From an uncultured Paracoccaceae bacterium (GTDB lineage Bacteria > Pseudomonadota > Alphaproteobacteria > Rhodobacterales > Rhodobacteraceae): DNA of 64,000 nt. The position numbers and the translations under genes were made by a program. The notes below the pieces were generated by a model, which was given only the letters and a program-made list of their open reading frames with translations, was not told where the DNA came from and ran no database searches. This document shows positions 1 through 64,000 of the stretch, piece after piece. The stretch is from contig CAKZTM010000032.1 of the NCBI GenBank assembly GCA_937920555.1, forward strand, positions 1-64,000. Direction: 5' to 3'. Numbering within the stretch: position 1 is the first letter of the stretch; every line of letters begins with the position of its first letter.

Positions 1-920
1 GAGTGGTGGTTCGGCGCGGCAGTGATATCGATCACGCGGACCTCATCTGGGTTCCAAACGTCGCGCCACCCAGGGCGCATCTCAATCGGGTCATAGCCCA
101 CGCAGATCACCAAATCAGCGTCGCGCACTAAGGGCAGAAGATGCTTGTCGGCCAAGGGTGATAACCCTGCCCCACCCATCGCCAGCGCATGAGTCTCGGG
201 GATCACGCCCTTGGCTTTGTAAGTCGTGATTACCGGCGCGCCATAAGTCTCGGCGAATTGCAACAACTCTGCATGGCTTTCATCGTAGAGCACATCAAGC
301 CCCGCGATAATCACTGGCCGCTCCGCCGCATCAAGCCAAGTTTGCGCCAGCGCCAAATCGGCAGCTGCAGGTGCTGTTAGACCGGCGTTAACGCGTCTGC
401 GAAGTCTTGGCGCTGAACGGGCATCCGCGACCGAGATCGGTACATCAATGTGAACAGGGCCATTGCGACCCTCGGTGGCGATGCCAACGGCTTTATCAGC
501 AACGATGTCGGCCCCTTCAACAGTCAGCGTAAATGTTGCCTTGGTGATCTCACCAAATACGCGACTGTGGTCGAGGACCTGATGCGTATACGTCAGCGCC
601 TCGTCAGGGTCGACGCATCCGGTCAGCACAATCATCGGCACGCGTTCTTGATGCGCATTGGCGACCGCGTTTACACCGTTCATAGCGCCCGGCCCGACGG
701 TGGCCACCAAGATGGCAGGCGCTCCGTTCATATGGTGCGCTCCTTCGGCCATGAAGCCCGCGGCGTTCTCGTGCTTGCACAACACAAACTCGATCCCCGC
801 CTTTTCTAGCGCATCAACTAGCGTCAAAACCTCGCCACCGGGCATCCCGAACGCATGGCGGCAGCCCGCCTCGTACAAACGTTCAGCAAGCAAATCGGCG
901 GCACGTTTGGGGCTGGTCAT
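1..920 (-). CDS. Thiamine-diphosphate-dependent enzyme, acetolactate synthase-like (3' truncated by window edge)
   Basis: I translated this gene directly from the minus strand; it is open from the ATG at 920 to base 1, about 306 residues, so the C-terminal half lies outside the window. The N-terminal TPP-binding fold is clear: a GMPGGEV loop near residue 25 and a KHENAAGFMAEGA segment near 50 that carries the cofactor-activating glutamate, followed by VGPGAMN and GPVHIDVP, both typical of acetolactate synthase, oxalyl-CoA decarboxylase and related enzymes. The central domain begins near residue 190. An AGGAGA-like Shine-Dalgarno precedes the ATG. It lies 32 bases downstream of the DUF302 gene on the same strand. 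The substrate cannot be told without the C-terminal half; true IlvB is possible, but no ilvN is visible. Confidence 0.85.
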   Translation of the reverse strand, partial: MTSPKRAADLLAERLYEAGCRHAFGMPGGEVLTLVDALEKAGIEFVLCKHENAAGFMAEGAHHMNGAPAILVATVGPGAMNGVNAVANAHQERVPMIVLTGCVDPDEALTYTHQVLDHSRVFGEITKATFTLTVEGADIVADKAVGIATEGRNGPVHIDVPISVADARSAPRLRRRVNAGLTAPAAADLALAQTWLDAAERPVIIAGLDVLYDESHAELLQFAETYGAPVITTYKAKGVIPETHALAMGGAGLSPLADKHLLPLVRDADLVICVGYDPIEMRPGWRDVWNPDEVRVIDITAAPNHH

Positions 921-952
921 GTGGATCTCCTGAAATGGCTTATCCGCTGGTA

Positions 953-1414
953 TCAACCAGCCGCAGCCTCGGCAATGGCTTTGAAGATTGCGTCTAGTTC
1001 CTTGGCAGCCACGCTCAAATCGGGCCCCGCTTCATCCAGATATGGAGCAAACACAAAAGACGGCGTTTTGTAACTCAGCGTCGCACCACTGTCGGCCTCG
1101 GTCACATACATACGAACCGGCGCTTCAATCATCGCAGCTGTGGACAGCGCTAGAATGCGGACCGCAAACTTGTTGTTGAACACCCCAATCACGCGGTTGC
1201 CCGGAATGGTAATCCCACGGGCCTTCGCCGCTGCTGTTGGTCCAGCTTGGGTCACCACCCCCATTTTGTTGGCCTTCACCGCAGCCTTTACGTCGTCGAC
1301 AAGTTGGCCATAGGATTTGGTCGTTTTCATCACCACCCATCCTTCGCGGGCGGTGACGTCTGCTTGGGCAACGCTGGCCCAAATGCTAAGGACAACAATG
1401 AGTACGGCGCGCAT
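953..1414 (-). CDS. DUF302 family periplasmic protein
   Basis: The frame is open from 1453, but the ATG at 1414 is preferred because it has GGAG about 8 bases upstream and begins a normal signal peptide (MRAVLIVVLSIWASVAQA). The mature protein of about 135 residues has the DUF302 pattern: an amphipathic start (SYGQLVDDVKAAV), a central VIGVFNNKFAVRIL strand-helix, and EAPVRMYVTEA before a C-terminal helix. DUF302 proteins are small alpha/beta proteins of uncertain role, sometimes suggested to bind nucleotides or tetrapyrroles. It may be co-transcribed with the thiamine-diphosphate enzyme 32 bases downstream. The family call is fairly secure; the function is unknown. Confidence 0.75.
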   Translation of the reverse strand: MRAVLIVVLSIWASVAQADVTAREGWVVMKTTKSYGQLVDDVKAAVKANKMGVVTQAGPTAAAKARGITIPGNRVIGVFNNKFAVRILALSTAAMIEAPVRMYVTEADSGATLSYKTPSFVFAPYLDEAGPDLSVAAKELDAIFKAIAEAAAG

Positions 1415-1507
1415 GTCGGGTCTCCATCTGGTGATAAATACTAAAAAACACATGCCAGAGACCCAAGCACATCACAATTCACGTCTTCGCTAACGCTTGA
1501 AGTACAC

Positions 1508-1541
1508 GCAAAAGGCCCCCAAGCATCTGCTTGAGGGCCTT
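1508..1541 (-). terminator. Rho-independent terminator of the superoxide dismutase gene
   Basis: Read on the minus strand there is a 13-bp stem (one G-T pair; arms 1529-1541 and 1512-1524) with a 4-base loop, followed by TTTT. It lies 44 bases after the sod stop codon. The plus-strand reading also has a long T-run, so it could work in both directions. Confidence 0.9.
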
Positions 1542-1584
1542 TTTTAACAAAGTCGCGCGCAGGCATCGCCTGCGCTCAATCAGA

Positions 1585-2181
1585 TCACATGCGGGATGCG
1601 ACGTTTTCCCAGTTTACCAGATTTTCCAGGAAGTTGGTCAGATAGACAGGACGCTTGTTGCGGAAGTCGATGTAGTAGGAGTGTTCCCACACGTCGCAAC
1701 CCAGCAGCGTTGTCTGACCAAAGCACAGCGGGTTCACGCCGTTCTCGGTCTTGGTGACTTTCAATTCGCCGCCATCAACCACCAGCCAACACCAGCCAGA
1801 GCCGAACTGGCCCGCACCTGCGGCGGAGAAATCTTCCTTGAACTTGTCCACAGAGCCGAACGCATCGACAATGCGGCTTTCCAGCTCGGAGGGCATGGCC
1901 GATTTGCCGGGGCTCATCATTTCCCAGAACTGATTGTGGTTCCAAAGCTGGGAGATGTTGTTGAAAATGCCGGACTGCGCCACAGCTTTTGCATCATAGG
2001 TGCCGCGAATGATGTCCTCCATGGACTTGTCCGCCCACTGGGTTCCGGCAATCAGTTTATTGCCGTTATCCACATAGGCCTTGTGGTGCAAATCATGGTG
2101 ATATTCGAGTGTTTCTTTGGACATGCCGTCATTTGCAAGAGCGTCATGGGCATATGGAAGATCTGGTAGTTCGAAAGCCAT
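1585..2181 (-). CDS. sodB: Superoxide dismutase [Fe/Mn]
   Basis: Converts superoxide to oxygen and hydrogen peroxide in the cytoplasm. The product is 198 residues from the ATG at 2181, the usual length for bacterial Fe/Mn SOD; an upstream ATG at 2220 gives an unlikely basic extension, and AAGGGGA sits before 2181. The start MAFELPDLPYAHDAL, the YHHDLHHKAYVDN helix with the first metal-ligand His, the second His in WNHNQFW, and the C-terminal DVWEHSYYIDFRN with Asp and His ligands are all present. The glycine-rich FGSGWCWLV segment is canonical. Its sequence fits the Fe-type enzymes common in roseobacters, but the metal cannot be fixed by eye. Single-gene unit with its own terminator. Confidence 0.95.
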   Translation of the reverse strand: MAFELPDLPYAHDALANDGMSKETLEYHHDLHHKAYVDNGNKLIAGTQWADKSMEDIIRGTYDAKAVAQSGIFNNISQLWNHNQFWEMMSPGKSAMPSELESRIVDAFGSVDKFKEDFSAAGAGQFGSGWCWLVVDGGELKVTKTENGVNPLCFGQTTLLGCDVWEHSYYIDFRNKRPVYLTNFLENLVNWENVASRM

Positions 2182-2409
2182 TTCGGGTCCCCTTCGTGGT
2201 GGTGCAAAATCACGAGGCATGATGCCTCTTGTGGTTGAGGGGACTATAGCGCAATGCGGACCGGGTAAAAGTGCAAACCAACCGGAGTGGCATCATCGGG
2301 CCGGAGATATTTCGGCGGGGCTTGGTATTGGCGCATAAGCGGTGTCAATTCGCTTGCATTGGGCGCAACGAGTGATACGGCTGCGGCATAGTATTCGCCG
2401 GTTAACTTC

Positions 2410-3285
2410 ATGCCAAAACTTTCCGACACGCTCAAAGGCGCCCTTTTAATGATGGGGGCCATGGCGGGCTTCACCTTTAACGACGCGTTTATGCGCGGGG
2501 TTTTGCAGGACATCCCGCTGTTTCAGGCGGTGTTCTTGCGTGGTTTATTTCTGTCGCTTTGTCTGGGCGTTTTGGCGTGGCGGCGCGGGGCGTTGCTGTT
2601 TCGCCCGGCCCCGGCAGACCGGTGGCGGATCAGATTGCGATCAGGTGCGGAGGCTTCGGGCACGTTTTTGTTTCTGACCGCTCTGAGCCTTCTGCCCTTT
2701 GCCAACATTGCCGCGATCATGCAGGTGATCCCTTTGGCGGTCACGTTGGGGGCCTATCTTTTTCTGGGCGCGCCCATTGGTTGGCGGCGGATTGCGGCGA
2801 TTTTGATCGGTTTTATGGGCGTTTTGATTGTGATCCGGCCCGGCACGGACGGGTTCAGCTTTGCCTCTGTGCTGGTTTTGATCGTGGTGGGTATTGTGGT
2901 GGTGCGCGATCTGGCCTCCAAGGTTTTATCGCCAACGATCCCGTCAGTGGCGGTGTCTTTGCACGCAGCCGTATTGCTGACGCTGATAAACGGCGCTTTG
3001 ATGCTGGGCCAGGACTGGGTGGCGGTCAGTACAGCCCATTGGCTGTCGATTGGCATTGCGGCAGTGGTTCTAACGGCGGGTTATATTTGCTCAGTCTCAG
3101 CCATGCGGGTGGGTGATATCGCGGCCATTGCGCCGTTTCGCTATACAAGTCTTCTTTGGGCGATTGCGATCGGGGTGGTGTTTTTTGACGAAATCCCGGA
3201 CCGTTGGACCTTGTTGGGCTCCGCAATCATCGTGGCCATGGGGGTATTTAGTTTCTACAGAGAGAGGAAACTCTCCAAGGCGTGA
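2410..3285 (+). CDS. EamA/DMT-superfamily transporter
   Basis: Inner-membrane protein of 291 residues with about ten hydrophobic segments, arranged as two tandem five-helix EamA repeats. Typical landmarks are the first-helix NDAFMRG region, FLTALSLLPFANIAAI in the first repeat, GFMGVLIVIRPG at the repeat junction and AIAPFRYTSLLWAIAIG near the end. Members export metabolites such as amino acids or purines, but the substrate here is unknown. It is divergent from sod with about 230 bases between the two genes, and converges with a small membrane gene four bases after its stop. The start has only a weak Shine-Dalgarno, so a slightly different start is possible. Confidence 0.85.
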   Translation: MPKLSDTLKGALLMMGAMAGFTFNDAFMRGVLQDIPLFQAVFLRGLFLSLCLGVLAWRRGALLFRPAPADRWRIRLRSGAEASGTFLFLTALSLLPFANIAAIMQVIPLAVTLGAYLFLGAPIGWRRIAAILIGFMGVLIVIRPGTDGFSFASVLVLIVVGIVVVRDLASKVLSPTIPSVAVSLHAAVLLTLINGALMLGQDWVAVSTAHWLSIGIAAVVLTAGYICSVSAMRVGDIAAIAPFRYTSLLWAIAIGVVFFDEIPDRWTLLGSAIIVAMGVFSFYRERKLSKA

Positions 3286-3288
3286 CAA

Positions 3289-3516
3289 TCATTTCCAGTC
3301 TTGGCGTAATCTAATTAGGGCCAATGCACAAATGGGGATCAGTGCGATGCAAGGCAAACAACCCATAAGAAATAGTGCAACCATTATCGGGGTGCCTAGC
3401 GATAGTGCGCCGCCAACGATAGAAACGCCCAAAAACCAAAGCAAAAACGCGGCCATGACCCCGCATGTCGTCATAAGGGGCCTTGCTTCTAACTGACTAC
3501 GAAACCATTTCCACAT
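3289..3516 (-). CDS. Small two-helix membrane protein, unknown function
   Basis: Encodes 75 residues from the ATG at 3516 (MWKWFRSQLEARP), preferred over an ATG at 3531 because AGAGGG lies about 6-9 bases upstream of it. Two strong hydrophobic segments occur, around residues 15-38 and 43-64, ending in a basic LIRLRQDWK tail that should be cytoplasmic. No family is recognised. It is the last gene of the yajC-secDF-tauE-Mth938 run, starting about 20 bases after the Mth938 stop, so translational coupling is likely. It could be a roseobacter-specific small membrane protein. Confidence 0.6.
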   Translation of the reverse strand: MWKWFRSQLEARPLMTTCGVMAAFLLWFLGVSIVGGALSLGTPIMVALFLMGCLPCIALIPICALALIRLRQDWK

Positions 3517-3536
3517 TCCGCGCCCTCTCATCGCGG

Positions 3537-3890
3537 CTAGACCGCCAAAAGCGCAGCCGCGACCCGTCTGCCTTCGGACAGAAGCACGTTATAGGTACGG
3601 CAGGCCGAGGGGGTGCCCATAGCCTCATAGGCCAGACCGGCGGCTTTCAGCGCCTCTTTGAACGCTGCGGGCGGGTGGTCAATATCCGCCCCCATACCCA
3701 AAAACAACACGTCCATTCCGGCGGCTTCTAAGAGGATCGTCTCCAGATCCTCCAGCCCGCCCCACGGTTTTGGACCCGATGGCATCATGAGGATATTGCC
3801 TTTGTGGATCTCGCCCGCGATCCGGAAGAACCCCGGACCATAGCCGTCAATGGGCGGCATTCCATCGAAGTCGATCTCATTCATGCGCAT
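3537..3890 (-). CDS. Mth938-like domain protein (DUF498 family)
   Basis: A 117-residue cytosolic protein with the Mth938/NDUFAF3 fold: an N-terminal MNEIDFDGMPPIDGYGPGFF strand pair, the GDILL-like segment (here NILMMPSGPKPW), a GMGADIDHPPAAFKEAL loop and a C-terminal RTYNVLLSEGRRVAAALLAV. The human homologue NDUFAF3 is a complex I assembly factor, and alphaproteobacterial members often follow secDF as here. The bacterial role is not established. GGAG lies about 10 bases before the ATG at 3890 and overlaps the end of the upstream TauE gene, so the two are probably co-translated. Presence of a large nuo operon in the same window fits, but does not prove, an assembly role. Confidence 0.85.
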   Translation of the reverse strand: MRMNEIDFDGMPPIDGYGPGFFRIAGEIHKGNILMMPSGPKPWGGLEDLETILLEAAGMDVLFLGMGADIDHPPAAFKEALKAAGLAYEAMGTPSACRTYNVLLSEGRRVAAALLAV

Positions 3891-3896
3891 AACAGC

Positions 3897-4649
3897 TTAA
3901 CTCCACGACGGCAGGCTAAGGACAACAGAGGCCACAATAACCACATATGCGGTGGCGCGAAACAGTGCCTCGCGGGAGGGATCGAATATTTTTTGCCCCA
4001 CAAGCGTGGCCAGTGCGTAGGGGATGACGAGGATCAGGCCGAGCCATATCCGCTCGGGCGTCATCAGGCCGCGAAAGACGAGCATGCCAAAGCCTGCGAT
4101 TGTGATCAGAAAGAAGAATATGATGATGTTGGCGCGGGTGACTTCGGGCCGGTAAGGCCCAGACATATACATCATGATCACCGGAGGACCGGCGAGGCCA
4201 AAAAAACCGCTCATGAAGCCTGCGATACTGCCCACACCGAACGTGCCTGCCGGTCCAAGCCGTTTTGTATAGCGCCAGCCTGAGATCATCAGGGCCAGAA
4301 GGACCACGATCAGGCCCGAGACGATCCAGCGGAATATGTCGCTTTGGGTGGTGGCCAGAAAATAGATGCCCAGCGGGATGAACAAGACGGCCGAGGCGGT
4401 CAGGCGGGCGACATGGCGCGGCTCGCCGTCGCGAATACCGCGTTTGAGCAAGGGGAGTGCGCCGATCCCGTCCATGATTTGCAGGGCCACCACAGTCGTG
4501 ATCGGGTCAGTAAAGATGCCCATGACAGGGATGAAGATCATGCCCGCACCAAAGCCTGCAAAACCGCGCACGATGCCTGCAATGATAGAGGCTAGTATGA
4601 TCCAATAGATGCCGTTGCTGGCGAGGGCTGTTGCCAGCCCGTCTAGCAT
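3897..4649 (-). CDS. TauE/SafE-family sulfite/organosulfur exporter permease
   Basis: Inner-membrane protein of 250 residues with about eight hydrophobic segments in two repeats. The family signature GFAGFGAGMIFIPVMG lies near residues 30-45, and the second repeat has GSIAGFMSGFFGLAGPPVIMMYM near 140-160. TauE/SafE proteins move sulfite, sulfoacetate or related anions; roseobacters use them in taurine and DMSP sulfur metabolism. It sits 36 bases after secF and seven bases before the Mth938 gene, so it is part of the same transcription unit. The substrate is not inferable from the sequence. Confidence 0.85.
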   Translation of the reverse strand: MLDGLATALASNGIYWIILASIIAGIVRGFAGFGAGMIFIPVMGIFTDPITTVVALQIMDGIGALPLLKRGIRDGEPRHVARLTASAVLFIPLGIYFLATTQSDIFRWIVSGLIVVLLALMISGWRYTKRLGPAGTFGVGSIAGFMSGFFGLAGPPVIMMYMSGPYRPEVTRANIIIFFFLITIAGFGMLVFRGLMTPERIWLGLILVIPYALATLVGQKIFDPSREALFRATAYVVIVASVVLSLPSWS

Positions 4650-4685
4650 GTCGCGCTCAATGGCGTATTTGGCCGGGTGACAGGG

Positions 4686-5663
4686 TCACGCATCGACGCC
4701 CGCGAATTGCGTGCCCGCATTGCCGTCTTTCTTTTCCCAATCGCGCGTCACGCCGAGTTTGAGAAGCACCGGAGAAGCTACAAAGACCGACGAATATGTC
4801 CCTACTATCACGCCCCAGATCATCGCGAATACGAAGCCGCGGATCACATCACCGCCGAACACGTAAAGGGCGATTAGGGCCAGAAGTGTCGTCACCGAGG
4901 TCATGACGGTGCGGCTCAAGGTCTCGTTAATCGACAGGTTCAGGACTTCCTTGAGGGTGGTTTTCTTGAACTTGCGCAAGTTTTCACGCACCCGGTCAAA
5001 CACCACAACAGTGTCGTTGAGTGAGTAGCCCACGATGGTCAGGATGGCCGCGATGATGGCAAGGTTGAATTCCAGTTGCACAAGGGCAAACACCCCGATG
5101 GTCAGGATCACGTCATGCACAAGTGCCACGACCGCGCCCACGGAGAACTGCCATTCAAATCGGAGCCAAATGTAAAACAGCACAGCAGCCACAGCCAGCA
5201 CCAGTGCCAACACACCTGCTTGTACCAATTCACCGGACACTTTCGCCCCCACGCTATCTGTGGACAGGAACTTGATGCCGGGAAAGGACGCTGTGAGTGC
5301 GTCTTTGACAGACACAATCGCTTCGTTTTGTATCGCCGGATCATTGTCTTTTTGCTCGATGCGCACCATGGCGATGTTTTTGGCCGTGCCGGTCAGTTCT
5401 GCGGCGGGATCGCTGATTTTGGTCACGGATGTATCACCGATGCCAAGCGTGTCCACGACGCCGCGAATATCACCTGCGGGCACGTCATCGGCGGTTTCCA
5501 CCATCAACATGGAGCCGCCGCGAAAGTCGATCCCGTAGTTCAAACCGGCTGTGAAAAACAGCACGATAGAGGCAATTACGGCCAGTGTGGACAGGCCCAG
5601 CGTGAACTTGCCTGCGCGGAAGAAATCGATCTTGGTCTCTTTGGGAACGAGTTTCAAACGCAT
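4686..5663 (-). CDS. secF: Protein translocase subunit SecF
   Basis: Accessory subunit of the Sec translocon that uses proton motive force to help release secreted proteins on the periplasmic side. At 325 residues it has family length. TM1 is at about residues 17-38, followed by NYGIDFRGGSML (the SecF G-DFxGG motif), a periplasmic P1 domain to about residue 150, then five membrane helices including GYSLNDTVVVFDRVREN, the hallmark of the second conserved region. It starts three bases after secD in an overlapping Shine-Dalgarno arrangement, as in other yajC-secD-secF operons. Confidence 0.97.
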   Translation of the reverse strand: MRLKLVPKETKIDFFRAGKFTLGLSTLAVIASIVLFFTAGLNYGIDFRGGSMLMVETADDVPAGDIRGVVDTLGIGDTSVTKISDPAAELTGTAKNIAMVRIEQKDNDPAIQNEAIVSVKDALTASFPGIKFLSTDSVGAKVSGELVQAGVLALVLAVAAVLFYIWLRFEWQFSVGAVVALVHDVILTIGVFALVQLEFNLAIIAAILTIVGYSLNDTVVVFDRVRENLRKFKKTTLKEVLNLSINETLSRTVMTSVTTLLALIALYVFGGDVIRGFVFAMIWGVIVGTYSSVFVASPVLLKLGVTRDWEKKDGNAGTQFAGVDA

Positions 5664-5666
5664 GGT

Positions 5667-7298
5667 TTATACCTCAATCGTCTTGGGACGACGGGCGTCG
5701 TACCATGTTACTATCATAAGGCGCGTCACATAAATCGCCGTGAAGACCGAGGTGATGATGCCAAGACCCAGCGTAATCGAGAAGCCGCGCACTGGGCCAG
5801 AGCCCAGCATGAACAGGATTATGGCCGCAATGAAGGTCGTAATATTGGCGTCAATGATTGCCGAGAGTGCTTTTTCATAGCCAAGTTGGATGGCGCGGGC
5901 CGGTCCTTTGGCGGTTTTGAGCTCTTCGCGTATGCGTTCAAAAATCAGCACATTGGCATCCACCGCCATACCAATGGTCAGCACGATGCCCGCAATGCCC
6001 GGCAAGGTGAGCGTGGCCCCTATGAGGCTTAGGAGCCCGAAGATCAGCGCCACGTTGAGGATCAGCGCGATATCGGCAAATACGCCAAACAGACCATAGG
6101 AGAGCGCCATAAAGATCAGCACGCCTGTGAAGGCGACGATGGCCGCGATCCGGCCCGCATCAATGCTATCTTGGCCTAGTTCCGGGCCAACGGTGCGTTG
6201 TTCAAGCACGTTAATCTCTGCGGGCAGCGCGCCTGCGCGCAGGAGGATTGCAAGGCGCGTGCTTTCTTCGACCGAGAAATTCCCGGTGATAATGCCCGAG
6301 CCGCCGGGGATATGTGACTGAATGGTCGGGGCTGAGATCACCTCTTCATCGAGCACAATCGCAAACGGATTGCCGATGTTGCCTGCGGTATATTCGCCGA
6401 AGATGCGTCCGCCCGTTGGGTTTAGCCGGAAGGAGACCGCGGGGCTATTATTTTGGTCAAAGGACGGTTGCGCGTCGACCAGATGTTCACCGGAGATAAC
6501 CGGTCTGCGCTCCAAAATGTAGAATGCGCCGGGCTCATCAATGGAAGGGTAGATGATATTGCCAGCCCCTGCCCGCGCATTTTCGTCACCGGTCCGGTTT
6601 ACGACAGGATGGAAGGTCAGCTTGGCGGTTTGGCCGATCAATTCCAAAAGCTCTTCTGCCGAGCCGATGCCGGGCACTTGGATCAAAATACGGTCCTGAC
6701 CCTGGCGTTGAATGGTCGGCTCGCGGGTGCCTGCCTCGTCAACTCGTCTGCGGATGATCTCCAGCGATTGCTCCATGGTGCGATCATCGGTTGCCTGACG
6801 CTCTGCCGCCGACATTGTCAGGGTGATGGTATCGTTTGAGCCTGCAACTTCGAAATCCTGAGAGCCTGCACCCGTAAGCGACACAATCGGCGAGGTCAGG
6901 GCACGCACCGCCTCTATACCCGGCGTTAGACCGGTTGGCTCGCCAATGCGTACGGTAAGCGTGTCCCCCTCGACGCCGATGCGGCGCACAGTACCAACGG
7001 TGTCACGCAGCTCGCGCAACGCGTCGCGCACTTCTGGCCACATTCCGTCCATCCGGTCGGCATACACCTCTTCGACTTCCACCTCGACCAAAAGATGTGC
7101 CCCGCCGCGTAGATCAAGACCAAGATTGACCAGTCCACTGGGGAGTACCGACGGCCATGTATCGTCTTCGACACCTTCGGCCAGCGCATCATTGTGGCTT
7201 TCGACCTTGGCATAAAACAGATTGGGCATTGCGAGCCACAGACCCAAAGCGCAAAGCCCCCAGACCAATAGCTTCTTCCAAAGCGGAAACTCTAGCAT
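5667..7298 (-). CDS. secD: Protein translocase subunit SecD
   Basis: Partner of SecF in the SecDF proton-driven export motor. The 543-residue product has an N-terminal membrane helix (about 8-25), the NLGLDLRGGAHLLVEV motif at about 58-73, a large periplasmic P1 domain (about 75-370) and five C-terminal helices with IGMAVDANVLIFERIREEL carrying the functionally important Asp and Arg residues. Its ATG follows the 26-bp tandem repeat that separates it from yajC. SD-like AGAGGATCG lies upstream of the ATG within the repeat tail. Confidence 0.97.
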   Translation of the reverse strand: MLEFPLWKKLLVWGLCALGLWLAMPNLFYAKVESHNDALAEGVEDDTWPSVLPSGLVNLGLDLRGGAHLLVEVEVEEVYADRMDGMWPEVRDALRELRDTVGTVRRIGVEGDTLTVRIGEPTGLTPGIEAVRALTSPIVSLTGAGSQDFEVAGSNDTITLTMSAAERQATDDRTMEQSLEIIRRRVDEAGTREPTIQRQGQDRILIQVPGIGSAEELLELIGQTAKLTFHPVVNRTGDENARAGAGNIIYPSIDEPGAFYILERRPVISGEHLVDAQPSFDQNNSPAVSFRLNPTGGRIFGEYTAGNIGNPFAIVLDEEVISAPTIQSHIPGGSGIITGNFSVEESTRLAILLRAGALPAEINVLEQRTVGPELGQDSIDAGRIAAIVAFTGVLIFMALSYGLFGVFADIALILNVALIFGLLSLIGATLTLPGIAGIVLTIGMAVDANVLIFERIREELKTAKGPARAIQLGYEKALSAIIDANITTFIAAIILFMLGSGPVRGFSITLGLGIITSVFTAIYVTRLMIVTWYDARRPKTIEV

Positions 7299-7316
7299 CT
7301 TATAAAACGATCCTCT

Positions 7317-7395
7317 TGGCCCGAAGGGACAGACTTATTCAGCGCCCCGAAGGGACAGTTTTGTTCAGTACCCTGAAGGCAGGGATTTACTCAGT
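7317..7395 (-). repeat. Three-copy 26-bp tandem repeat spanning the yajC stop and the yajC-secD spacer
   Basis: On the minus strand three direct units with a 26-base period follow one another, each starting CTGA and containing the core CTG(T/C)CCTTC(G/A)GGG. The first unit includes the yajC stop codon TAA; the second and third fill the rest of the spacer up to the secD Shine-Dalgarno. Units two and three are nearly identical (about 22 of 26), the first more diverged. Each unit has a small CCCTTCGGG-type hairpin, so the repeats could form a ladder of stem-loops in the mRNA. Confidence 0.8.
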
Positions 7396-7713
7396 TGGTT
7401 CGGTCTTGCTGAGAACATTCACAATCGTAGACTGCACAACACGCACTTTGACGCCGGATGCGATTTCCACCTCAACCTCATTGTCGTCTTTGACCTTGGT
7501 GACTTTGCCAATGAGACCGCCTTGGGTGACGACCTGATCGCCACGACGCAGCGCGGCAACCATCGCTGCATGTTCTTTCATCTTCTTTTGTTGGGGGCGG
7601 ATCATCAGGAAATACATAATCGCAAAGATCAGAATGATCGGAACGAAGCTCGCAAATCCGCCCATCGGAGAAGCCCCCGCAGCTTGTGCATAGGCAGGTG
7701 TCGCAAACAGCAT
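7387..7713 (-). CDS. yajC: Preprotein translocase subunit YajC
   Basis: Small Sec-associated inner-membrane protein of 108 residues. It begins with the alphaproteobacterial signal-like MLFATPAYAQAAG, then a single membrane helix (about 25-40) and the family signature FLMIRPQQKKMKEH, followed by the soluble domain with LRRGDQVVTQGGLIGKV. It is first in the yajC-secD-secF operon, and a plausible start region precedes it. The stop codon lies inside the first unit of the 26-bp tandem repeat. YajC interacts with SecDF and is dispensable in E. coli. Confidence 0.96.
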   Translation of the reverse strand: MLFATPAYAQAAGASPMGGFASFVPIILIFAIMYFLMIRPQQKKMKEHAAMVAALRRGDQVVTQGGLIGKVTKVKDDNEVEVEIASGVKVRVVQSTIVNVLSKTEPTE

Positions 7714-7848
7714 AAGTATCCCCTTTAGATAACCGTCAATTCAAGTGCGCGGACCCTATAGCTGGGCCGATTTGGATGCAAGACGCATGGCCCTGCTCAT
7801 GTCCATTTTTCAGTTAAGTTTCGGGTGGGCAAAATTCAATCTGATGTT

Positions 7849-7889
7849 GAAAAAGAAAATGGCCTCCCAGAAACACATCTGAGAGGCCA
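7849..7889 (-). terminator. Strong Rho-independent terminator without an upstream gene
   Basis: On the minus strand a 12-bp stem (TGGCCTCTCAGA with TCTGGGAGGCCA, one G-T pair) and a 6-base loop occupy 7860-7889, followed by TTTTCTTTTTC. There is no annotated gene before it on that strand, which is why a small RNA is proposed. Confidence 0.9.
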
Positions 7890-8100
7890 CTTGTAGCAAA
7901 GTAACTGGCCAACATACCAGCACAGAAACTCGCTCCCTGCGTTGAGATTTAGTGCTAAGCCCCCGCTCGCACTAGTCGCATCAAGTACCAACGCTTGAGC
8001 AAAGCCTCCACATTGGTAGCCGGGTCCGAACAAACCGCTCCGGGAAAAACATGGCCATGTCCGACCGCTCACCGTTACGGTAAGAATCCCATCTTACCCA
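7849..8100 (-). ncRNA. Candidate structured small RNA, unassigned family
   Basis: No credible coding sequence occupies 7714-8416, yet the minus strand shows a complete transcription unit: a sigma70-type promoter just upstream, several stable hairpins, and a strong terminator. Hairpins include GGTAAG...CTTACC at 8079-8098, ACCAATG...CGTTGGT (roughly 7984-8014) with an inner GAG/CTC, and TAGTGC...GCACTA (roughly 7951-7975). A very short frame starting TTG after a GGAGG (LLKRWYLMRLVRAGA) is a possible encoded peptide, but is unproven. I could not match it to 6S RNA, SRP RNA, RNase P or tmRNA. The transcript would be about 250 nt. Confidence 0.55.
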
Positions 8101-8105
8101 CATTT

Positions 8106-8134
8106 ACCCTACAAAAATGGGACTGAAATTTCAA
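8106..8134 (-). promoter_or_regulatory. Predicted sigma70-type promoter for the candidate small RNA
   Basis: Minus-strand TTGAAA (8129-8134), a 17-base spacer and TAGGGT (8106-8111). Transcription would start near 8100, just ahead of the GGTAAG/CTTACC hairpin. The surrounding 8100-8260 stretch is markedly A+T-rich compared with its neighbours. Confidence 0.5.
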
Positions 8135-8416
8135 ATGGAGAATATTCCCAATGAGACAAATTTCGCTGATTTAATAAGTACCGCCAAGGTAATGAAATTT
8201 ATGTTTAATCTGTCCTTGTTAATAACCTGTTAATAATTAAGGCAAAATTAAGGCAGCTTGAGCGCGTAAAAAATACACACGAAAAACGACTCGCCCTTAA
8301 CTTGAAAAGTGACCCTTCGATTCATCCGCGCTATCGTTCCGGCCACAATCTCACATTGCCCAGCCCCACCAAATGGCGCATAAACCGCGCAAATTTATCA
8401 TACCGGACCTGACCCC

Positions 8417-9706
8417 ATGCACGACATTCGCCTGATCCGCTCCAACCCGGACGCTTTTGATGCAGCACTTGCCCGCCGTGGAGAAGGCCCGCGCGCGCAA
8501 GAAATTTTGGCCATTGATGAGAGCAGGCGCGCCAAGATCAAGGCGTCCGAAGGCGCGCAGGCGGAGCGCAATGCTGCCTCCAAGCTGGTGGGAGCCGCGA
8601 AAGCTTCTGGCGATGAGGCGGAGTTTGAGCGTCTACGCGCTTTGGTGGCGTCCAAGAAAGATGAGCAGGCCGCACTAGAGGACGCCGTGAAGGCGGAGGA
8701 AGCCCGGCTGACTGGCCTTTTGGAAGTGCTCCCAAACAGCCCCTATGACAGCGTGCCAGACGGTGCGGATGAGGCCGACAATGTGGAGATCAATCGCTGG
8801 GGCAATCCGCGCAATTTCTCATTTACCCCAGTTGAGCATTTTGAAGTGCCTGCGGCAGCGGCGGGATTGGATTTTGAGACGGCGGCGAAAATCTCAGGCT
8901 CGCGTTTTGTGGTAATGAAAGGTGCTATGGTCCGTCTACAGCGGGCATTGGCGCAGTTCATGCTTGATACGCATATTACAAAGCATGGTTTGACGGAAAC
9001 CTGGGTGCCGGTGATCGTGCGGGACGAAGCCATGTACGGCACCGACAAGCTGCCCAAGTTCGGTGAGGACAGCTATCAAACCACAAATGGATGGTGGTTG
9101 ATCCCTACATCTGAGGTGCCGCTCACCTATACGGTTGCAGGCGACATCCTAAGTGATGCGGACTTGCCCATTCGCATGACCGCCCATTCACAATGTTTCC
9201 GCTCCGAGGCTGGATCTGCCGGCAAGGACACCACCGGCATGCTGCGTCAACACCAGTTTGAGAAGGTTGAAATGGTGTCGATCACCAAGCCCGAGGATAG
9301 CGATGCGGAATTGGAGCGCATGACCAAATGCGCTGAAGGCATTCTTGAGGCGCTCGACCTGCCCTACCGGACCGTTGTTCTATGCACAGGTGATATGGGG
9401 TTTGGCGCCCGGCGCACTCATGATATCGAAGTTTGGCTCCCCGGCCAGAACACGTACCGGGAGATCAGCTCGTGCTCCACAACCGGTGATTTTCAGGCCC
9501 GCCGGATGAATGCCCGCTTTCGCCGCGCAGACGGCAAACCGGAATTCGTTCACACTCTGAATGGCTCCGGCCTTGCGGTCGGACGGTGTTTGATCGCTGT
9601 GGTTGAGAATTATCAGCAAGAAGATGGCTCGATCACCATTCCGGCTGTTCTTCAGCGCTATATGAGCGACGCACAGACCATTAGCACGGATGGGCAATTG
9701 ATCTGA
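8417..9706 (+). CDS. serS: Serine--tRNA ligase
   Basis: Charges tRNA-Ser (and tRNA-Sec) with serine in the cytoplasm. The 429-residue protein has the N-terminal antiparallel coiled-coil arm (about 1-105, [18 protein letters not shown] onward) that holds the long variable arm of tRNA-Ser, then the class II catalytic core: motif 2 in [21 protein letters not shown] (about 265-285) and motif 3 in [20 protein letters not shown] (about 380-400). Length and start match the family. It is monocistronic here, preceded by a gene-free region. Confidence 0.98.
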
Positions 9707-9723
9707 CGCTCCATTTGGGCGCC

Positions 9724-9750
9724 GTAGCAACATTTTTCCGCTACATTTTG
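9724..9750 (+). terminator. Weak possible terminator after serS
   Basis: A 5-bp stem GTAGC/GCTAC (9724-9728 and 9740-9744) is followed by ATTTTG, 15 bases after the serS stop. The stem is short, so this is a tentative call. Confidence 0.3.
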
Positions 9751-9881
9751 TAACCATAGGACTTTTTGGTATTCACGGCCCAGCATTGTGGTATATGTAG
9801 CGCATGAGGCAGGCCACAACGGTTCGCTCAAGCAGTAATACGCCTAAAAAACAAAATCCGTCACATAAACGGAGGGGCAAG

Positions 9882-10385
9882 ATGAGATCTACCGCAGTTT
9901 TATGCGCATGTTTGGCGTTTGGCGCCTGTGCGCAACCGGAATTAATAAGTCTTGATGATATTCGTGATGCGCGCGGGGAATTGCCCGGGTTCAGCACGGT
10001 GATCAATTGCAGCAATGCACCGAAGATTATTTTCGACAAGCACGGCGAGATTGTGGAGATGATCCATCCGATCCGTCATCCGTCGTGTTCGGAGAAAGTG
10101 ACAAAACGCGATCGGGCAAGATCGCGGGTCATTCTGGAGAGCACAGATAAGAGCTCGCCGGTAAGAGCGACCCCGGAGCCTACACCGATTGAGCAAACCT
10201 CCGCGGAACCACTTACGCCAAAAGTGCCGAATTTGCGTCCCACTACACCGGTGGCACCGATCCTGCCTGTGGCATGCAATGACCCCGATGATTGTCATGA
10301 TCATCCTGATCATGATCCGTTGACCCATGATAACGCGTTAGAGCAACGGACCATTCACGGTATTGTGCCTGTCGCTGGTGGCTAA
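9882..10385 (+). CDS. Putative lipoprotein with His/Asp-rich C-terminus, unknown function
   Basis: The frame is open from 9804, but the ATG at 9882 follows GGAGGGG by 5-6 bases and starts a lipoprotein signal (MRSTAVLCACLAFGAC) with lipobox F-G-A-C; the mature chain begins at that Cys (residue 16). The 167-residue protein has a short ordered region (about 20-75, with two further cysteines), a Pro/Thr/Glu-rich linker, and a tail CNDPDDCHDHPDHDP with two Cys, four His and many Asp that looks metal-binding. No family is recognised. It is flanked by serS and a palindromic repeat that begins within its stop codon. Probably outer-membrane anchored. Confidence 0.7.
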   Translation: MRSTAVLCACLAFGACAQPELISLDDIRDARGELPGFSTVINCSNAPKIIFDKHGEIVEMIHPIRHPSCSEKVTKRDRARSRVILESTDKSSPVRATPEPTPIEQTSAEPLTPKVPNLRPTTPVAPILPVACNDPDDCHDHPDHDPLTHDNALEQRTIHGIVPVAGG

Positions 10386-10458
10386 AGCGTTTTGCTTTTA
10401 ACTTGAGACATAAGACATCACCCAACGCGTTGAAATCTTTGATTTCAGAAAGCTTTAG
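10382..10458. repeat. Imperfect palindromic element (77 bp), REP-like
   Basis: Outer arms CTAAAGC (10382-10388) and GCTTTAG (10452-10458) are perfect complements, and 11 of the outer 13 positions pair. Inside lie AAAGC/GCTTT and a TGAAATC-TTT-GATTTCA hairpin (10431-10447). The element starts in the lipoprotein stop codon. The nested structure is typical of dispersed bacterial palindromes; it also may serve as terminator for the lipoprotein gene. Confidence 0.55.
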
Positions 10459-10507
10459 GTGGTTCCGGATTTAAGGCCTAACGCTCTAGGAGTGTGTTGT
10501 GACGGGC

Positions 10508-11182
10508 CTAATTGGCGCGCCACCCATCGGTGTTGATCTGGATCCATACCGGAGCCCGGCCATTTGGCAGCTCAATGTTGAGCAACAGCTCCGCATCTCG
10601 GCGCAGGACGCTGCAAAACACCCCTTCCCCGACTTCTTGAGTGTCAATGCAGTCTGAGATTTCGAATCCCATGGGCACCATCACCTCAAAGGCACGCGCA
10701 GAGCTGCGGCCGGTGATTCTGGTGCCCAGCCCCAAGGGGCCGTAAGCCTCTGGGGTCTCAAGACTGTAAGTGACCGGCAATGCTGCGGGACCGGGAGAAA
10801 ATACCGCCCCAGCCAATGCGGGCCCTGCCAGGCCGCCGAACGTGTTGATGCCAAACAAAACAGCATGCAGTCCCGAACTGCGGCCAAAGGCCCCGGGCAG
10901 GCTTTTGGGGCGAAACACAAAACACAACCCCAACCCGATCAACATCATCAGGAGGATCGCGAAGAATTCCAAAGTGGCCACATCAATATTTGGGATGCGC
11001 ACTTTTGCATATTTTGCGATCTCAGTGGTGGCCGGAACAGGGTTTTTCAAAATATCGGCGAGGATCAAACACATGCTTCCAACCAGCGACGCCAAGATGA
11101 TCGCCCAAAAGCCAACGGGTGGCTGTGCGGGTTTGGGGCCGCGTGTGGCGGAGGGGGTCAGGTCAAAAGTCTCGAACGACAT
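10508..11182 (-). CDS. Membrane protein of unknown function
   Basis: The ATG at 11182 (MSFETFDLTPSATRG) follows GGGAG by 7 bases and is preferred to an upstream start at 11212. The 224-residue product has a short Pro-rich cytoplasmic head, hydrophobic segments near residues 23-42, 65-85 and possibly 105-125, then a soluble C-terminal domain of about 90 residues (GYPLGLGTRITGRSSARAFE-like region, with Cys at the CIDTQEVGEGVFCSVLRR segment that could form a disulfide). No family is recognised. It stands alone, divergent from nothing close and 100 bases upstream of the TbpB-like gene end. Function not inferable. Confidence 0.65.
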   Translation of the reverse strand: MSFETFDLTPSATRGPKPAQPPVGFWAIILASLVGSMCLILADILKNPVPATTEIAKYAKVRIPNIDVATLEFFAILLMMLIGLGLCFVFRPKSLPGAFGRSSGLHAVLFGINTFGGLAGPALAGAVFSPGPAALPVTYSLETPEAYGPLGLGTRITGRSSARAFEVMVPMGFEISDCIDTQEVGEGVFCSVLRRDAELLLNIELPNGRAPVWIQINTDGWRAN

Positions 11183-11282
11183 GGTTTGTCTCCCGGTTGG
11201 TGAACTCTGCACAAGCAGGTTGCTTTATCCAACCGGGATGACGAAGTGATAAGTCTCACAGTCTTTGGTAAAAATCGGACGC

Positions 11283-12047
11283 TTAACGGGTTGCGCCATA
11301 AAGGCCGCCGACGAACTCGGTCGGTGTTTCCAGATACAGCCCGCCACCAACTTGATCGGCATTGCTGCCAAAGAACTGGCCGTCAATGCTGGACGAGTTA
11401 ATGGTCACATCCGCACTGGACAATCTGGAGCCAAAGGATGTGCCCGAAAGATTGGTTGGATCAATGGACATGGATGCGCCGGGATTGCCCGGCAACACAC
11501 CGCTGAGTGTTCCGGCCACTTGCCCCCCCGCGAAATCCACGTTGAGGTTGATCGTGCCCGCGCCAAATTCGATATTCTGATTCATAGTCTTCACAACGCC
11601 CGTGTAGGTGGCAAACGACGACGGAAGACCAGACAGAGACGTGCGATTGCCATCAACAAAGAACATCGTATCGAGTGGACGTGACGTCTGATCTGTAACG
11701 AGGGTAAAATAGAGGATATCAGGCGTCACCGGACCGTCTTGGAGCAGGGTCCCCACGGCAAGGACATTGGTTCCTCCAAAATCCGCGTAGGTGTCATCGG
11801 GTTGGCGGGTCAGGAACAGCGACGAGCCGCCGACATTCACGGTGACATTGGTGTCGCTGGTGAAGCTCACCGTAACGGCATCAGAGGACACACCGCCCGG
11901 ATCGCCTAATAGGGCCACGCCGACGGTGCTCGCATTTTGTGAAAACGTGCGGCCGGTAATATTGCTTGTGTTAAATTCCGATATCTCGGCGCCCGCGCAT
12001 GCTGACAGACCGATTGCGACCGTCAAAGCCGTTGCATAATTTTTCAA
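11283..12047 (-). CDS. TbpB-like beta-barrel surface lipoprotein
   Basis: The open frame begins at 12095, but the best start is the TTG at 12047: it has GGAGA 6-7 bases upstream and directly begins a lipoprotein signal (KNYATALTVAIGLSAC, lipobox L-S-A-C). The 254-residue product is rich in Gly, Thr, Ser and Asn with alternating strands, and ends in GGLYLETPTEFVGGLYGATR, the closing pattern (G-x-F-G-x-x-R) of the transferrin-binding protein B barrel family, also seen in Slam-dependent lipoproteins. Such barrels are displayed on the outer membrane and bind host or environmental ligands; in marine bacteria the ligand is unknown. No Slam exporter is visible nearby. Confidence 0.7.
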   Translation of the reverse strand: MKNYATALTVAIGLSACAGAEISEFNTSNITGRTFSQNASTVGVALLGDPGGVSSDAVTVSFTSDTNVTVNVGGSSLFLTRQPDDTYADFGGTNVLAVGTLLQDGPVTPDILYFTLVTDQTSRPLDTMFFVDGNRTSLSGLPSSFATYTGVVKTMNQNIEFGAGTINLNVDFAGGQVAGTLSGVLPGNPGASMSIDPTNLSGTSFGSRLSSADVTINSSSIDGQFFGSNADQVGGGLYLETPTEFVGGLYGATR

Positions 12048-12263
12048 AACGCGTCTCCACTCGTTAAAATGTAAATTTTGTGTTAACCTATACAATCATA
12101 AGTACAGCTCAATTGTCTTATTTAACGCCAGAGTAATTAACCGACAAAATAGCAACTAATTTCACACACATCTGTCGTGTCTTGGTAATGAGCTGCTCCG
12201 CTTGAGCGCAATCCAAGCATGATCGCGATGGACCGGCGCAAAAATCTCCACTAAACCGCGCTC

Positions 12264-13442
12264 GTGGAGCAATTTGATGTCATCATTATAGGCGCGGGCG
12301 GCGCGGGGCTTATGTGTGCCGCGCAGGCCGGGCAAATGGGGGCGCGGGTCCTTCTTTTGGATCATGCGGACAAGCCGGGCAAGAAAATCCTGATTTCGGG
12401 CGGCGGTCGGTGCAATTTCACCAACACCGGTGCCGAGCCTGCCCGGTTCTTGTCTGAAAACCCGCATTTCGCAAAGTCCGCGCTAAGCCGCTACACGGCG
12501 CAAGATTTTATTGATTTGGTCGATCGCCACTACATCGCGTGGCACGAAAAGACCTTGGGTCAGTTGTTCTGTGACGGCTCGGCCCGCCAAATCGTCGCAA
12601 TGCTCAGGGACGAATGCGACAAAGGCGGGGTCACCCTTCGTCTTTCCCAAAATACTCAAAATCTGGACCATGCGGACGGGATATTTCGCGTGGGCGATGC
12701 GCGGGCCCCGCGGCTTGTCATTGCCACGGGCGGACCATCGATCCCGAAAATGGGGGCCACGCGGTTTTCATACGACGTCGCAAAGCGATTTAATATCAAT
12801 GTGATAGAGCCACGCCCTGCCCTCGTCCCGTTTACGCTGAACGACGATGAGATCATGTTCAAGAACCTCTCAGGCGTCGCCACTGAGACCATCGCCAGCA
12901 CCAATGACGCCCATTTTCGCGAGGCCAGTCTGTTTACCCATAAGGGTCTTTCGGGACCGGCGATCTTACAAATTTCCTCGTATTGGCGTCCCGGCGATGG
13001 TGTTTCTTTGAACCTCACGCCTAATGCGCCAGACGATTGGTTGATTGCGGCGAAAAAGACCCAGCCCCGGGCCCATCTCAAGACCGTTCTTGCCCAACAC
13101 CTTCCATCGCGCTTGGCCCAGGCGCTGGCGGACCGGATTGATCTGAGCACGGAGCTTTCAAACACGCCCGATAAGCTGCTGGCCGCTATCCAGACAGAGC
13201 TTTGGAGCTGGCCTTTTACACCCAACGGGACCGAAGGTTTTGCCAAGGCAGAGGTGACAGCAGGTGGGGTCGACACGAACGCTCTGTCGTCCAAGACAAT
13301 GGAGGCCAAAGCGGTTCCGGGTCTTTATTTCATCGGCGAGGCTGTAGACGTGACAGGATGGCTGGGCGGATATAATTTCCAATGGGCGTGGTCATCAGGG
13401 TGGGCAGCGGCTCAGCATATTGGGACGGTTTATGAAAGTTAA
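12264..13442 (+). CDS. NAD(P)/FAD-dependent oxidoreductase, HI0933/YhiN (BaiN-like) family
   Basis: A 392-residue flavoprotein with a GTG start. The N-terminal Rossmann dinucleotide-binding motif GAGGAGLMCA is at residues 9-18, followed by the family-specific SGGGRCNFTN at about 47-56, ATGGPSIPKMGATRFSYDVA at about 150-170, and the C-terminal FAD-closing EVTAGGVDTN and GEAVDVTGWLGGYNFQWAW. Members are soluble flavoproteins; some (BaiN) reduce bile-acid intermediates but the roseobacter substrate is unknown. Its stop overlaps the start of the next FAD oxidoreductase by 11 bases, so the pair is co-transcribed. Confidence 0.9.
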   Translation: MEQFDVIIIGAGGAGLMCAAQAGQMGARVLLLDHADKPGKKILISGGGRCNFTNTGAEPARFLSENPHFAKSALSRYTAQDFIDLVDRHYIAWHEKTLGQLFCDGSARQIVAMLRDECDKGGVTLRLSQNTQNLDHADGIFRVGDARAPRLVIATGGPSIPKMGATRFSYDVAKRFNINVIEPRPALVPFTLNDDEIMFKNLSGVATETIASTNDAHFREASLFTHKGLSGPAILQISSYWRPGDGVSLNLTPNAPDDWLIAAKKTQPRAHLKTVLAQHLPSRLAQALADRIDLSTELSNTPDKLLAAIQTELWSWPFTPNGTEGFAKAEVTAGGVDTNALSSKTMEAKAVPGLYFIGEAVDVTGWLGGYNFQWAWSSGWAAAQHIGTVYES

Positions 13443-14442
13443 TGTCATCGGTGCCGGTATTATTGGCGCGGCTCTTGCTTGGCGGCTGACGAAGGCCGGA
13501 GCTGATGTAACGCTGATCGATCCGCACCCCCCCGGTGGTGTGGCCAGTGCGGCCTCTTTTGGATGGATCAACGCAGCCCATGGCAATCCGCGCAATTATT
13601 TTGATTTGCGCATGGCCTCCATGACCGCTTGGCACCGGCTCAAAAAGCAAGACGCGACCGTGCCATTTCACCCCGACGGCACGCTTTACATGCATTATGA
13701 CACCGACCACGACCGCCATTTCGCGGAGCATTCCGCATGGGGCTATGATCTGCGGTGGATGGAGCGTGACGAAATCGCGAAAGCCGAGCCAAATCTCGCA
13801 AACCCGCCGGAGCGGTGTTTGTATGCGCCTTATGAAGGACAGCTTCACGTGGATGCGGCAGCGCGCTACTTTGCCGAGCAGTTAATAGCTGCGGGGGGTG
13901 TGGTTGTCCGCCAGCACGTACAAAACCTTGATACCGGAGCGGCAGATCACACGGTTCTGGCTGCCGGCACCGCCAGCGTAGATCTTGCCCGCACTATTGG
14001 GGTTTCTGTGCCTCTGACATCTCCACCGGGATTGTTGGTTTACTCCAAGCCGATAAAATCAAGGATCATTTTTCATACACTTCTCAGCGAGGGGCTGCAT
14101 ATTCAACAGCGCCCCGACGGCCGCTTGGTGGCTGGAGCCGATTTCGGCGGCGGATCTATAAATGACGACGTTCAAGCCGGGGCCGCCGAGATTTTCACAC
14201 GTATGGCCCGTTCCTTACCCAATGCGGCGCTTGAATATGACACATATTCCTTAGGGTTGCGCCCCACACCCATCGATGGCCTGCCAATAATTGGACAGCC
14301 CAGAGACGCGCCCGGTCTTTATGTGGCGGTTATGCATTCCGGTGCCACTTTAGCCCCGGTTGTTGCGGAGTTGGCGGCGCAAGAGATTATGACCGGGCAT
14401 CGCGATACTCTTTTAGAACCATTCGGGCCGGATCGTTTCTGA
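13432..14442 (+). CDS. FAD-dependent oxidoreductase, DadA/glycine oxidase-like
   Basis: The ATG at 13432 (MKVNVIGAGIIGAALAWRL) is the natural start; an in-frame TTG at 13420 would only add four residues. The 336-residue protein has the GxGxxG FAD motif at once, an ADVTLIDPHPPGG second strand with the acidic FAD-ribose ligand, a substrate domain, and a C-terminal LGLRPTPIDGLPIIGQP segment plus MHSGATLAPVVAELAAQEI that closes the flavin site, as in D-amino acid dehydrogenases and sarcosine/glycine oxidases. Substrate uncertain. It overlaps the upstream flavoprotein gene by 11 bases. Confidence 0.88.
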   Translation: MKVNVIGAGIIGAALAWRLTKAGADVTLIDPHPPGGVASAASFGWINAAHGNPRNYFDLRMASMTAWHRLKKQDATVPFHPDGTLYMHYDTDHDRHFAEHSAWGYDLRWMERDEIAKAEPNLANPPERCLYAPYEGQLHVDAAARYFAEQLIAAGGVVVRQHVQNLDTGAADHTVLAAGTASVDLARTIGVSVPLTSPPGLLVYSKPIKSRIIFHTLLSEGLHIQQRPDGRLVAGADFGGGSINDDVQAGAAEIFTRMARSLPNAALEYDTYSLGLRPTPIDGLPIIGQPRDAPGLYVAVMHSGATLAPVVAELAAQEIMTGHRDTLLEPFGPDRF

Positions 14443-14452
14443 GCGGCCCATC

Positions 14453-15061
14453 TCAAATCCGCCGGATACCCGTTGGGGTTTGAATGTCGGCAAATAGCTG
14501 GGCATGGTCCCCCTGCTCCACATGAACCCGCGGATCGGACAGATGGGTGCTTAGTGCCGCCTTGAGGTCTTGCGCGGCTGGATGGCACAGCGTCAATTTA
14601 TCCAAGGAGCAGCCAAGATCAGCCATGCGGGGCACCGGAAACTGTCCGTCCGGCCAGTCAATGATCGAGGGAAACGCACCATCAAAGGGCATTGTGCCGT
14701 CGTCGCGCACCGCAAGCTGCCAAAACATCTCACCGCGGGTCACATCCAAAGGTCGGCCCACATCCACCGCCAAATGATCAATATCGGTCATTCGCGCGAC
14801 CCGCGCGACCCAATGGATCACCCGCGGCGAGCCCGTAAACTGGTCCAGTCCGAACCAACGCGTCCGCGTGCTGGTCGCATCAGGATCAACTGCAATCACT
14901 TCTAAAAACGCCTCCTGCCCCAACTGCATGACGTGATTATGCGTGCCCATAAGCGGGTGTTTTCCGCCGGTGGGAATGTCCACGCCAAGGCGGTCTTTCA
15001 CATAAGCCACACCCGTCTCAAGACGCGTAGCGGCCACGACAATATGATCTAGTGTCAGCAC
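14453..15061 (-). CDS. VOC/glyoxalase-like domain protein
   Basis: The best start is a GTG at 15061 preceded by AGAAGGGA, beginning VLTLDHIVVAATRLETG, which is exactly where glyoxalase-like (Glyoxalase_3 type) domains begin; the longer open frame to 15127 would add an unrelated leader. The product of 202 residues has the metal-ligand-type His in LDHIVV, GGKHPLMGTHNHVM, and paired beta-alpha-beta modules ending LTLCHPAAQDLKAALS. The reaction is unknown; relatives include isomerases, dioxygenases and fosfomycin-type enzymes. Convergent with the DadA-like gene and divergent from surE 85 bases away. Confidence 0.85.
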   Translation of the reverse strand: MLTLDHIVVAATRLETGVAYVKDRLGVDIPTGGKHPLMGTHNHVMQLGQEAFLEVIAVDPDATSTRTRWFGLDQFTGSPRVIHWVARVARMTDIDHLAVDVGRPLDVTRGEMFWQLAVRDDGTMPFDGAFPSIIDWPDGQFPVPRMADLGCSLDKLTLCHPAAQDLKAALSTHLSDPRVHVEQGDHAQLFADIQTPTGIRRI

Positions 15062-15145
15062 GGGCTTTCCCTTCTCAATTCGGACATGGACCCAAGCGGT
15101 CGGCTGAAGTAAACCGCCTTTAACCAATCAAAAGAGGCACCAGCT

Positions 15146-15934
15146 ATGCGCATCCTAATCACCAATGACGATGGTATCCACGCCGAAGGGCTGAAGATCG
15201 CAAAATCGATTGCGCAAGAGGTTGCGGGCCCCGGTGGCGAGGTCTGGACGGCGGCGCCCATGGCTGAGATGTCCGGTGTAGCGCACTGTATTTCCTACAC
15301 AAAACCCGTGCGCAGTGAAAAACTGGCGGATCGCACATTTTCCATCGACGGCACACCCGCTGATTGCGTGTTGGTGGCGTTGTCCGCTTTGATGAAAGAT
15401 GCACCGCCCGACTTGATCCTGTCAGGCGTCAATCGCGGCAACAATATCTCGGAAAATACACTTTATTCTGGCACTGTTGGCGCGACCATGGAGGCGGTTC
15501 TTCACGGGATCCGCGCCATTGCATTGTCCCAGTTTTTCGGCCCAAAAAATGCGAAGGAAGACAATCCATTTGAGGCGGCTTTGGTACATGGCCCTGCCGT
15601 TGTGCGCCATCTGATGGAGAACGGCGCTTGGGAGGACCAGCCCTATGCGCCATTTTATAACGTCAACTTCCCGCCCATGATGTCTGCGGACGTGAAGGGG
15701 GCGAAAATTACCAATCAGGGGCGCCGGCCAGCTTCCACCAATTTTTCCGCCGAGCCTTATGAAGCACCGAACCGCCGCCGCTATTATTGGCTGGCTGGCG
15801 GCAATCAACAGGTCGCCTCGGAGCCCGGGTCGGATGCTCATGCCAACCTTGAGGGTTTCATCTCGGTCACACCTTGCAGGGCAGACCTGACGGCGCATGA
15901 TTTAGTTAAAGACCTCAGCGATTTCAGCCTCTAG
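15146..15934 (+). CDS. surE: 5'/3'-nucleotidase SurE
   Basis: Metal-dependent phosphatase that removes phosphate from nucleoside 5'- and 3'-monophosphates, linked to stationary-phase survival. The 262-residue protein starts [16 protein letters not shown], giving the two adjacent catalytic/metal Asp residues at 8-9, followed by the conserved Ser and Asn ligands in APMAEMSGV and [10 protein letters not shown], and the [11 protein letters not shown] loop. It is the first gene of a surE-pcm-nlpD cluster, a conserved arrangement in proteobacteria; only 11 bases separate it from pcm. Confidence 0.97.
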
Positions 15935-15945
15935 AATTCCGCTTT

Positions 15946-16593
15946 ATGGATGCCGCTACACGCCAGATGCAGTTTGTTTTTCAGCTCCGCTCCGCTGGCG
16001 TGCGCGATGCCCGTGTTCTGTCGGCAATGGAGGACATTCCGCGCGACGCCTTCATGGAAGGCATTTTCCAGGACCGGGCTTACGAGGATGTGGCCCTTCC
16101 GATCGCTTGCGGCCAAACCATATCAGCCCCGTCCGTGGTGGGTTTGATGACCCAAGCGTTGGATGTCATGCCACGCTCCAAAGTTTTGGAGATCGGCACG
16201 GGCTCCGGCTATCAGGCGGCTGTGCTGGCACATTTAGGGCGGCGGGTTTACACGCTTGAGCGTCACAAACAGCTTTCGAAGACTGCAAGTGCGGCTTTTA
16301 ACGCTCTGGGATTAAACAATATTGTAGCTTTGCACAAAGACGGCACCGAAGGATTGCCAGAGCAAGCGCCCTTTGACCGCATCCTTGTAACCGCCGCCGC
16401 CGACGATGTCCCCTCGCCCTTAATCGGCCAACTCGCGGAGGGTGGAGCCTTGGTCATGCCGGTGGGATCGCCGGACCAAACACAAAAGCTCATAAAAGTG
16501 ATTAAAACACCCGACGGTTTGGAGTATAAGGAGTTTCAAGACGTGCGGTTTGTCCCTTTGGTTGAAGGGATCGGAGCACCGAGCGACGCATAA
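15946..16593 (+). CDS. pcm: Protein-L-isoaspartate O-methyltransferase
   Basis: S-adenosylmethionine-dependent repair enzyme that methylates isoaspartyl residues in aged proteins. The 215-residue product has family length, with the N-terminal helix pair, [15 protein letters not shown] (substrate loop), the SAM-binding motif [16 protein letters not shown] at about 79-94, and a post-motif [16 protein letters not shown]. Cytoplasmic. It lies 11 bases after surE and 52 bases before the nlpD-like gene. Confidence 0.97.
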
Positions 16594-16645
16594 GCCCGAC
16601 AAAACGGGCACACGCGTGACGAGCAATGACAGACGCGAGGCGACT

Positions 16646-17797
16646 ATGACAGGCAGAATAAACCTAACCAAATTTGGGCGAGTGGCGCTTATTTTGCTCA
16701 GCACAACGGCGATTGTCGGCTGCGAGAGCACGCCACTTGGGCAAGCCATTGGCAATGTGATCAGCGGGCCGGACAAAGCTCCTGATCCGGTAGATCCACC
16801 TGCGGATCCCAACGGCGTTATCGTCTACGAGAATTTTCGTGTGATGGTGGCGAGTGAGGGCGATACAATAGACAAGATGGCGCAACGTGTAGGCCTCACG
16901 GAAGTGGTATTGGCCCGTTATAACGGCCTGCCTGCCAACTATTTGCTCCGCAAGGGGGACCGGCTTGCCTTGCCGGACGAGGCTCAGGTCGCCGCTGTTG
17001 AGCAAGGCTGGACACCCGAAGTGGTGACAGGTGTGCTTGATGATCTGCCCGATGCACCGTCTGTGATCGAGGATGTGCCTGAGCCACCGGGCAATGTCCC
17101 GCTGCGCCACCGGGTTGAGCCGGGCGAGACGCTGTTTAGCATTGCCAAACTTTACGGGGTTTCGGTGACCTCGCTTGCCTCATGGAACGGCATTGGCGGT
17201 GATCTGAAGGTGAGCAATGGGCGCAGTCTGATCATTCCAGCAAGCACGGCACCGACCACGCTTACTGAAGACCCCGAAGTGATAGACAGCGGGCCTGCCA
17301 CACCAAGTGAGCCCGGCCAAGGCACAGCTGTCGTGGCACCGCCATCGGCCACAGAGCCACTGCCGGAGAACCCTGAGGTGGTGCCCGTTCCGGACGGCCC
17401 TGATTTGGGGGCGCAGGTCACACCAGCGGTTGCTGGCGACAAAATGCAAACGCCCGTTGAGGGCAAAATCATTCGCCCCTATTCTGCCGCACCCGGTCGA
17501 GACAAAAACGATGGCATCGATTACCAGACCGCCGCAGGCGCTATTGTGAAGGCGGCGGCGTCCGGCGAGGTTGCGCTTGTGTCACCCTCTATTGGACTTG
17601 GGCAGATTATTTTGATCCGGCACCGCGACAATATCATTTCTGTCTACGGGCGTATGTCGAGCGATGTACGGGTGCAAAAGGGCGAGCAAGTTCGCAAAGG
17701 CCAAGTGATCGGTACCGTGGCTGACGGCAATCCGCCGACCTTCCATTTCGAGGTTCGACGCGGCACTGAGGCGGTTGATCCAACGCCGTTTCTCTAA
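16646..17797 (+). CDS. nlpD: NlpD-like lipoprotein: two LysM domains and a degenerate M23 (LytM) domain
   Basis: Start chosen at the ATG at 16646, which begins a lipoprotein signal with lipobox IVGC near residue 22; the open frame extends upstream into pcm. The 383-residue protein has a LysM domain at about 50-100 (ENFRVMVASEGDTIDKMAQ onward) and a clear second LysM (HRVEPGETLFSIAKLYGVS) at about 155-195, a Pro/Thr-rich linker, and a C-terminal M23 fold. The metal site is degenerate: the first His is Asn (NDGIDY) and the HxH motif is Phe-x-His-type (TFHFEV). It therefore probably activates amidases, as E. coli NlpD does for AmiC, rather than cleaving peptidoglycan. Outer-membrane anchored; clustered with surE and pcm. 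Confidence 0.9.
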   Translation: MTGRINLTKFGRVALILLSTTAIVGCESTPLGQAIGNVISGPDKAPDPVDPPADPNGVIVYENFRVMVASEGDTIDKMAQRVGLTEVVLARYNGLPANYLLRKGDRLALPDEAQVAAVEQGWTPEVVTGVLDDLPDAPSVIEDVPEPPGNVPLRHRVEPGETLFSIAKLYGVSVTSLASWNGIGGDLKVSNGRSLIIPASTAPTTLTEDPEVIDSGPATPSEPGQGTAVVAPPSATEPLPENPEVVPVPDGPDLGAQVTPAVAGDKMQTPVEGKIIRPYSAAPGRDKNDGIDYQTAAGAIVKAAASGEVALVSPSIGLGQIILIRHRDNIISVYGRMSSDVRVQKGEQVRKGQVIGTVADGNPPTFHFEVRRGTEAVDPTPFL

Positions 17798-18260
17798 CGC
17801 GTAAAACGGGAACGGAACCGACGCCGCGCAATTTGCACGGCGTCGATCCGGGTCGGTCCGACACCAGGTGTGTGTCAAGGCGTCAAAACCGACCCTGTTG
17901 CGACCCCCGTCCGCACCAAAGGTGCAGCAGCGAAGATACAAGACAGGATGGTCGCAATCTGCGACGTTCAGGGACTTGCGCGATGCTTAAACCACGTAAT
18001 GTCGAACGCAGAATGCTGCGCAATCAAAATTCATATGAAGGCCCCCACGGCACAAATAAACACGGCCCAAAGAATTGGCCGATCCATATAAGCTACGCGC
18101 ATAAGATGACTGAATTGCGGCCAATTAAGACAGTGGAGGAGCGTCTAAATGCCCAGATTAGCACCGTGTTTACAGCGGGTTAGAATATCACAAAAACCAC
18201 GGTAAAACATTGCGGCGGCAATATGGTATTTTTACGTTTGGGCCATGTGAATTGGCCCCT
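17798..18260. other. Intergenic region with a long hairpin and no convincing gene
   Basis: No ORF here has coding character. A strong hairpin (GACGCCG 17820-17826 with CGGCGTC 17838-17844, extended inward by GCAA/TTGC after one mismatch) lies 22 bases after the nlpD stop but has no T-run. On the minus strand, GGGCC...GGCCC (about 18240-18258) sits right after the DUF815 stop and may help end that operon. A 23-codon minus-strand frame at 18031-18102 would encode one hydrophobic helix but has no good ribosome site. Confidence 0.5.
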
Positions 18261-19106
18261 TCACGCATCCGGCAAAGCCACACCGCGACGCCCTGCGAGG
18301 TCCGTTACATACTGCCATGCAACCCGTCCCGAACGGGCACCCCGGGTTTGTTGCCACTCGATCGCCTCGGCCCATAAGGTCTCGTCGTCGATCTCGATAC
18401 CTGCCGCGTCGCAATAGCCGCGGATCATCTGCAAATACTGATCTTGATCACAGGGATGAAAGCCCAGCCAAAGCCCGAACCGGTCCGACAGCGAGACTTT
18501 TTCCTCCACCGCCTCGCTTGGATTAATGGCCGAGGAACGCTCATTCTCAATCATGTCGCGCGGCATCAGGTGACGGCGATTGGAGGTGGCATAAAAGATC
18601 ACGTTATCTGGGCGCCCCTCGATACCGCCATCCAAAACCGCCTTCAGCGACTTGTAGTGGCTGTCATCCTGATCAAAGGACAGATCGTCGCAGAACAGTA
18701 AAAACCGCTCGGAGCTGCCGCGCAAATGTCCCATGAGACGGCTGATGGACGGCAAATCCTCGCGCACAATTTCGATCAGTTTCACCGGCGCCTCGCCAAG
18801 CACTTCCGCATGTGCGGCTTTAACGAGCGAGGATTTTCCCATGCCCCGTGATCCCCAGAGAAGCACGTTATTCGCGGCATGGCCGCGCGCAAACTGGCGC
18901 GTGTTCTCCAACAGAATGTCGCGAGCGCGGTCAACTCCGACCAAAAGGCCAATGGGAACCCGGTTGATTTTCTCCACCGGCTCCAGACGGTCAGGTGCGG
19001 TATGCCACACGTAAGCGTCGGCTTGTGACCATTCAGGGCTCGGAGCTGACGGGGGCGCCATCCGTTCCAACGCTTCGGCAATTCGGGTGAGAAGGTTCGC
19101 GCTCAA
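18261..19106 (-). CDS. DUF815 family AAA-type ATPase
   Basis: A 281-residue cytosolic P-loop ATPase. Walker A is [10 protein letters not shown] (about 85-94), Walker B is LLFCDDLSF (about 138-146), and [14 protein letters not shown] gives sensor 1 with the N-R residues of AAA proteins. N-terminal [19 protein letters not shown] matches the DUF815 domain. The role of DUF815 ATPases is not known. Its ATG overlaps the tatC stop by four bases, so it is the last gene of the tatABC operon; the coupling is repeated in many alphaproteobacteria, which hints at a link with export or membrane protein assembly, but nothing in the sequence shows it. Confidence 0.88.
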
Positions 19107-19954
19107 GATGCCTCGTCGCCTTCTTCAACCTCGTCGTCATAATAGCCTTCTTCGCGCAGCTTTTCTTCGCGCTTCTTTTCGACGAGCCGTACGAGCTGGA
19201 TCGAAATTTCATAAAGCCCGTAGACAACCACAAACAAGATCACCTGTGTAATGACGTCAGGTGGCGTCACCACGGCGGCCAGAACCAAAATACCCACGAC
19301 CGCGTATTTGCGCACGGCCTTCAGGCCGTCCGAGGACACAAGTCCCGCTTTGCCCATCAAGGTCAGCAGAACGGGAAGTTGAAAGCAGAGCCCGAACGCA
19401 ATGATGAATTTCATGGTCAGGCTCAGATATTCCTCGGCGGAGCCTTGGAACGCGATTGCCGCCACATCCGAGGCGACCTGCCCATCCGCAGGCACAGCGC
19501 CTTGCTGAAACCCTAGGAAGAAGTCAAAGGCCAGCGGCGTGACCACGTAAAAGGCGAAGGCTGCACCGATAAAAAACAGAACCGGTGAGGCGATCAGAAA
19601 GGGCAAAAACGCGCCGCGTTCTTGTTTGTACAGGCCCGGTGCCACGAACCGCCACAGCTGGTGGGCGATAACCGGAAAAGACAGTGCGAACCCGCCTAAA
19701 AGCGAGATGCGGATCGCCACCATGAACCCTTCTTGCAGCTTGATAAAGATCAGACCGCATTCCTGATTGCCCTGCGCCAATGCGGCACAAAGGGGTTGGG
19801 TCAGAAAGTTATAGACCTGGTTCCAGACCGTGAAGCAGATGATCATTCCAATCACGAACGCAATTGCGGAATTGATCAGTCTGGTGCGCAGCTCTGCCAA
19901 ATGCTCGATCAACGGAGCGGAGCTGTCTTCAATCTCGTCGATATCAATGGTCAC
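19103..19954 (-). CDS. tatC: Sec-independent protein translocase TatC
   Basis: Multi-spanning receptor of the Tat pathway, which exports folded, often cofactor-bearing, proteins with twin-arginine signals. The 283-residue product has six membrane helices, the N-terminal [18 protein letters not shown] signature with the conserved Glu that contacts the twin-arginine signal, and the [19 protein letters not shown] loop. The C-terminal tail (about 255-283) is unusually rich in Lys, Glu and Asp. It lies 12 bases after tatB. Confidence 0.97.
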
Positions 19955-19966
19955 GCGGCACCCTCA

Positions 19967-20509
19967 TCAGCTCTTTGCCTTGGCAGCAGGCTTTTTGGCA
20001 GGCGTCTTTGTCGTCGCAGCATTGGTTGATGCCTCGGGCGCGGTCTGTTTGGCAGTCGGCTTGGCGGCTTTGGCCTTGGCGGTCGCATTGGCCATCGGAT
20101 CATTGGGCGCGGCCTTGGCCGCTGTGGCCTTTGCCGCCGGGCTTGCGATTTCTGCGGCTTGTTTAACCAAGGTCTCACCCGCGCTTTCCACCGGAGATGT
20201 ATCTGCACCATCACCCGTCGCAGACGCTTTTTTGTCTTTTTCGGTCACGAAGTTCTTGGAATAATCCTTCATGCTGTCGCGGGCTTGGGCCAGCGGATCC
20301 GACATCCCCTTCATGGTATCGGCGGCATCTTTCAGGCCACTTTCATCGGCGGCGGCCTCCATGGTGCGTTGAAACTCTCGCGCCATGCCACGCGCTTTGC
20401 CGACAAAATTACCAACTGTGCGAAACATTCCGGGCAGGTCTTTGGGCCCGACAACAATCAGGGCCACAATACCAATGACCATGAGTTCCAGCCAACCGAT
20501 ATCAAACAT
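19967..20509 (-). CDS. tatB: Sec-independent protein translocase TatB
   Basis: Membrane subunit that forms the Tat substrate receptor with TatC. The 180-residue protein has an N-terminal helix ([20 protein letters not shown], about 2-21), the VGPKDLP hinge, and an amphipathic helix [20 protein letters not shown]. The remaining tail from about residue 95 is low-complexity Ala/Lys/Pro/Thr, a common feature in roseobacter TatB. It is second in tatA-tatB-tatC, 36 bases after tatA. Confidence 0.95.
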
Positions 20510-20545
20510 TTGAAGCTTTCACGAACTTGCGTTGGACCTGAGGGG

Positions 20546-20755
20546 TCAAGTCTTCTCTTTTTCCGGGGTCACATCAACAGCCTCTTCGGAGGCCGCAGCC
20601 TCCAGTTCGTCCTTGCCCTCTTGCACACCGCGTTTGAATGACGTGATGCCTTTACCGACCTCACCCATCAAAGACGAGATCTTACCCCGGCCAAACAGAA
20701 CCAGAACCACAACAGCAATGAGCAGAATACCAGGAAGACCAATATTATTGAGCAT
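20546..20755 (-). CDS. tatA: Sec-independent protein translocase TatA
   Basis: Pore-forming Tat subunit of 69 residues: one short N-terminal helix (about 3-20), the [17 protein letters not shown] hinge and amphipathic helix, and an acidic tail. GAGGG lies nine bases before the ATG. It is the first gene of tatA-tatB-tatC-DUF815, so the promoter should lie in the gene-free stretch upstream (20756-20900). Confidence 0.95.
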
Positions 20756-21279
20756 GGGAGTTATCCCTCAAGTTTGCGGGGGCAAGCCAAAGGCCAAAAG
20801 CCCCCCAGATTTCACACGACTTACCTTCATGTATTGCCTGCGGGCCTTAGGATCAAACCCAATTCGCGAAATAATCTGAGGAAAAGTGATAAAAGTTAAC
20901 GAAATCAGCGGCGCAACCATGCGTCAAGATGAAGATATCATTGCCGTTGGGGAAAAAGAAACCTCCCCCAAGATCAAATTGGGAAAGGTTTCCGGTCTTG
21001 CAACAAGTCCGTCCGCTACACCACATACTCTAAACCGCAGAACCCTCGAAGGCGCGATATGCGCCAAAATTCAGCTGGTTGGACCCCGAAAGCTAAGCAA
21101 CCTCTGCAACCAAATCGCGCGGCGATTGCGATTGCGCAAAAGATATCTGGAACCTCCCAACTCAAGCGGTGCGCGGCCCCCACCGCCCGCCAAAGTCTTT
21201 GGTTGTCCAAACATCTTTAACCCCCATCAAGAAATCAGGTTATCCATAGCACAATACGCTTGTTAGGATGTGATCCTCG
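20756..21279. other. Gene-free region upstream of tatA
   Basis: About 520 bases without a convincing coding frame. It should hold the tatA promoter and the 3' end of the ABC transporter ATPase transcript. The only long frames are shadows lacking codon bias or ribosome sites. A tRNA-like end (CCGTCCGCTACACCA near 21009-21023) was checked and no cloverleaf was found. The centre (about 20930-20985) is A-rich with AAAAGAAACC-type stretches. Confidence 0.5.
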
Positions 21280-22398
21280 TCACAGTTTAGCGGTTTTTTG
21301 GGGTCTTTCGCCGCACGGAAATACAAAGCAACGGTCCCGGCGCAAAGACAGCCACATTGGCGTGTCCTTTGGCGGTAAAAATACCGCAGGGATCGTTGCG
21401 TGCAGAATGGTGCCATCATGATCCATCACCATTTCCACCAATGTTTCATTACCCATGAACCGAGCCCGTTGAATGCAGCCGCGCGCGGGCACGCCGTCTG
21501 TCTCTGTGGGCAGTGGACCTTTTCCCTGCCGGTCAAAATCCAATTTCAGATGCTGAGGTCGGATCACGATTTCGACCTGAGTGCCATCGCTGTGACCCGG
21601 AGCCAGAAAAGCGCCAAACGGCGTGTCTACCTGAGCCCCGCGCACGACGCCGGGAATAACATTGATATCGGAGAAAAACGCCGCCGCCTCGCGGTCTTTT
21701 GGGGCATTGTAGATGTTATAGGGTGCGCCGACCTGAACGATCCGCCCTGCGCGCATCAAAGCGATCTTATCGGCCATGCGCATAGCCTCATCAGGCTCAT
21801 GGGTGACCAGCAGCACCGCCGCACCCTCATTTTTCAAGATTGCCAGCGTCTCATCGCGAATGTCATCGCGCAGCCTGTTATCAAGGCCTGAGAACGGCTC
21901 ATCCATGAGGATAATACGCGGTTTGGGTGCCAATGCGCGAATGAGAGCGACCCGTTGCTGTTCCCCACCGGACAGCTGATGGGGGTATTGGGTGGCGAAA
22001 CCTGTCAATCCAACATCGCTGAGCAGTTCTGCGATTGTCTGGTCACCACCGCGCCCACCTGATTTCAGGCCGAAGCCCACATTTTGCGCCACTGTCAAAT
22101 GGGGAAACAGCGCAAAATCCTGAAACATCATTCCGATGCCGCGCTCCTCAGGGGGCGCATGGACCCCTTCCCCGGACACCAGCTGGCCGTCAATATGGAT
22201 CGTGCCTTCGCTTTGCTGCTCCACGCCTGCGGCAATTCGCAAAGTGGTCGACTTGCCGCATCCCGACGGCCCCAATAGGCAGGCCACCTCACCGGCGTGA
22301 AGTTGCAGGGTTACCCCGTCAACAACCCGCCTGCCATCATAGTCCCGGCAAATACCTGATAAATCCAACCGTGGAGGAGCGTCGGTCACGCAGCCCAT
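21280..22398 (-). CDS. ABC transporter ATP-binding protein, FbpC/iron(III) or polyamine type
   Basis: Cytoplasmic ATPase of 372 residues, with Walker A LLGPSGCGKSTT (about 41-52), Q-loop in MFQDFALFPH, signature LSGGEQQRVALIRAL (about 143-157), Walker B IILMDEPFSGLD and the H-loop VTHEPDEAM. A C-terminal TOBE domain (about 280-372) with VIRPQHLKLDF is typical of FbpC/PotA-class importers. No permease or periplasmic binding gene adjoins it, so it is orphaned here. The start is ambiguous: ATG at 22398 or GTG at 22389, the latter with a better spaced GAGGA. Confidence 0.9.
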   Translation of the reverse strand: MGCVTDAPPRLDLSGICRDYDGRRVVDGVTLQLHAGEVACLLGPSGCGKSTTLRIAAGVEQQSEGTIHIDGQLVSGEGVHAPPEERGIGMMFQDFALFPHLTVAQNVGFGLKSGGRGGDQTIAELLSDVGLTGFATQYPHQLSGGEQQRVALIRALAPKPRIILMDEPFSGLDNRLRDDIRDETLAILKNEGAAVLLVTHEPDEAMRMADKIALMRAGRIVQVGAPYNIYNAPKDREAAAFFSDINVIPGVVRGAQVDTPFGAFLAPGHSDGTQVEIVIRPQHLKLDFDRQGKGPLPTETDGVPARGCIQRARFMGNETLVEMVMDHDGTILHATIPAVFLPPKDTPMWLSLRRDRCFVFPCGERPQKTAKL

Positions 22399-22459
22399 AT
22401 CCTCAATAATGCTATAAACCTGATTGTTTCAATCAGATATACATCAGCGCTGCAAGAGC

Positions 22460-23845
22460 TTAGCCCGCGACGCTTCGCCGCCGACATCCAAAGGCCACCG
22501 CGCTGCCAAATCCAATGACATGAACGGCTACACAAATCGCCAAAAGCCGCTCGTATTTATGGCCTTCGCCGAAAATCGCGATGACAAGCGGATCGGCTTG
22601 AAAGAAATATGCGACTGCGCCCAAAATTGCGGCGATGAAGCCGATGACATAGGCCCATAGCGACACCCGGAGGTTCATCCAAAGCCCCAGCACGATCACC
22701 GGTGCGAGGAACATCGAGGCTGTCCCCGAAACCGCAACCGCATCAAACAACGTTTTAGTATCGCCCAGCAGGAACAAGACACCGCCCAGCATGAAAACCG
22801 CCATAGCAATGCGCCCGTTGGCGATGGTTCGCGCACCCAGACGCAACTCCTCGATGGCCAAACGTGCCGAGGAGGCCAGCGCACTATCGAGGGTCGACAT
22901 GGCCGAGACCAGCAGGCTGGCCGCGATCAGAAACCAAACGGTTTGCCCAAACATGGTCTTCCATGTGCCCATCAGGCCGCCAACCAGCTCCGCGCCAACC
23001 ACACTTGCTTGCACGCCAAAGAGCGCAAAGCCGAAGATGCACAAAGCAGAGATCCAAAACGCGTGCAGGAACGACCGGAATGTAACCTCTGGACTGGCCA
23101 AAAAGCCGCGATCCATCATGACAGGATCATGGGCCGGGTAGGAGATCACCTGCAAAAACGCCACAATCAGCAAGACCCAACCATTATAGCTGCCTGAGAT
23201 GCCCGGTGCGGTTAGAACCGCGCCAAGGGAGAAGCCGTCGGAGAACACCATAGCCAAAAAGGCCAGAGCAAAGACGAGGGCGAAAAAGCCCATTTGAAAC
23301 ACATCTGTGCGCAAGCTGGCCCGCAAGCCACCCAAAGCAGAGTAACCAAGGGCAGTCAGCGCCATGGCCACCATGGCTATTTGACCTGCCAATTCCGCCC
23401 CGCCAAAGACCGCAGAGAAAATCAGCCCGACCACGAGAAGGTTAGCGAACACTTCTGACATCAGGCGCAGTGCGATCACGATGTTATAAAGAAGTGGTCC
23501 AGTCGCGCCGAATTCGCCACGCAAGAACTCTTGAAATGACCGCGCCCCGCGCGCTCGGAGCCGCGCCACAATATAGCCACCGGTGATAAAAGACATGTAA
23601 TACGCGGTGTATGCCAAAGCCCCCGCAACCCCGTAATAATATCCCAAAATCGCGGCTGTGAGCAGTGAACGGGCGAAAATCCAAGTGGTAACTTGGCTCA
23701 TCACCAACGCCCAAAGCGTCGGCGCATGACCTTCAGAGTTCGCGCCGGAAAAAAAGCCATCCACAGATACATGTCGAGGGGACACGTAAACGGACGCCCC
23801 TACGATAGCCACGGCGATAAAGATCAATATGAGAGGTTCGGTCAT
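22460..23845 (-). CDS. Sodium:solute symporter family protein
   Basis: Inner-membrane carrier of 461 residues with about 13 hydrophobic segments in the SSS/LeuT arrangement. Landmarks are TTWIFARSLLTAAILGYYYG near residues 52-71, the LGYSALGGLRASLRTDVFQM loop near 163-182 and the SAMSTLDSALASSARLAIEEL segment near 320-340, which corresponds to the conserved S-x-x-S-T-x-D-S motif. The substrate may be a proline- or pantothenate-like organic solute; none is provable. It is 62 bases downstream of the next upstream gap and lies near the SDR gene on the same strand. Confidence 0.88.
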   Translation of the reverse strand: MTEPLILIFIAVAIVGASVYVSPRHVSVDGFFSGANSEGHAPTLWALVMSQVTTWIFARSLLTAAILGYYYGVAGALAYTAYYMSFITGGYIVARLRARGARSFQEFLRGEFGATGPLLYNIVIALRLMSEVFANLLVVGLIFSAVFGGAELAGQIAMVAMALTALGYSALGGLRASLRTDVFQMGFFALVFALAFLAMVFSDGFSLGAVLTAPGISGSYNGWVLLIVAFLQVISYPAHDPVMMDRGFLASPEVTFRSFLHAFWISALCIFGFALFGVQASVVGAELVGGLMGTWKTMFGQTVWFLIAASLLVSAMSTLDSALASSARLAIEELRLGARTIANGRIAMAVFMLGGVLFLLGDTKTLFDAVAVSGTASMFLAPVIVLGLWMNLRVSLWAYVIGFIAAILGAVAYFFQADPLVIAIFGEGHKYERLLAICVAVHVIGFGSAVAFGCRRRSVAG

Positions 23846-23945
23846 AGTCTATTAGGGTCCAAAACAATTTGCGATATCGCCCAATACCGAGTTATTTGCA
23901 CCTTGCCGACCCTTTTCCGAAAAATCTACGTAATCGTGATCGTCT

Positions 23946-24725
23946 CTAGATCGTGGCGTTGGTCCCGCCGCCATCCAGAAGGATATTCTGCCCTACGATG
24001 AAGCCCGCTCGGGTAGAGCATAGGAATGCGCAGGCCGCGCCAAACTCTTCGATTGTGCCATAACGCCCAGCCGGAATACTGGCGCAGCGCTCGGCTTTGG
24101 CCTCCTCCATGGTGATACCGCGTGCCTTGACCACGCCACCATCGAGGCTGATCGCACGGTCAGTCGCATGAATCCCAGGTAGGAGGTTGTTGATGGTCAC
24201 GCCAGATCCGGCCACCTGTCGGGACGTGCCTGCCACGAAACCCGTCAGACCCGTGCGGGCCGTGTTCGAAAGCCCAAGCACACCGATTGGGGCTTTGACC
24301 GATTGCGAGGTAATGTTGACCACCCGCCCCCATCCGCGCTCCATCATGCCGGGCAAGCTGGCCTGCATCAGCGCTATGGGAGCAAGCATATTGGCATCAA
24401 TGGCGGCGATAAAATCATCGCGCGACCAATCCGACCACTTGCCCGGAGGCGGACCACCGGCGTTATTGACCAAAATGTCCGCAGGGCCCGCCGCATCGAG
24501 TATTTTCGACCGCCCCTCTTGGGTCGTCACATCGGCCGCGACCGCCACAACATCGACGCCGAACTCGGACCGGATCGCGTCCGCCGAGGCTTCTAGCGGA
24601 CCAGCTGTTCGCGCATTCATCACCAGATTTACGCCGGCTTCGGCCAGCGCGCGGGCGCAGCCAAGTCCCAATCCCTTTGAGGATGCACAAACAATCGCCT
24701 GTTTTCCAGAAATTCCCAGATCCAT
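23946..24725 (-). CDS. SDR family oxidoreductase with altered active site
   Basis: A 259-residue Rossmann protein: the cofactor loop is ASSKGLGLGCARALAEAG (about 13-30) and the NAG-type motif is NNAGGPPPGKW (about 89-99). The usual Tyr-x-x-x-Lys catalytic pair is absent: after NITSQSVKAPIGVLG comes LSNTARTG where YxxxK is expected, which places Leu and Ala at the Tyr and Lys positions. The rest of the fold is intact (C-terminal RYGTIEEFGAACAFLCSTRAGFIVGQNILLDGG). Members of this branch are annotated 3-oxoacyl-ACP reductase-like, but ordinary SDR catalysis is doubtful here. Divergent from the small gene at 24895. Confidence 0.85.
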   Translation of the reverse strand: MDLGISGKQAIVCASSKGLGLGCARALAEAGVNLVMNARTAGPLEASADAIRSEFGVDVVAVAADVTTQEGRSKILDAAGPADILVNNAGGPPPGKWSDWSRDDFIAAIDANMLAPIALMQASLPGMMERGWGRVVNITSQSVKAPIGVLGLSNTARTGLTGFVAGTSRQVAGSGVTINNLLPGIHATDRAISLDGGVVKARGITMEEAKAERCASIPAGRYGTIEEFGAACAFLCSTRAGFIVGQNILLDGGGTNATI

Positions 24726-24894
24726 ACCGCTCTCCCTACTTCAGATGTCTCATTATGAAACAACTGGTTAAATTTTATTCCAATGTGACACCAAGCACCG
24801 TTTTAAGTGCTTCGGTGATGCCTTAATCTCAATATAGATTCGCCCGTCGACACATGCATCCCCAAATGTCTGTGAAGTGGTAATTTGGAACCTT

Positions 24895-25134
24895 ATGTCT
24901 GATAAAAAAAACGAGCAGCAACTTTCTCCGATTTCGACGATCGTGTTGGATGGTCTGATCTACCGGAGTGAGGCGGTATCGAGCTGCCCTGCGGATGAGC
25001 GTGGAGCGGTTGCCGTAGGTGGGGCCTCCGCTCTGTTACGGCAAATCGCTAAACTTGAGAAGGACGAGGCGAACAAGTCGCTTCGGACAGTCTATGATCT
25101 GTGCAACGAGTATCTGGACAAGCTGAAAGAATAG
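24895..25134 (+). CDS. Small protein of unknown function
   Basis: The ATG at 24895 (MSDKKNEQQLSPISTIVLDGLIYRSEAVSS) starts a 79-residue soluble protein; an in-frame start at 24877 would add six residues. It is Lys/Glu/Asp/Ala-rich and looks helical from residue 45 on (ALLRQIAKLEKDEANKSLRTV). No family or motif is recognised. No strong Shine-Dalgarno is seen before either start. An AAGCAC/GTGCTT stem (24793-24812) lies in the upstream spacer. It may be real because the composition resembles coding sequence, but is uncertain. Confidence 0.5.
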   Translation: MSDKKNEQQLSPISTIVLDGLIYRSEAVSSCPADERGAVAVGGASALLRQIAKLEKDEANKSLRTVYDLCNEYLDKLKE

Positions 25135-25320
25135 AACGCTTGGTTGGTTGCGAGGGGGTAGAACCGCGCACGCAATCACGAAACCGGGGCGCAATCACGG
25201 CCAACTATCCGCGTTTTGGATCTGACGCTGCGTACGACCTGTGGTGTATTTGCATTCGCAGACGTACCACTTGACGTAATATCCGAGGGCAAAACCGCAA
25301 GCTGACTGCCTTTGCATGGC

Positions 25321-25349
25321 TTGTGCCGCGGATTTTTGGCCTCTATAGC
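25321..25349 (+). promoter_or_regulatory. Predicted promoter giving a leaderless prfC transcript
   Basis: TTGTGC (25321-25326), 17-base spacer, TATAGC (25344-25349). The -10 element ends eight bases before the prfC ATG, so transcription would begin at or next to the start codon; no Shine-Dalgarno is present in the intervening eight bases. Confidence 0.45.
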
Positions 25350-25357
25350 GTGGCGTC

Positions 25358-26959
25358 ATGACCGATAGAGCTTCAAATCAGCCCGTATTACCCCCAGAAA
25401 TCGCCCGTCGTCGTACGTTTGCGATTATCTCCCACCCGGACGCGGGCAAAACCACATTGACGGAGAAATTCCTCCTTTATGGCGGTGCTATTCAGATGGC
25501 CGGACAGGTCCGCGCCAAGGGCGAGGCACGTCGAACCCGGTCGGATTTCATGCAGATGGAAAAGGATCGTGGTATCTCGGTCTCCGCCTCTGCAATGTCT
25601 TTTGAATTCAAAGAGTTCTGGTTCAATCTTGTAGATACGCCGGGACACTCAGATTTCTCCGAGGATACCTACCGGACCCTTACGGCGGTGGATGCGGCTG
25701 TCATGGTGATCGACGGGGCCAAGGGCGTGGAGAGCCAGACCCAAAAGTTGTTCGAGGTGTGCCGGTTGCGCGATCTGCCGATTCTGACCTTTTGCAACAA
25801 AATGGACCGCGAGAGCCGGGATACGTTTGAGATCATTGATGAGATTCAGGAAAACCTTGCAATTGACGTGACACCTGCCTCTTGGCCGATTGGGGTTGGT
25901 CGGGATTTTCTGGGTGCCTACGACATGATCAATGACAGGTTGGAATTGATGGACCGTGCCGATCGCAACAAGCGGGCGGAATCTCTTAAGATGAACGGGC
26001 TAGACGACCCCGCTTTAGCCGATCACATACCAGCGCCCTTGCTTGAAAAGCTGCGCGAAGAGGTTGAGATGGCCCGCGGCCTTCTGCCTGAGTTTGATGC
26101 GCAGGCCTTTCTGGACGGTACTTTAACCCCGATTTGGTTTGGATCGGCGCTCAATTCCTTTGGAGTTCAGGAGCTTATGGATGCGATCGGGCAATACGGC
26201 CCGCAACCGCAGATCCGGCCTGCCGCCACCCGGCAGGTTTCGCCTGATGAACCCAAAGTTTCAGGCTTTGTCTTCAAAGTTCAGGCTAATATGGACCCAA
26301 AGCATCGTGACCGGGTGGCGTTTGTGCGACTGTGTTCGGGCCATTTCAAACGCGGCATGAAGCTTAACCATGTGCGTTCGGGCAAGCCGATGGCGATCAC
26401 TAATCCGGTTTTGTTTCTGGCTTCGGACCGCGAACTGGCAGAAGAAGCCTGGGCCGGCGATATCATGGGTATTCCCAACCACGGCCAGCTCAGAATTGGT
26501 GATGCGCTCACCGAAGGAGAAAAGCTGACATTTGCCGGGATACCGTCATTTGCGCCGGAACTTTTGCAATCTGTTCGCGCTGGCGACCCAATGAAGGCCA
26601 AGCATTTGGACAAGGCGCTTTTTCAGTTTGCCGAAGAAGGTGCCGCCAAGATTTTCAAACCTGCCATTGGTTCAGGCGCCATCGTAGGCGTTGTCGGAGC
26701 TTTGCAGTTTGAGGTGCTGGCCAGCAGGATCGAGTTGGAATACGGGCTGCCGGTGCGATTTGAGCCGACGCAGTTCACCTCTGCCCGTTGGGTCAATGGC
26801 CCCAAAGACAAGGTGGAGGCTTTTGTGGACGCCAATAAAGGTCACACCGCCACGGATCACGACGGCGATTATGTCTATATGACCCGTCTGCAATGGGATA
26901 TTGACCGGGTGCAGCGCGACTACCCAGATATTCAGCTCACAGCTACAAAAGAAATGTGA
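25358..26959 (+). CDS. prfC: Peptide chain release factor 3
   Basis: GTPase that recycles RF1/RF2 from the ribosome after peptide release and helps translation quality control. The 533-residue protein has family length with the G-domain motifs ISHPDAGKTTLTE (G1, about 23-35), VDTPGHSDF (G3, about 87-95), NKMDR (G4, about 145-149), and downstream SALNSFGVQELMDAIGQYGPQ. Domains II and III follow (about 290-520). Cytoplasmic. Its start has no ribosome site and a promoter sits almost on the ATG. Confidence 0.97.
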   Translation: MTDRASNQPVLPPEIARRRTFAIISHPDAGKTTLTEKFLLYGGAIQMAGQVRAKGEARRTRSDFMQMEKDRGISVSASAMSFEFKEFWFNLVDTPGHSDFSEDTYRTLTAVDAAVMVIDGAKGVESQTQKLFEVCRLRDLPILTFCNKMDRESRDTFEIIDEIQENLAIDVTPASWPIGVGRDFLGAYDMINDRLELMDRADRNKRAESLKMNGLDDPALADHIPAPLLEKLREEVEMARGLLPEFDAQAFLDGTLTPIWFGSALNSFGVQELMDAIGQYGPQPQIRPAATRQVSPDEPKVSGFVFKVQANMDPKHRDRVAFVRLCSGHFKRGMKLNHVRSGKPMAITNPVLFLASDRELAEEAWAGDIMGIPNHGQLRIGDALTEGEKLTFAGIPSFAPELLQSVRAGDPMKAKHLDKALFQFAEEGAAKIFKPAIGSGAIVGVVGALQFEVLASRIELEYGLPVRFEPTQFTSARWVNGPKDKVEAFVDANKGHTATDHDGDYVYMTRLQWDIDRVQRDYPDIQLTATKEM

Positions 26960-26971
26960 GGCTGCCGGGCG

Positions 26972-27367
26972 CTATCCCTCAGCTTTTTCCAAAATACGCT
27001 TCATGAACTTTTCTTCGGTCACCACAACTCGGTGATGGAACCCTTCACCGATCACATCCACGGCATCGCGGGCGACGATTTTGAAAATCAGCTTGCGTCC
27101 ATCAATTTCAACTAGTTCCGCCTCAGCCACAACTTTCATACCTATAGGCGTCGGCGCCACATGGGTAACGTTTAAAAGCGTCCCCAGAGATTGTTGCCCG
27201 GCGGGAAGAAGATGTTCCACCGCATTTAGAGCCGCCGCCTCGATGACATTGATCATCACCGGGGTTGCCAAGACGGGTATCCGACCAGACCCCACACGCG
27301 GTGCCGTATCATTGGTCCCCACAATAAGTTCGGCTTTGCCAGTCAAACCCGACTTTAGATCACCCAT
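26972..27367 (-). CDS. Thioesterase-superfamily (hotdog) protein
   Basis: Start at the ATG at 27367 with AAGGATG upstream; the open frame from 27454 overlaps the next gene and would add 29 unlikely residues. The 131-residue protein is a single hotdog domain: MGDLKSGLTGKAELIVGTND, VLATPVMINVIEAAAL (the central helix), LPAGQQSLGTLLNVTHVAPTPIGM and ARDAVDVIGEGFHHRVVV. It resembles the fluoroacetyl-CoA-type thioesterases (FlK-like), but the acyl substrate is unknown. It converges with prfC at 13 bases and is 31 bases downstream of the BamE-like gene. Confidence 0.85.
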   Translation of the reverse strand: MGDLKSGLTGKAELIVGTNDTAPRVGSGRIPVLATPVMINVIEAAALNAVEHLLPAGQQSLGTLLNVTHVAPTPIGMKVVAEAELVEIDGRKLIFKIVARDAVDVIGEGFHHRVVVTEEKFMKRILEKAEG

Positions 27368-27398
27368 GTAACATCCTTGCCGCTTGAGGGCGCTCGCG

Positions 27399-27734
27399 TC
27401 ACTTGGTTTCCCAACCAACGACCACACCATTTTCGAGATAAACTCTTGTTCCAAAACGGTTCTTCCCGGTTTGGTCGTATTTCATTTCTTGCTTGGTTTT
27501 GGTTTTCATCACCGTCTCGTCCATGTCGGCAGGTTTGCCCCATGTGTCCATAACCATCTCGGCGGTCATGCCCTGAGCGATTTGTCCGGCCATAATGGCG
27601 GCGACCATTTCCGCGTTTCCGTGTCGCTTCATCAACAGGGCCCGGCGCGCCTTTTTGATGCCCGCGCGCACCAAAAAATAGGCAACACATAGACCAAAAA
27701 CCACAAGAGCAACTGTAAGGGTCCAATCGGGCAT
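27399..27734 (-). CDS. Single-helix membrane protein with BamE/SmpA-like domain
   Basis: A 111-residue protein with a hydrophobic N-terminal helix (about 4-22), a basic patch KKARRALLMKRHG, and a C-terminal domain GMTAEMVMDTWGKPADMDE ... FGTRVYLENGVVVGWETK whose helix-helix-strand layout resembles the BamE/SmpA (OmlA) fold. There is no lipobox, so unlike BamE it would stay in the inner membrane. Function unknown. Its ATG overlaps the ferredoxin-NADP reductase stop by one base, and the thioesterase gene follows, so it belongs to a three-gene unit. Confidence 0.7.
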   Translation of the reverse strand: MPDWTLTVALVVFGLCVAYFLVRAGIKKARRALLMKRHGNAEMVAAIMAGQIAQGMTAEMVMDTWGKPADMDETVMKTKTKQEMKYDQTGKNRFGTRVYLENGVVVGWETK

Positions 27735-28525
27735 CAGTCTACAAACGCCTTTTCAATCACAAAATCACCCGGTTCTGAATTGGAGCCTTCTGCCATGCCG
27801 GCCGTCTCGCACATTGTTTTATGTTCCTGCAGCATGGCCATTGAGCCACAAATCATCACCCGGTCTTCGGCTGGGGTCAGGGCTTTCCCGGTGGCCGCTT
27901 CAAACCGTCCATCTGCGAGCCAATCGGTCATGCGCCCCATTGTTGCAGTTTTTTCGCGTGTTGTCGTGGGCAGATGCAGCAGTCGTCCGCCCACCACCTC
28001 TGACAAAAGCTCATCTTGTTCGCATTGGCGCACAATTTCAAAGCCATAGTCAAGTTCATGAGCGTCGCGACAGGTATGGGTCAAAATAACCTGCTCGAAC
28101 TTCTCGTATGTTTCGGGATCGCGAACGATGCTGGCAAATGGCGCAATCCCGGTCCCTGTCGAGAGTAATATGAGCCGCTTTCCCGGCGTCAGCGCATCGT
28201 GCACAAGGGTGCCGACCGGTTTGGGTCGGATCAAAATTTGATCGCCAACAGCCAAATGTTGCAAGCGGGAGGTGAGAGGTCCATCCTCGACCTTGATCGA
28301 GTAAAACTCCAGTTCTTCATCCCAATTGGGTGAAGCGATGGAATATGCCCGCACGAGCGGCTTGCCGTCTACCATCAGGCCAATCATCGCGAACTCGCCG
28401 GAGCGAAACCGAAACCCGGCAGGGCGCGTTGTGGTGAAGGAAAAAGTCTTGTCGGTCCAATGGTGCACACTCAACACGTCAAGCGCAGCAAAGCCCTTGG
28501 GCACGGTTTCGATCTTTCCTTGCAT
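27734..28525 (-). CDS. fpr: Ferredoxin--NADP reductase
   Basis: Flavoprotein that transfers electrons between ferredoxin/flavodoxin and NADP(H). From the ATG at 28525 (MQGKIETVPKGFAAL) it is 263 residues, matching the family; a GTG at 28582 would add 19 residues unlike the family. The FAD motif is VRAYSIASPNWDEE (about 60-73; the R-x-Y-S type), then the NADP loop STGTGIAPFASIVRDP (about 122-137), and a CICGS-like VMICGSMAML. The C-terminal FVIEKAFVD is a bacterial FPR tail. Cytoplasmic. First of a three-gene set with the BamE-like protein and a thioesterase; roseobacter FPRs are often induced by redox stress. Confidence 0.92.
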   Translation of the reverse strand: MQGKIETVPKGFAALDVLSVHHWTDKTFSFTTTRPAGFRFRSGEFAMIGLMVDGKPLVRAYSIASPNWDEELEFYSIKVEDGPLTSRLQHLAVGDQILIRPKPVGTLVHDALTPGKRLILLSTGTGIAPFASIVRDPETYEKFEQVILTHTCRDAHELDYGFEIVRQCEQDELLSEVVGGRLLHLPTTTREKTATMGRMTDWLADGRFEAATGKALTPAEDRVMICGSMAMLQEHKTMCETAGMAEGSNSEPGDFVIEKAFVD

Positions 28526-28775
28526 CGTCAAATTCACCCCAACTTTGCGGTCTTTACACATTGACCTCGATATATCGGCCACGGGTCAGATATGTAAGGC
28601 AATAAGAGTGTAAAAACAGTCATTTCTTCGCCGATCATCGCCCAGATATGCGCTTGTGATTTGACGAATACACCCAACTTCGCTACATCACGGCCATACG
28701 AGATGGCTTCAATCCGGAGGCCAGCGCCGCGTTACACTCAGCGGCGATCTTAAAACGCCCTAGTGAAAAGTATAT

Positions 28776-30209
28776 ATGACCAATTTTAAAGACCTGGAGC
28801 TTGATCCAGACGTACTCAAAGCAGTCGAAGAAGCTGGCTATGAGACCCCTACACCTATTCAGGAACAGGCCATTCCTTTTGCCCTTCAAGGGCGTGATGT
28901 GTTGGGGATCGCCCAAACGGGCACAGGAAAGACCGCGTCTTTCACTCTGCCAATGATCACGATGCTGGCCAAAGGACGCGCGCGGGCACGCATGCCACGT
29001 TCACTTGTTCTGGCCCCCACACGGGAGTTGGCCGCACAGGTTGCTGAAAATTTCGAGACTTACGCGAAATACAAAAAGCTTAACATGGCGCTTCTCATCG
29101 GTGGCGTGAGCTTCAAAGATCAAGAACGCGTCATTGACCGTGGCGCAGATGTCTTGATTGCCACGCCCGGCAGGTTGCTGGATCATTTCGAGCGGGGCAA
29201 GCTGATGCTTACGGGTATCGAGATCATGGTGGTTGATGAGGCGGACAGGATGCTCGACATGGGTTTCATCCCCGATATTGAGCGCATTTTCAAACTGACG
29301 CCCTTCACCCGCCAGACCCTTTTCTTTTCGGCCACCATGGCCCCTGAGATCACGCGGATCACGCAGGAATTCCTTCATAACCCGCAGCGCGTTGAAGTGG
29401 CGCGACAGGCGACTGCCTCTGAGACAATTGAACAGCGTGTGTGCATGCACCGGGCCTCCAAGCGCGAGCAAGCAACCAAAGACAAACGCGAGATTCTGCG
29501 CCGTCTGATCACGGCAGAAGGCGACAGCCTGACCAACGGGATTGTGTTTTGCAACCGCAAGCGCGACGTGGATATTGTCGCTAAATCGCTCTCAAAGCAC
29601 GGGTTTGATGCGGCCGCGATCCATGGCGACCTTGATCAATCCTTGCGCACCAAGACGCTGCAAGGGTTTCGCGACGGCGATTTGCGCTTGCTGGTGGCCT
29701 CCGACGTGGCGGCGCGAGGCTTGGACATTCCAGATGTGAGCCATGTCTACAATTTCGATGTGCCAATCCATTCCGAAGACTATGTCCACCGGATCGGGCG
29801 CACAGGCCGCGCAGGGCGATCAGGTAAGGCGATCACCATTTGCATGTCGGCTGATGAGAAATACTGGGCCAAGATTGAGGAATTGCTCGGAACAGAGGTG
29901 CCTCGTTTGGACAATCCGCTGAAAGGTGAGGTTGAGGCCGCACCAAAGCGCGACACCAAGCAGCCCTCAAAGGCCAAAAAGCAAGATGCTAAGCCGGAAC
30001 AGGCGCAGGAAAAACCGGCCAGACCGCCGCGCAATCGCGCACCCAAAAATGAGCAACGCTCATCTGACCGACAAACAGACCGCCGCGGCTATCGTCAGGA
30101 ACCACGCAATACGATCGTCGGCATGGGTGACCATGTACCCGATTTTCTGACACGGGATTTTCGTAAGTCTGGGCAGCCCAGCGACGAGGCCGCATCCGCG
30201 GAGAGCTAA
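28776..30209 (+). CDS. DEAD-box ATP-dependent RNA helicase, RhlE-like
   Basis: A 477-residue cytoplasmic RNA helicase. Domain 1 has the Q motif YETPTPIQEQAIPFALQGRD, Walker A AQTGTGKT (about 47-54), PTRELAAQ, TPGRLLDH, the DEAD box as VVDEADRMLD (about 150-159) and SAT in FFSATM; domain 2 has GIVFCNRKRD, ARGLDIPDV and HRIGRTGRAG. After residue 380 comes a basic, Pro/Lys/Arg-rich tail likely to bind RNA. The ATG has no strong Shine-Dalgarno. It may unwind mRNA or assist ribosome assembly and cold adaptation; it converges with rnj at nine bases. Confidence 0.92.
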   Translation: MTNFKDLELDPDVLKAVEEAGYETPTPIQEQAIPFALQGRDVLGIAQTGTGKTASFTLPMITMLAKGRARARMPRSLVLAPTRELAAQVAENFETYAKYKKLNMALLIGGVSFKDQERVIDRGADVLIATPGRLLDHFERGKLMLTGIEIMVVDEADRMLDMGFIPDIERIFKLTPFTRQTLFFSATMAPEITRITQEFLHNPQRVEVARQATASETIEQRVCMHRASKREQATKDKREILRRLITAEGDSLTNGIVFCNRKRDVDIVAKSLSKHGFDAAAIHGDLDQSLRTKTLQGFRDGDLRLLVASDVAARGLDIPDVSHVYNFDVPIHSEDYVHRIGRTGRAGRSGKAITICMSADEKYWAKIEELLGTEVPRLDNPLKGEVEAAPKRDTKQPSKAKKQDAKPEQAQEKPARPPRNRAPKNEQRSSDRQTDRRGYRQEPRNTIVGMGDHVPDFLTRDFRKSGQPSDEAASAES

Positions 30210-30218
30210 TTGCGGCCC

Positions 30219-31883
30219 TTACGCAAGGCGGTTGGTCATGACCGTGACCAACGGCTTTTTGCCGACTTGATCATTGCATATTTTACGCACCACGCGTGAC
30301 ACACGATCTGCAATCGCATCGTCGTCTTTCAAATCCGCCCTCTTGGCGCGGGATAAGTCGGCTTCAATCGCCTCCTCCAGATCTTCCTGCAAGGCCCCAC
30401 GATGCGTCTCAGGTATACCGTGCAACTCCACCCAGACCCCATCAAGAGCACGGTCGTCTTCGTCGACAACCACACTCACTGCCACAAGACCACGTAACGC
30501 CATGCGAACACGGTCTCTCACGACACCGTCCATAGCGCCAATCAAAACGGAACCATCCAGATAGGTCCGGCCTGTTTCGACGATGTCGAGCACTTCGCCT
30601 TGTTCGTGAGACAGGTCGATCATCGTGCCGTTGGGTACAATAGCCGCGTCACGCCCGCCGGTCTGAGCCAGCTCGGCATGTTCTTTTAGATGTCGGTATT
30701 CGCCGTGCATTGGGACCACAAAAGCCGGATTGGTGAGCGTGTGGACCTGTTCAAGATCGGGGCGGTTTGCATGGCCCGAGACGTGGTAACGCGGGTCCTC
30801 TTCAACAACCCGCACACCTTTTTCAGCTAAACCGTTGACCAGCCGACCAACACTGACCTCATTGCCCGGAATGGTTTTTGAGGAGAACAGAAACGTGTCG
30901 CCCTTTGTCAATTCGATGCCCATATATTTGTCCCGCGCCAGCGAGGCGGTCGCGGCACGCGGCTCCCCTTGGGAGCCTGTGGACAGCGCAAACAGATGTT
31001 CGCGGGGGATCGACGCGGCCTCTTTCACATCAACCACATTGGGGAAATCAGTCACAATCCCGGCCTCGCGCCCGTATCCGACCATCCGGTTCATCGCCCG
31101 CCCCAGCAACACAACCGCCCTGCCCTGAGCGGCTGCCGCCTTTGCCAAGGTCTGCAAACGCGCAATGTTAGAGGCAAAGGTCGTGGCCACGACCATGCCG
31201 GTTGCGTCTTTCATCAACGCTTCCACATCAGCCACGATATCTGCCTCCGAGCGACCAGCATCGCGCGAGAATACATTTGTGCTATCGCAGACCAGGGCCA
31301 ATAGCCCGTCGCCAGACACATCGCGAAAGGATTGCGGGTCAAACGGCTCGCCCAATTGCGGGCTTGGATCCAGTTTTAGATCGCCCGAATGCAAAACTCG
31401 GCCGGCAGGTGTATCGATCACCATCGCAGAGGCCTCGGGGATGGAATGAGACACCGGCAAGAAACCGACTTTGAACGGTCCTGCTGTGACCATCTCAGGC
31501 ATGGCCTCAACAATACTGACGGCGGATGGATCAACACCGGCGCCTTCCAGCTTATGTCTTGCGATGATCCCCGTGAATGCGCGGGTGTAAACCGGTCGCC
31601 CGCCAATCTTAGGCCAGAGATACCCAAGCCCGCCGACATGATCCTCATGGCCGTGGGTGATAAAGATCGCCTCTAGTTGGTCTAGGCGCTCCTCAATGAA
31701 TGCGGTATCGGCCATGATCAGATCAACACCGGGCGAGCCCTCCATGCTGGGGAATGTCACCCCCACGTCAATCATGATCCAACGCTCACGGCCGGGTGCG
31801 CCCCAACCGTAAAGGTACATGTTCATGCCAATTTCGGCGGCTCCACCGAGCGGCAGATATACCAGGCGTTCTTTCGCGCTCAT
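30219..31883 (-). CDS. rnj: Ribonuclease J
   Basis: Metallo-beta-lactamase/beta-CASP ribonuclease with 5'-3' exo- and endoribonuclease activity, used for mRNA decay and rRNA maturation. The 554-residue protein has the metal motif HGHEDHVGG (about 72-80), further ligands around VSHSIPEASAMVI and HSGDLKLD, the beta-CASP SIPREHLFALSTGSQGEPRAA, and a C-terminal domain. Its ATG overlaps coaX by four bases (31880-31883); it is the last gene of the nuo transcription unit. RNase J is typical of alphaproteobacteria. Confidence 0.96.
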   Translation of the reverse strand: MSAKERLVYLPLGGAAEIGMNMYLYGWGAPGRERWIMIDVGVTFPSMEGSPGVDLIMADTAFIEERLDQLEAIFITHGHEDHVGGLGYLWPKIGGRPVYTRAFTGIIARHKLEGAGVDPSAVSIVEAMPEMVTAGPFKVGFLPVSHSIPEASAMVIDTPAGRVLHSGDLKLDPSPQLGEPFDPQSFRDVSGDGLLALVCDSTNVFSRDAGRSEADIVADVEALMKDATGMVVATTFASNIARLQTLAKAAAAQGRAVVLLGRAMNRMVGYGREAGIVTDFPNVVDVKEAASIPREHLFALSTGSQGEPRAATASLARDKYMGIELTKGDTFLFSSKTIPGNEVSVGRLVNGLAEKGVRVVEEDPRYHVSGHANRPDLEQVHTLTNPAFVVPMHGEYRHLKEHAELAQTGGRDAAIVPNGTMIDLSHEQGEVLDIVETGRTYLDGSVLIGAMDGVVRDRVRMALRGLVAVSVVVDEDDRALDGVWVELHGIPETHRGALQEDLEEAIEADLSRAKRADLKDDDAIADRVSRVVRKICNDQVGKKPLVTVMTNRLA

Positions 31884-32656
31884 TCTAAAGCTCTCACATT
31901 ATGCTGATAAATCAGAAGCAGGCCCTGCATCGTGACATCTGCCTCCAAGGCGTCGAAAATATCTGTTCCCTGTTCAAACAAGGTCGAGAGACCACCGGTG
32001 CCGATGACTTTCATCGGGCGCTTATACTCCTTGCGTATTTGAGTGCAAATGCCTTCGATCAAACCCACATATCCCCAAAAAACACCGGCCTGCATGCAAG
32101 CTACCGTATTGGTGCCAATAACATGATTAGGTTTGGTGACATCAACAAAGGGAAGTGCGGCTGCATGATCATGCAGGGCTTTGAGCGAAAGATTGACACC
32201 CGGTGCGATCACGCCGCCAATATAGGCACCATCTTCGGCCACTACATCAAATGTTGTGGCGGTTCCAAAATCGACAACTATTAGATCACCACCATGGCGT
32301 GCATGGGCACCGATCGTATTGACCAGACGGTCCGCGCCAACGATCGTGCCCTCATCCACCCTTGGCTCCACCGGCAACACGCAATCGGTCTTTCCGACAA
32401 CAAAAGGTCGGCACCCGAAATATCTGTTACACAAGAGCCGCAAATTAAACACAACTTGCGGCACCACCGAACACACCACGACCGCGTCGATATCAAATGT
32501 CTTTCCGTCCAGCTCTATCAATGATCGAAGCCACACGTAATACTCATCGGCAGTGCGTTGATGCTCGGTGGCGCAGCGCCACTCGCCCACAAACTCTGCA
32601 CCGTCATGAACTGCGAAAATCGTATTGGTATTCCCAACATCAACAGCCAACAGCAT
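31880..32656 (-). CDS. coaX: Type III pantothenate kinase
   Basis: First step of coenzyme A synthesis, ATP-dependent phosphorylation of pantothenate; type III needs no coenzyme A feedback. The ATG at 32656 (MLLAVDVGNTNT) follows GGGAGATTGAA and gives 258 residues; the open frame continues upstream into birA. The ATP motif DVGNTNTIFAVHDG (5-18), the VVDFGTATTFDVVA loop (about 126-139) and GGVIAPGVNLSLKAL are characteristic. It lies one base after the birA stop, and overlaps rnj by four bases. Confidence 0.96.
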   Translation of the reverse strand: MLLAVDVGNTNTIFAVHDGAEFVGEWRCATEHQRTADEYYVWLRSLIELDGKTFDIDAVVVCSVVPQVVFNLRLLCNRYFGCRPFVVGKTDCVLPVEPRVDEGTIVGADRLVNTIGAHARHGGDLIVVDFGTATTFDVVAEDGAYIGGVIAPGVNLSLKALHDHAAALPFVDVTKPNHVIGTNTVACMQAGVFWGYVGLIEGICTQIRKEYKRPMKVIGTGGLSTLFEQGTDIFDALEADVTMQGLLLIYQHNVRALE

Positions 32657-32657
32657 T

Positions 32658-33416
32658 TCAATCTCCCTCGCTTGGGGCAAAATACACATCCGCCGCAGGT
32701 AGCACCAGCCGCGCGGTCTTGGTCTGAAGCACAAGACTGCCCGACGGATCAATATCAGCGAACACGCCTACATGCTCTGCCCCCGGCAGCCGCGCCGTGA
32801 TCACCGCCCCCAATCCCATGGCGCGCGAAAGCCAGGCATCCCGCACCGGCGCGAACCCTTTGCTCAGCCATGTGTTTTGCCAATGCTCCAACTTTGGTGC
32901 CAAAAGGTTCAAGAACTCCTCCGGCGCAATGGTCACCCCCAGTGCTGCACGCAAGGAAGTCGCCGGCAGCGCACGTTGCTCAAGTACGTCCTGAAGGGGA
33001 GCATGGGCCAGATTGACACCGACGCCAATCACCAGCCCGGTCTCTCCTTCCTTCTTGACGGTTTCAAGCAAGATGCCGCTGACCTTTGCCCCGGCAATCA
33101 ACACATCATTTGGCCATTTCAGTGCCAAGTCATCAGGGCCTTGAACTGTGGCCAGCGCATCATAGAGCGCCAATGCCGCCACAAAGGACATTTGGGCCAA
33201 TTCAGCAACTGGCCGCTTTACCCAAGTCACATAACTGGCGGCGAAATTGCCCTCATCAAAGGCCCAAAACCGACCCCGACGCCCACGTGAGGCGGTTTGG
33301 CGGCGGGCCATGACCCAGAGCGACCCGGAACCGTCTTTAGCTTGGGCGGCGGCTAAGTCATTGGTGCTGTCCACCTCATCAACGATGAGGCGGCCCACGC
33401 CATCCGGCCAAGTCAT
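32658..33416 (-). CDS. birA: Biotin--[acetyl-CoA-carboxylase] ligase (class I)
   Basis: Attaches biotin to the carboxylase carrier protein. From the ATG at 33416 it has 252 residues and no N-terminal helix-turn-helix, so it is the class I enzyme without repressor function. The biotinyl-AMP loop is ASRGRRGRFW (about 41-50), followed by LKWPNDVLI (about 104-112) and GVGVNLAHAP. GGAG abuts the start, so the exact start (ATG or TTG at 33422) is uncertain. Four bases after nuoN; upstream of coaX by one base. Confidence 0.95.
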   Translation of the reverse strand: MTWPDGVGRLIVDEVDSTNDLAAAQAKDGSGSLWVMARRQTASRGRRGRFWAFDEGNFAASYVTWVKRPVAELAQMSFVAALALYDALATVQGPDDLALKWPNDVLIAGAKVSGILLETVKKEGETGLVIGVGVNLAHAPLQDVLEQRALPATSLRAALGVTIAPEEFLNLLAPKLEHWQNTWLSKGFAPVRDAWLSRAMGLGAVITARLPGAEHVGVFADIDPSGSLVLQTKTARLVLPAADVYFAPSEGD

Positions 33417-33423
33417 CTCCAAG

Positions 33424-34863
33424 CTATTGAAGCAGTGTGGCGGCAGCAGCGGCTGCTATGTCTTCGACACCAAACAGGTTGATGATCCCGAACACCATAA
33501 CGAAGGCAGAAGCACTCAACGCCGCGAAATGAACAACCGGCATTTTCCCGTCCAGCGCATCAGCAGGCTCGCCAAAATACATCAGGTAAATGATGCGAAG
33601 ATAATAGAACGCACCAATCACCGAGGCGACAACACCCGCGACTGCCAACCATGTTAGACCTGCATCAACGGCGGCCATCAGCACGTAAAACTTGCCAAAG
33701 AAGCCCACCAATGGCGGCACACCCGCCAGCGAGAACATAAGCACCGCCAGCATTGCAGCACGGGCCGGCTCCACACGGCTATAAAGCCCGAGTGAGCCTA
33801 TATCCATGACCGGTCGCCCGTCCTTTTCCATATTCAAAATGAATGCGAATACACCGATATTCATGGCAACATAGATCGCCATATAGATCAGCATCGCCTG
33901 TACGCCCTCAACGGTTCCAGCCGCAAGTCCCATAAGCGCAAAGCCCATATGCCCGATGGAGGAAAACGCCATTAGTCGTTTGATATTGCGTTGACCGATA
34001 GCCGCAATAGCGCCCAAGAACATCGACACTAGTGCAAGGAATGCCAAAATTTGCTGCCAGTCGCTAACCGCTGCCCCAAAGCCATCGTGCAACAGACGTG
34101 CAAACAAGGCCATTGCAGCGACCTTCGGTGCGGTCGCAAAAAAGCCGGTGACCGGTGTGGGTGAGCCCTCGTAAACGTCCGGAGTCCACATGTGAAACGG
34201 TGCCGCGGAAACTTTGAAAGCCAGACCGCAGCACATGAACACAATGCCAAAGAGCAGGCCAAGGGACATGTCTTCGCTTTCCAGAACACTTGTGATGCCT
34301 GCGAATGTCGTGGTTCCGGTATAGCCGTATGTCAGCGAAGCGCCATAGAGCAACAGCCCCGAGGAGAGTGCACCAAGCACAAAATATTTAAGGCCCGCTT
34401 CCGTGGATCGGAGGCTGTCACGACGAAACGACGCGACCACGTAAAGTGCCAGCGATTGCAGCTCCAACCCCATATATAAGGCCATCAAATCGCCTGCAGA
34501 AACCATCATCATCATGCCGAGCACGGCCAATGCGATTAAAATCGGGAATTCAAACTTCATCAGATCATTGCGGGTCAAATAATCTTCGGACAATGCCAGC
34601 ATAATGGCCGCGCCCAGCAGAATCACGACTTTGGCGAACCGACCGAAACCATCATTGGTGAACATGCCGCCAAACGCTGTGCGCGTGCCCTCAGGTGCAA
34701 AGCCAACAAAGACCGCCAGCACAAATAGCACGCCAACGGTTGCCCAGAGAATTGTCCGCGCTTGTGTGTCTTTGCCCAGATATACGCCCCACATCAATGC
34801 AGCCATTGCATAAATGGCCAAGAGCAACTCAGGAAGAACCGTCGAAAGATCTGCAGCTATCAT
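33424..34863 (-). CDS. nuoN: NADH-quinone oxidoreductase subunit N
   Basis: Antiporter-like proton-pumping subunit of complex I. The 479-residue protein has about 14 membrane helices; the conserved Lys/Glu region is in the [33 protein letters not shown] zone near 230-260, split as [13 protein letters not shown] and [14 protein letters not shown]. The NuoL/M/N repeat motif [18 protein letters not shown] lies near 290. It starts 12 bases after nuoM and ends just before birA. Confidence 0.97.
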
Positions 34864-34875
34864 CGCTCAGTCCCT

Positions 34876-36417
34876 TTATTGTTGCGCAGTTTGGACAGCG
34901 CCATCAAAGGCCGCCCGCGCTGTCTCAACATTGTCAATCAGTGCCGCAACCGACGGCGCGAATACGTCCGTGGCAAGGCTTGGGTAAATGCCTAGGAGGA
35001 TGGTCATAACCACCAAAGGCGCAAATAGGAGTTTCTCTCGGCCTGTCAGGTCCTGAATACCTTTGAGGCTGGCTTTGATCAGGTCACCGAAAACCACCCG
35101 GCGGTAAAGCCACAACGCATAGGCCGCCGAGAAAATCACACCGGTGGCTGCGAAAAACGCAACCCATGTGTTGACTTGGAATACCCCGACGAGGGTCAGA
35201 AACTCGCCCACAAAGCCCGATGTGCCCGGCAAACCGACATTGCCCATCGTGAAGAGCATGAAGATCAGCGCATAAGCGGGCATGCGCACCACAAGGCCAC
35301 CATAAGCATCGATATCGCGCGTGTGCATCCGGTCGTAAATTACGCCCACACATAAAAACAGCGCGCCGGAAATAAATCCGTGGCTGAGCATCTGGAAGAT
35401 CGCTCCATCAACGCCTTGCTGGTTCGCCGCAAAAATCCCCATGGTCACAAACCCCATATGGGCGACCGAGGAATAGGCGATCAGCTTCTTCATATCTTCC
35501 TGCATCATCGCCACAAGACTGGTGTAGATGATCGCAATCACGGAAAGCGTAAAGACGAAATTCGCCATCAGGTCGGAGGCAATGGGGAACATAGGCAAGC
35601 TAAACCGCAAAAACCCGTAGCCGCCCAGCTTCAAAAGCACTGCGGCCAGAACCACCGAGCCTGCCGTGGGCGCTTGCACATGCGCATCCGGAAGCCAGGT
35701 ATGTACCGGCCACATCGGCATCTTGACCGCGAAAGAGGCGAAAAAGGCCAGCCACATCAGGGTCTGTGCGCCACCAACGATTTGCCAGCCCCAGACTGAC
35801 AACGTGTCCGAGCTGAACTCATGCGCCAGAAGGCTTGGAATGTCTGTAGTGCCCGCATCCATATACATGGCGACCATTGCGACCAGCATCAAAACCGAGC
35901 CCAGAAACGTATACAGGAAGAATTTGAAGGCCGCGTAGATCCGTTCCGCCCCGCCCCAAATACCGACGATAAGGAACATCGGGATCAGACCACCCTCAAA
36001 GAACACATAGAACAGGACCAAATCAAGTGCCGCAAACACGCCGATCATCAGCGTCTCAAGCGCCAGAAACGCGATCATATACTCTTTGATGCGGTGCTCT
36101 ACATGCCAGCTTGCCCCGATAACAATCGGCATCAGGAACGTGGTCAACATGATGAACAGGACAGATATTCCATCCACACCCATCTTGTATTTCAGACCAC
36201 CAATCCAGTCATATTCCTCAACAAACTGAAAACCGGTATCTTGTGGATCAAATCCGAACATCAATGCCAGCGACAACACGAAAGTCATCACTGTGGTAAA
36301 AAGTGCCAGCATCTTTGCGTTACGCGCGGCAAGTTCATCCTCGCCCCGAAGGAAGAGCATCAAAACAGCCGCACCGATCAACGGGAGAAAGGTAATGAGT
36401 GAAAGAAGATTATCCAT
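34876..36417 (-). CDS. nuoM: NADH-quinone oxidoreductase subunit M
   Basis: Antiporter-like complex I subunit, 513 residues with 14 membrane helices. Conserved sections are [16 protein letters not shown] (about 140-155), [20 protein letters not shown] (about 230-250) and [17 protein letters not shown] (about 310-327). Its start and the nuoL stop overlap as TGATG (one base). The length matches the family. Confidence 0.98.
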
Positions 36418-38522
36418 CAGCCTGCCCCCCCGATAACAAACCAGGTGATAATTGCAGCCAGTCCCATAAACATCGCAAAGGCGTAATGGAAGAGATAACC
36501 GGATTGCCAGCGGCCTAAGGTTCGGGTCACGAACGGCACGATCCCAAGTGCCAGCCCATTGATGCCACCATCAATGACACCTCCATCACCCTTCTTCCAT
36601 AAAAATGTCCCGATCCACTTGGCGGGCCGGACAAAGATCACCTCGTAAAGCTCATCAAAATACCATTTGTTGAGCAGGAAAGCGTAAAGTCCCCGCTGTT
36701 GCGCCGCCAGACGCTTTGGCAGCTCTGGGTTGTAGATGTAGAAGATCCAGCTCAGAGAGAAGCCCAAAAGCATCGCGATAAATGGTGACATCTTGACCCA
36801 TTTGGGTACTTCATGGGCTTCCAGCATCACATTGTTGCCCTCACCCACATAAAGCGCACCTTGGCCGGCCACGTAAGGCCCCATGGTATGATGACCGCCG
36901 TGGTCGTCTTTTGCGCCGTGATCATCTGCTTTTGTCTCACCATGATCATCGGTGGCCTCGCCGTGGCTTTCAGCCTCGCCGTGCGCCTCGGCAACGGTCA
37001 TGCCAAAGAAACGGTCAAATTTCTCATCAAAGAAGGAGGAATACCAAATCATGCCCGCAAAGATCGAGCCTACAGCCAGAACCATCAACGGGATCGTCAT
37101 GACACGCGGGCTTTCATGTGCATGCTCATGGGTATGATGATCGCCTCGCTCCTTACCGTAGAAGGTCAGGAAAATCAGGCGCCAAGAATAAAAGCTGGTC
37201 ATCGCCGCCGCCATCACCAAAAGCCAAAACGCGTAGCTTCCTACCCCGGTATGGGCTGCAAAAGTGCTTTCAATAATAGCGTCCTTAGACAAGAACCCAG
37301 CGAAACCAAAATGGGTCAGAGGAATTCCGACACCGGTGATCGCCAGCGTACCGATCATCATCGCCGCAAAGGTGATCGGGATTTTCTTGCGCAGATTACC
37401 ATAGTTCCGCATGTCCTGCTCATGATGCATGGCATGGATTACGGAGCCCGCACCAAGAAACAACATGGCTTTGAAGAACGCATGGGTGAAAAGATGGAAC
37501 ATGGCCGCCGAATACACGCCCACGCCCGCCGCTGCGAACATGTAGCCCAATTGCGAGCAGGTGGAATATGCAATCACCCGTTTGATGTCGTTTTGAACAA
37601 GACCAATGGTTGCTGCGAAAAACGCGGTCGAGGCACCAACAACTGTGATGAAGGCCAGCGTGCCCGGCGCATACTCCATGATTGGAGACATCCGGCAGAC
37701 CAAAAACACGCCCGCAGTAACCATTGTGGCCGCATGGATCAGGGCCGAGACAGGCGTTGGTCCTTCCATGGCGTCAGGCAGCCACGTGTGCAATAGCAAC
37801 TGCGCAGACTTGCCCATGGCACCGACAAACAACAAAAACGCCACTGCCTCAGCAGCGTTGACATCCATGCCCAAGAAATTGAACGACGTTTGCGACAGCT
37901 CCGCACCTTTCTCAAATATCACACCAAAGGAGATACTGTCAGTTAGGAAAAACAGGCCGAAAATACCAAGCGCAAAACCAAAATCACCAACCCGGTTGAC
38001 GATAAACGCTTTCATCGCAGCCGCATTCGCTGTGGGCTTGCGGTAATAAAACCCGATCAAAAGATAGGACGCGACGCCCACGCCTTCCCAGCCAAAGAAC
38101 ATCTGAAGAAGGTTGTCTGACGTGACCAGCATCAACATGGCGAAGGTGAAGAACGACAAATACGCAAAGAACCGCGGCTTATAGCTTTCGCCTTCCTTCC
38201 ACTGCGGATCCTTGTCCATGTATCCCCATGAGTAGAGATGCACGAGCGAGGACACGGTCGTCACAACCACCAACATGATCTGGGTCAGGCGATCCATGCG
38301 GATGCCCCAGTCTACGCTCAGCGCGCCAGAATCGACCCAGCGGAAAAGCGGAATGCTTTCGGGATGGTCGTAATGTTGAAAGAAAACGACCCACGAAAGG
38401 GCGGCTGCCAAAAACAGAAAGCCAGTGGCAATCATCATGGCTGCACGTTCGCCAATCATGCGATGACCAAAACCGCAAAGAAGGGCGCCAATGAGCGGGG
38501 CAAAGAGGATTATGGTAGGCAT
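36417..38522 (-). CDS. nuoL: NADH-quinone oxidoreductase subunit L, with a His-rich insertion
   Basis: Distal antiporter-like subunit of complex I and the one bearing the long lateral helix. The 701-residue protein is longer than the usual 610-660. It has [20 protein letters not shown] (about 240-260) and [20 protein letters not shown] (about 310-330) as expected. The extra length lies between the antiporter core and the C-terminal lateral helix (about residues 465-565), where a His/Glu/Asp-rich stretch (HHTHEHAHE, then [30 protein letters not shown]) interrupts the family sequence. This loop should face the periplasm or the lipid surface. It begins nine bases after nuoK. Confidence 0.97.
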
Positions 38523-38530
38523 TTGTGGTG

Positions 38531-39447
<917 letters not shown>

Positions 39448-39456
39448 GCTGTCTCC

Positions 39457-39951
39457 TTACCGGTACGGCGCATCAAGTTCGATATTGCGGGCGATCTCAG
39501 CTTCCCAGCGATCCCCATTCGCCAGCAGCTTGTTCTTGTCATAGAACAGCTCCTCGCGGGTCTCTGCCGAAAACTCGAAATTTGGACCCTCAACGATCGC
39601 ATCCACTGGGCATGCCTCCTGGCAGAACCCGCAATAGATGCATTTGGTCATGTCAATGTCATAGCGTGTCGTGCGCCGCGAGCCGTCTTCGCGCGGTTCT
39701 GCATCAATCGTTATGGCCTGCGCGGGGCAAATCGCCTCGCAAAGCTTGCAGGCAATACAACGCTCCTCGCCATTGGGGTAGCGCCGGAGCGCATGCTCGC
39801 CACGAAACCGTGGGCTAAGTGGCCCCTTTTCATGCGGATAATTCAACGTTGCTTTGGGTTTAAAGAAGTATTTGAAGCCCAGCTTCAACCCGCCCAGCAT
39901 ATCAAAAAGCAGGAAATACTTGGTCGCCCGTGTCCAATCCATCTGGCTCAT
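39457..39951 (-). CDS. nuoI: NADH-quinone oxidoreductase subunit I
   Basis: Ferredoxin-like complex I subunit that carries clusters N6a and N6b. The 164-residue protein has two 4Fe-4S motifs: [12 protein letters not shown] (about 61-72) and [12 protein letters not shown] (about 100-111). N-terminal and C-terminal segments match the alphaproteobacterial form. It sits on the peripheral arm at the membrane junction. Nine bases separate it from nuoJ and three from nuoH. Confidence 0.98.
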
Positions 39952-39954
39952 GGT

Positions 39955-40983
39955 CTAGCCTCCTGTGGTCCAGCGGGCATAGCCCACGACATCGTATTTA
40001 GCGAGGAATGCAACAATCACGACCCAGCCGAGCGACATAGGCAAAAAGACCTTCCACCCAATGCGCATCAATTGATCGTAGCGATAGCGGGGAACAACGG
40101 CCTTGACCATGGCGAACATGAAGAAGACCATCAACATCTTCACCACCATCCAGAATGCGCCGTCCGGAAGACCCGGGATCGGCGAGAGCCAGCCTCCAAA
40201 GAAGAGCAGTGTCGTCATCGCGCACATCAAGAAAATGGCGATATACTCGCCTGCCATGAACAGCAGGAACGGCGTAGAGGAATACTCGACCTGATAGCCC
40301 GCCACGAGTTCAGATTCCGCTTCCGGCAGATCGAAAGGTGGGCGATTTGTCTCTGCCAAGGCGCTGACGAAGAACAGCACGACCATCGGCAGATGCGGCA
40401 GCCAATACCAACTGAACAGTCCGTAACGCCCCTCTTGGGCCATCACAACATCCGTAAGATTGAGCGAGCCGGTTGAGATCATGATGCCGATGATTATGAA
40501 ACCGATCGACACCTCGTAAGAGATCATCTGCGCCGCCGATCGCAAGCTGCCCAAGAACGGGTATTTCGAATTGGACGCCCATCCCCCCATGATAACGCCG
40601 TAAACTTCGAGCGAACCGATGGCAAAGAGGTAAAGAATACCGACATTTAGGTCGGCCACGACCCAACCCTCGTTAAACGGCACAACAGCCCAGGCAATCA
40701 ACGCCAGTACGAAGGACAAAAGCGGTGCCATTAGGAACACGAATTTGTCTGCGCCGGCGGGGATCACGATCTCCTTGCCGACATATTTCACAAAATCGGC
40801 GATCGTTTGGAACAGCCCCCAAGGACCCACAACGTTCGGCCCCCGGCGCATTTGAACCGCGCCCCAAATTTTACGATCCCCGTAAACGAGGAACAAAAGC
40901 GAGATCATCACGAAGCCCGTGACGGCCAACACCTGCCCCAATAGGAGCAGGAAAAGACCAAAACCGCTGTCAAAAAATCCCAT
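39955..40983 (-). CDS. nuoH: NADH-quinone oxidoreductase subunit H
   Basis: Quinone-chamber membrane subunit of complex I, 342 residues with eight helices. Conserved parts are [20 protein letters not shown] (about 34-53), [20 protein letters not shown] (about 205-224) and the cytoplasmic [15 protein letters not shown] loop. Length and start fit the family. Follows the small lipoprotein gene by nine bases. Confidence 0.98.
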
Positions 40984-40992
40984 CTACGATCC

Positions 40993-41391
40993 TCAAAACG
41001 TTGGTACACTCCCGCGTTTGCACTTGGCTACAACCTCATTCGCTTCAAGAACGAAATCGCCACTGGGTGCAATCGGGGAGATCAAATAAGTTACTTTGTC
41101 GGTTAGCACATCGCCCAAGCCGCTCCGCTCGGAGGTGACCCGGCGGGCATAAGACATGCCGCGTATAAGGGCATATTGGGAGCCCACACAATCAGCATAA
41201 GCCTGCATCGCGCCCTTAACGGGACGCGCCACAGAAACACTGACATCGACCATGTCCTTGGAAACCAGAGTGGTCGACGCCCCCATAAACCGCATAGCAG
41301 GGGCCGTCTCAACGCGCGGTCCTTCACAAGCCGCTAAGACAAACAAAACCGCCATCAACGAGGCCAAGATTATGGGCGCGTTTGCGATCAC
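40993..41391 (-). CDS. Small lipoprotein of the roseobacter nuo operon, DUF5333-like
   Basis: A 132-residue lipoprotein: hydrophobic start (about 5-21) with lipobox LAAC at about 19-22. The mature chain is Val/Ser-rich, then has CVGSQYALIRGMSY and KVTYLISPIAPSGDFVLEANEVVAKC with two additional cysteines that could be disulfide-bonded in the periplasm. I believe it is the small nuo-operon protein called DUF5333 in Rhodobacterales, from memory and position between nuoG and nuoH. Function unknown; it lies three bases from nuoG and nine from nuoH, so it is co-expressed with complex I. Confidence 0.75.
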   Translation of the reverse strand: MIANAPIILASLMAVLFVLAACEGPRVETAPAMRFMGASTTLVSKDMVDVSVSVARPVKGAMQAYADCVGSQYALIRGMSYARRVTSERSGLGDVLTDKVTYLISPIAPSGDFVLEANEVVAKCKRGSVPTF

Positions 41392-41394
41392 AAC

Positions 41395-43407
41395 CTACTC
41401 CGCCGCTATCGCAGGACGTGCCTGCGCGTTTTTTGAGAGCTCTGCCATCACCTGACTGGCCCGTGCAATCGGATTGCTGAGATAGTGGTCGTGAACCGCA
41501 ACGCCAAAATCACCCTTTGCAAGCTTTCGCGCCTTCGCAGGTACAAGCGCGTTGACAGGTACCTCGTCAATGGCGCCAAGATGCGGATGAGCCTCAAACA
41601 TGGCCTTTCGAAGCGCAGTCAGGCTGTCATACGGCAGGGTCGCGCCCAATTCAGCCGATAACGCCCGCAAGATCGCCCAGTTTTCCTTGGCCTGTCCCGG
41701 TGGGAACCCGGCACGAAGCGCCAGTTGGGGCCGGCCTTCAGTATTTACAAAAATACCGCCTTCTTCCGTATAGGCCGCCCCCGGCAAGATCACGTCAGCA
41801 CGGTGCGCCCCACGATCCCCATGGCTGCCTTGATAGATCACAAATGGACCATCCGGGATATCCACCTCATCAGCGCCTATGTTGTAGACAACCTCTGCCC
41901 CTTCAAAAGCAGCATCACCGCCGCCTTCTGTGGCGAAGCCAATATCCATGCCCCCCACGCGACCCGCGGCCGTATGAAGGATCATCACCTTTGATTGTGC
42001 GGCTTGCGCTGCGGCCAAGGCGGTTGCCAGCACTTTTTCACCATCCGGGCCTGAGATCGCCGCCTGCCCAATGATCATAACGCCCGGCATACCGTGCTTG
42101 TCGGAATGATCCTGAGCTGCCAGACCCGCCAGAGCCTCCCGCCCCGTGCCGATCTGCATCACATCAAAGGTCAGATCGTCTTCGGCACCAATACGCGCAA
42201 TTTTTGCGCCATTGAGCCAAGCCTTACGTAGCCGCGCATTCAAAACCGGGGCGTCTTGACGTGGATTGGTTCCGATCAGAAGGATCATCTTGGCCGTATC
42301 AATATCTTCGATCAATGCATCGCCCACATAGCCATAGCGATTACCGATGGGCAGTTTTGCACCATCAACCCTGCATTCGACCGCATCACCAAAATGATCT
42401 GCCAATTGCTTGGCGGCAAACATCGTCTCGGTTGAAACCAAATCGCCGGCGAAAAACACAGCTTTCTTACCAGACGCCTTTGCTTTGATCTCAGCAAATG
42501 CCTCGCCCCATGTGGCGGGCGTCAACTTGCCGGCCCGGCGGATATAGGGTTGATCCAAACGTTGCCGCCGCAGCCCATCCCACACAAAGCGGGATTTATC
42601 GCTGAGCCATTCTTCATTCACACCGTCATGATTGCGCGGCAAAATCCGCATCACTTCGCGACCCTTGGTATCGACACGAATATTGGAGCCGAGCGCATCC
42701 ATCACGTCGATGGTCTCAGTCTTGGTCAACTCCCATGGACGTGCGGTAAACGCATATGGCTTGGATACGAGCGCACCAACCGGGCACAGATCGATGATGT
42801 TGCCTTGGAGGTTCGAATTCAGCGTTTCATTAAGGTAGCTGGTAATCTCGCTGTCTTCGCCGCGTCCGGTTTGGCCCATCTGAGTGATACCCGCGACCTC
42901 AGTCGTAAAACGCACGCAACGGGTACAAGAAATACAGCGGGTCATATGGGTCTCAACGAGTGGACCGAGATCCAGATCAACCGACGCCCTCTTGGGTTCG
43001 CGAAAGCGCGAGAAATCAACGCCGTAGGCCATCGCCTGATCTTGAAGATCGCATTCGCCACCCTGATCGCAAATCGGGCAATCAAGCGGATGATTGATCA
43101 GAAGAAACTCCATAACGCCCTCACGGGCCTTCTTCACCATCGGAGATTTCGTATTGATAACCGGCGGCTGACCCTCCGGCCCGGGGCGCATGTCTTTGAC
43201 CTGCACCGCACAAGATGCGGTCGGCTTCGGCGGGCCGCCCACGACCTCCACCAGACACATCCGGCAATTGCCCGCAATCGACAACCGCTCGTGATAACAG
43301 AACCGAGGCACCTCAACGCCGACCGCTTCACACGCCTGCAACAGCGTCATGTCGGGATGGACTTCAACCTCTTCACCATCAATGACGATTTTTCTCAGAT
43401 CGGTCAT
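41395..43407 (-). CDS. nuoG: NADH-quinone oxidoreductase subunit G
   Basis: Peripheral-arm iron-sulfur subunit of complex I, 670 residues, the alphaproteobacterial short form. The 2Fe-2S ligands are in [17 protein letters not shown] (about 37-53), followed by [14 protein letters not shown] (N4/N5 region, about 110-123) and [10 protein letters not shown] (about 160-169). A molybdopterin-oxidoreductase-like domain follows that lacks cofactor function in complex I. The start is about three bases after the DUF3291 stop. Confidence 0.97.
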
Positions 43408-43410
43408 CGG

Positions 43411-43914
43411 TTACTCCGCCGCTATTGGGGCACAACGTTGTGTTTTCCACAACTGCGCGTCTTTCAAATACGTCCATCCGAACGCGTGATCGCTATCGCC
43501 GTTTTCTTGGAGATATTCAAGCCGCCCTAACGCTTCATTAAGAGAAGGTTGATGACCTTCAGGGACCCACCACATCACAAAGTGCATTTTGTCCATAAGT
43601 TCGAACCATTCAGCACGGCGCTCATAGAATTGTTTGTGAACGGTACCCCAGACGAATTTCTCCAATGACGCCACATCTTCCCAAACGGTCAGGTTGGACA
43701 CAAATTGCGGATCACCATCGATCTTATGCTCGGTGTTGCCCGTGCCGGGCTCCCCTGAGCCTTCCATCATCCACACGAAACCGGGCATGCGCTTGCCAAG
43801 CCCGTTGATCCGGTCAAGATTATCCATGAAATCCGCAACCCGAGGATCATCGGTTGGCGCAAGCAAGCGCCCGATGTTCAACTCAGCAAGAAGATGTCCG
43901 TCGGGTTGGGTCAT
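43411..43914 (-). CDS. DUF3291 domain protein inside the nuo operon
   Basis: A 167-residue soluble protein with the DUF3291 pattern: an N-terminal LLAELNIGRLLAP strand, DRINGLGKRMPGFVWMMEGSG, FVSNLTVWEDVASLEKFVWGTVHKQFY and HFVMWWVPEGHQPSLNEALGRLEYL. The fold is ferredoxin-like (dimeric alpha-beta barrel), shared with small monooxygenase-type proteins. The family is of unknown function. Its ATG overlaps the preceding small membrane gene by four bases, and nuoG follows, so it is an integral part of the operon. A cofactor- or quinone-related activity is conceivable but not shown. Confidence 0.88.
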   Translation of the reverse strand: MTQPDGHLLAELNIGRLLAPTDDPRVADFMDNLDRINGLGKRMPGFVWMMEGSGEPGTGNTEHKIDGDPQFVSNLTVWEDVASLEKFVWGTVHKQFYERRAEWFELMDKMHFVMWWVPEGHQPSLNEALGRLEYLQENGDSDHAFGWTYLKDAQLWKTQRCAPIAAE

Positions 43915-44210
43915 TTTATCCCCCTGACATTAGGCCAAGGCTTGAGTGAAATGATCAAGAAAAGTCCCATCCAAGTTAATGATGCAAGAGGTAGGATCAC
44001 ATCGAAAGCCGCCAATAAGCCAATCTTCATCGCAAACCAATAGCTCGTCGCAAACACAACTGCCGGAAGCAAAGACATCGCCTGCCAACCCAGATTATGG
44101 CCCGTTCGCTTGAACAAATAAAACAGGCAAAAAGCCATCGCAAAGATAACGAGCTGGATCAGCACCAAACCTAACGTCATCCCGTCTGCAATGGCCATCG
44201 TTTCGCTCAC
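43911..44210 (-). CDS. Small three-helix membrane protein in the nuo operon
   Basis: A 99-residue protein with three hydrophobic segments (about 8-30, 36-56 and 64-90) and very short loops; both flanks overlap neighbours by four bases (44207-44210 with nuoF and 43911-43914 with the DUF3291 gene). No family is recognised. It is probably an inner-membrane accessory of the operon. It could match one of the unidentified reading frames known in Rhodobacter nuo operons, but I did not compare sequences. Confidence 0.8.
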
Positions 44211-45502
44211 TCCGCCGCCACAGCGCTCACACGCCCCGACCGCTTATGCTTGATCCGGTCCTCGATCTCATCGCGGTAGTGCCGGATTAGCCCCTGAATG
44301 GGCCAAGCCGCAGCATCTCCCAAAGCACAGATCGTGTGGCCTTCCACCTGCTTGGTCACGTCCAAGAGCATATCGATCTCTTCAACTTCCGCATCGCCTG
44401 TCACCAGACGGTCCATGACCCGCATCATCCAACCGGTACCTTCGCGGCACGGCGTACACTGACCGCAGCTTTCATGCTTGTAGAACTTCGACAAACGCCA
44501 GATCGCTTTGATAATATCGGTTGATTGATCCATGACGATCACCGCAGCTGTCCCAAGCCCCGAGGATTGCTCGCGCAGCCAGTCAAAGTCCATAATCGCA
44601 TCATCGCAAACAGTATGAGGCAGACACTGCACTGAAGATCCGCCCGGAATAACCGCCTTAAGGTTATCCCAACCACCACGAACACCACCACAATGTTTGT
44701 CTAACAGCTCGCGTAGTGGGATCGACATCGCCTCCTCAACCACGCACGGGTTATTTACATGACCCGAGATTGCAAACAGCTTGGTGCCTGCATTATTGGG
44801 CCGTCCAAAACCCGCAAACCAATCCGGCCCACGACGCAAAATGGTTGGCACAACCGCAATCGATTCCACATTATTGACCGTCGAAGGGCAGCCATAAAGC
44901 CCCGTATTGGCCGGGAATGGCGGCTTTAGGCGCGGCATGCCCTTTTTGCCCTCAAGGCTCTCCAAGAGTGCGGTTTCTTCACCACAAATATAGGCCCCTG
45001 CGCCGTGATGGAGATAAAGATCAAAATCCCAACCGGACTTCGCGGCGTTTTTGCCCAGAAGCCCTGCGTCATACGCCTCGTCAATCGCCGCCTGAAGCTG
45101 TTCTTTCTCGCGGATAAATTCACCGCGGATGTAAATGTAGCCAGCATTGGCACCCATTGCGAAACCAGCAATCAAACAGCCCTCAACCAGCGTGTGCGGA
45201 TCATGGCGCATGATTTCGCGATCTTTGCATGTCCCGGGCTCAGACTCGTCGGCATTAACAATTAGATAATGTGGGCGACCGTCACTTTCCTTAGGCATGA
45301 AGGACCATTTCAGCCCGGTGGGGAAACCCGCGCCTCCACGTCCGCGCAGCCCACTGTCTTTGACCCGCTGAACGATCTCGTCACGACCAAGCTTTATCAA
45401 ATCGCCCGTACCGTCCCAATGTCCGCGCGCCTTGGCACCGGACAAGGAACGATCATGCATCCCGTATATGTTGGTAAAGATGCGGTCTTGATCTTTCAGC
45501 AT
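44207..45502 (-). CDS. nuoF: NADH-quinone oxidoreductase subunit F
   Basis: NADH- and FMN-binding subunit of complex I, with cluster N3. The 431-residue protein has [18 protein letters not shown] (about 50-67; FMN/NADH site), the [18 protein letters not shown] loop (about 175-192), and the N3 cluster ligands in [11 protein letters not shown] (about 345-355) plus [10 protein letters not shown] near 394. Start and length match the family. It follows the DUF5337-like gene by two bases. Confidence 0.98.
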
Positions 45503-45504
45503 GG

Positions 45505-45726
45505 TTACTCTTCTCCACTGGTTTGGCGTTTACGCCAAATGCCAAACAGTACAATTCCCGCCCAGGCAAACGCCGCCAGAGCACAGAGATCTGCCAGAAA
45601 CGCAAAGCGCACAGGCAGACCCATTTTTCCACCAACAAACGACACGAACATCCAAGCAACCATTGTCACAAGAACGACGACTGATGCCAATCGCGCCTGA
45701 GACCTATGTGAACTGGGTACACTCAT
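45505..45726 (-). CDS. Small two-helix membrane protein, DUF5337-like
   Basis: A 73-residue protein with a short polar N-terminus, two hydrophobic helices (about 15-32 and 43-62) and a basic [10 protein letters not shown] tail. It sits between the HHH protein and nuoF, with only two bases to nuoF. I associate it with the small DUF5337 membrane family of Rhodobacterales nuo operons, based on recall rather than a search. Its role is not known. Confidence 0.7.
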
Positions 45727-45742
45727 GCCGTTTGATCAGTCC

Positions 45743-46672
45743 TTAATATACGTCGCCCTTGTCCACTTTTTGCGAGAACGAAGTCTCGCCACCAGCGGCC
45801 AACAACTTCGCTTGTTCAACCCAATCGTCACGGGTCACGCGGCCTTTGAAGCCTTCGAGATTTTGGTCAACCCAAGCCACCTCATCGGCAGTCCAGGCGG
45901 CAATCTGATCGAAATGATAAAAGCCAAGGCCGTTACACATCTTCTCCATCTTCGGACCGACGCCCTTGATCTTTTTCAGGTCATCAGCTTTTCCGCCGCG
46001 CGCACCATCCAAAGCCGCAGGACGTGTTCCCGGCGAAGAAGCCTCTGCTGACCCAGCACCGACACCGGCAACGCCGGCTGCAACCGATTTCTCTTTGCTT
46101 TGCGCTTTTGCAGCTTTCTCCGCCTCAGCTTTGGCCTTGGCCGCGTCCTGCTCCGCTTTGAGCCTTGCCGCTTCCGCCTCAGCTTCAGCTTTGGCCCTTG
46201 CAGCCGCAGCCTCCGCATCTGCCTTGGCTTTCATGGCAGCAGCATCTGCATCCGCCTTAGCTTTTGCCGCAGCTTCCGTATCAGCCTTAATTTTGGCGGC
46301 TTGCGCGTCTGCATCAGCACGAGCAGCCCGTGCTGCAGCCGCGTCAGCCTCCGCTTTGGCAGCCGCATCTGCCTTAGCGGCCGCATCTGCATCAGACCGA
46401 GATGATCCACTCATGGCTGCCGCACCAACCGCGGCACCCGCAGCGGCAGTTGCCCCCGCAGCCGCGCCTGTTCCGTAACCATCTGGTTGTCCACAGTATT
46501 TGAGAACGAGCCAAAGCCCGAACGCAAACAGGCCAAGGAATGCAAGAATTGCAAGCCAAATGGCCACCTTCCCGGACAACCACCACGTGATCAGCCCAAC
46601 GATAATCGCCGCAATCACAAACCCAATGGCGCGACAGATCATACACCTCTGATTAGCATCACTATTTGACAT
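45743..46672 (-). CDS. Membrane-anchored Ala-rich coiled-coil protein with NuoE-type helix-hairpin-helix domain
   Basis: A 309-residue protein with three parts. Two membrane helices occupy about 12-32 and 37-57. Residues about 70-205 are an Ala/Lys/Glu/Asp-rich region (ADAAAKAEADAAAARAARAD and similar) predicted to be a long helix or coiled coil. Residues about 220-309 form a helix-hairpin-helix domain (KIKGVGPKMEKMCNGLGFYH) almost identical to the C-terminal domain of NuoE next door: about 68 of 86 positions by hand alignment. The gene lies directly between nuoE and nuoF. A tether that brings a NuoE-like domain to the membrane is the natural inference; DNA binding is possible for an HHH but not indicated by the context. 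Confidence 0.85.
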   Translation of the reverse strand: MSNSDANQRCMICRAIGFVIAAIIVGLITWWLSGKVAIWLAILAFLGLFAFGLWLVLKYCGQPDGYGTGAAAGATAAAGAAVGAAAMSGSSRSDADAAAKADAAAKAEADAAAARAARADADAQAAKIKADTEAAAKAKADADAAAMKAKADAEAAAARAKAEAEAEAARLKAEQDAAKAKAEAEKAAKAQSKEKSVAAGVAGVGAGSAEASSPGTRPAALDGARGGKADDLKKIKGVGPKMEKMCNGLGFYHFDQIAAWTADEVAWVDQNLEGFKGRVTRDDWVEQAKLLAAGGETSFSQKVDKGDVY

Positions 46673-46698
46673 TTTTACACTCCCTGATTTGGACCTTT

Positions 46699-47787
46699 TT
46701 AGGCCCGCCCTCGGTTTTTGCGGGAAAATTCAGTCTCCCCGCCAGCCGCCAGTGTCTTTGCCTGACGGACCCAGTCGTCCCGTGTTACACGGCCCTTGAA
46801 ACCCTCTAGGTTCTCATCGACCCATTTGATTTCTGAAGATTTCCACGCCGCAATTTGATCGAAATGATAAAAGCCCAGCTTATTGCATAGCTTTTCCAAT
46901 TTTGGACCTACGCCCTTGATCAACTTTAGATCATCCGCAACACCGCCACGCGCCGCTTTCAGCGCTTCGGGCCGCTTGCCTTCACCTTTCGTCGTGGGTG
47001 CCGCGGCTTTAACAGGTGGTTTTGACAGTTTTTCTGTCGCCTTGCGCGCAGGTTTCTTCGCAGCAGCAGGCTTCGCAGAACCTGACTGACTGGGATCTGT
47101 GTAAGCAGGGTCCGAGCCATCAATGCGTTTGATCGTATCGGCCATTGCCTCGGCACGTGCAACAGACCCGTTGCCAGTGATCGCCGGCATCACAAAATCC
47201 GACAATGCGTTCAATCCAGACTTGGGCTCGCAAGAAAATCGCCCATTTTGCGGGCCCGGACGCGGCACCTCGCCGCGCGCAAAAGCATCTAATACCTCTG
47301 AAAAGCTATCCGTCGTCAGATCCTCATAGAAATCTTTGCCAATTTGAACCATGGGGGCGTTAGTACAAGCGCCCAGACACTCCACTTCTTCCCAAGAAAA
47401 CTTACCATCCGCCGAAATCTCATGGGCCGTATCAGCGATTTTCTCGCGGCACACGCCAATCAGGTCCTCTGCACCGCAAATCATGCACGATGTTGTGCCA
47501 CAAACCTGAACATGGGCAACCGTGCCAACCGGTTGCAGCTGAAACATGAAATAGAATGTGGCAACCTCAAGAGCCCGAATATAGGGCATATCGAGCATCT
47601 CAGCCACACCTTCAATTGCCGGGCGAGAGAGCCAGCCCTCTTGCTCCTGAGCGCGCCACAACAGCGGAATAATAGCCGAAGCTTGCCGCCCCTCAGGGTA
47701 TTTTGCAATTTGGCCCTTGGCCCACTTGGCATTCGACGGGGTGAATGCAAAGTCACTTGGTTGTTCTGGGTGGAGACGTCGCAGCAT
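46699..47787 (-). CDS. nuoE: NADH-quinone oxidoreductase subunit E with C-terminal HHH extension
   Basis: Complex I subunit that carries the N1a 2Fe-2S cluster. Residues about 1-175 are the classical NuoE, with cluster ligands in [14 protein letters not shown] (about 95-108) and [11 protein letters not shown] (about 134-144). The remainder is an addition: a Pro/Ala/Lys linker (about 235-275) and a helix-hairpin-helix domain ([20 protein letters not shown]) to the end, giving 362 residues against about 170-240 in most bacteria. Extended NuoE is known from Rhodobacter. It precedes the HHH/coiled-coil gene by 26 bases. Confidence 0.96.
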
Positions 47788-47821
47788 CAGTAGTGTCTTC
47801 CAATTCTAGATAGGGTCGAGA

Positions 47822-49039
47822 TCATCGATCCACCTCACCAAACACAATATCCATTGTGCCAATAATGGCAGCAACATCTGCTAGCTGATGCCCTTTAGCC
47901 ACTTGGTCCATGGCCTGCAAATGCGCATAACCCGGAGCGCGGATCTTGGTCTTGTAAGGTTTGTTTGACCCATCGCTCACCAAATACACGCCAAACTCAC
48001 CCTTAGGGGCTTCAACAGCCGCGTAAATTTCGCCCTCAGGCACATGAAATCCTTCGGTATATAGCTTGAAATGGTGGATCAAACTTTCCATCGATGTCTT
48101 CATGTCCGATCTGGATGGCGGCGAGATTTTTCCCCGCGCCATCACATCACCGCCCTTACATTCGTTGAGCTTTTCTACACATTGCTGCATGATCTTGAGG
48201 CTTTCGCGCATTTCCTGCATGCGGCACAGATAACGGTCGTAGCAGTCGCCGTTCACACCAACGGGAATTTGGAATTCGAACTCGTCATAACACTCATAGG
48301 GTTGCGCGCGCCGCAAGTCCCACGCCAGTCCCGAGCCGCGAACCATCACGCCCGAAAAGCCCCATTCCAAAATCTCATCCTCGGAGATCTTAGCGATATC
48401 CACATTTCGTTGCTTAAAGATGCGGTTTTCGGTCAGCAGTCCGTCCATATCCGCCAGAAAATCCGGGAATTCTTTGGTCCACTGCAAAATATCGTCGACA
48501 AGCTGTTGCGGCAAATCCTGATGTACGCCGCCGGGACGAAAATACGCCGCATGGAGGCGCGCTCCGCAAGCCCGCTCGTAGAACTCCATCAACAATTCAC
48601 GCTGCTCAAACCCCCAAAGAGGCGGGGTCAAAGCCCCCACATCCATCGCTTGAGTGGTTACGTTCAGCAAGTGGTTCAGAATACGCCCGATCTCGCAATA
48701 CAAAACCCGAATAAGGCTGGCACGGCGCGGCACGACAGTTCCGGTCAACTTCTCAATAGCCAGGCACCACGCATGCTCCTGGTTCATCGGCGCCACGTAA
48801 TCCAGCCGATCAAAATAGGGGAGGTTTTGCAGATAAGTCCTGCTCTCCATCAATTTCTCAGTACCGCGGTGAAGCAATCCGATATGGGGATCACATCGCT
48901 CGACTATTTCACCATCCAACTCCAGAACCAACCGCAAAACACCATGTGCCGCAGGATGTTGCGGGCCAAAATTGATGTTAAAATTGCGGATTTTCTGCTC
49001 ACCGGTGAGCGCATCGTTAAAGTTGCTACCGTCCATCAC
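47822..49039 (-). CDS. nuoD: NADH-quinone oxidoreductase subunit D
   Basis: Quinone-site subunit of the complex I peripheral arm, 405 residues. Conserved sections are [22 protein letters not shown] (about 27-48), [28 protein letters not shown], and [14 protein letters not shown] near 268. The family length is exact. Its ATG overlaps the nuoC stop by four bases, so translation is coupled. Confidence 0.98.
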
Positions 49040-49641
49040 GCCTTAGCCCCTTTGTCATCACCGGGCAGGATGTATTCGGCCCCTTCCCACGGACTCATAA
49101 AGTCAAACTGTCGATAGTCCTGCACCAACTTCACCGGCTCATAAACAACCCGCTTGGCCAGCTCATCGTAACGCAATTCCACATAGCCTGTTGTCGGAAA
49201 GTCCTTACGCAAGGGATGCCCCTGAAAACCGTAATCGGTCAAAAGCCTGCGCAAATCCGGATGGCCCGAGAACATAATTCCGTACATGTCAAAGACTTCA
49301 CGCTCAAACCAATTAGCGCCGGGATGAATATCACAAATGGACGGAGCGATTTGATCTTCACGCACCGCGCATTTGATCCGAATCCGCTGATTTTGCCGCA
49401 TGCTTAGGAAATGATATACCAGATCGAAGCGCTTCTCGCGCGCCGGATAATCGATGGCTGTGATATCGATCAAGGTCGTAAAACTGCAGGCCGCGTTCTT
49501 CTTCAGAAATTCTGTCACAGACTGCAAATGCGCGACAGAAACGCGGACCGTTAACTCGCCATGCGCAACCGAGATATCCCGAACCGCATCCGCGTTCCGG
49601 GTTTCAATCATGGCGCCAAGCTCTTTAAGATCCTCGGACAT
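49036..49641 (-). CDS. nuoC: NADH-quinone oxidoreductase subunit C
   Basis: Complex I 30-kDa subunit, 201 residues, separate from NuoD as usual in alphaproteobacteria. It has [21 protein letters not shown] near 62-82, the signature [29 protein letters not shown] split as [12 protein letters not shown] and [21 protein letters not shown] (about 111-142). It overlaps nuoD by four bases and follows nuoB by nine bases. Confidence 0.98.
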
Positions 49642-49650
49642 CGGATGGAC

Positions 49651-50187
49651 CTACCTTGTTATTGTACCGGTGCGGCGGATTTTCCGCTGCAACTGGAGAA
49701 TTCCGTAAAGGAGCGCCTCTGCGGTCGGCGGGCAACCCGGCACATAGACATCCACCGGGACGATCCGATCACACCCGCGCACAACCGAGTAAGAATAGTG
49801 ATAATACCCACCACCGTTTGCACAGGACCCCATCGACAGAACATAGCGCGGCTCTGGCATCTGGTCGTAAACCTTACGTAAGGCCGGCGCCATTTTATTG
49901 GTCAGCGTGCCCGCGACAATCATCAAATCCGATTGCCGTGGGGACGCACGCGGAGCCGTTCCAAACCGTTCCATATCGTAACGCGGCATCGCCGTGTGCA
50001 TCATCTCAACTGCACAACAGGCCAGACCGAAGGTCATCCAATGCAAAGACCCTGTGCGCGCCCAGTTGATGATATCTTCGCTTGAGGTCAGCAAAAAACC
50101 TTTTTCCGCAAGCTCATCACTTAACTGAGCTGTTGCAACATCGCGGTCCGGACCGGCGCTGGTGGACAATGCAGGCGTCATTCCCAT
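49651..50187 (-). CDS. nuoB: NADH-quinone oxidoreductase subunit B
   Basis: Complex I subunit carrying the N2 4Fe-4S cluster, the last before quinone. The ATG at 50187 is preferred because AAGGGG lies about eight bases upstream; an ATG at 50181 overlaps the nuoA stop as ATGA. The 178-residue protein has [12 protein letters not shown] (the tandem-Cys ligand pair), [19 protein letters not shown] and the [18 protein letters not shown] loop. Length and order are typical. Confidence 0.97.
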
Positions 50188-50543
50188 TCGAGAGCCCCTT
50201 TCTTCCATTCATATGCAAACCCGATCGTTAACACGCCCAGAAACACCATCATGGACCAAAAGCCCAAATCCCCAATATATTGAAAACTCGCAGCCCACGG
50301 AAACAGGAAGGCAACTTCCAGATCAAAAATTATGAACAATATAGAGACGAGATAAAACCGCACATCAAATTTCATGCGCGCGTCGTCAAACGCGTTAAAG
50401 CCACATTCATAGGCCGAGATTTTTTCGGGGTCCGGGTTTCTGACCGCGACAACCACGGCGGCAAGAAGTAAGACCAGCCCAAGCCCGATGGCCACGCCCA
50501 AAAACACCAAGATTGGGAGATATTCCATCAATAGATCGTTCAC
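50178..50543 (-). CDS. nuoA: NADH-quinone oxidoreductase subunit A
   Basis: Small three-helix complex I subunit (ND3 type), 121 residues, first gene of the nuo operon. Start is the GTG at 50543, preceded by GGGAG; the ATG at 50528 is less likely. The loop [27 protein letters not shown] (split here as [13 protein letters not shown] and [10 protein letters not shown]) is the hallmark of NuoA, with the conserved Cys. Membrane subunits follow downstream. Confidence 0.97.
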
Positions 50544-50593
50544 TTGGAAATCTCCCGTATTGAACTTATTAGGCTTAACGACATCGATAACAG

Positions 50594-50622
50594 CATGTAC
50601 CGTTGTGGCATGTTAAGGTCAA
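50594..50622 (-). promoter_or_regulatory. Predicted nuo operon promoter
   Basis: On the minus strand TTGACC (50617-50622), a 17-base spacer and TACATG (50594-50599). Transcription would start about 50587, some 45 bases before the nuoA GTG. The sequence lies in the 211-base gap that also receives the end of the GGDEF-EAL transcript. Confidence 0.5.
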
Positions 50623-50754
50623 CCAATGGACTGTACCTGATTGACGATAAGTTAAGGGAGCCGGAGTTCCCCAAACTTTCTTGAACCAAAGGCCCCATTG
50701 CGCCCCAAAATATCTAAAACGCGCATCGATAGTAGGGATGCGGGGTCCAGCCAG

Positions 50755-52731
50755 CTATGCACTTTGAAGATCGACCACAATTGTTTCGACCAATGGCACT
50801 TGCTCAACCACCTCCGCTGGTGGCGCCGGACGCCCCCAAAGATACCCCTGCCCGATATCGCACCCCAAATCGCGGATGATGTTGGCCTGACTTTCGGTCT
50901 CAATCCCTTCTACAACCAAAATCTTATTGAGCCCTTTTGCAATATCCACCAGCGCATCCAATATAACTTGGGTTTCTGAGGACTGCTCCAAGTCGCGCAC
51001 AAAAGACTGATCAATTTTGATGTAGTCGACGTCCAGCCGCCGCAGATAGGCCAATGACGAATAACCGGTTCCAAAGTCGTCCAGCGCGATCTTCACCCCC
51101 AGCATTCGGAGTTTTTCCAGAGTAACTGTGACTTTGGACAGGTCCTCAATCAAGACACTTTCGGTGATTTCCAGCGTTAACAAATGCGGAGGCAGCCCGC
51201 TATCGCTGAGCGCGCGGCGCACATGAGATACGATGTCATCACTGCGAAAGTGAAGCGGAGACAGGTTGGTCGAGATTGATACCGGCAGCCGTCCCTCACG
51301 AATCCAGTCGGCGACCTTGGCGGTGGATTGACGCAAACCCCAAAGATCAATGTCGACAACTTGGCCGGTTGCTTCTGCCACAGGGATGAATTCACCGGGG
51401 GATATGGGCACGCCGTCCTTGGTCCAGCGCGCCAATGCCTCAAACCCTTTAACCCGCCCAGTCGTCATCTCCACTTGCGGTTGAAATGCCAGTTGGAATT
51501 CATCATTGGCCAGCGCCTCGTTGATCCCGACCTCAATTTCCCGACGACGCGCGGCCATTTCCGCCAAATCGCCATCAAAGAACGCATAAGTGTTCTTTCC
51601 CTGCTCTTTGGCACGGTAGAGGGCCACGTCGGCAGCCTTTTGAAGTACCGATAAATTGAGCTGGCTTTCGGTCTCAAGGGACCATGACGCAGCGACGCCG
51701 ATACTCATCTTAGGTTCCAATAAAGTCCCATCAACATCCAGTGTCTCCGTCACGGCCGCAAGCAGGCTTTCACAAATTGACGCAATCTTCATTGAACTCA
51801 TTGGTCCAGGAAGTGCCGCGGCAAACTCATCCCCGCCAAGACGCGCTGGTGTTCCACCATGCTCAGCCGCCCAATCACCGATCTTATTAGCACAATGCAA
51901 CAGGACCGCATCGCCCGCAGAATGCCCGTGCAGATCGTTAACCAACTTGAAATCATCAAGATCAAACAGGAATACAATGGGATCATCATTTTCAATGAAC
52001 AGTTTCTCTGCGAAACTCTTAAACTTCGCCCGATTGGGCAGGCCGGTTAGACCATCGTAAAACGCCAGGAAATTCGCCTTTTCTTCCGCTTCACGTCGCT
52101 TTGCCTGTATCCGGAGTTGCCTTTGCAGCAGAAATGTTACGGCCGCAGCAAACCCGCCAAACAAGCACAAAAGTGCAATCGCCGATAAAGTCAGTTTCTG
52201 AATGATCGATATTTGCGCCGAGATTGCCTTGGATTGCTGAACGTATTGCCGGTCGAACAAATCCATTGCATCGCGACTTACCGACGTCAGCTGAGGCCGG
52301 GTGCGGCCAAAAAACTCGACCGGATCAGAAAGTCCCTCCACAAGCGCTGTGTCCCCGGCGTTTATGACGCTGGTTAGACCTGCAACCACATCATCAACGC
52401 GCGTGGCCGTGCGTATGTCAGGCTCGGCACCAGTCTTCAGCTCCTCGGTTCGCACATACAGAAAATCGATCCGCTGGCCAAACTCATAAAGGTCTTCGTC
52501 AGTCGCGACGCCAGCCTCGACAACCCGGTCGAGAACATGCTCCAAATGCCAAAGGTCGCGGAATATGGCGACAGTATCTCGAAATACTCTGGTTTGGATG
52601 TCCGCCGATTGGTGTCGCACCTCAACATACTGGCCGTAAACCCAGCCCGCGCATATGCCCGTGGCGGAAATCGCAAGCAACACGACCCCTAGACCCGCAA
52701 GCCGTTCCCGAGAAAAGATGCGCCGAAGCAT
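50755..52731 (-). CDS. Membrane-bound GGDEF-EAL protein (c-di-GMP turnover)
   Basis: A 658-residue inner-membrane signalling protein. It has two membrane helices (about 13-33 and 185-208) enclosing a helical periplasmic sensor domain, then a GGDEF domain (about 235-395, with an intact ARLGGDEFA) and an EAL domain (about 405-655) with GFEALARW, LEITESVLIED, LDDFGTGYSSLAYLRR and VEGIETESQAN, all residues for metal and c-di-GMP hydrolysis present. The net activity could be synthesis, hydrolysis or both. The gene begins 17 bases after the small molybdopterin-fold protein, so the pair is likely a sensor-effector unit. A weak hairpin with TTTT lies 20-50 bases past the stop. Confidence 0.93.
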   Translation of the reverse strand: MLRRIFSRERLAGLGVVLLAISATGICAGWVYGQYVEVRHQSADIQTRVFRDTVAIFRDLWHLEHVLDRVVEAGVATDEDLYEFGQRIDFLYVRTEELKTGAEPDIRTATRVDDVVAGLTSVINAGDTALVEGLSDPVEFFGRTRPQLTSVSRDAMDLFDRQYVQQSKAISAQISIIQKLTLSAIALLCLFGGFAAAVTFLLQRQLRIQAKRREAEEKANFLAFYDGLTGLPNRAKFKSFAEKLFIENDDPIVFLFDLDDFKLVNDLHGHSAGDAVLLHCANKIGDWAAEHGGTPARLGGDEFAAALPGPMSSMKIASICESLLAAVTETLDVDGTLLEPKMSIGVAASWSLETESQLNLSVLQKAADVALYRAKEQGKNTYAFFDGDLAEMAARRREIEVGINEALANDEFQLAFQPQVEMTTGRVKGFEALARWTKDGVPISPGEFIPVAEATGQVVDIDLWGLRQSTAKVADWIREGRLPVSISTNLSPLHFRSDDIVSHVRRALSDSGLPPHLLTLEITESVLIEDLSKVTVTLEKLRMLGVKIALDDFGTGYSSLAYLRRLDVDYIKIDQSFVRDLEQSSETQVILDALVDIAKGLNKILVVEGIETESQANIIRDLGCDIGQGYLWGRPAPPAEVVEQVPLVETIVVDLQSA

Positions 52732-52748
52732 GCCCCCGATTACCCCAT

Positions 52749-53264
52749 CTACTCGTAAACAGCCTCAATGCGCGCAGCCATCCAAACCCAATTGCTGTGA
52801 TGTTCCTCAAGACCTGCCGTTTTGTCATCACTCATGGGCAAGATGAATTGTATCGGCCCACGTTGACGGCGGGTATGAGGGCGTCCATTGACCCGCGTGG
52901 CGACCAAGATCGGCCAGCGCTTCCAAACCGCCGCGGGAATATCCACCCTGTAATCGTTTTCCGCGATTACGCTAATTGCGGCCACATCACCTAACCCGTT
53001 TGCCGCGAGAAGATCGGTCAAAAGAACCCCGTCGAAAGCCGCCGGCGTCTCGCGCCACGGCGTAATCGTCGTGAGCCGTCTAAATCCCAAACCTTCCAGA
53101 TCTGCCGGTGAATAAGCCATCTCCCCACTCGGGCCCGCTATTACCAATTGCGCCCGTTGTAGCTGTATCGGTTGATGATCAATCTTAACCGGCCCCGCAT
53201 GAGCACTCAGCACAAAAGCGATACACCCTAAAACGCTATACAGAACCTTTGATAATTTAGACAT
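52749..53264 (-). CDS. Secreted protein with molybdopterin-oxidoreductase-like (SUOX) fold
   Basis: The ATG at 53264, preceded by TGGAG, starts a signal peptide (MSKLSKVLYSVLGCIAFVLSAHA); mature protein about 148 residues. It has the shape of the oxidoreductase molybdopterin-binding domain: YSPADLEGLGFRRLTTITPW, DGVLLTDLLAANGLGD, AENDYRVDIPAAVWKRWPILVATRVNG and RQRGPIQFILP. The cofactor cysteine typical of sulfite oxidase is not seen, so it may be a degenerate sensor. It lies 17 bases upstream of the GGDEF-EAL gene in the same direction, a pair common in alphaproteobacteria. Confidence 0.78.
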   Translation of the reverse strand: MSKLSKVLYSVLGCIAFVLSAHAGPVKIDHQPIQLQRAQLVIAGPSGEMAYSPADLEGLGFRRLTTITPWRETPAAFDGVLLTDLLAANGLGDVAAISVIAENDYRVDIPAAVWKRWPILVATRVNGRPHTRRQRGPIQFILPMSDDKTAGLEEHHSNWVWMAARIEAVYE

Positions 53265-53379
53265 GGTCGAACTCCAGACGTATTTGATCACGCCTTGGGT
53301 ACATTCAACTCGTCAAATTTATCCTAACCCACCTGCAAAACTGCTTAGAATTTTCAACAACCACCACGGCCCGCGAAGC

Positions 53380-54156
53380 TCAGCGCCCCTCAAATTTGGC
53401 CGGTCGTTTCTGGGTGAACGCCATGACACCCTCCAAGAAATCCCTTGTTCTGCCAGCCTTGCCCTGCAATTCCGCCTCTAAAGCCAGCTGATCATCCAAG
53501 GAATTCTCGGCACTCTGGCGGATAGCTTTCTTGATATAAGTGTAAGTTTGCGTGGGGCCTTGAGCCAATTTCAAAGCGCGATTGATAACGTGGTTGTCGA
53601 ACTCGGCCTCTGCAACGGCCTCCCAAATCATCCCAATGTCAGCAGCTTGTTGCCCGGAGATCGGTTCGGCAAAAAGCGCCGCCCCCATTGCGCGGGCAAA
53701 CCCGATTTGTCGCGGAAGCCAATAGGTGCCGCCCGCATCTGGAATTAATCCAATGCGCGCAAAGGCTTGGATAAACACCGCATCTTCGCGCGCAATCACA
53801 ATGTCATGGGCCAATGCAAGATTGGCACCAGCTCCCACCGCAGGCCCATTCACGGCTGCAATTGTCGGCAAAGGGCAGTCATATATCGCCTCAAGAAGCG
53901 GGACATACTCATCACGCAGTGTTCGCTCCAAATCCAAATCCGCCATCGACTTGCGGTCGCCCAAATCCTGACCAGAACAATATCCGCGCCCAGCGCCGGT
54001 TGAAACAATCACCCGCGCCTCGTCCTGAGCCCGCTTGATAGCATGAAGCACCTCCACCCGCATCTGCCCATTGAGCCCATTGAGGACCTCTGGCCGATTT
54101 AGGGTGATTGTCGCGACACCATCGCTCAGCTCATATAAAATTGTGTCATAAGGCAT
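53380..54156 (-). CDS. Enoyl-CoA hydratase/isomerase, PaaG-like
   Basis: Cytoplasmic crotonase of 258 residues from the ATG at 54156, with GGAG about nine bases upstream. The oxyanion-hole segments are GRGYCSGQDLGDRKS (about 57-71) and NGPAVGAGANLALAHDIVIA (about 105-124); the catalytic region IGLIPDAGGTYWLPR lies near 135-149. The SGQDLGDR sequence matches 2-(1,2-epoxy-1,2-dihydrophenyl)acetyl-CoA isomerase PaaG, but no paa genes are near, so a different substrate is possible. It follows ccmH by about 60 bases. Confidence 0.85.
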   Translation of the reverse strand: MPYDTILYELSDGVATITLNRPEVLNGLNGQMRVEVLHAIKRAQDEARVIVSTGAGRGYCSGQDLGDRKSMADLDLERTLRDEYVPLLEAIYDCPLPTIAAVNGPAVGAGANLALAHDIVIAREDAVFIQAFARIGLIPDAGGTYWLPRQIGFARAMGAALFAEPISGQQAADIGMIWEAVAEAEFDNHVINRALKLAQGPTQTYTYIKKAIRQSAENSLDDQLALEAELQGKAGRTRDFLEGVMAFTQKRPAKFEGR

Positions 54157-54220
54157 TTTGGGCGTCTCCAAAGTTTTGTAAACTATAGGAGACTAAACCA
54201 AGCAGGGAAAGAACAGATCG

Positions 54221-54667
54221 TCACTCAGTGTCGTCAAGCAAGCCGCGCAAACGTGCCTCCTCATCATCGGTCAGCGCGGCCACATCATGACGCCCTTTAA
54301 GCACGAACCCGACCGAGATTGCCGCGCCCATGAGAAGCAAAATGGGGCCTGCCAACCAAAGCCACAGCGTTGATCCGCCAAACTTCGGGCGCAACAGCAC
54401 ATATTCGCCAAAACGCTCGACAAGATACTCCAGAACATCCCCGTCACTGTCACCGGCAAGCAAACGTTCGCGGATCACCAGCCTTAAATCTCGTGCCAAA
54501 TCCGCATTACTGTCCTCTACACTTTCATTGCGGCACACTAAGCATCGCACCTCCTTGCCGATGTCTTGTGCTCGTGCCTCAAGCACCGGATCAGACAACA
54601 TTTCGTCCGGCTCCACCGCAAAGGCAGCGCCCGCCAGAAAGACAAAAATGACCAACAAGCGGATCAT
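54221..54667 (-). CDS. ccmH: Cytochrome c-type biogenesis protein CcmH
   Basis: Periplasm-facing thiol protein that reduces apocytochrome c before heme attachment. From the ATG at 54667 it has 148 residues: a signal/anchor (LLVIFVFLAGAAFA), the active motif EVRCLVCRNESVEDS (the LRCxxC pair, about 38-52), and one C-terminal helix (about 103-123). The ATG overlaps the ccmF stop as ATGA. It is the short CcmH form; the long TPR half (CcmI) is not nearby. Confidence 0.94.
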   Translation of the reverse strand: MIRLLVIFVFLAGAAFAVEPDEMLSDPVLEARAQDIGKEVRCLVCRNESVEDSNADLARDLRLVIRERLLAGDSDGDVLEYLVERFGEYVLLRPKFGGSTLWLWLAGPILLLMGAAISVGFVLKGRHDVAALTDDEEARLRGLLDDTE

Positions 54668-56643
54668 TCGGCGGGCACACCCGCGGGCACCTGCCGCCGC
54701 GCAGACGCACCGACACGGTAGCGTCTGTCCGTGAGGCTCATAATGCCACCCAAAGCCATCACAATGCACCCGATCCAAATCCAGTTTGCATAAGGTTTGA
54801 TATAGGTCCGCATCGCCCAGCCGCCGCCGGTTTGAGGATCACCCAAAACAACATAAAGATCGCGGGTCAGGCCCATATCGATAGCAGCCTCGGTGGTTGG
54901 CATCCGCTGGACATTGTAGACGCGTTTTTCCGGGGTCAGCTGCGAAATAAACCGCCCCCCCGCAGATACGGTCACATCACCGCGCTCCCCCACATAATTG
55001 GGGCCACGAAACCGCTCTGCTCCATTAAAAGTGAAGGTGTAGCCCGACATTTCCCAACTGTCGCCCGCGTTAACCACGCGAATATTCTCGGTCTCGAATG
55101 CAGTGATCATAGCAATGCCAAAGATGGTCAATCCAAACCCGCTATGAGCAATAGCCTTGCCAAAATCGGCCCGTGGCAAGTTGACCAAACGCCTCCATGT
55201 CTCCGAGGCAGGCGCTTTGAACGCCTTCACCCTAAGGCCCAAATCCGTCAAAGCGCCCAGAACGACCCAAGCAGCTAAAACAACGCCAAGCGGCCCCCAA
55301 ATGCGCCCGCCTGTGCCCAATGCCCAAACCAAAGCGCCAAGAGCCACCGAAAGCGCCAGACCGCCCCACATTGGCCGGGCCGTTGCCTGCAATCGTCCCC
55401 GTTTCCACGGCAGCGCCGAGGCCACCGGCAAAATCATCGCCAAAACGATCATGAACGGCGTGAAGGCAACATTAAAAAACGGTGCGCCAACGGATAATTT
55501 TGTGTCCCAGAGCAGCTCCGCGATGAGCGGCCACATGGTGCCTGCAAGAACTACGAAAGCGGATACGCTGAGCAACAGATTGTTGAAGATGAGCCCGGTT
55601 TCCCGGCTGACAACCGAAAACACGCCCTTGGCCTCCATGGCACCGGCCCGAAGTGCGTAAAGCAAAAGCGCCCCACCTACGAAAAACACCAAAATCGCCA
55701 AAATCCATACACCGCGTGTGGGATCGGTGGCAAAGGCATGTACGCTGGTGAGAACCCCGGAGCGCACAATAAATGTACCAATAAGCGAGAATGAGAACGC
55801 CATGATCGCCAGCAAAACCGTCCAGCTTTTGAGCGTCTCGCGCTTTTCCACCACAATGGCCGAGTGCAGCAACGCCGCCGAAATCAGCCAAGGCATAAAG
55901 CTTGCGTTCTCAACGGGATCCCAGAACCACCAACCGCCCCAGCCAAGCTCGTAATAAGCCCACCAACTCCCTAACGCGATACCAATGGTCAAAAACATCC
56001 AAGCCGCTAAGGTCCATGGGCGGACCCACCGCGCCCAAGCCGCATCGACACGCCCTTCGATCAAGGCCGCGATGGCAAACGAAAACGCCATCGAGAGCCC
56101 CACATACCCCAAATACAAAAAGGGCGGATGAAACGCCAAACCCGGATCTTGCAATAGCGGGTTCAGATCATTGCCATTGAGCGGAGGATTTGGAATGCGG
56201 ACAAAAGGATTTGAGGTGAACAACATGAAGGCAAAAAACGCCGCCGCGATTGAGGCTTGAACCGCAAGAACCCGCGCTTTGAGCCTGCCGGGCAGATCTC
56301 CGCCCCACCATGCGACCATGACGCCGAACAATGTCAGGATAAGCACCCAAAGCAGCAAAGACCCCTCGTGGTTGCCCCAGGTTCCGGTCACTTTGTAAAG
56401 CATGGGCTTGTCGGAATGGGAGTTGAACGCGACCAACTGAACCGAAAAATCAGAGACGACAAAGGCGTACATCAATACCGCAAACGCAAAACCGGTCAGC
56501 ACGAATTGCACATTGGCGGCAGGCACAGCGACGGCCATCCAATCCGACCAACCTTTATATGCTCCAATCATCGGCACAACCATCTGCACAATGGCCACGG
56601 CGAAGGCTATGATCAACGCCAGATGTCCAAGCTCGGTAATCAT
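54664..56643 (-). CDS. ccmF: Heme lyase CcmF
   Basis: Integral inner-membrane subunit of the system I heme lyase, which joins heme delivered by CcmE to apocytochrome c. From the ATG at 56643 (preceded by AGGAG) it has 659 residues; the frame stays open upstream but without a plausible start. The tryptophan-rich WWD motif is GGWWFWDPVENASFMPWL (about 240-257). Fifteen or so membrane helices and a large periplasmic domain before the end. It is separated from ccmE by about 3.7 kb, containing an HMG-CoA reductase, PhzF protein and lysis genes. Confidence 0.96.
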   Translation of the reverse strand: MITELGHLALIIAFAVAIVQMVVPMIGAYKGWSDWMAVAVPAANVQFVLTGFAFAVLMYAFVVSDFSVQLVAFNSHSDKPMLYKVTGTWGNHEGSLLLWVLILTLFGVMVAWWGGDLPGRLKARVLAVQASIAAAFFAFMLFTSNPFVRIPNPPLNGNDLNPLLQDPGLAFHPPFLYLGYVGLSMAFSFAIAALIEGRVDAAWARWVRPWTLAAWMFLTIGIALGSWWAYYELGWGGWWFWDPVENASFMPWLISAALLHSAIVVEKRETLKSWTVLLAIMAFSFSLIGTFIVRSGVLTSVHAFATDPTRGVWILAILVFFVGGALLLYALRAGAMEAKGVFSVVSRETGLIFNNLLLSVSAFVVLAGTMWPLIAELLWDTKLSVGAPFFNVAFTPFMIVLAMILPVASALPWKRGRLQATARPMWGGLALSVALGALVWALGTGGRIWGPLGVVLAAWVVLGALTDLGLRVKAFKAPASETWRRLVNLPRADFGKAIAHSGFGLTIFGIAMITAFETENIRVVNAGDSWEMSGYTFTFNGAERFRGPNYVGERGDVTVSAGGRFISQLTPEKRVYNVQRMPTTEAAIDMGLTRDLYVVLGDPQTGGGWAMRTYIKPYANWIWIGCIVMALGGIMSLTDRRYRVGASARRQVPAGVPAE

Positions 56644-56852
56644 TGGAAACTCCTTTGGGCAGATCATAGGGCGCAGCGTGAAAGGATCAATTGACAAAAC
56701 CGTCACATCCCCATCCGCCCGTGGCGCTTCTTGTACCGGTCGGCATCGCGTCCGAATGGCAATTGCCTCTTGTGACATGGCGGATTGACCATAGAAATAC
56801 ACTGAATGTGCAAAAAAGCGCAGACACGGGATGCAAAAGTTAAGGATATATA

Positions 56853-58100
56853 ATGGCAGGGTCGCGGCTCCCCGGATTTCACAACCTCCCTCGAAGCGCG
56901 CGCCTACAAACGCTCAAACAGGCTTGCGATTTGTCTGCGGACGATGTCGCATATCTGGCCCGGGTCAGTGCCGCGGAGGGCGATCTGGCCGACAACTTAT
57001 CGGAAAATGTGGTTGGCGTTCTGTCTCTACCCTTAGGAATTGCCACCAACCTGATTGTCGACGGACAGGACGTGCTGGTGCCTATGGCCTCGGAAGAAAG
57101 CTCGGTGGTCGCAGCCGTTTGCAATGGCGCAAAGGCCTGCCGCTCCACCGGCGGTGTGACAACAGATGTCGACGACCCGTGCATGATTGCTCAGATCCAG
57201 ATCACCGGATTAACCGATGTGCCCGCTGCGATGGACGCCCTAACCCAGCACCGACAAGAAATTGAGAGCATGTGCAACGAAACTGACCCGTTATTGCTGA
57301 AACTTGGGGGCGGCTTTCGCGATATAGAACTGCGTCCGGTCGCCGGCTTTCTGGTGTTGCACCTCATTATCGACGTCCGCGACGCGATGGGGGCCAACAC
57401 GGTCAACTCCATGGCAGAACGCTTGGCGCCCAAGATTGAAGAGTGGACCGGTGGCACCGTTGGGCTCAAAATTCTGTCCAATTTGGCTGATCGCAGGCTG
57501 GTGCGTGCGACTGCAATTTGGCCCGCCGCAGAAATTGGCGCAGATGTCGTCGACGGCATTGTCAGCGCCTACGCGTTTGCCGCCGCCGACCCTTACCGCG
57601 CCGCGACACATAATAAGGGCATCATGAATGGCATCTCCGCAGTCGGCCTTGCCACAGGAAATGACACCCGCGCACTCGAATCTGGTGCACACGCCTTTGC
57701 TGCAAAGGACGGCTACGGTCCGCTTACAACATATGAAAAGACGGCCGATGGTGACCTGAAAGGCCGCTTGGAGATGCCTATGGCCGTGGGGATCGTGGGC
57801 GGCGCCACCAAAGCCCACCCGACGGCGCAAATTGCGCTAAAAATTATGGGCGCGCGCACGGCCAACCGCCTTGCCGCTGTGATTGCAGCCACGGGCCTGA
57901 CGCAGAATTTCTCTGCTCTTCGCGCGCTGGCCACAGAAGGCATCCAACGCGGCCATATGAGCCTGCACGCGCGCAATGTGGCGATTGGAGCAGGTGCGAC
58001 AGGCCCCGAAATTGACCGTATTGCCGCAGAGCTGATCTTACGAAAAACCATCCGCGAGGACGTGGCACGCGATCTGCTCACCCCCCGAACCGGTGACTAA
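56853..58100 (+). CDS. Hydroxymethylglutaryl-CoA reductase, class II (degradative-type)
   Basis: Interconverts HMG-CoA and mevalonate, class II form using NAD(H) or NADP(H). The 415-residue protein has LSENVVGVLSLPLGIATNLI (about 50-69, catalytic Glu region), GQDVLVPMASEESSVVAA, the ATHNKGIMNGISAVGLATGND segment with the catalytic Lys (about 250-270), and RGHMSLHARN with the catalytic His (about 368-377). AAGGAT is the Shine-Dalgarno. It is plus-strand and interrupts a minus-strand ccm region. Class II enzymes serve mevalonate breakdown, or isoprenoid synthesis in some bacteria. No other mevalonate genes are visible here. Confidence 0.93.
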   Translation: MAGSRLPGFHNLPRSARLQTLKQACDLSADDVAYLARVSAAEGDLADNLSENVVGVLSLPLGIATNLIVDGQDVLVPMASEESSVVAAVCNGAKACRSTGGVTTDVDDPCMIAQIQITGLTDVPAAMDALTQHRQEIESMCNETDPLLLKLGGGFRDIELRPVAGFLVLHLIIDVRDAMGANTVNSMAERLAPKIEEWTGGTVGLKILSNLADRRLVRATAIWPAAEIGADVVDGIVSAYAFAAADPYRAATHNKGIMNGISAVGLATGNDTRALESGAHAFAAKDGYGPLTTYEKTADGDLKGRLEMPMAVGIVGGATKAHPTAQIALKIMGARTANRLAAVIAATGLTQNFSALRALATEGIQRGHMSLHARNVAIGAGATGPEIDRIAAELILRKTIREDVARDLLTPRTGD

Positions 58101-58966
58101 AGGTGCAATTGCCCTGACATTAACACGACGCCGCACCCACCGACTTTGACGCCGGTGATGGCATCCCTTGCGCCCAAAACCTCAACATGCGCAGTACCGG
58201 GACGCCCCAGCCAATGACCCTGCTCCGCCACGAAGTTGGGCACGTCAATCAGTCCCTTTGACCACAGATAGGCGGCCATACATCCAGTGGCCGAGCCAGT
58301 AAATGGATCCTCCGCCGGCATTGGTGGTGGCAGTAACAACCTCGAAAACGTATCCCCGCCATCCACACCGCCCAAACATACCAAAAACGGTTCCATCAGC
58401 TCCGATTGTGCGATGCCGCCCTGTGCGCGCCAAGCCATCAGAGCGTCAGGATCCAGCACCGCTCTTCGCAAAGCATCCTTGGATTTTACAACCGTGATGC
58501 AAAAGGGCGTGCCCGTCGACACAACCTGCGGCATTCCGATAATATCCGCAGCGTCCAACCCATAAATTCGCGCGATCACCTCTGGCGAATAATCCTGCAA
58601 AAACTCAGGTGCCGCTTGGGTCATGGTGATCTGACCATCCGCGAGTTCTATGGGTAAGACACCCGCGCCAACCTCTAGTGTGAAGGTACAATTGCGCGAT
58701 ACCATTCCGCGCTCGACCATCGAGGTGACAGTGGCCACTGTAGGATGCCCGGCCATCAAAATCTCGCGCTCAGCAAGGTAATACCGCGCCCCAAAATCCG
58801 CCACTTCGGACGACACAACGTAAGCACATTCCGACAAGCTGGTCTCGCGCACCAGCGCCAAACGATCCGAAACGGCCAGGTGATCGGCTCCGTGAACCAC
58901 CACACAGGCATTGCCGCCGAAGGGTCGCTCGGTGAACGCATCCACCCAGTCAAATTCGTATCCCAA
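58097..58966 (-). CDS. PhzF family phenazine biosynthesis-like protein
   Basis: A 290-residue protein of the PhzF/diaminopimelate-epimerase fold, read from the TTG at 58966, which has GGGAGGG four bases upstream; the ORF extends to 58990 with no ATG. Landmarks are ERPFGGNACVVV (about 12-23), the catalytic Glu in TSLSECAYVV (about 41-50), LMAGHPTVATV, TQAAPEFLQDY and DPFTGSATGCMAAYLW (about 220-235). PhzF members isomerise small metabolites; no phenazine genes are here, so the substrate is unknown. Its stop overlaps the convergent HMG-CoA reductase stop by four bases. Confidence 0.88.
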   Translation of the reverse strand: MGYEFDWVDAFTERPFGGNACVVVHGADHLAVSDRLALVRETSLSECAYVVSSEVADFGARYYLAEREILMAGHPTVATVTSMVERGMVSRNCTFTLEVGAGVLPIELADGQITMTQAAPEFLQDYSPEVIARIYGLDAADIIGMPQVVSTGTPFCITVVKSKDALRRAVLDPDALMAWRAQGGIAQSELMEPFLVCLGGVDGGDTFSRLLLPPPMPAEDPFTGSATGCMAAYLWSKGLIDVPNFVAEQGHWLGRPGTAHVEVLGARDAITGVKVGGCGVVLMSGQLHL

Positions 58967-59031
58967 TGTACCCTCCCGTCCAAAGCCCAAACAGAGTGTC
59001 TCGCGAAACGCCTGCCAGCTCCAGCGCGTTT

Positions 59032-59085
59032 TTGTGCCGGATACAAAGCCGGCACAATTCTACTCTTCTAGAAATGTAGAAGAGT
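59032..59085. repeat. Two adjacent perfect inverted repeats upstream of the PhzF gene
   Basis: First IR: TTGTGCCGG (59032-59040) with CCGGCACAA (59049-59057), 8-base gap. Second IR: ACTCTTCTA (59062-59070) with TAGAAGAGT (59077-59085), 6-base gap. Both arms are 9/9 complementary and just four bases apart. They lie between the holin stop and the PhzF start, so may be operators, or a paired RNA structure ending the upstream transcript. Neither has a following T-run. Confidence 0.6.
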
Positions 59086-59110
59086 GGAACACCTCCATGA
59101 CCGGTACCAA

Positions 59111-59704
59111 TCACCCGCTTTGCAATGCCCGCCAATCCTCAACGGCACCATTGTGATCTGGATCAACCGACCGGCCTTTGGCTGCAACAACAGAAGCCTT
59201 GCGCGACCAGCCAAACACCCCCGCCGGAGCCAAATCCGTGCCGTGCTCTGGTCGCAGCGCCTCCAATGCGTCTTGTGCCTTGGTGACGGCAAGAACATCG
59301 TCAACTTTGACCGGTGGACGTCGATCCCGCAAATAATGCAACTCGCGCGCACCAAAATAAAACGACACAATCGCGCCCAACAGCCACCACAACTGGTCCG
59401 GCACCAAGACAAGCCCCTGCATGCGGACGCCAAACCCGACCGGGTCGGCCATTGCATAGACAAAAAGCCCCAAAGTGCCCAAGGCCAAGGCGGGTCGCGG
59501 CAGACGGTTCAAACCGTTAATCAACCGATCAAAGGGCGTCACTTGTCGCTGAGAAAACTCAGCGCTCAACTGCTCCAAAACGGCCTTTTGCCACTCGTGA
59601 TCCATCTGCTCTGCCGCAGCCGCATCGCCGCGCACCACACGGGTCAAATCGGTTGCGGGACGGATCAAGCCACCCAAAGTCGCGATTGTCGAGATTATCC
59701 CCAT
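59111..59704 (-). CDS. Holin family protein, GTA-type (three-helix)
   Basis: A 197-residue protein from the ATG at 59704. It has a soluble head with VVRGDAAAAEQMDHEWQKAV, then three hydrophobic segments near residues 1-20 (weak), 70-90 (ALALGTLGLFVYAMAD) and 103-122 (LVPDQLWWLLGAIVSFYFGA), and a charged tail. This resembles the holin family adjacent to the endolysin in the gene-transfer-agent lysis module of Rhodobacter (rcc00556-type). It overlaps the muramidase gene by ten bases, which marks a lysis pair. No capsid or tail genes are in the window. Confidence 0.8.
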   Translation of the reverse strand: MGIISTIATLGGLIRPATDLTRVVRGDAAAAEQMDHEWQKAVLEQLSAEFSQRQVTPFDRLINGLNRLPRPALALGTLGLFVYAMADPVGFGVRMQGLVLVPDQLWWLLGAIVSFYFGARELHYLRDRRPPVKVDDVLAVTKAQDALEALRPEHGTDLAPAGVFGWSRKASVVAAKGRSVDPDHNGAVEDWRALQSG

Positions 59705-60306
59705 GACGAAACCCGCTGCGCATGTTCCGCGTCCGAGAAATGATATTTGGGCGCAATGAACTCTTCCGCCCGTGTAATCCAACCGCCCTTGCCACCATCG
59801 CGGCGGCGGGCATATTTTCGCGACGCCGCTCTGCGGTCGCCAAGTTTGTAATAGTAATTGCGCCGTGCAATCCCGTAAGCATCGACAAAATGGGCCGGTG
59901 CGCTCGCAAAGACCTGATGCGACGTTCGTGCCGTTATGGGACCAATGCCGCCATCCACCGAAACCGGTCGTCCAAATGCACCAAGCACCCGCTGCAAAAT
60001 TCGCACCGCATTGGAGCCCGCATTGACATACATATCGAAAACAGAGGCCTGAACCACCTCCGGCAACCGGGCGACACCGGGACGCTTGTAGTAATGATCT
60101 AGGAAAATGCGCTCCGCATCGGCGCGGGTCAGTCTCTTCACATCCGCAACAGACACCTGCCCATCACCGGTCAGATCAAGCCCCAACCTACGCATCGTGC
60201 CGATGGTCACACCGAAATTGGTGGCACCCCCAGGATCGTCGAGATCATTCACATAGCCGCCTTCGCGCGCTACAATTTCACGGGCAATGTCCTTTACAGA
60301 ATGCAC
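59695..60306 (-). CDS. N-acetylmuramidase of glycoside hydrolase family 108, holin-associated (GTA endolysin-like)
   Basis: Cleaves peptidoglycan at N-acetylmuramic acid. Start taken as GTG at 60306, which has GGAG seven bases upstream and gives an N-terminus starting VKDIAREIVAREGGYVND like homologous enzymes; an ATG at 60324 is possible. The 203-residue protein has the catalytic Glu in VAREGGYVNDLDDPGGATNFGVT (about 11-33), then a C-terminal peptidoglycan-binding-like region (VVQASVFDMYVNAGSNAVRILQ). No signal peptide, as expected for a holin-dependent enzyme. It overlaps the holin gene by ten bases and follows ccmE by about 85 bases. Confidence 0.88.
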   Translation of the reverse strand: MHSVKDIAREIVAREGGYVNDLDDPGGATNFGVTIGTMRRLGLDLTGDGQVSVADVKRLTRADAERIFLDHYYKRPGVARLPEVVQASVFDMYVNAGSNAVRILQRVLGAFGRPVSVDGGIGPITARTSHQVFASAPAHFVDAYGIARRNYYYKLGDRRAASRKYARRRDGGKGGWITRAEEFIAPKYHFSDAEHAQRVSSWG

Positions 60307-60391
60307 AAATAAGCTCCAAGCCATTTACAGTGGCTCCCAGCATTCCGCCTATATCCTAACTAGTCCAAACAGTGGCGTACGGTCCTACACT

Positions 60392-60838
60392 TTAAGAGCC
60401 GTCTTCGCCGCGAAAGACGCCCTGCTCTTTCAAAGCATCCGCCACTTCCTTGGGCATGTAACTCTCATCATGCTTGGCCAACACTTCTGTGGCAACAAAC
60501 ACATCACCTTGAAGCGTGCCGGTGGCAATCATGCCCTGACCTTCGCGAAAAAGATCAGGCAAAATGCCGGAAAACGTGACGTCAATCGCCTCACCCCCAT
60601 CGGTAACCCTGAACGACACCGTCTCACCGTCTCCGCGCAAGAGCGACCCCTCTTCTACCAATCCACCAAGCCTGAATTTCTCGGATGCGTTGGGGCGCTC
60701 TTCAACAACCTGGCTCGGGGATCGGAAAAACTCGATCCCATCGCGCAACGCATAGCCCACTAAACTGGTGGCCGCGATCAGGAAAACCGCACCCACGACA
60801 ATCAACTGTATCCGCTGCTTTTTGCGAAACCCCGCCAT
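60392..60838 (-). CDS. ccmE: Cytochrome c maturation heme chaperone CcmE
   Basis: Periplasmic heme chaperone that binds heme covalently and passes it to CcmF. The 148-residue protein has a membrane anchor (about 12-30), an OB-fold domain with ASEKFRLGGLVEEGSL, and the heme-linking histidine in VLAKHDESYMPKEV (about 121-134). Basic N-terminus MAGFRKKQR keeps it in the inner membrane. It is three bases downstream of yihY and about 85 bases before the muramidase; ccmF and ccmH lie downstream beyond the inserted genes. Confidence 0.96.
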   Translation of the reverse strand: MAGFRKKQRIQLIVVGAVFLIAATSLVGYALRDGIEFFRSPSQVVEERPNASEKFRLGGLVEEGSLLRGDGETVSFRVTDGGEAIDVTFSGILPDLFREGQGMIATGTLQGDVFVATEVLAKHDESYMPKEVADALKEQGVFRGEDGS

Positions 60839-60841
60839 GAA

Positions 60842-61663
60842 CTACTCCGTTATTCGACCACGGGCCAGCACCGCATTAACCTCTGCTCCATAGATAATGG
60901 CCATACCGGTTATGTAAAGGAACACCAGCGTGATCATGACACCTGCAAGGGTTCCGTAGGTGGAGACATAAGTCGGCGTATACCCCAAATAAATGGAAAA
61001 TCCGGTGGCCGCCGCAAGCCAAATCAGCGTCGAGACGATCACCCCGATCCACAATCGCCGAAACGGTATCCGGTGACGCGGTAAGACGAAATGCAGCATG
61101 GTCACAAAAGACACAAAAACCAATAGCCCAAAGAAGTATCGCCCAACCTCGGCAATGAACGGGATTGTCAGCCCAAAAAAGCCCTCCACAATCTGAATGA
61201 CCAACGGCCCCAGAACGATCAAGAACCCCAAAAGGATCGATGCAAAAGTGCCGAAAAACACACAGGCGATTGAGATTAACCGGCCTTTGAGCCAACCTCG
61301 CGGCCTGTCTACGTTGTAAGCACGGTCAAACGAGGTGCGGATGGCCTCAAACGCGTTGGAGGAAAACCAAATCGCCGCCAGCGCGGAAATGGTCAACAGC
61401 CCGCCGCTGGCGCCGCGTAAAACGTCCAGCAGGACCGGCTCAAGTGTCTGCGCCACATGAGGTGGAGCATACTCAAACAAGGCATCAACCGCCTGCTGAC
61501 TTTGCCCCGCTCCAAGCGCCAAAGCCGCCACATTGGTGGTCAGGATGATAAACGGAAACACACCCAAAAGCCCAGAAAACGCGATATACCCAGCCAATGC
61601 TGGTCCATCATCCTGCTTGAACTCCCAAAACGCCTCATAGAGCACCGCAATCGCTTTGATCAT
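60842..61663 (-). CDS. YihY/virulence factor BrkB family membrane protein
   Basis: A 273-residue inner-membrane protein with about six helices. Conserved parts are [21 protein letters not shown] (about 20-40), the [21 protein letters not shown] segment (about 120-140), [19 protein letters not shown] (about 207-225) and [32 protein letters not shown] near the end (split as [13 protein letters not shown] and GAEVNAVL). The role of the family is uncertain. Its ATG overlaps the argC stop by four bases, and ccmE follows by three, so it is in the argC operon. Confidence 0.92.
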
Positions 61664-62685
61664 GGGAACAAAGGCGCCGCTTCTAATCCCATAACCTCTG
61701 GCAAACCAAGCATCAGATTGGCGTTTTGCAGCGCTTGGCCGGACGATCCTTTGACCAGATTATCCAAAGCGGAAATCACCCGGACACGACCGGCGATACG
61801 GTCCCCGATCACACCGATATGACAATAGTTGGAGCCGCGCACATGCCGCGTGGCCGGTGCCTCGCCCATGGGCAAAACCACCACGAAAGGCTCATCCGCA
61901 TAAGCCGATGCAAGCGCGCCGTGAACCGCCTCCACCGACCCGCGGACATGACAGGTGGCCAAAATACCCCGATTGGCTGGCATCAAATGAGGGGTGAAGG
62001 TCACTTTGACCTCGCGCCCGGCATCTTTGGAAAACTCCTGGTCAAACTCGGACGTGTGCCGGTGAACCGGAAGGCCGTACGCATGAATGCCCTCAGACAC
62101 CTCCGAGTGCAGCATCGCCTCCTTGGGCGATCGCCCTGCCCCGGACACGCCGCACATCATATCAATAATGATCTCACCCGGATCAATCACCCCTGCGCGC
62201 AACAGTGGCCGGATCGCATATTGCCCGGTGGCTGCATTGCATCCGGTTCCCGCAATCAAACGCCCTTCGGCGATATCTTCACGATAAAACTCCGTCAGCC
62301 CGTACACCGCTTCACGCTGCAACTCGGGCGCATAATGTTCGTGGCCATACCACTGCGCGTAAAGGGCCACATCGGTGAGCCTGAAATCCGCCGACAAATC
62401 CACAATTTTAAGAGTATCCGGCAGATCTCGAATGACCTGTTGAGAGGTCGCATGAGGCAGCGCGCAAAACACCAAATCCAATGACGCAAAATCCACATCT
62501 GCAATCTTGGTCAGGGTCGGCAGATCCAGATGCCGCAGATGGGGAAACACCACCCCCATATCCAGCCCCGCTTTGCGGTCGGCGGTCAGCGCTGCGATCT
62601 CCATTTCCGGATGTGTCGCAAGCAATCGGACAAGCTCGGCACCTGTATAACCGCTCGCCCCCAATATCCCGATTTGCTTCGCCAT
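61660..62685 (-). CDS. argC: N-acetyl-gamma-glutamyl-phosphate reductase
   Basis: Third step of arginine synthesis: NADPH-dependent reduction of N-acetylglutamyl phosphate to the semialdehyde. From the ATG at 62685, preceded by AAGGAT, it has 341 residues. The NADP motif is [12 protein letters not shown] (7-18), and the active-site Cys is in [13 protein letters not shown] (about 145-157). The C-terminal regions [12 protein letters not shown] and SNYCHIGV are family-typical. First gene of argC-yihY-ccmE, divergent from the plus-strand 62867 gene with inverted repeat between. Confidence 0.97.
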
Positions 62686-62771
62686 AATCATATCCTTGCA
62701 CAACGTGAGCGCTCTCTACCTTAGCTGAAGGGGCTTCGCAATTCACAGCGAACGGAACAAGCATCCGAAAT

Positions 62772-62791
62772 CTACTGTGCAAGCACAGTAG
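62772..62791. promoter_or_regulatory. Perfect inverted repeat in the argC/62867 divergent spacer
   Basis: CTACTGTGC (62772-62780) and GCACAGTAG (62783-62791) are 9/9 complementary with two bases between, and CACAG is repeated just after. Lying in a 181-base divergent spacer, it looks like an operator; the cognate regulator is unknown. Confidence 0.5.
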
Positions 62792-62866
62792 CACAGTTGT
62801 TAATCTTTTGACGGCCGGTGATCTGAGCCAAAGACGGCAGCGTAAACACGTTAAAAGGAACGCATC

Positions 62867-63379
62867 ATGTCACCCGCAAAATCAATTCTGATCGCCCTGA
62901 CCCTTGCCATCAGTCCTGCCACTTTGTACGCGCAAGAGACGATCTTCCCCCGTGTCGATACAGTCGATCTAAACGGGCGTGAGGTGTCTTTTCCAGACCA
63001 ACTCCCTGCCGATCCAACTCTCGTGCTCGTGGCCTTCAAACAAAAGCAACAAGACAATTTAAATGAATGGATCAACGGGATGAATTTGGCTGCAGCGGAC
63101 GCGCCCGCTTGGGTCGAACTGCCAGTTGTACCCAATTACGGCGCCCTTTGGCGCGGTTTTGTCAATGGCGGCATGCGATCGGGCATCACAAAGACCGACG
63201 ACCGGGCCCGCGTGTTCACCATCTTCGTCGACCCAGAGAGGTTTCGCAGCTTTTTTGACATGCCCACGGAAAACGACGTCTACCTGTTGGTTGTCGAACA
63301 AGACGGCACTGTTCGAGAAACGGTACGGGGCGATTACAGCCAACAAAAAGCAGACCTGATCCGAGCGGCGCTAAATTAG
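62867..63379 (+). CDS. Periplasmic thioredoxin-fold-like protein lacking the CXXC motif
   Basis: A 170-residue protein with a signal peptide (about 1-23, cleavage after LYAQ). The mature chain runs VDTVDLNGREVSFPDQLPAD, TLVLVAFKQKQQDNLNEWI, and then VFTIFVDPERFRSFFDMPTEND with DVYLLVVEQDGTVRETVRG. The order of strands and helices resembles redoxin/ATP10-type thioredoxin folds, but no cysteines are present, so it cannot do thiol exchange. Function unknown. AAAGGA lies before the ATG at 62867. It is divergent from argC and converges with the acyltransferase. Confidence 0.72.
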   Translation: MSPAKSILIALTLAISPATLYAQETIFPRVDTVDLNGREVSFPDQLPADPTLVLVAFKQKQQDNLNEWINGMNLAAADAPAWVELPVVPNYGALWRGFVNGGMRSGITKTDDRARVFTIFVDPERFRSFFDMPTENDVYLLVVEQDGTVRETVRGDYSQQKADLIRAALN

Positions 63380-63383
63380 GCCC

Positions 63384-64000
63384 CTACCTGCGCCGGTGAA
63401 CAGCCTCAAACTCAAACCCGAACTCCGGCGCAACCGCTCTTCGTCCTGACAGTTCGTAAGTTTGAGCCCGCAAAAAATCCATCAGCTTACGGGGATCGCC
63501 TTCGCGTGACTTGATCTCCTCTTGTGAGATCGCAGACCCGATCACAACCGGCACCCGGTCCCCCACTCGCTTGCGGAATTCATTTACAAACAGGGCGGTG
63601 CGAAGGGTCGGATGAACATGACTTGCGACCTGAAACACCCGCGAATTACGACCCTCGAAGAAAATCGGCACCACTTTGGCCCCAGATTTGGAAATCATCT
63701 TGGCCGTAAAGGTCCGCCACCCCGGATCAACAGCGTCGCCAAACGGGCGCAGCGACGTGGACACAGTACCACCGGGGAAGATACCCATGGCACCTCCGTC
63801 TTTCAAAAAAGACAGGGCCGCCTTGCGACTATCAAGGTTCAGCCGAACCGCTTCTTTGCTGTCCTCAAAGGAAATGGGCAGAATGATTCTGTCCAACTCC
63901 CGGGCACGCTTAAAGACCTGATGCGCCAAAATACGAAATGCACCGCCCCGCGCCTCCGACAGAATATGCCCCATCATCAAACCATCGAGAATGCCGTAAG
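63384..64000 (-). CDS. Lysophospholipid acyltransferase family protein (5' end outside window)
   Basis: The frame is open through base 64000, so the true N-terminus, which would carry the H-x4-D catalytic motif, is missing. Visible are about 205 residues starting YGILDGLMM. Conserved PlsC-type parts are SFLKDGGAMGIFPGGTVS (about 69-86, the FPGGT substrate motif) and MISKSGAKVVPIFFEGRNS (about 103-121). Predicted to acylate lysophosphatidate or a related lipid. The C-terminus is basic. It ends four bases after the convergent 62867 gene stop. Confidence 0.88.
   Translation of the reverse strand, partial: YGILDGLMMGHILSEARGGAFRILAHQVFKRARELDRIILPISFEDSKEAVRLNLDSRKAALSFLKDGGAMGIFPGGTVSTSLRPFGDAVDPGWRTFTAKMISKSGAKVVPIFFEGRNSRVFQVASHVHPTLRTALFVNEFRKRVGDRVPVVIGSAISQEEIKSREGDPRKLMDFLRAQTYELSGRRAVAPEFGFEFEAVHRRR

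Follow-up and report, generated by a model that had tools for sequence, protein, structure and literature searches.

The spacer between the divergent genes yajC and serS of this uncultured Paracoccaceae bacterium raises a simple question: does it contain a transcription unit of its own, or only the upstream regions of its two neighbours? A sequence-only reading of the 64,000-nucleotide stretch analysed here (hereafter, the window) had proposed that an orphan structured RNA, with its own promoter and terminator, is encoded there on the minus strand. In our analysis the orphan unit is supported by sequence statistics, by the absence of an Rfam match and by searches in which no homologue was found, and the locus stands an even chance of being a stand-alone, lineage-specific small RNA (sRNA) gene located on the minus strand between two divergent promoters.

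The yajC-serS spacer

The locus comprises the candidate unit and its two neighbours:

7849 to 8134, minus strand: candidate sRNA transcription unit, with promoter and terminator and no credible open reading frame
7387 to 7713, minus strand: yajC, the downstream neighbour, an open reading frame; 80 relatives were found to carry yajC
8417 to 9706, plus strand: serS, the divergent neighbour, an open reading frame with a match in 58 of the 61 genomes searched, its own included

In this genome the divergent genes are separated by 703 bp. For the comparison of the locus we used 80 named genomes found through yajC (L056 to L135): the spacer measures at most 560 bp in 34 of them (median 178 bp, our own count from the list), the gap is larger in 23 and serS is absent from the locus in another 23. 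By eye, a GGCATAA-like element close upstream of serS is kept among the relatives, its version in the window being GCGCATAA. Since this element is retained before serS, the extra DNA, roughly 500 bp, seems to have been placed between two old promoters, those of the divergent yajC and serS.

None of the 34 relatives with a compact spacer carries a promoter plus terminator upstream of the yajC promoter. Terminator-like hairpins weaker than that of the window occur in the spacers of L071 (-13.5) and L128 (-11.0), a second, weaker promoter-like site (12.8) is found in the spacer of L076, and seven of the 34 compact spacers, as cut, hold no promoter scoring at least 8. The compactness of the spacer in these relatives is in keeping with the main rival explanation, a spacer without function in which gained DNA holds a promoter that arose by chance or is decaying, together with a left-over terminator, and would support, at most, idle transcription. 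We regard this explanation, which is the main rival because nothing shows selection, as possible but doubtful.

Imperfect 18-nt inverted repeats (78%) are present at 7801-7818 and 8296-8313, near the edges of the extra DNA, and possibly arose by chance. The inserted element that they suggest was rejected, as neither a second copy nor, by eye, a target duplication was found. A mobile origin was likewise discarded: the RNA stretch is present as a single copy in its own genome, it has no match among plasmids and phages, and three pieces of it, of 20-24 bases, are absent from viral contigs.

Where the spacer is AT-rich (34% GC) it also contains two TTAA-N7-TTAA sites at 8219-8251, 3 bp apart and the only two in the window, which we take to resemble CtrA boxes. 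The idea of CtrA control was set aside, since TTAA-N7-TTAAC is not enriched genome-wide (25 occurrences vs 36 for the reversed control); such a site occurs in two of 86 other serS upstream stretches, some of which represent the same genome twice.

Promoter of the candidate RNA

A generic scan for promoters of the E. coli type found none between 7000 and 9200, so the promoter form of this bacterial family was examined through the upstream regions of yajC in the relatives. Two sites on the minus strand are relevant here:

8106 to 8134, minus strand: predicted sRNA promoter, TTGAAA (8134-8129), a 17-nt spacer and TAGGGT (8111-8106), rank 2 with the family matrix
7753 to 7781, minus strand: separate yajC promoter, TTGCAT-17-TAGGGT, rank 1 in the window, conserved in relatives, 39 nt before the yajC ATG

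The yajC promoter of the relatives is tightly conserved and has the form TTGC.. - 17 nt - TAGGKT, with a spacer of 17 nt in 78 of the 80 best yajC-upstream sites; its -10 box deviates from the E. coli consensus. The promoter matrix was built from the 75 of the 80 relatives' sites with at least 9 of the 12 bases of TTGCAA / TAGGGT. Its consensus was picked by eye from these upstream regions, five weaker rows were excluded, and no sequence of the window entered it.

Scanning the window with this matrix (383,826 positions) placed the window's own yajC promoter, which serves as positive control, first and that of the candidate RNA second. The minus-strand promoter described by the sequence-only reading is confirmed in its letters and spacing. 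In 60 shuffles of the window, sites as good as the RNA promoter are expected 0.57 times per 64 kb, a figure that, like the empty E. coli-type scan, weighs against the sRNA gene; when the 703-bp spacer was shuffled, an equal site arose on the same strand in 25 of 2000 shuffles, and one with a spacer of 17 in 9 of 2000. A local chance of about 1% is not negligible across the many spacers scanned, which lends weight to a functionless spacer. Against that explanation, promoter and terminator each rank second among their kind over the 64 kb, and they are correctly ordered, with about 250 nt between them.

The pattern TTG-N20-TAGGKT occurs 17 times genome-wide, vs 77 times for the reversed control. 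Several of these sites fall within long frames, and six, yajC included, are each followed, 6-39 nt downstream, by an ATG frame of 80 codons or more (L142, L147, L148, L150, L151 and L156), which marks TTG-N20-TAGGKT as a working promoter type. The site before the RNA is a good instance of that type, though it may have arisen by chance.

Terminator and predicted fold

The unit would end at the following hairpin:

7849 to 7892, minus strand: intrinsic terminator, a 13-15-bp hairpin with a T-rich tail, second of 101 candidates in the window

The sequence-only reading had described a 12-bp terminator; the terminator is present, but its stem is longer, with 13-15 pairs at 7892-7857 (-23.5 to -25 kcal/mol) and a T-rich tail extending to 7849. 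Among the terminator-like hairpins of the window, the only one ranking above it has a poor tail (ATTTGGTTTT). The terminator is oriented to the minus strand, where other genes have no need of one.

Together, promoter and terminator delimit a predicted transcript with the following features:

7849 to 8099, minus strand: predicted non-coding RNA of about 250 nt, its ends deduced from promoter and terminator, single copy in the genome
8079 to 8098, minus strand: 5' hairpin GGTAAG/CTTACC, seen in the MFE and centroid folds

The three hairpins named at the outset (GGTAAG/CTTACC, ACCAATG/CGTTGGT and TAGTGC/GCACTA) are all present in the sequence, and the centroid fold contains them too. In this respect the description of several clear hairpins is borne out, but folding beyond chance is not. 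The minus strand of 7849-8105 folds with a z of -3.63 (0 of 200 shuffles as good), and the opposite strand of the same stretch reaches -4.22. Once the terminator is removed (7893-8107, minus strand) the z falls to -1.44, with 26 of 300 shuffles as good, and without the 5' hairpin as well (7893-8080) to -0.47, with 94 of 300. Therefore, the good fold score comes from the terminator, structure beyond it is not supported, and the named hairpins are not evidence for a selected fold. An ordinary fold without the terminator is also what a functionless spacer would show.

When 852 strand-stretches of 150 nt were tiled over the window, the best of this locus (7801-7950, minus strand, with the terminator inside) ranked 26th. 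Over the whole window, the 150-nt stretch with the best fold is 58951-59100 on the plus strand (z -6.25, 40 shuffles).

Coding potential

The claim that no credible gene exists between yajC and serS agrees with our search, in which six small frames gave no Pfam match near the cut-off. Even so, the predicted transcript holds two open frames, one of 40 aa at 8103-7981 and one of 15 codons at 8002-7955 that begins with TTG after a GGAGG, and either could make the RNA the messenger of a small protein. We consider such a messenger quite improbable. The ATG of the 40-aa frame lies only 3 nt past the -10 box, ahead of the expected RNA start, and its matches are weak and scattered (22 of 60 other genomes at a limit of E 1, best E 0.041). 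As for the 15-codon frame, which had been put forward as a possible leader peptide, the frame after the GGAGG does exist, but positive evidence for that role was not obtained: its start is TTG, and yajC has its own promoter.

Known RNA families and homologues

The first reading could not match the RNA to 6S RNA, SRP RNA, RNase P or tmRNA, and the Rfam check that it suggested, when run, left this unchanged, returning only matches far below the cut-off. Within the window, none of 4227 families reached its gathering score. Relaxing the limit to E 10 gave three matches, all of them including the terminator; with the terminator left out, a single CRISPR-repeat match on the other strand remained (E 8). 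A diverged member of a known family (6S, SRP RNA, RNase P, tmRNA or a plasmid antisense RNA) would be compatible with the length and layout of the unit and with a weak ctRNA_p42d match over the terminator hairpin (20.3 bits, E 0.14). Given these Rfam results and a 6S candidate located elsewhere in the genome, we disfavour this explanation as very improbable.

That likely 6S RNA lies at L002 1501-1659 (G000 contig C41) and scores 41.6 bits, the Rfam cut-off being 46.4. Its locus has no good TAGGKT promoter; the best score there is 7.5, at a site that is not before the RNA.

Searches for homologues were made in genome sets in which the own genome is the only member of its genus. At the DNA level, none of 60 other relatives has a match at E <= 0.001, nor does any genome besides the own in the family set (394 genomes, own included), where 20 other genomes match 18-35 nt at E 0.01-0.1, scattered along the query. 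The class set (385 genomes with the own one counted) yielded an exact match of 21 nt in a single other genome, G572; its E of 6.5e-4 per genome is about what chance would give over 385 genomes.

A covariance model built from the single RNA sequence (R1) gave seven matches at E <= 5 over the window plus the 80 loci: the RNA itself, 1502-1583 of the window (32.7 bits), L112 (E 0.018) and short pieces in L064, L065, L096 and L107 (E 0.55-2). We rejected the L064 and L065 pieces as homologues and count them as chance: each is a GC-rich hairpin of 25 nt, about 350 bp upstream of yajC. Over 149 family genomes R1 found one other match at E <= 1, and over 39 genomes, own included, it matched in three others; this genome search can miss matches, since the 32.7-bit match in the own genome was not listed there, though the direct search found it. 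The matches in L112 and L138 align mainly across a terminator, and in L137 and L139 the matched part is a short internal hairpin. In these searches, then, R1 found terminators and short hairpins elsewhere and nothing resembling the whole RNA.

The second match within the window, 1502-1583 on the minus strand, is a strong two-hairpin terminator, to which R1 corresponds as a model of the candidate's own terminator. The frame ahead of it is presumably superoxide-dismutase-like.

As no homologue was found in these genome sets, there was no alignment to show conservation or covariation, and hence there is no sign of selection on the candidate RNA. The lack of a homologue in any search is what a functionless spacer would predict.

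Relation to yajC

The candidate lies on the same strand as yajC and its terminator precedes that gene by about 140 nt. In this regard, the RNA might be the terminated form of a long, attenuated yajC-secDF leader, with read-through feeding yajC, perhaps under the control of a short leader peptide, for which the 15-codon TTG frame after the GGAGG would be the candidate. Such a layout is known from UpsM (RSs0682) of Rhodobacter sphaeroides, a 206-nt sRNA that arises from termination within the 268-nt mraZ leader (PMC5089854). There mraZ is reported to lack a separate start, and the UpsM layout to occur across the family (PMC5089854).

Judged by the names of the relatives, our candidate belongs to the same bacterial family, and it shares with UpsM an end at an intrinsic terminator a short way ahead of a conserved gene cluster, with an sRNA of 206 nt before mraZ in one case and a predicted one of about 250 nt before yajC-secDF in the other. 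Unlike mraZ, however, yajC appears to keep a conserved promoter of its own, located downstream of the RNA terminator, between it and the yajC ATG. Whereas the UpsM layout is reported family-wide, the unit described here is found in one genome and in none of the 34 compact relatives. The position of the conserved yajC promoter makes the candidate unlikely to be a yajC leader, and we hold that explanation to be improbable overall. Read-through from the RNA unit could nevertheless add to yajC expression.

A model for the candidate RNA

Our preferred reading remains the stand-alone sRNA gene. RNA polymerase carrying the housekeeping sigma factor would start near 8099 from TTGAAA-17-TAGGGT and make a non-coding RNA of about 250 nt, and transcription would stop at the intrinsic terminator near 7850. 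As yajC has its own conserved promoter past this terminator, the RNA is expected to stop about 70 bp short of the following unit, ahead of the yajC promoter. The RNA would most likely be a trans-acting regulator that base-pairs with its targets by means of its U-rich tail and Hfq; a U-rich tail of this kind fits Hfq-dependent base pairing.

An orphan of this kind would not be unusual. Sixteen sRNAs have been confirmed in Paracoccus denitrificans, 50% of them reportedly without conservation in related bacteria (PMC5107571), which suggests that orphan sRNAs are ordinary in this bacterial family. Like the species-specific sRNAs described there, the candidate is intergenic and lacks sequence conservation; the P. 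denitrificans sRNAs were detected by RNA-seq and verified with RT-PCR (PMC5107571), whereas ours is predicted from DNA alone.

A far bolder idea is that a newly arisen, lineage-restricted regulatory RNA lies between the divergent promoters that serve seryl-tRNA synthetase and the Sec operon (yajC-secDF), and that, in this lineage alone, its product or the act of transcribing it couples secretion to translation. We consider this highly unlikely. Our literature search found no paper that combines yajC, serS and an sRNA.

Beyond the candidate itself, the tightly conserved yajC promoter (TTGC.. - 17 - TAGGKT) may help to spot promoters in these genomes where a scan with the E. coli consensus finds none. 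If expressed, the RNA would add one more lineage-specific sRNA gene to the Rhodobacteraceae and be a clear example of a transcription unit appearing in a spacer between housekeeping genes, one that many relatives keep compact.
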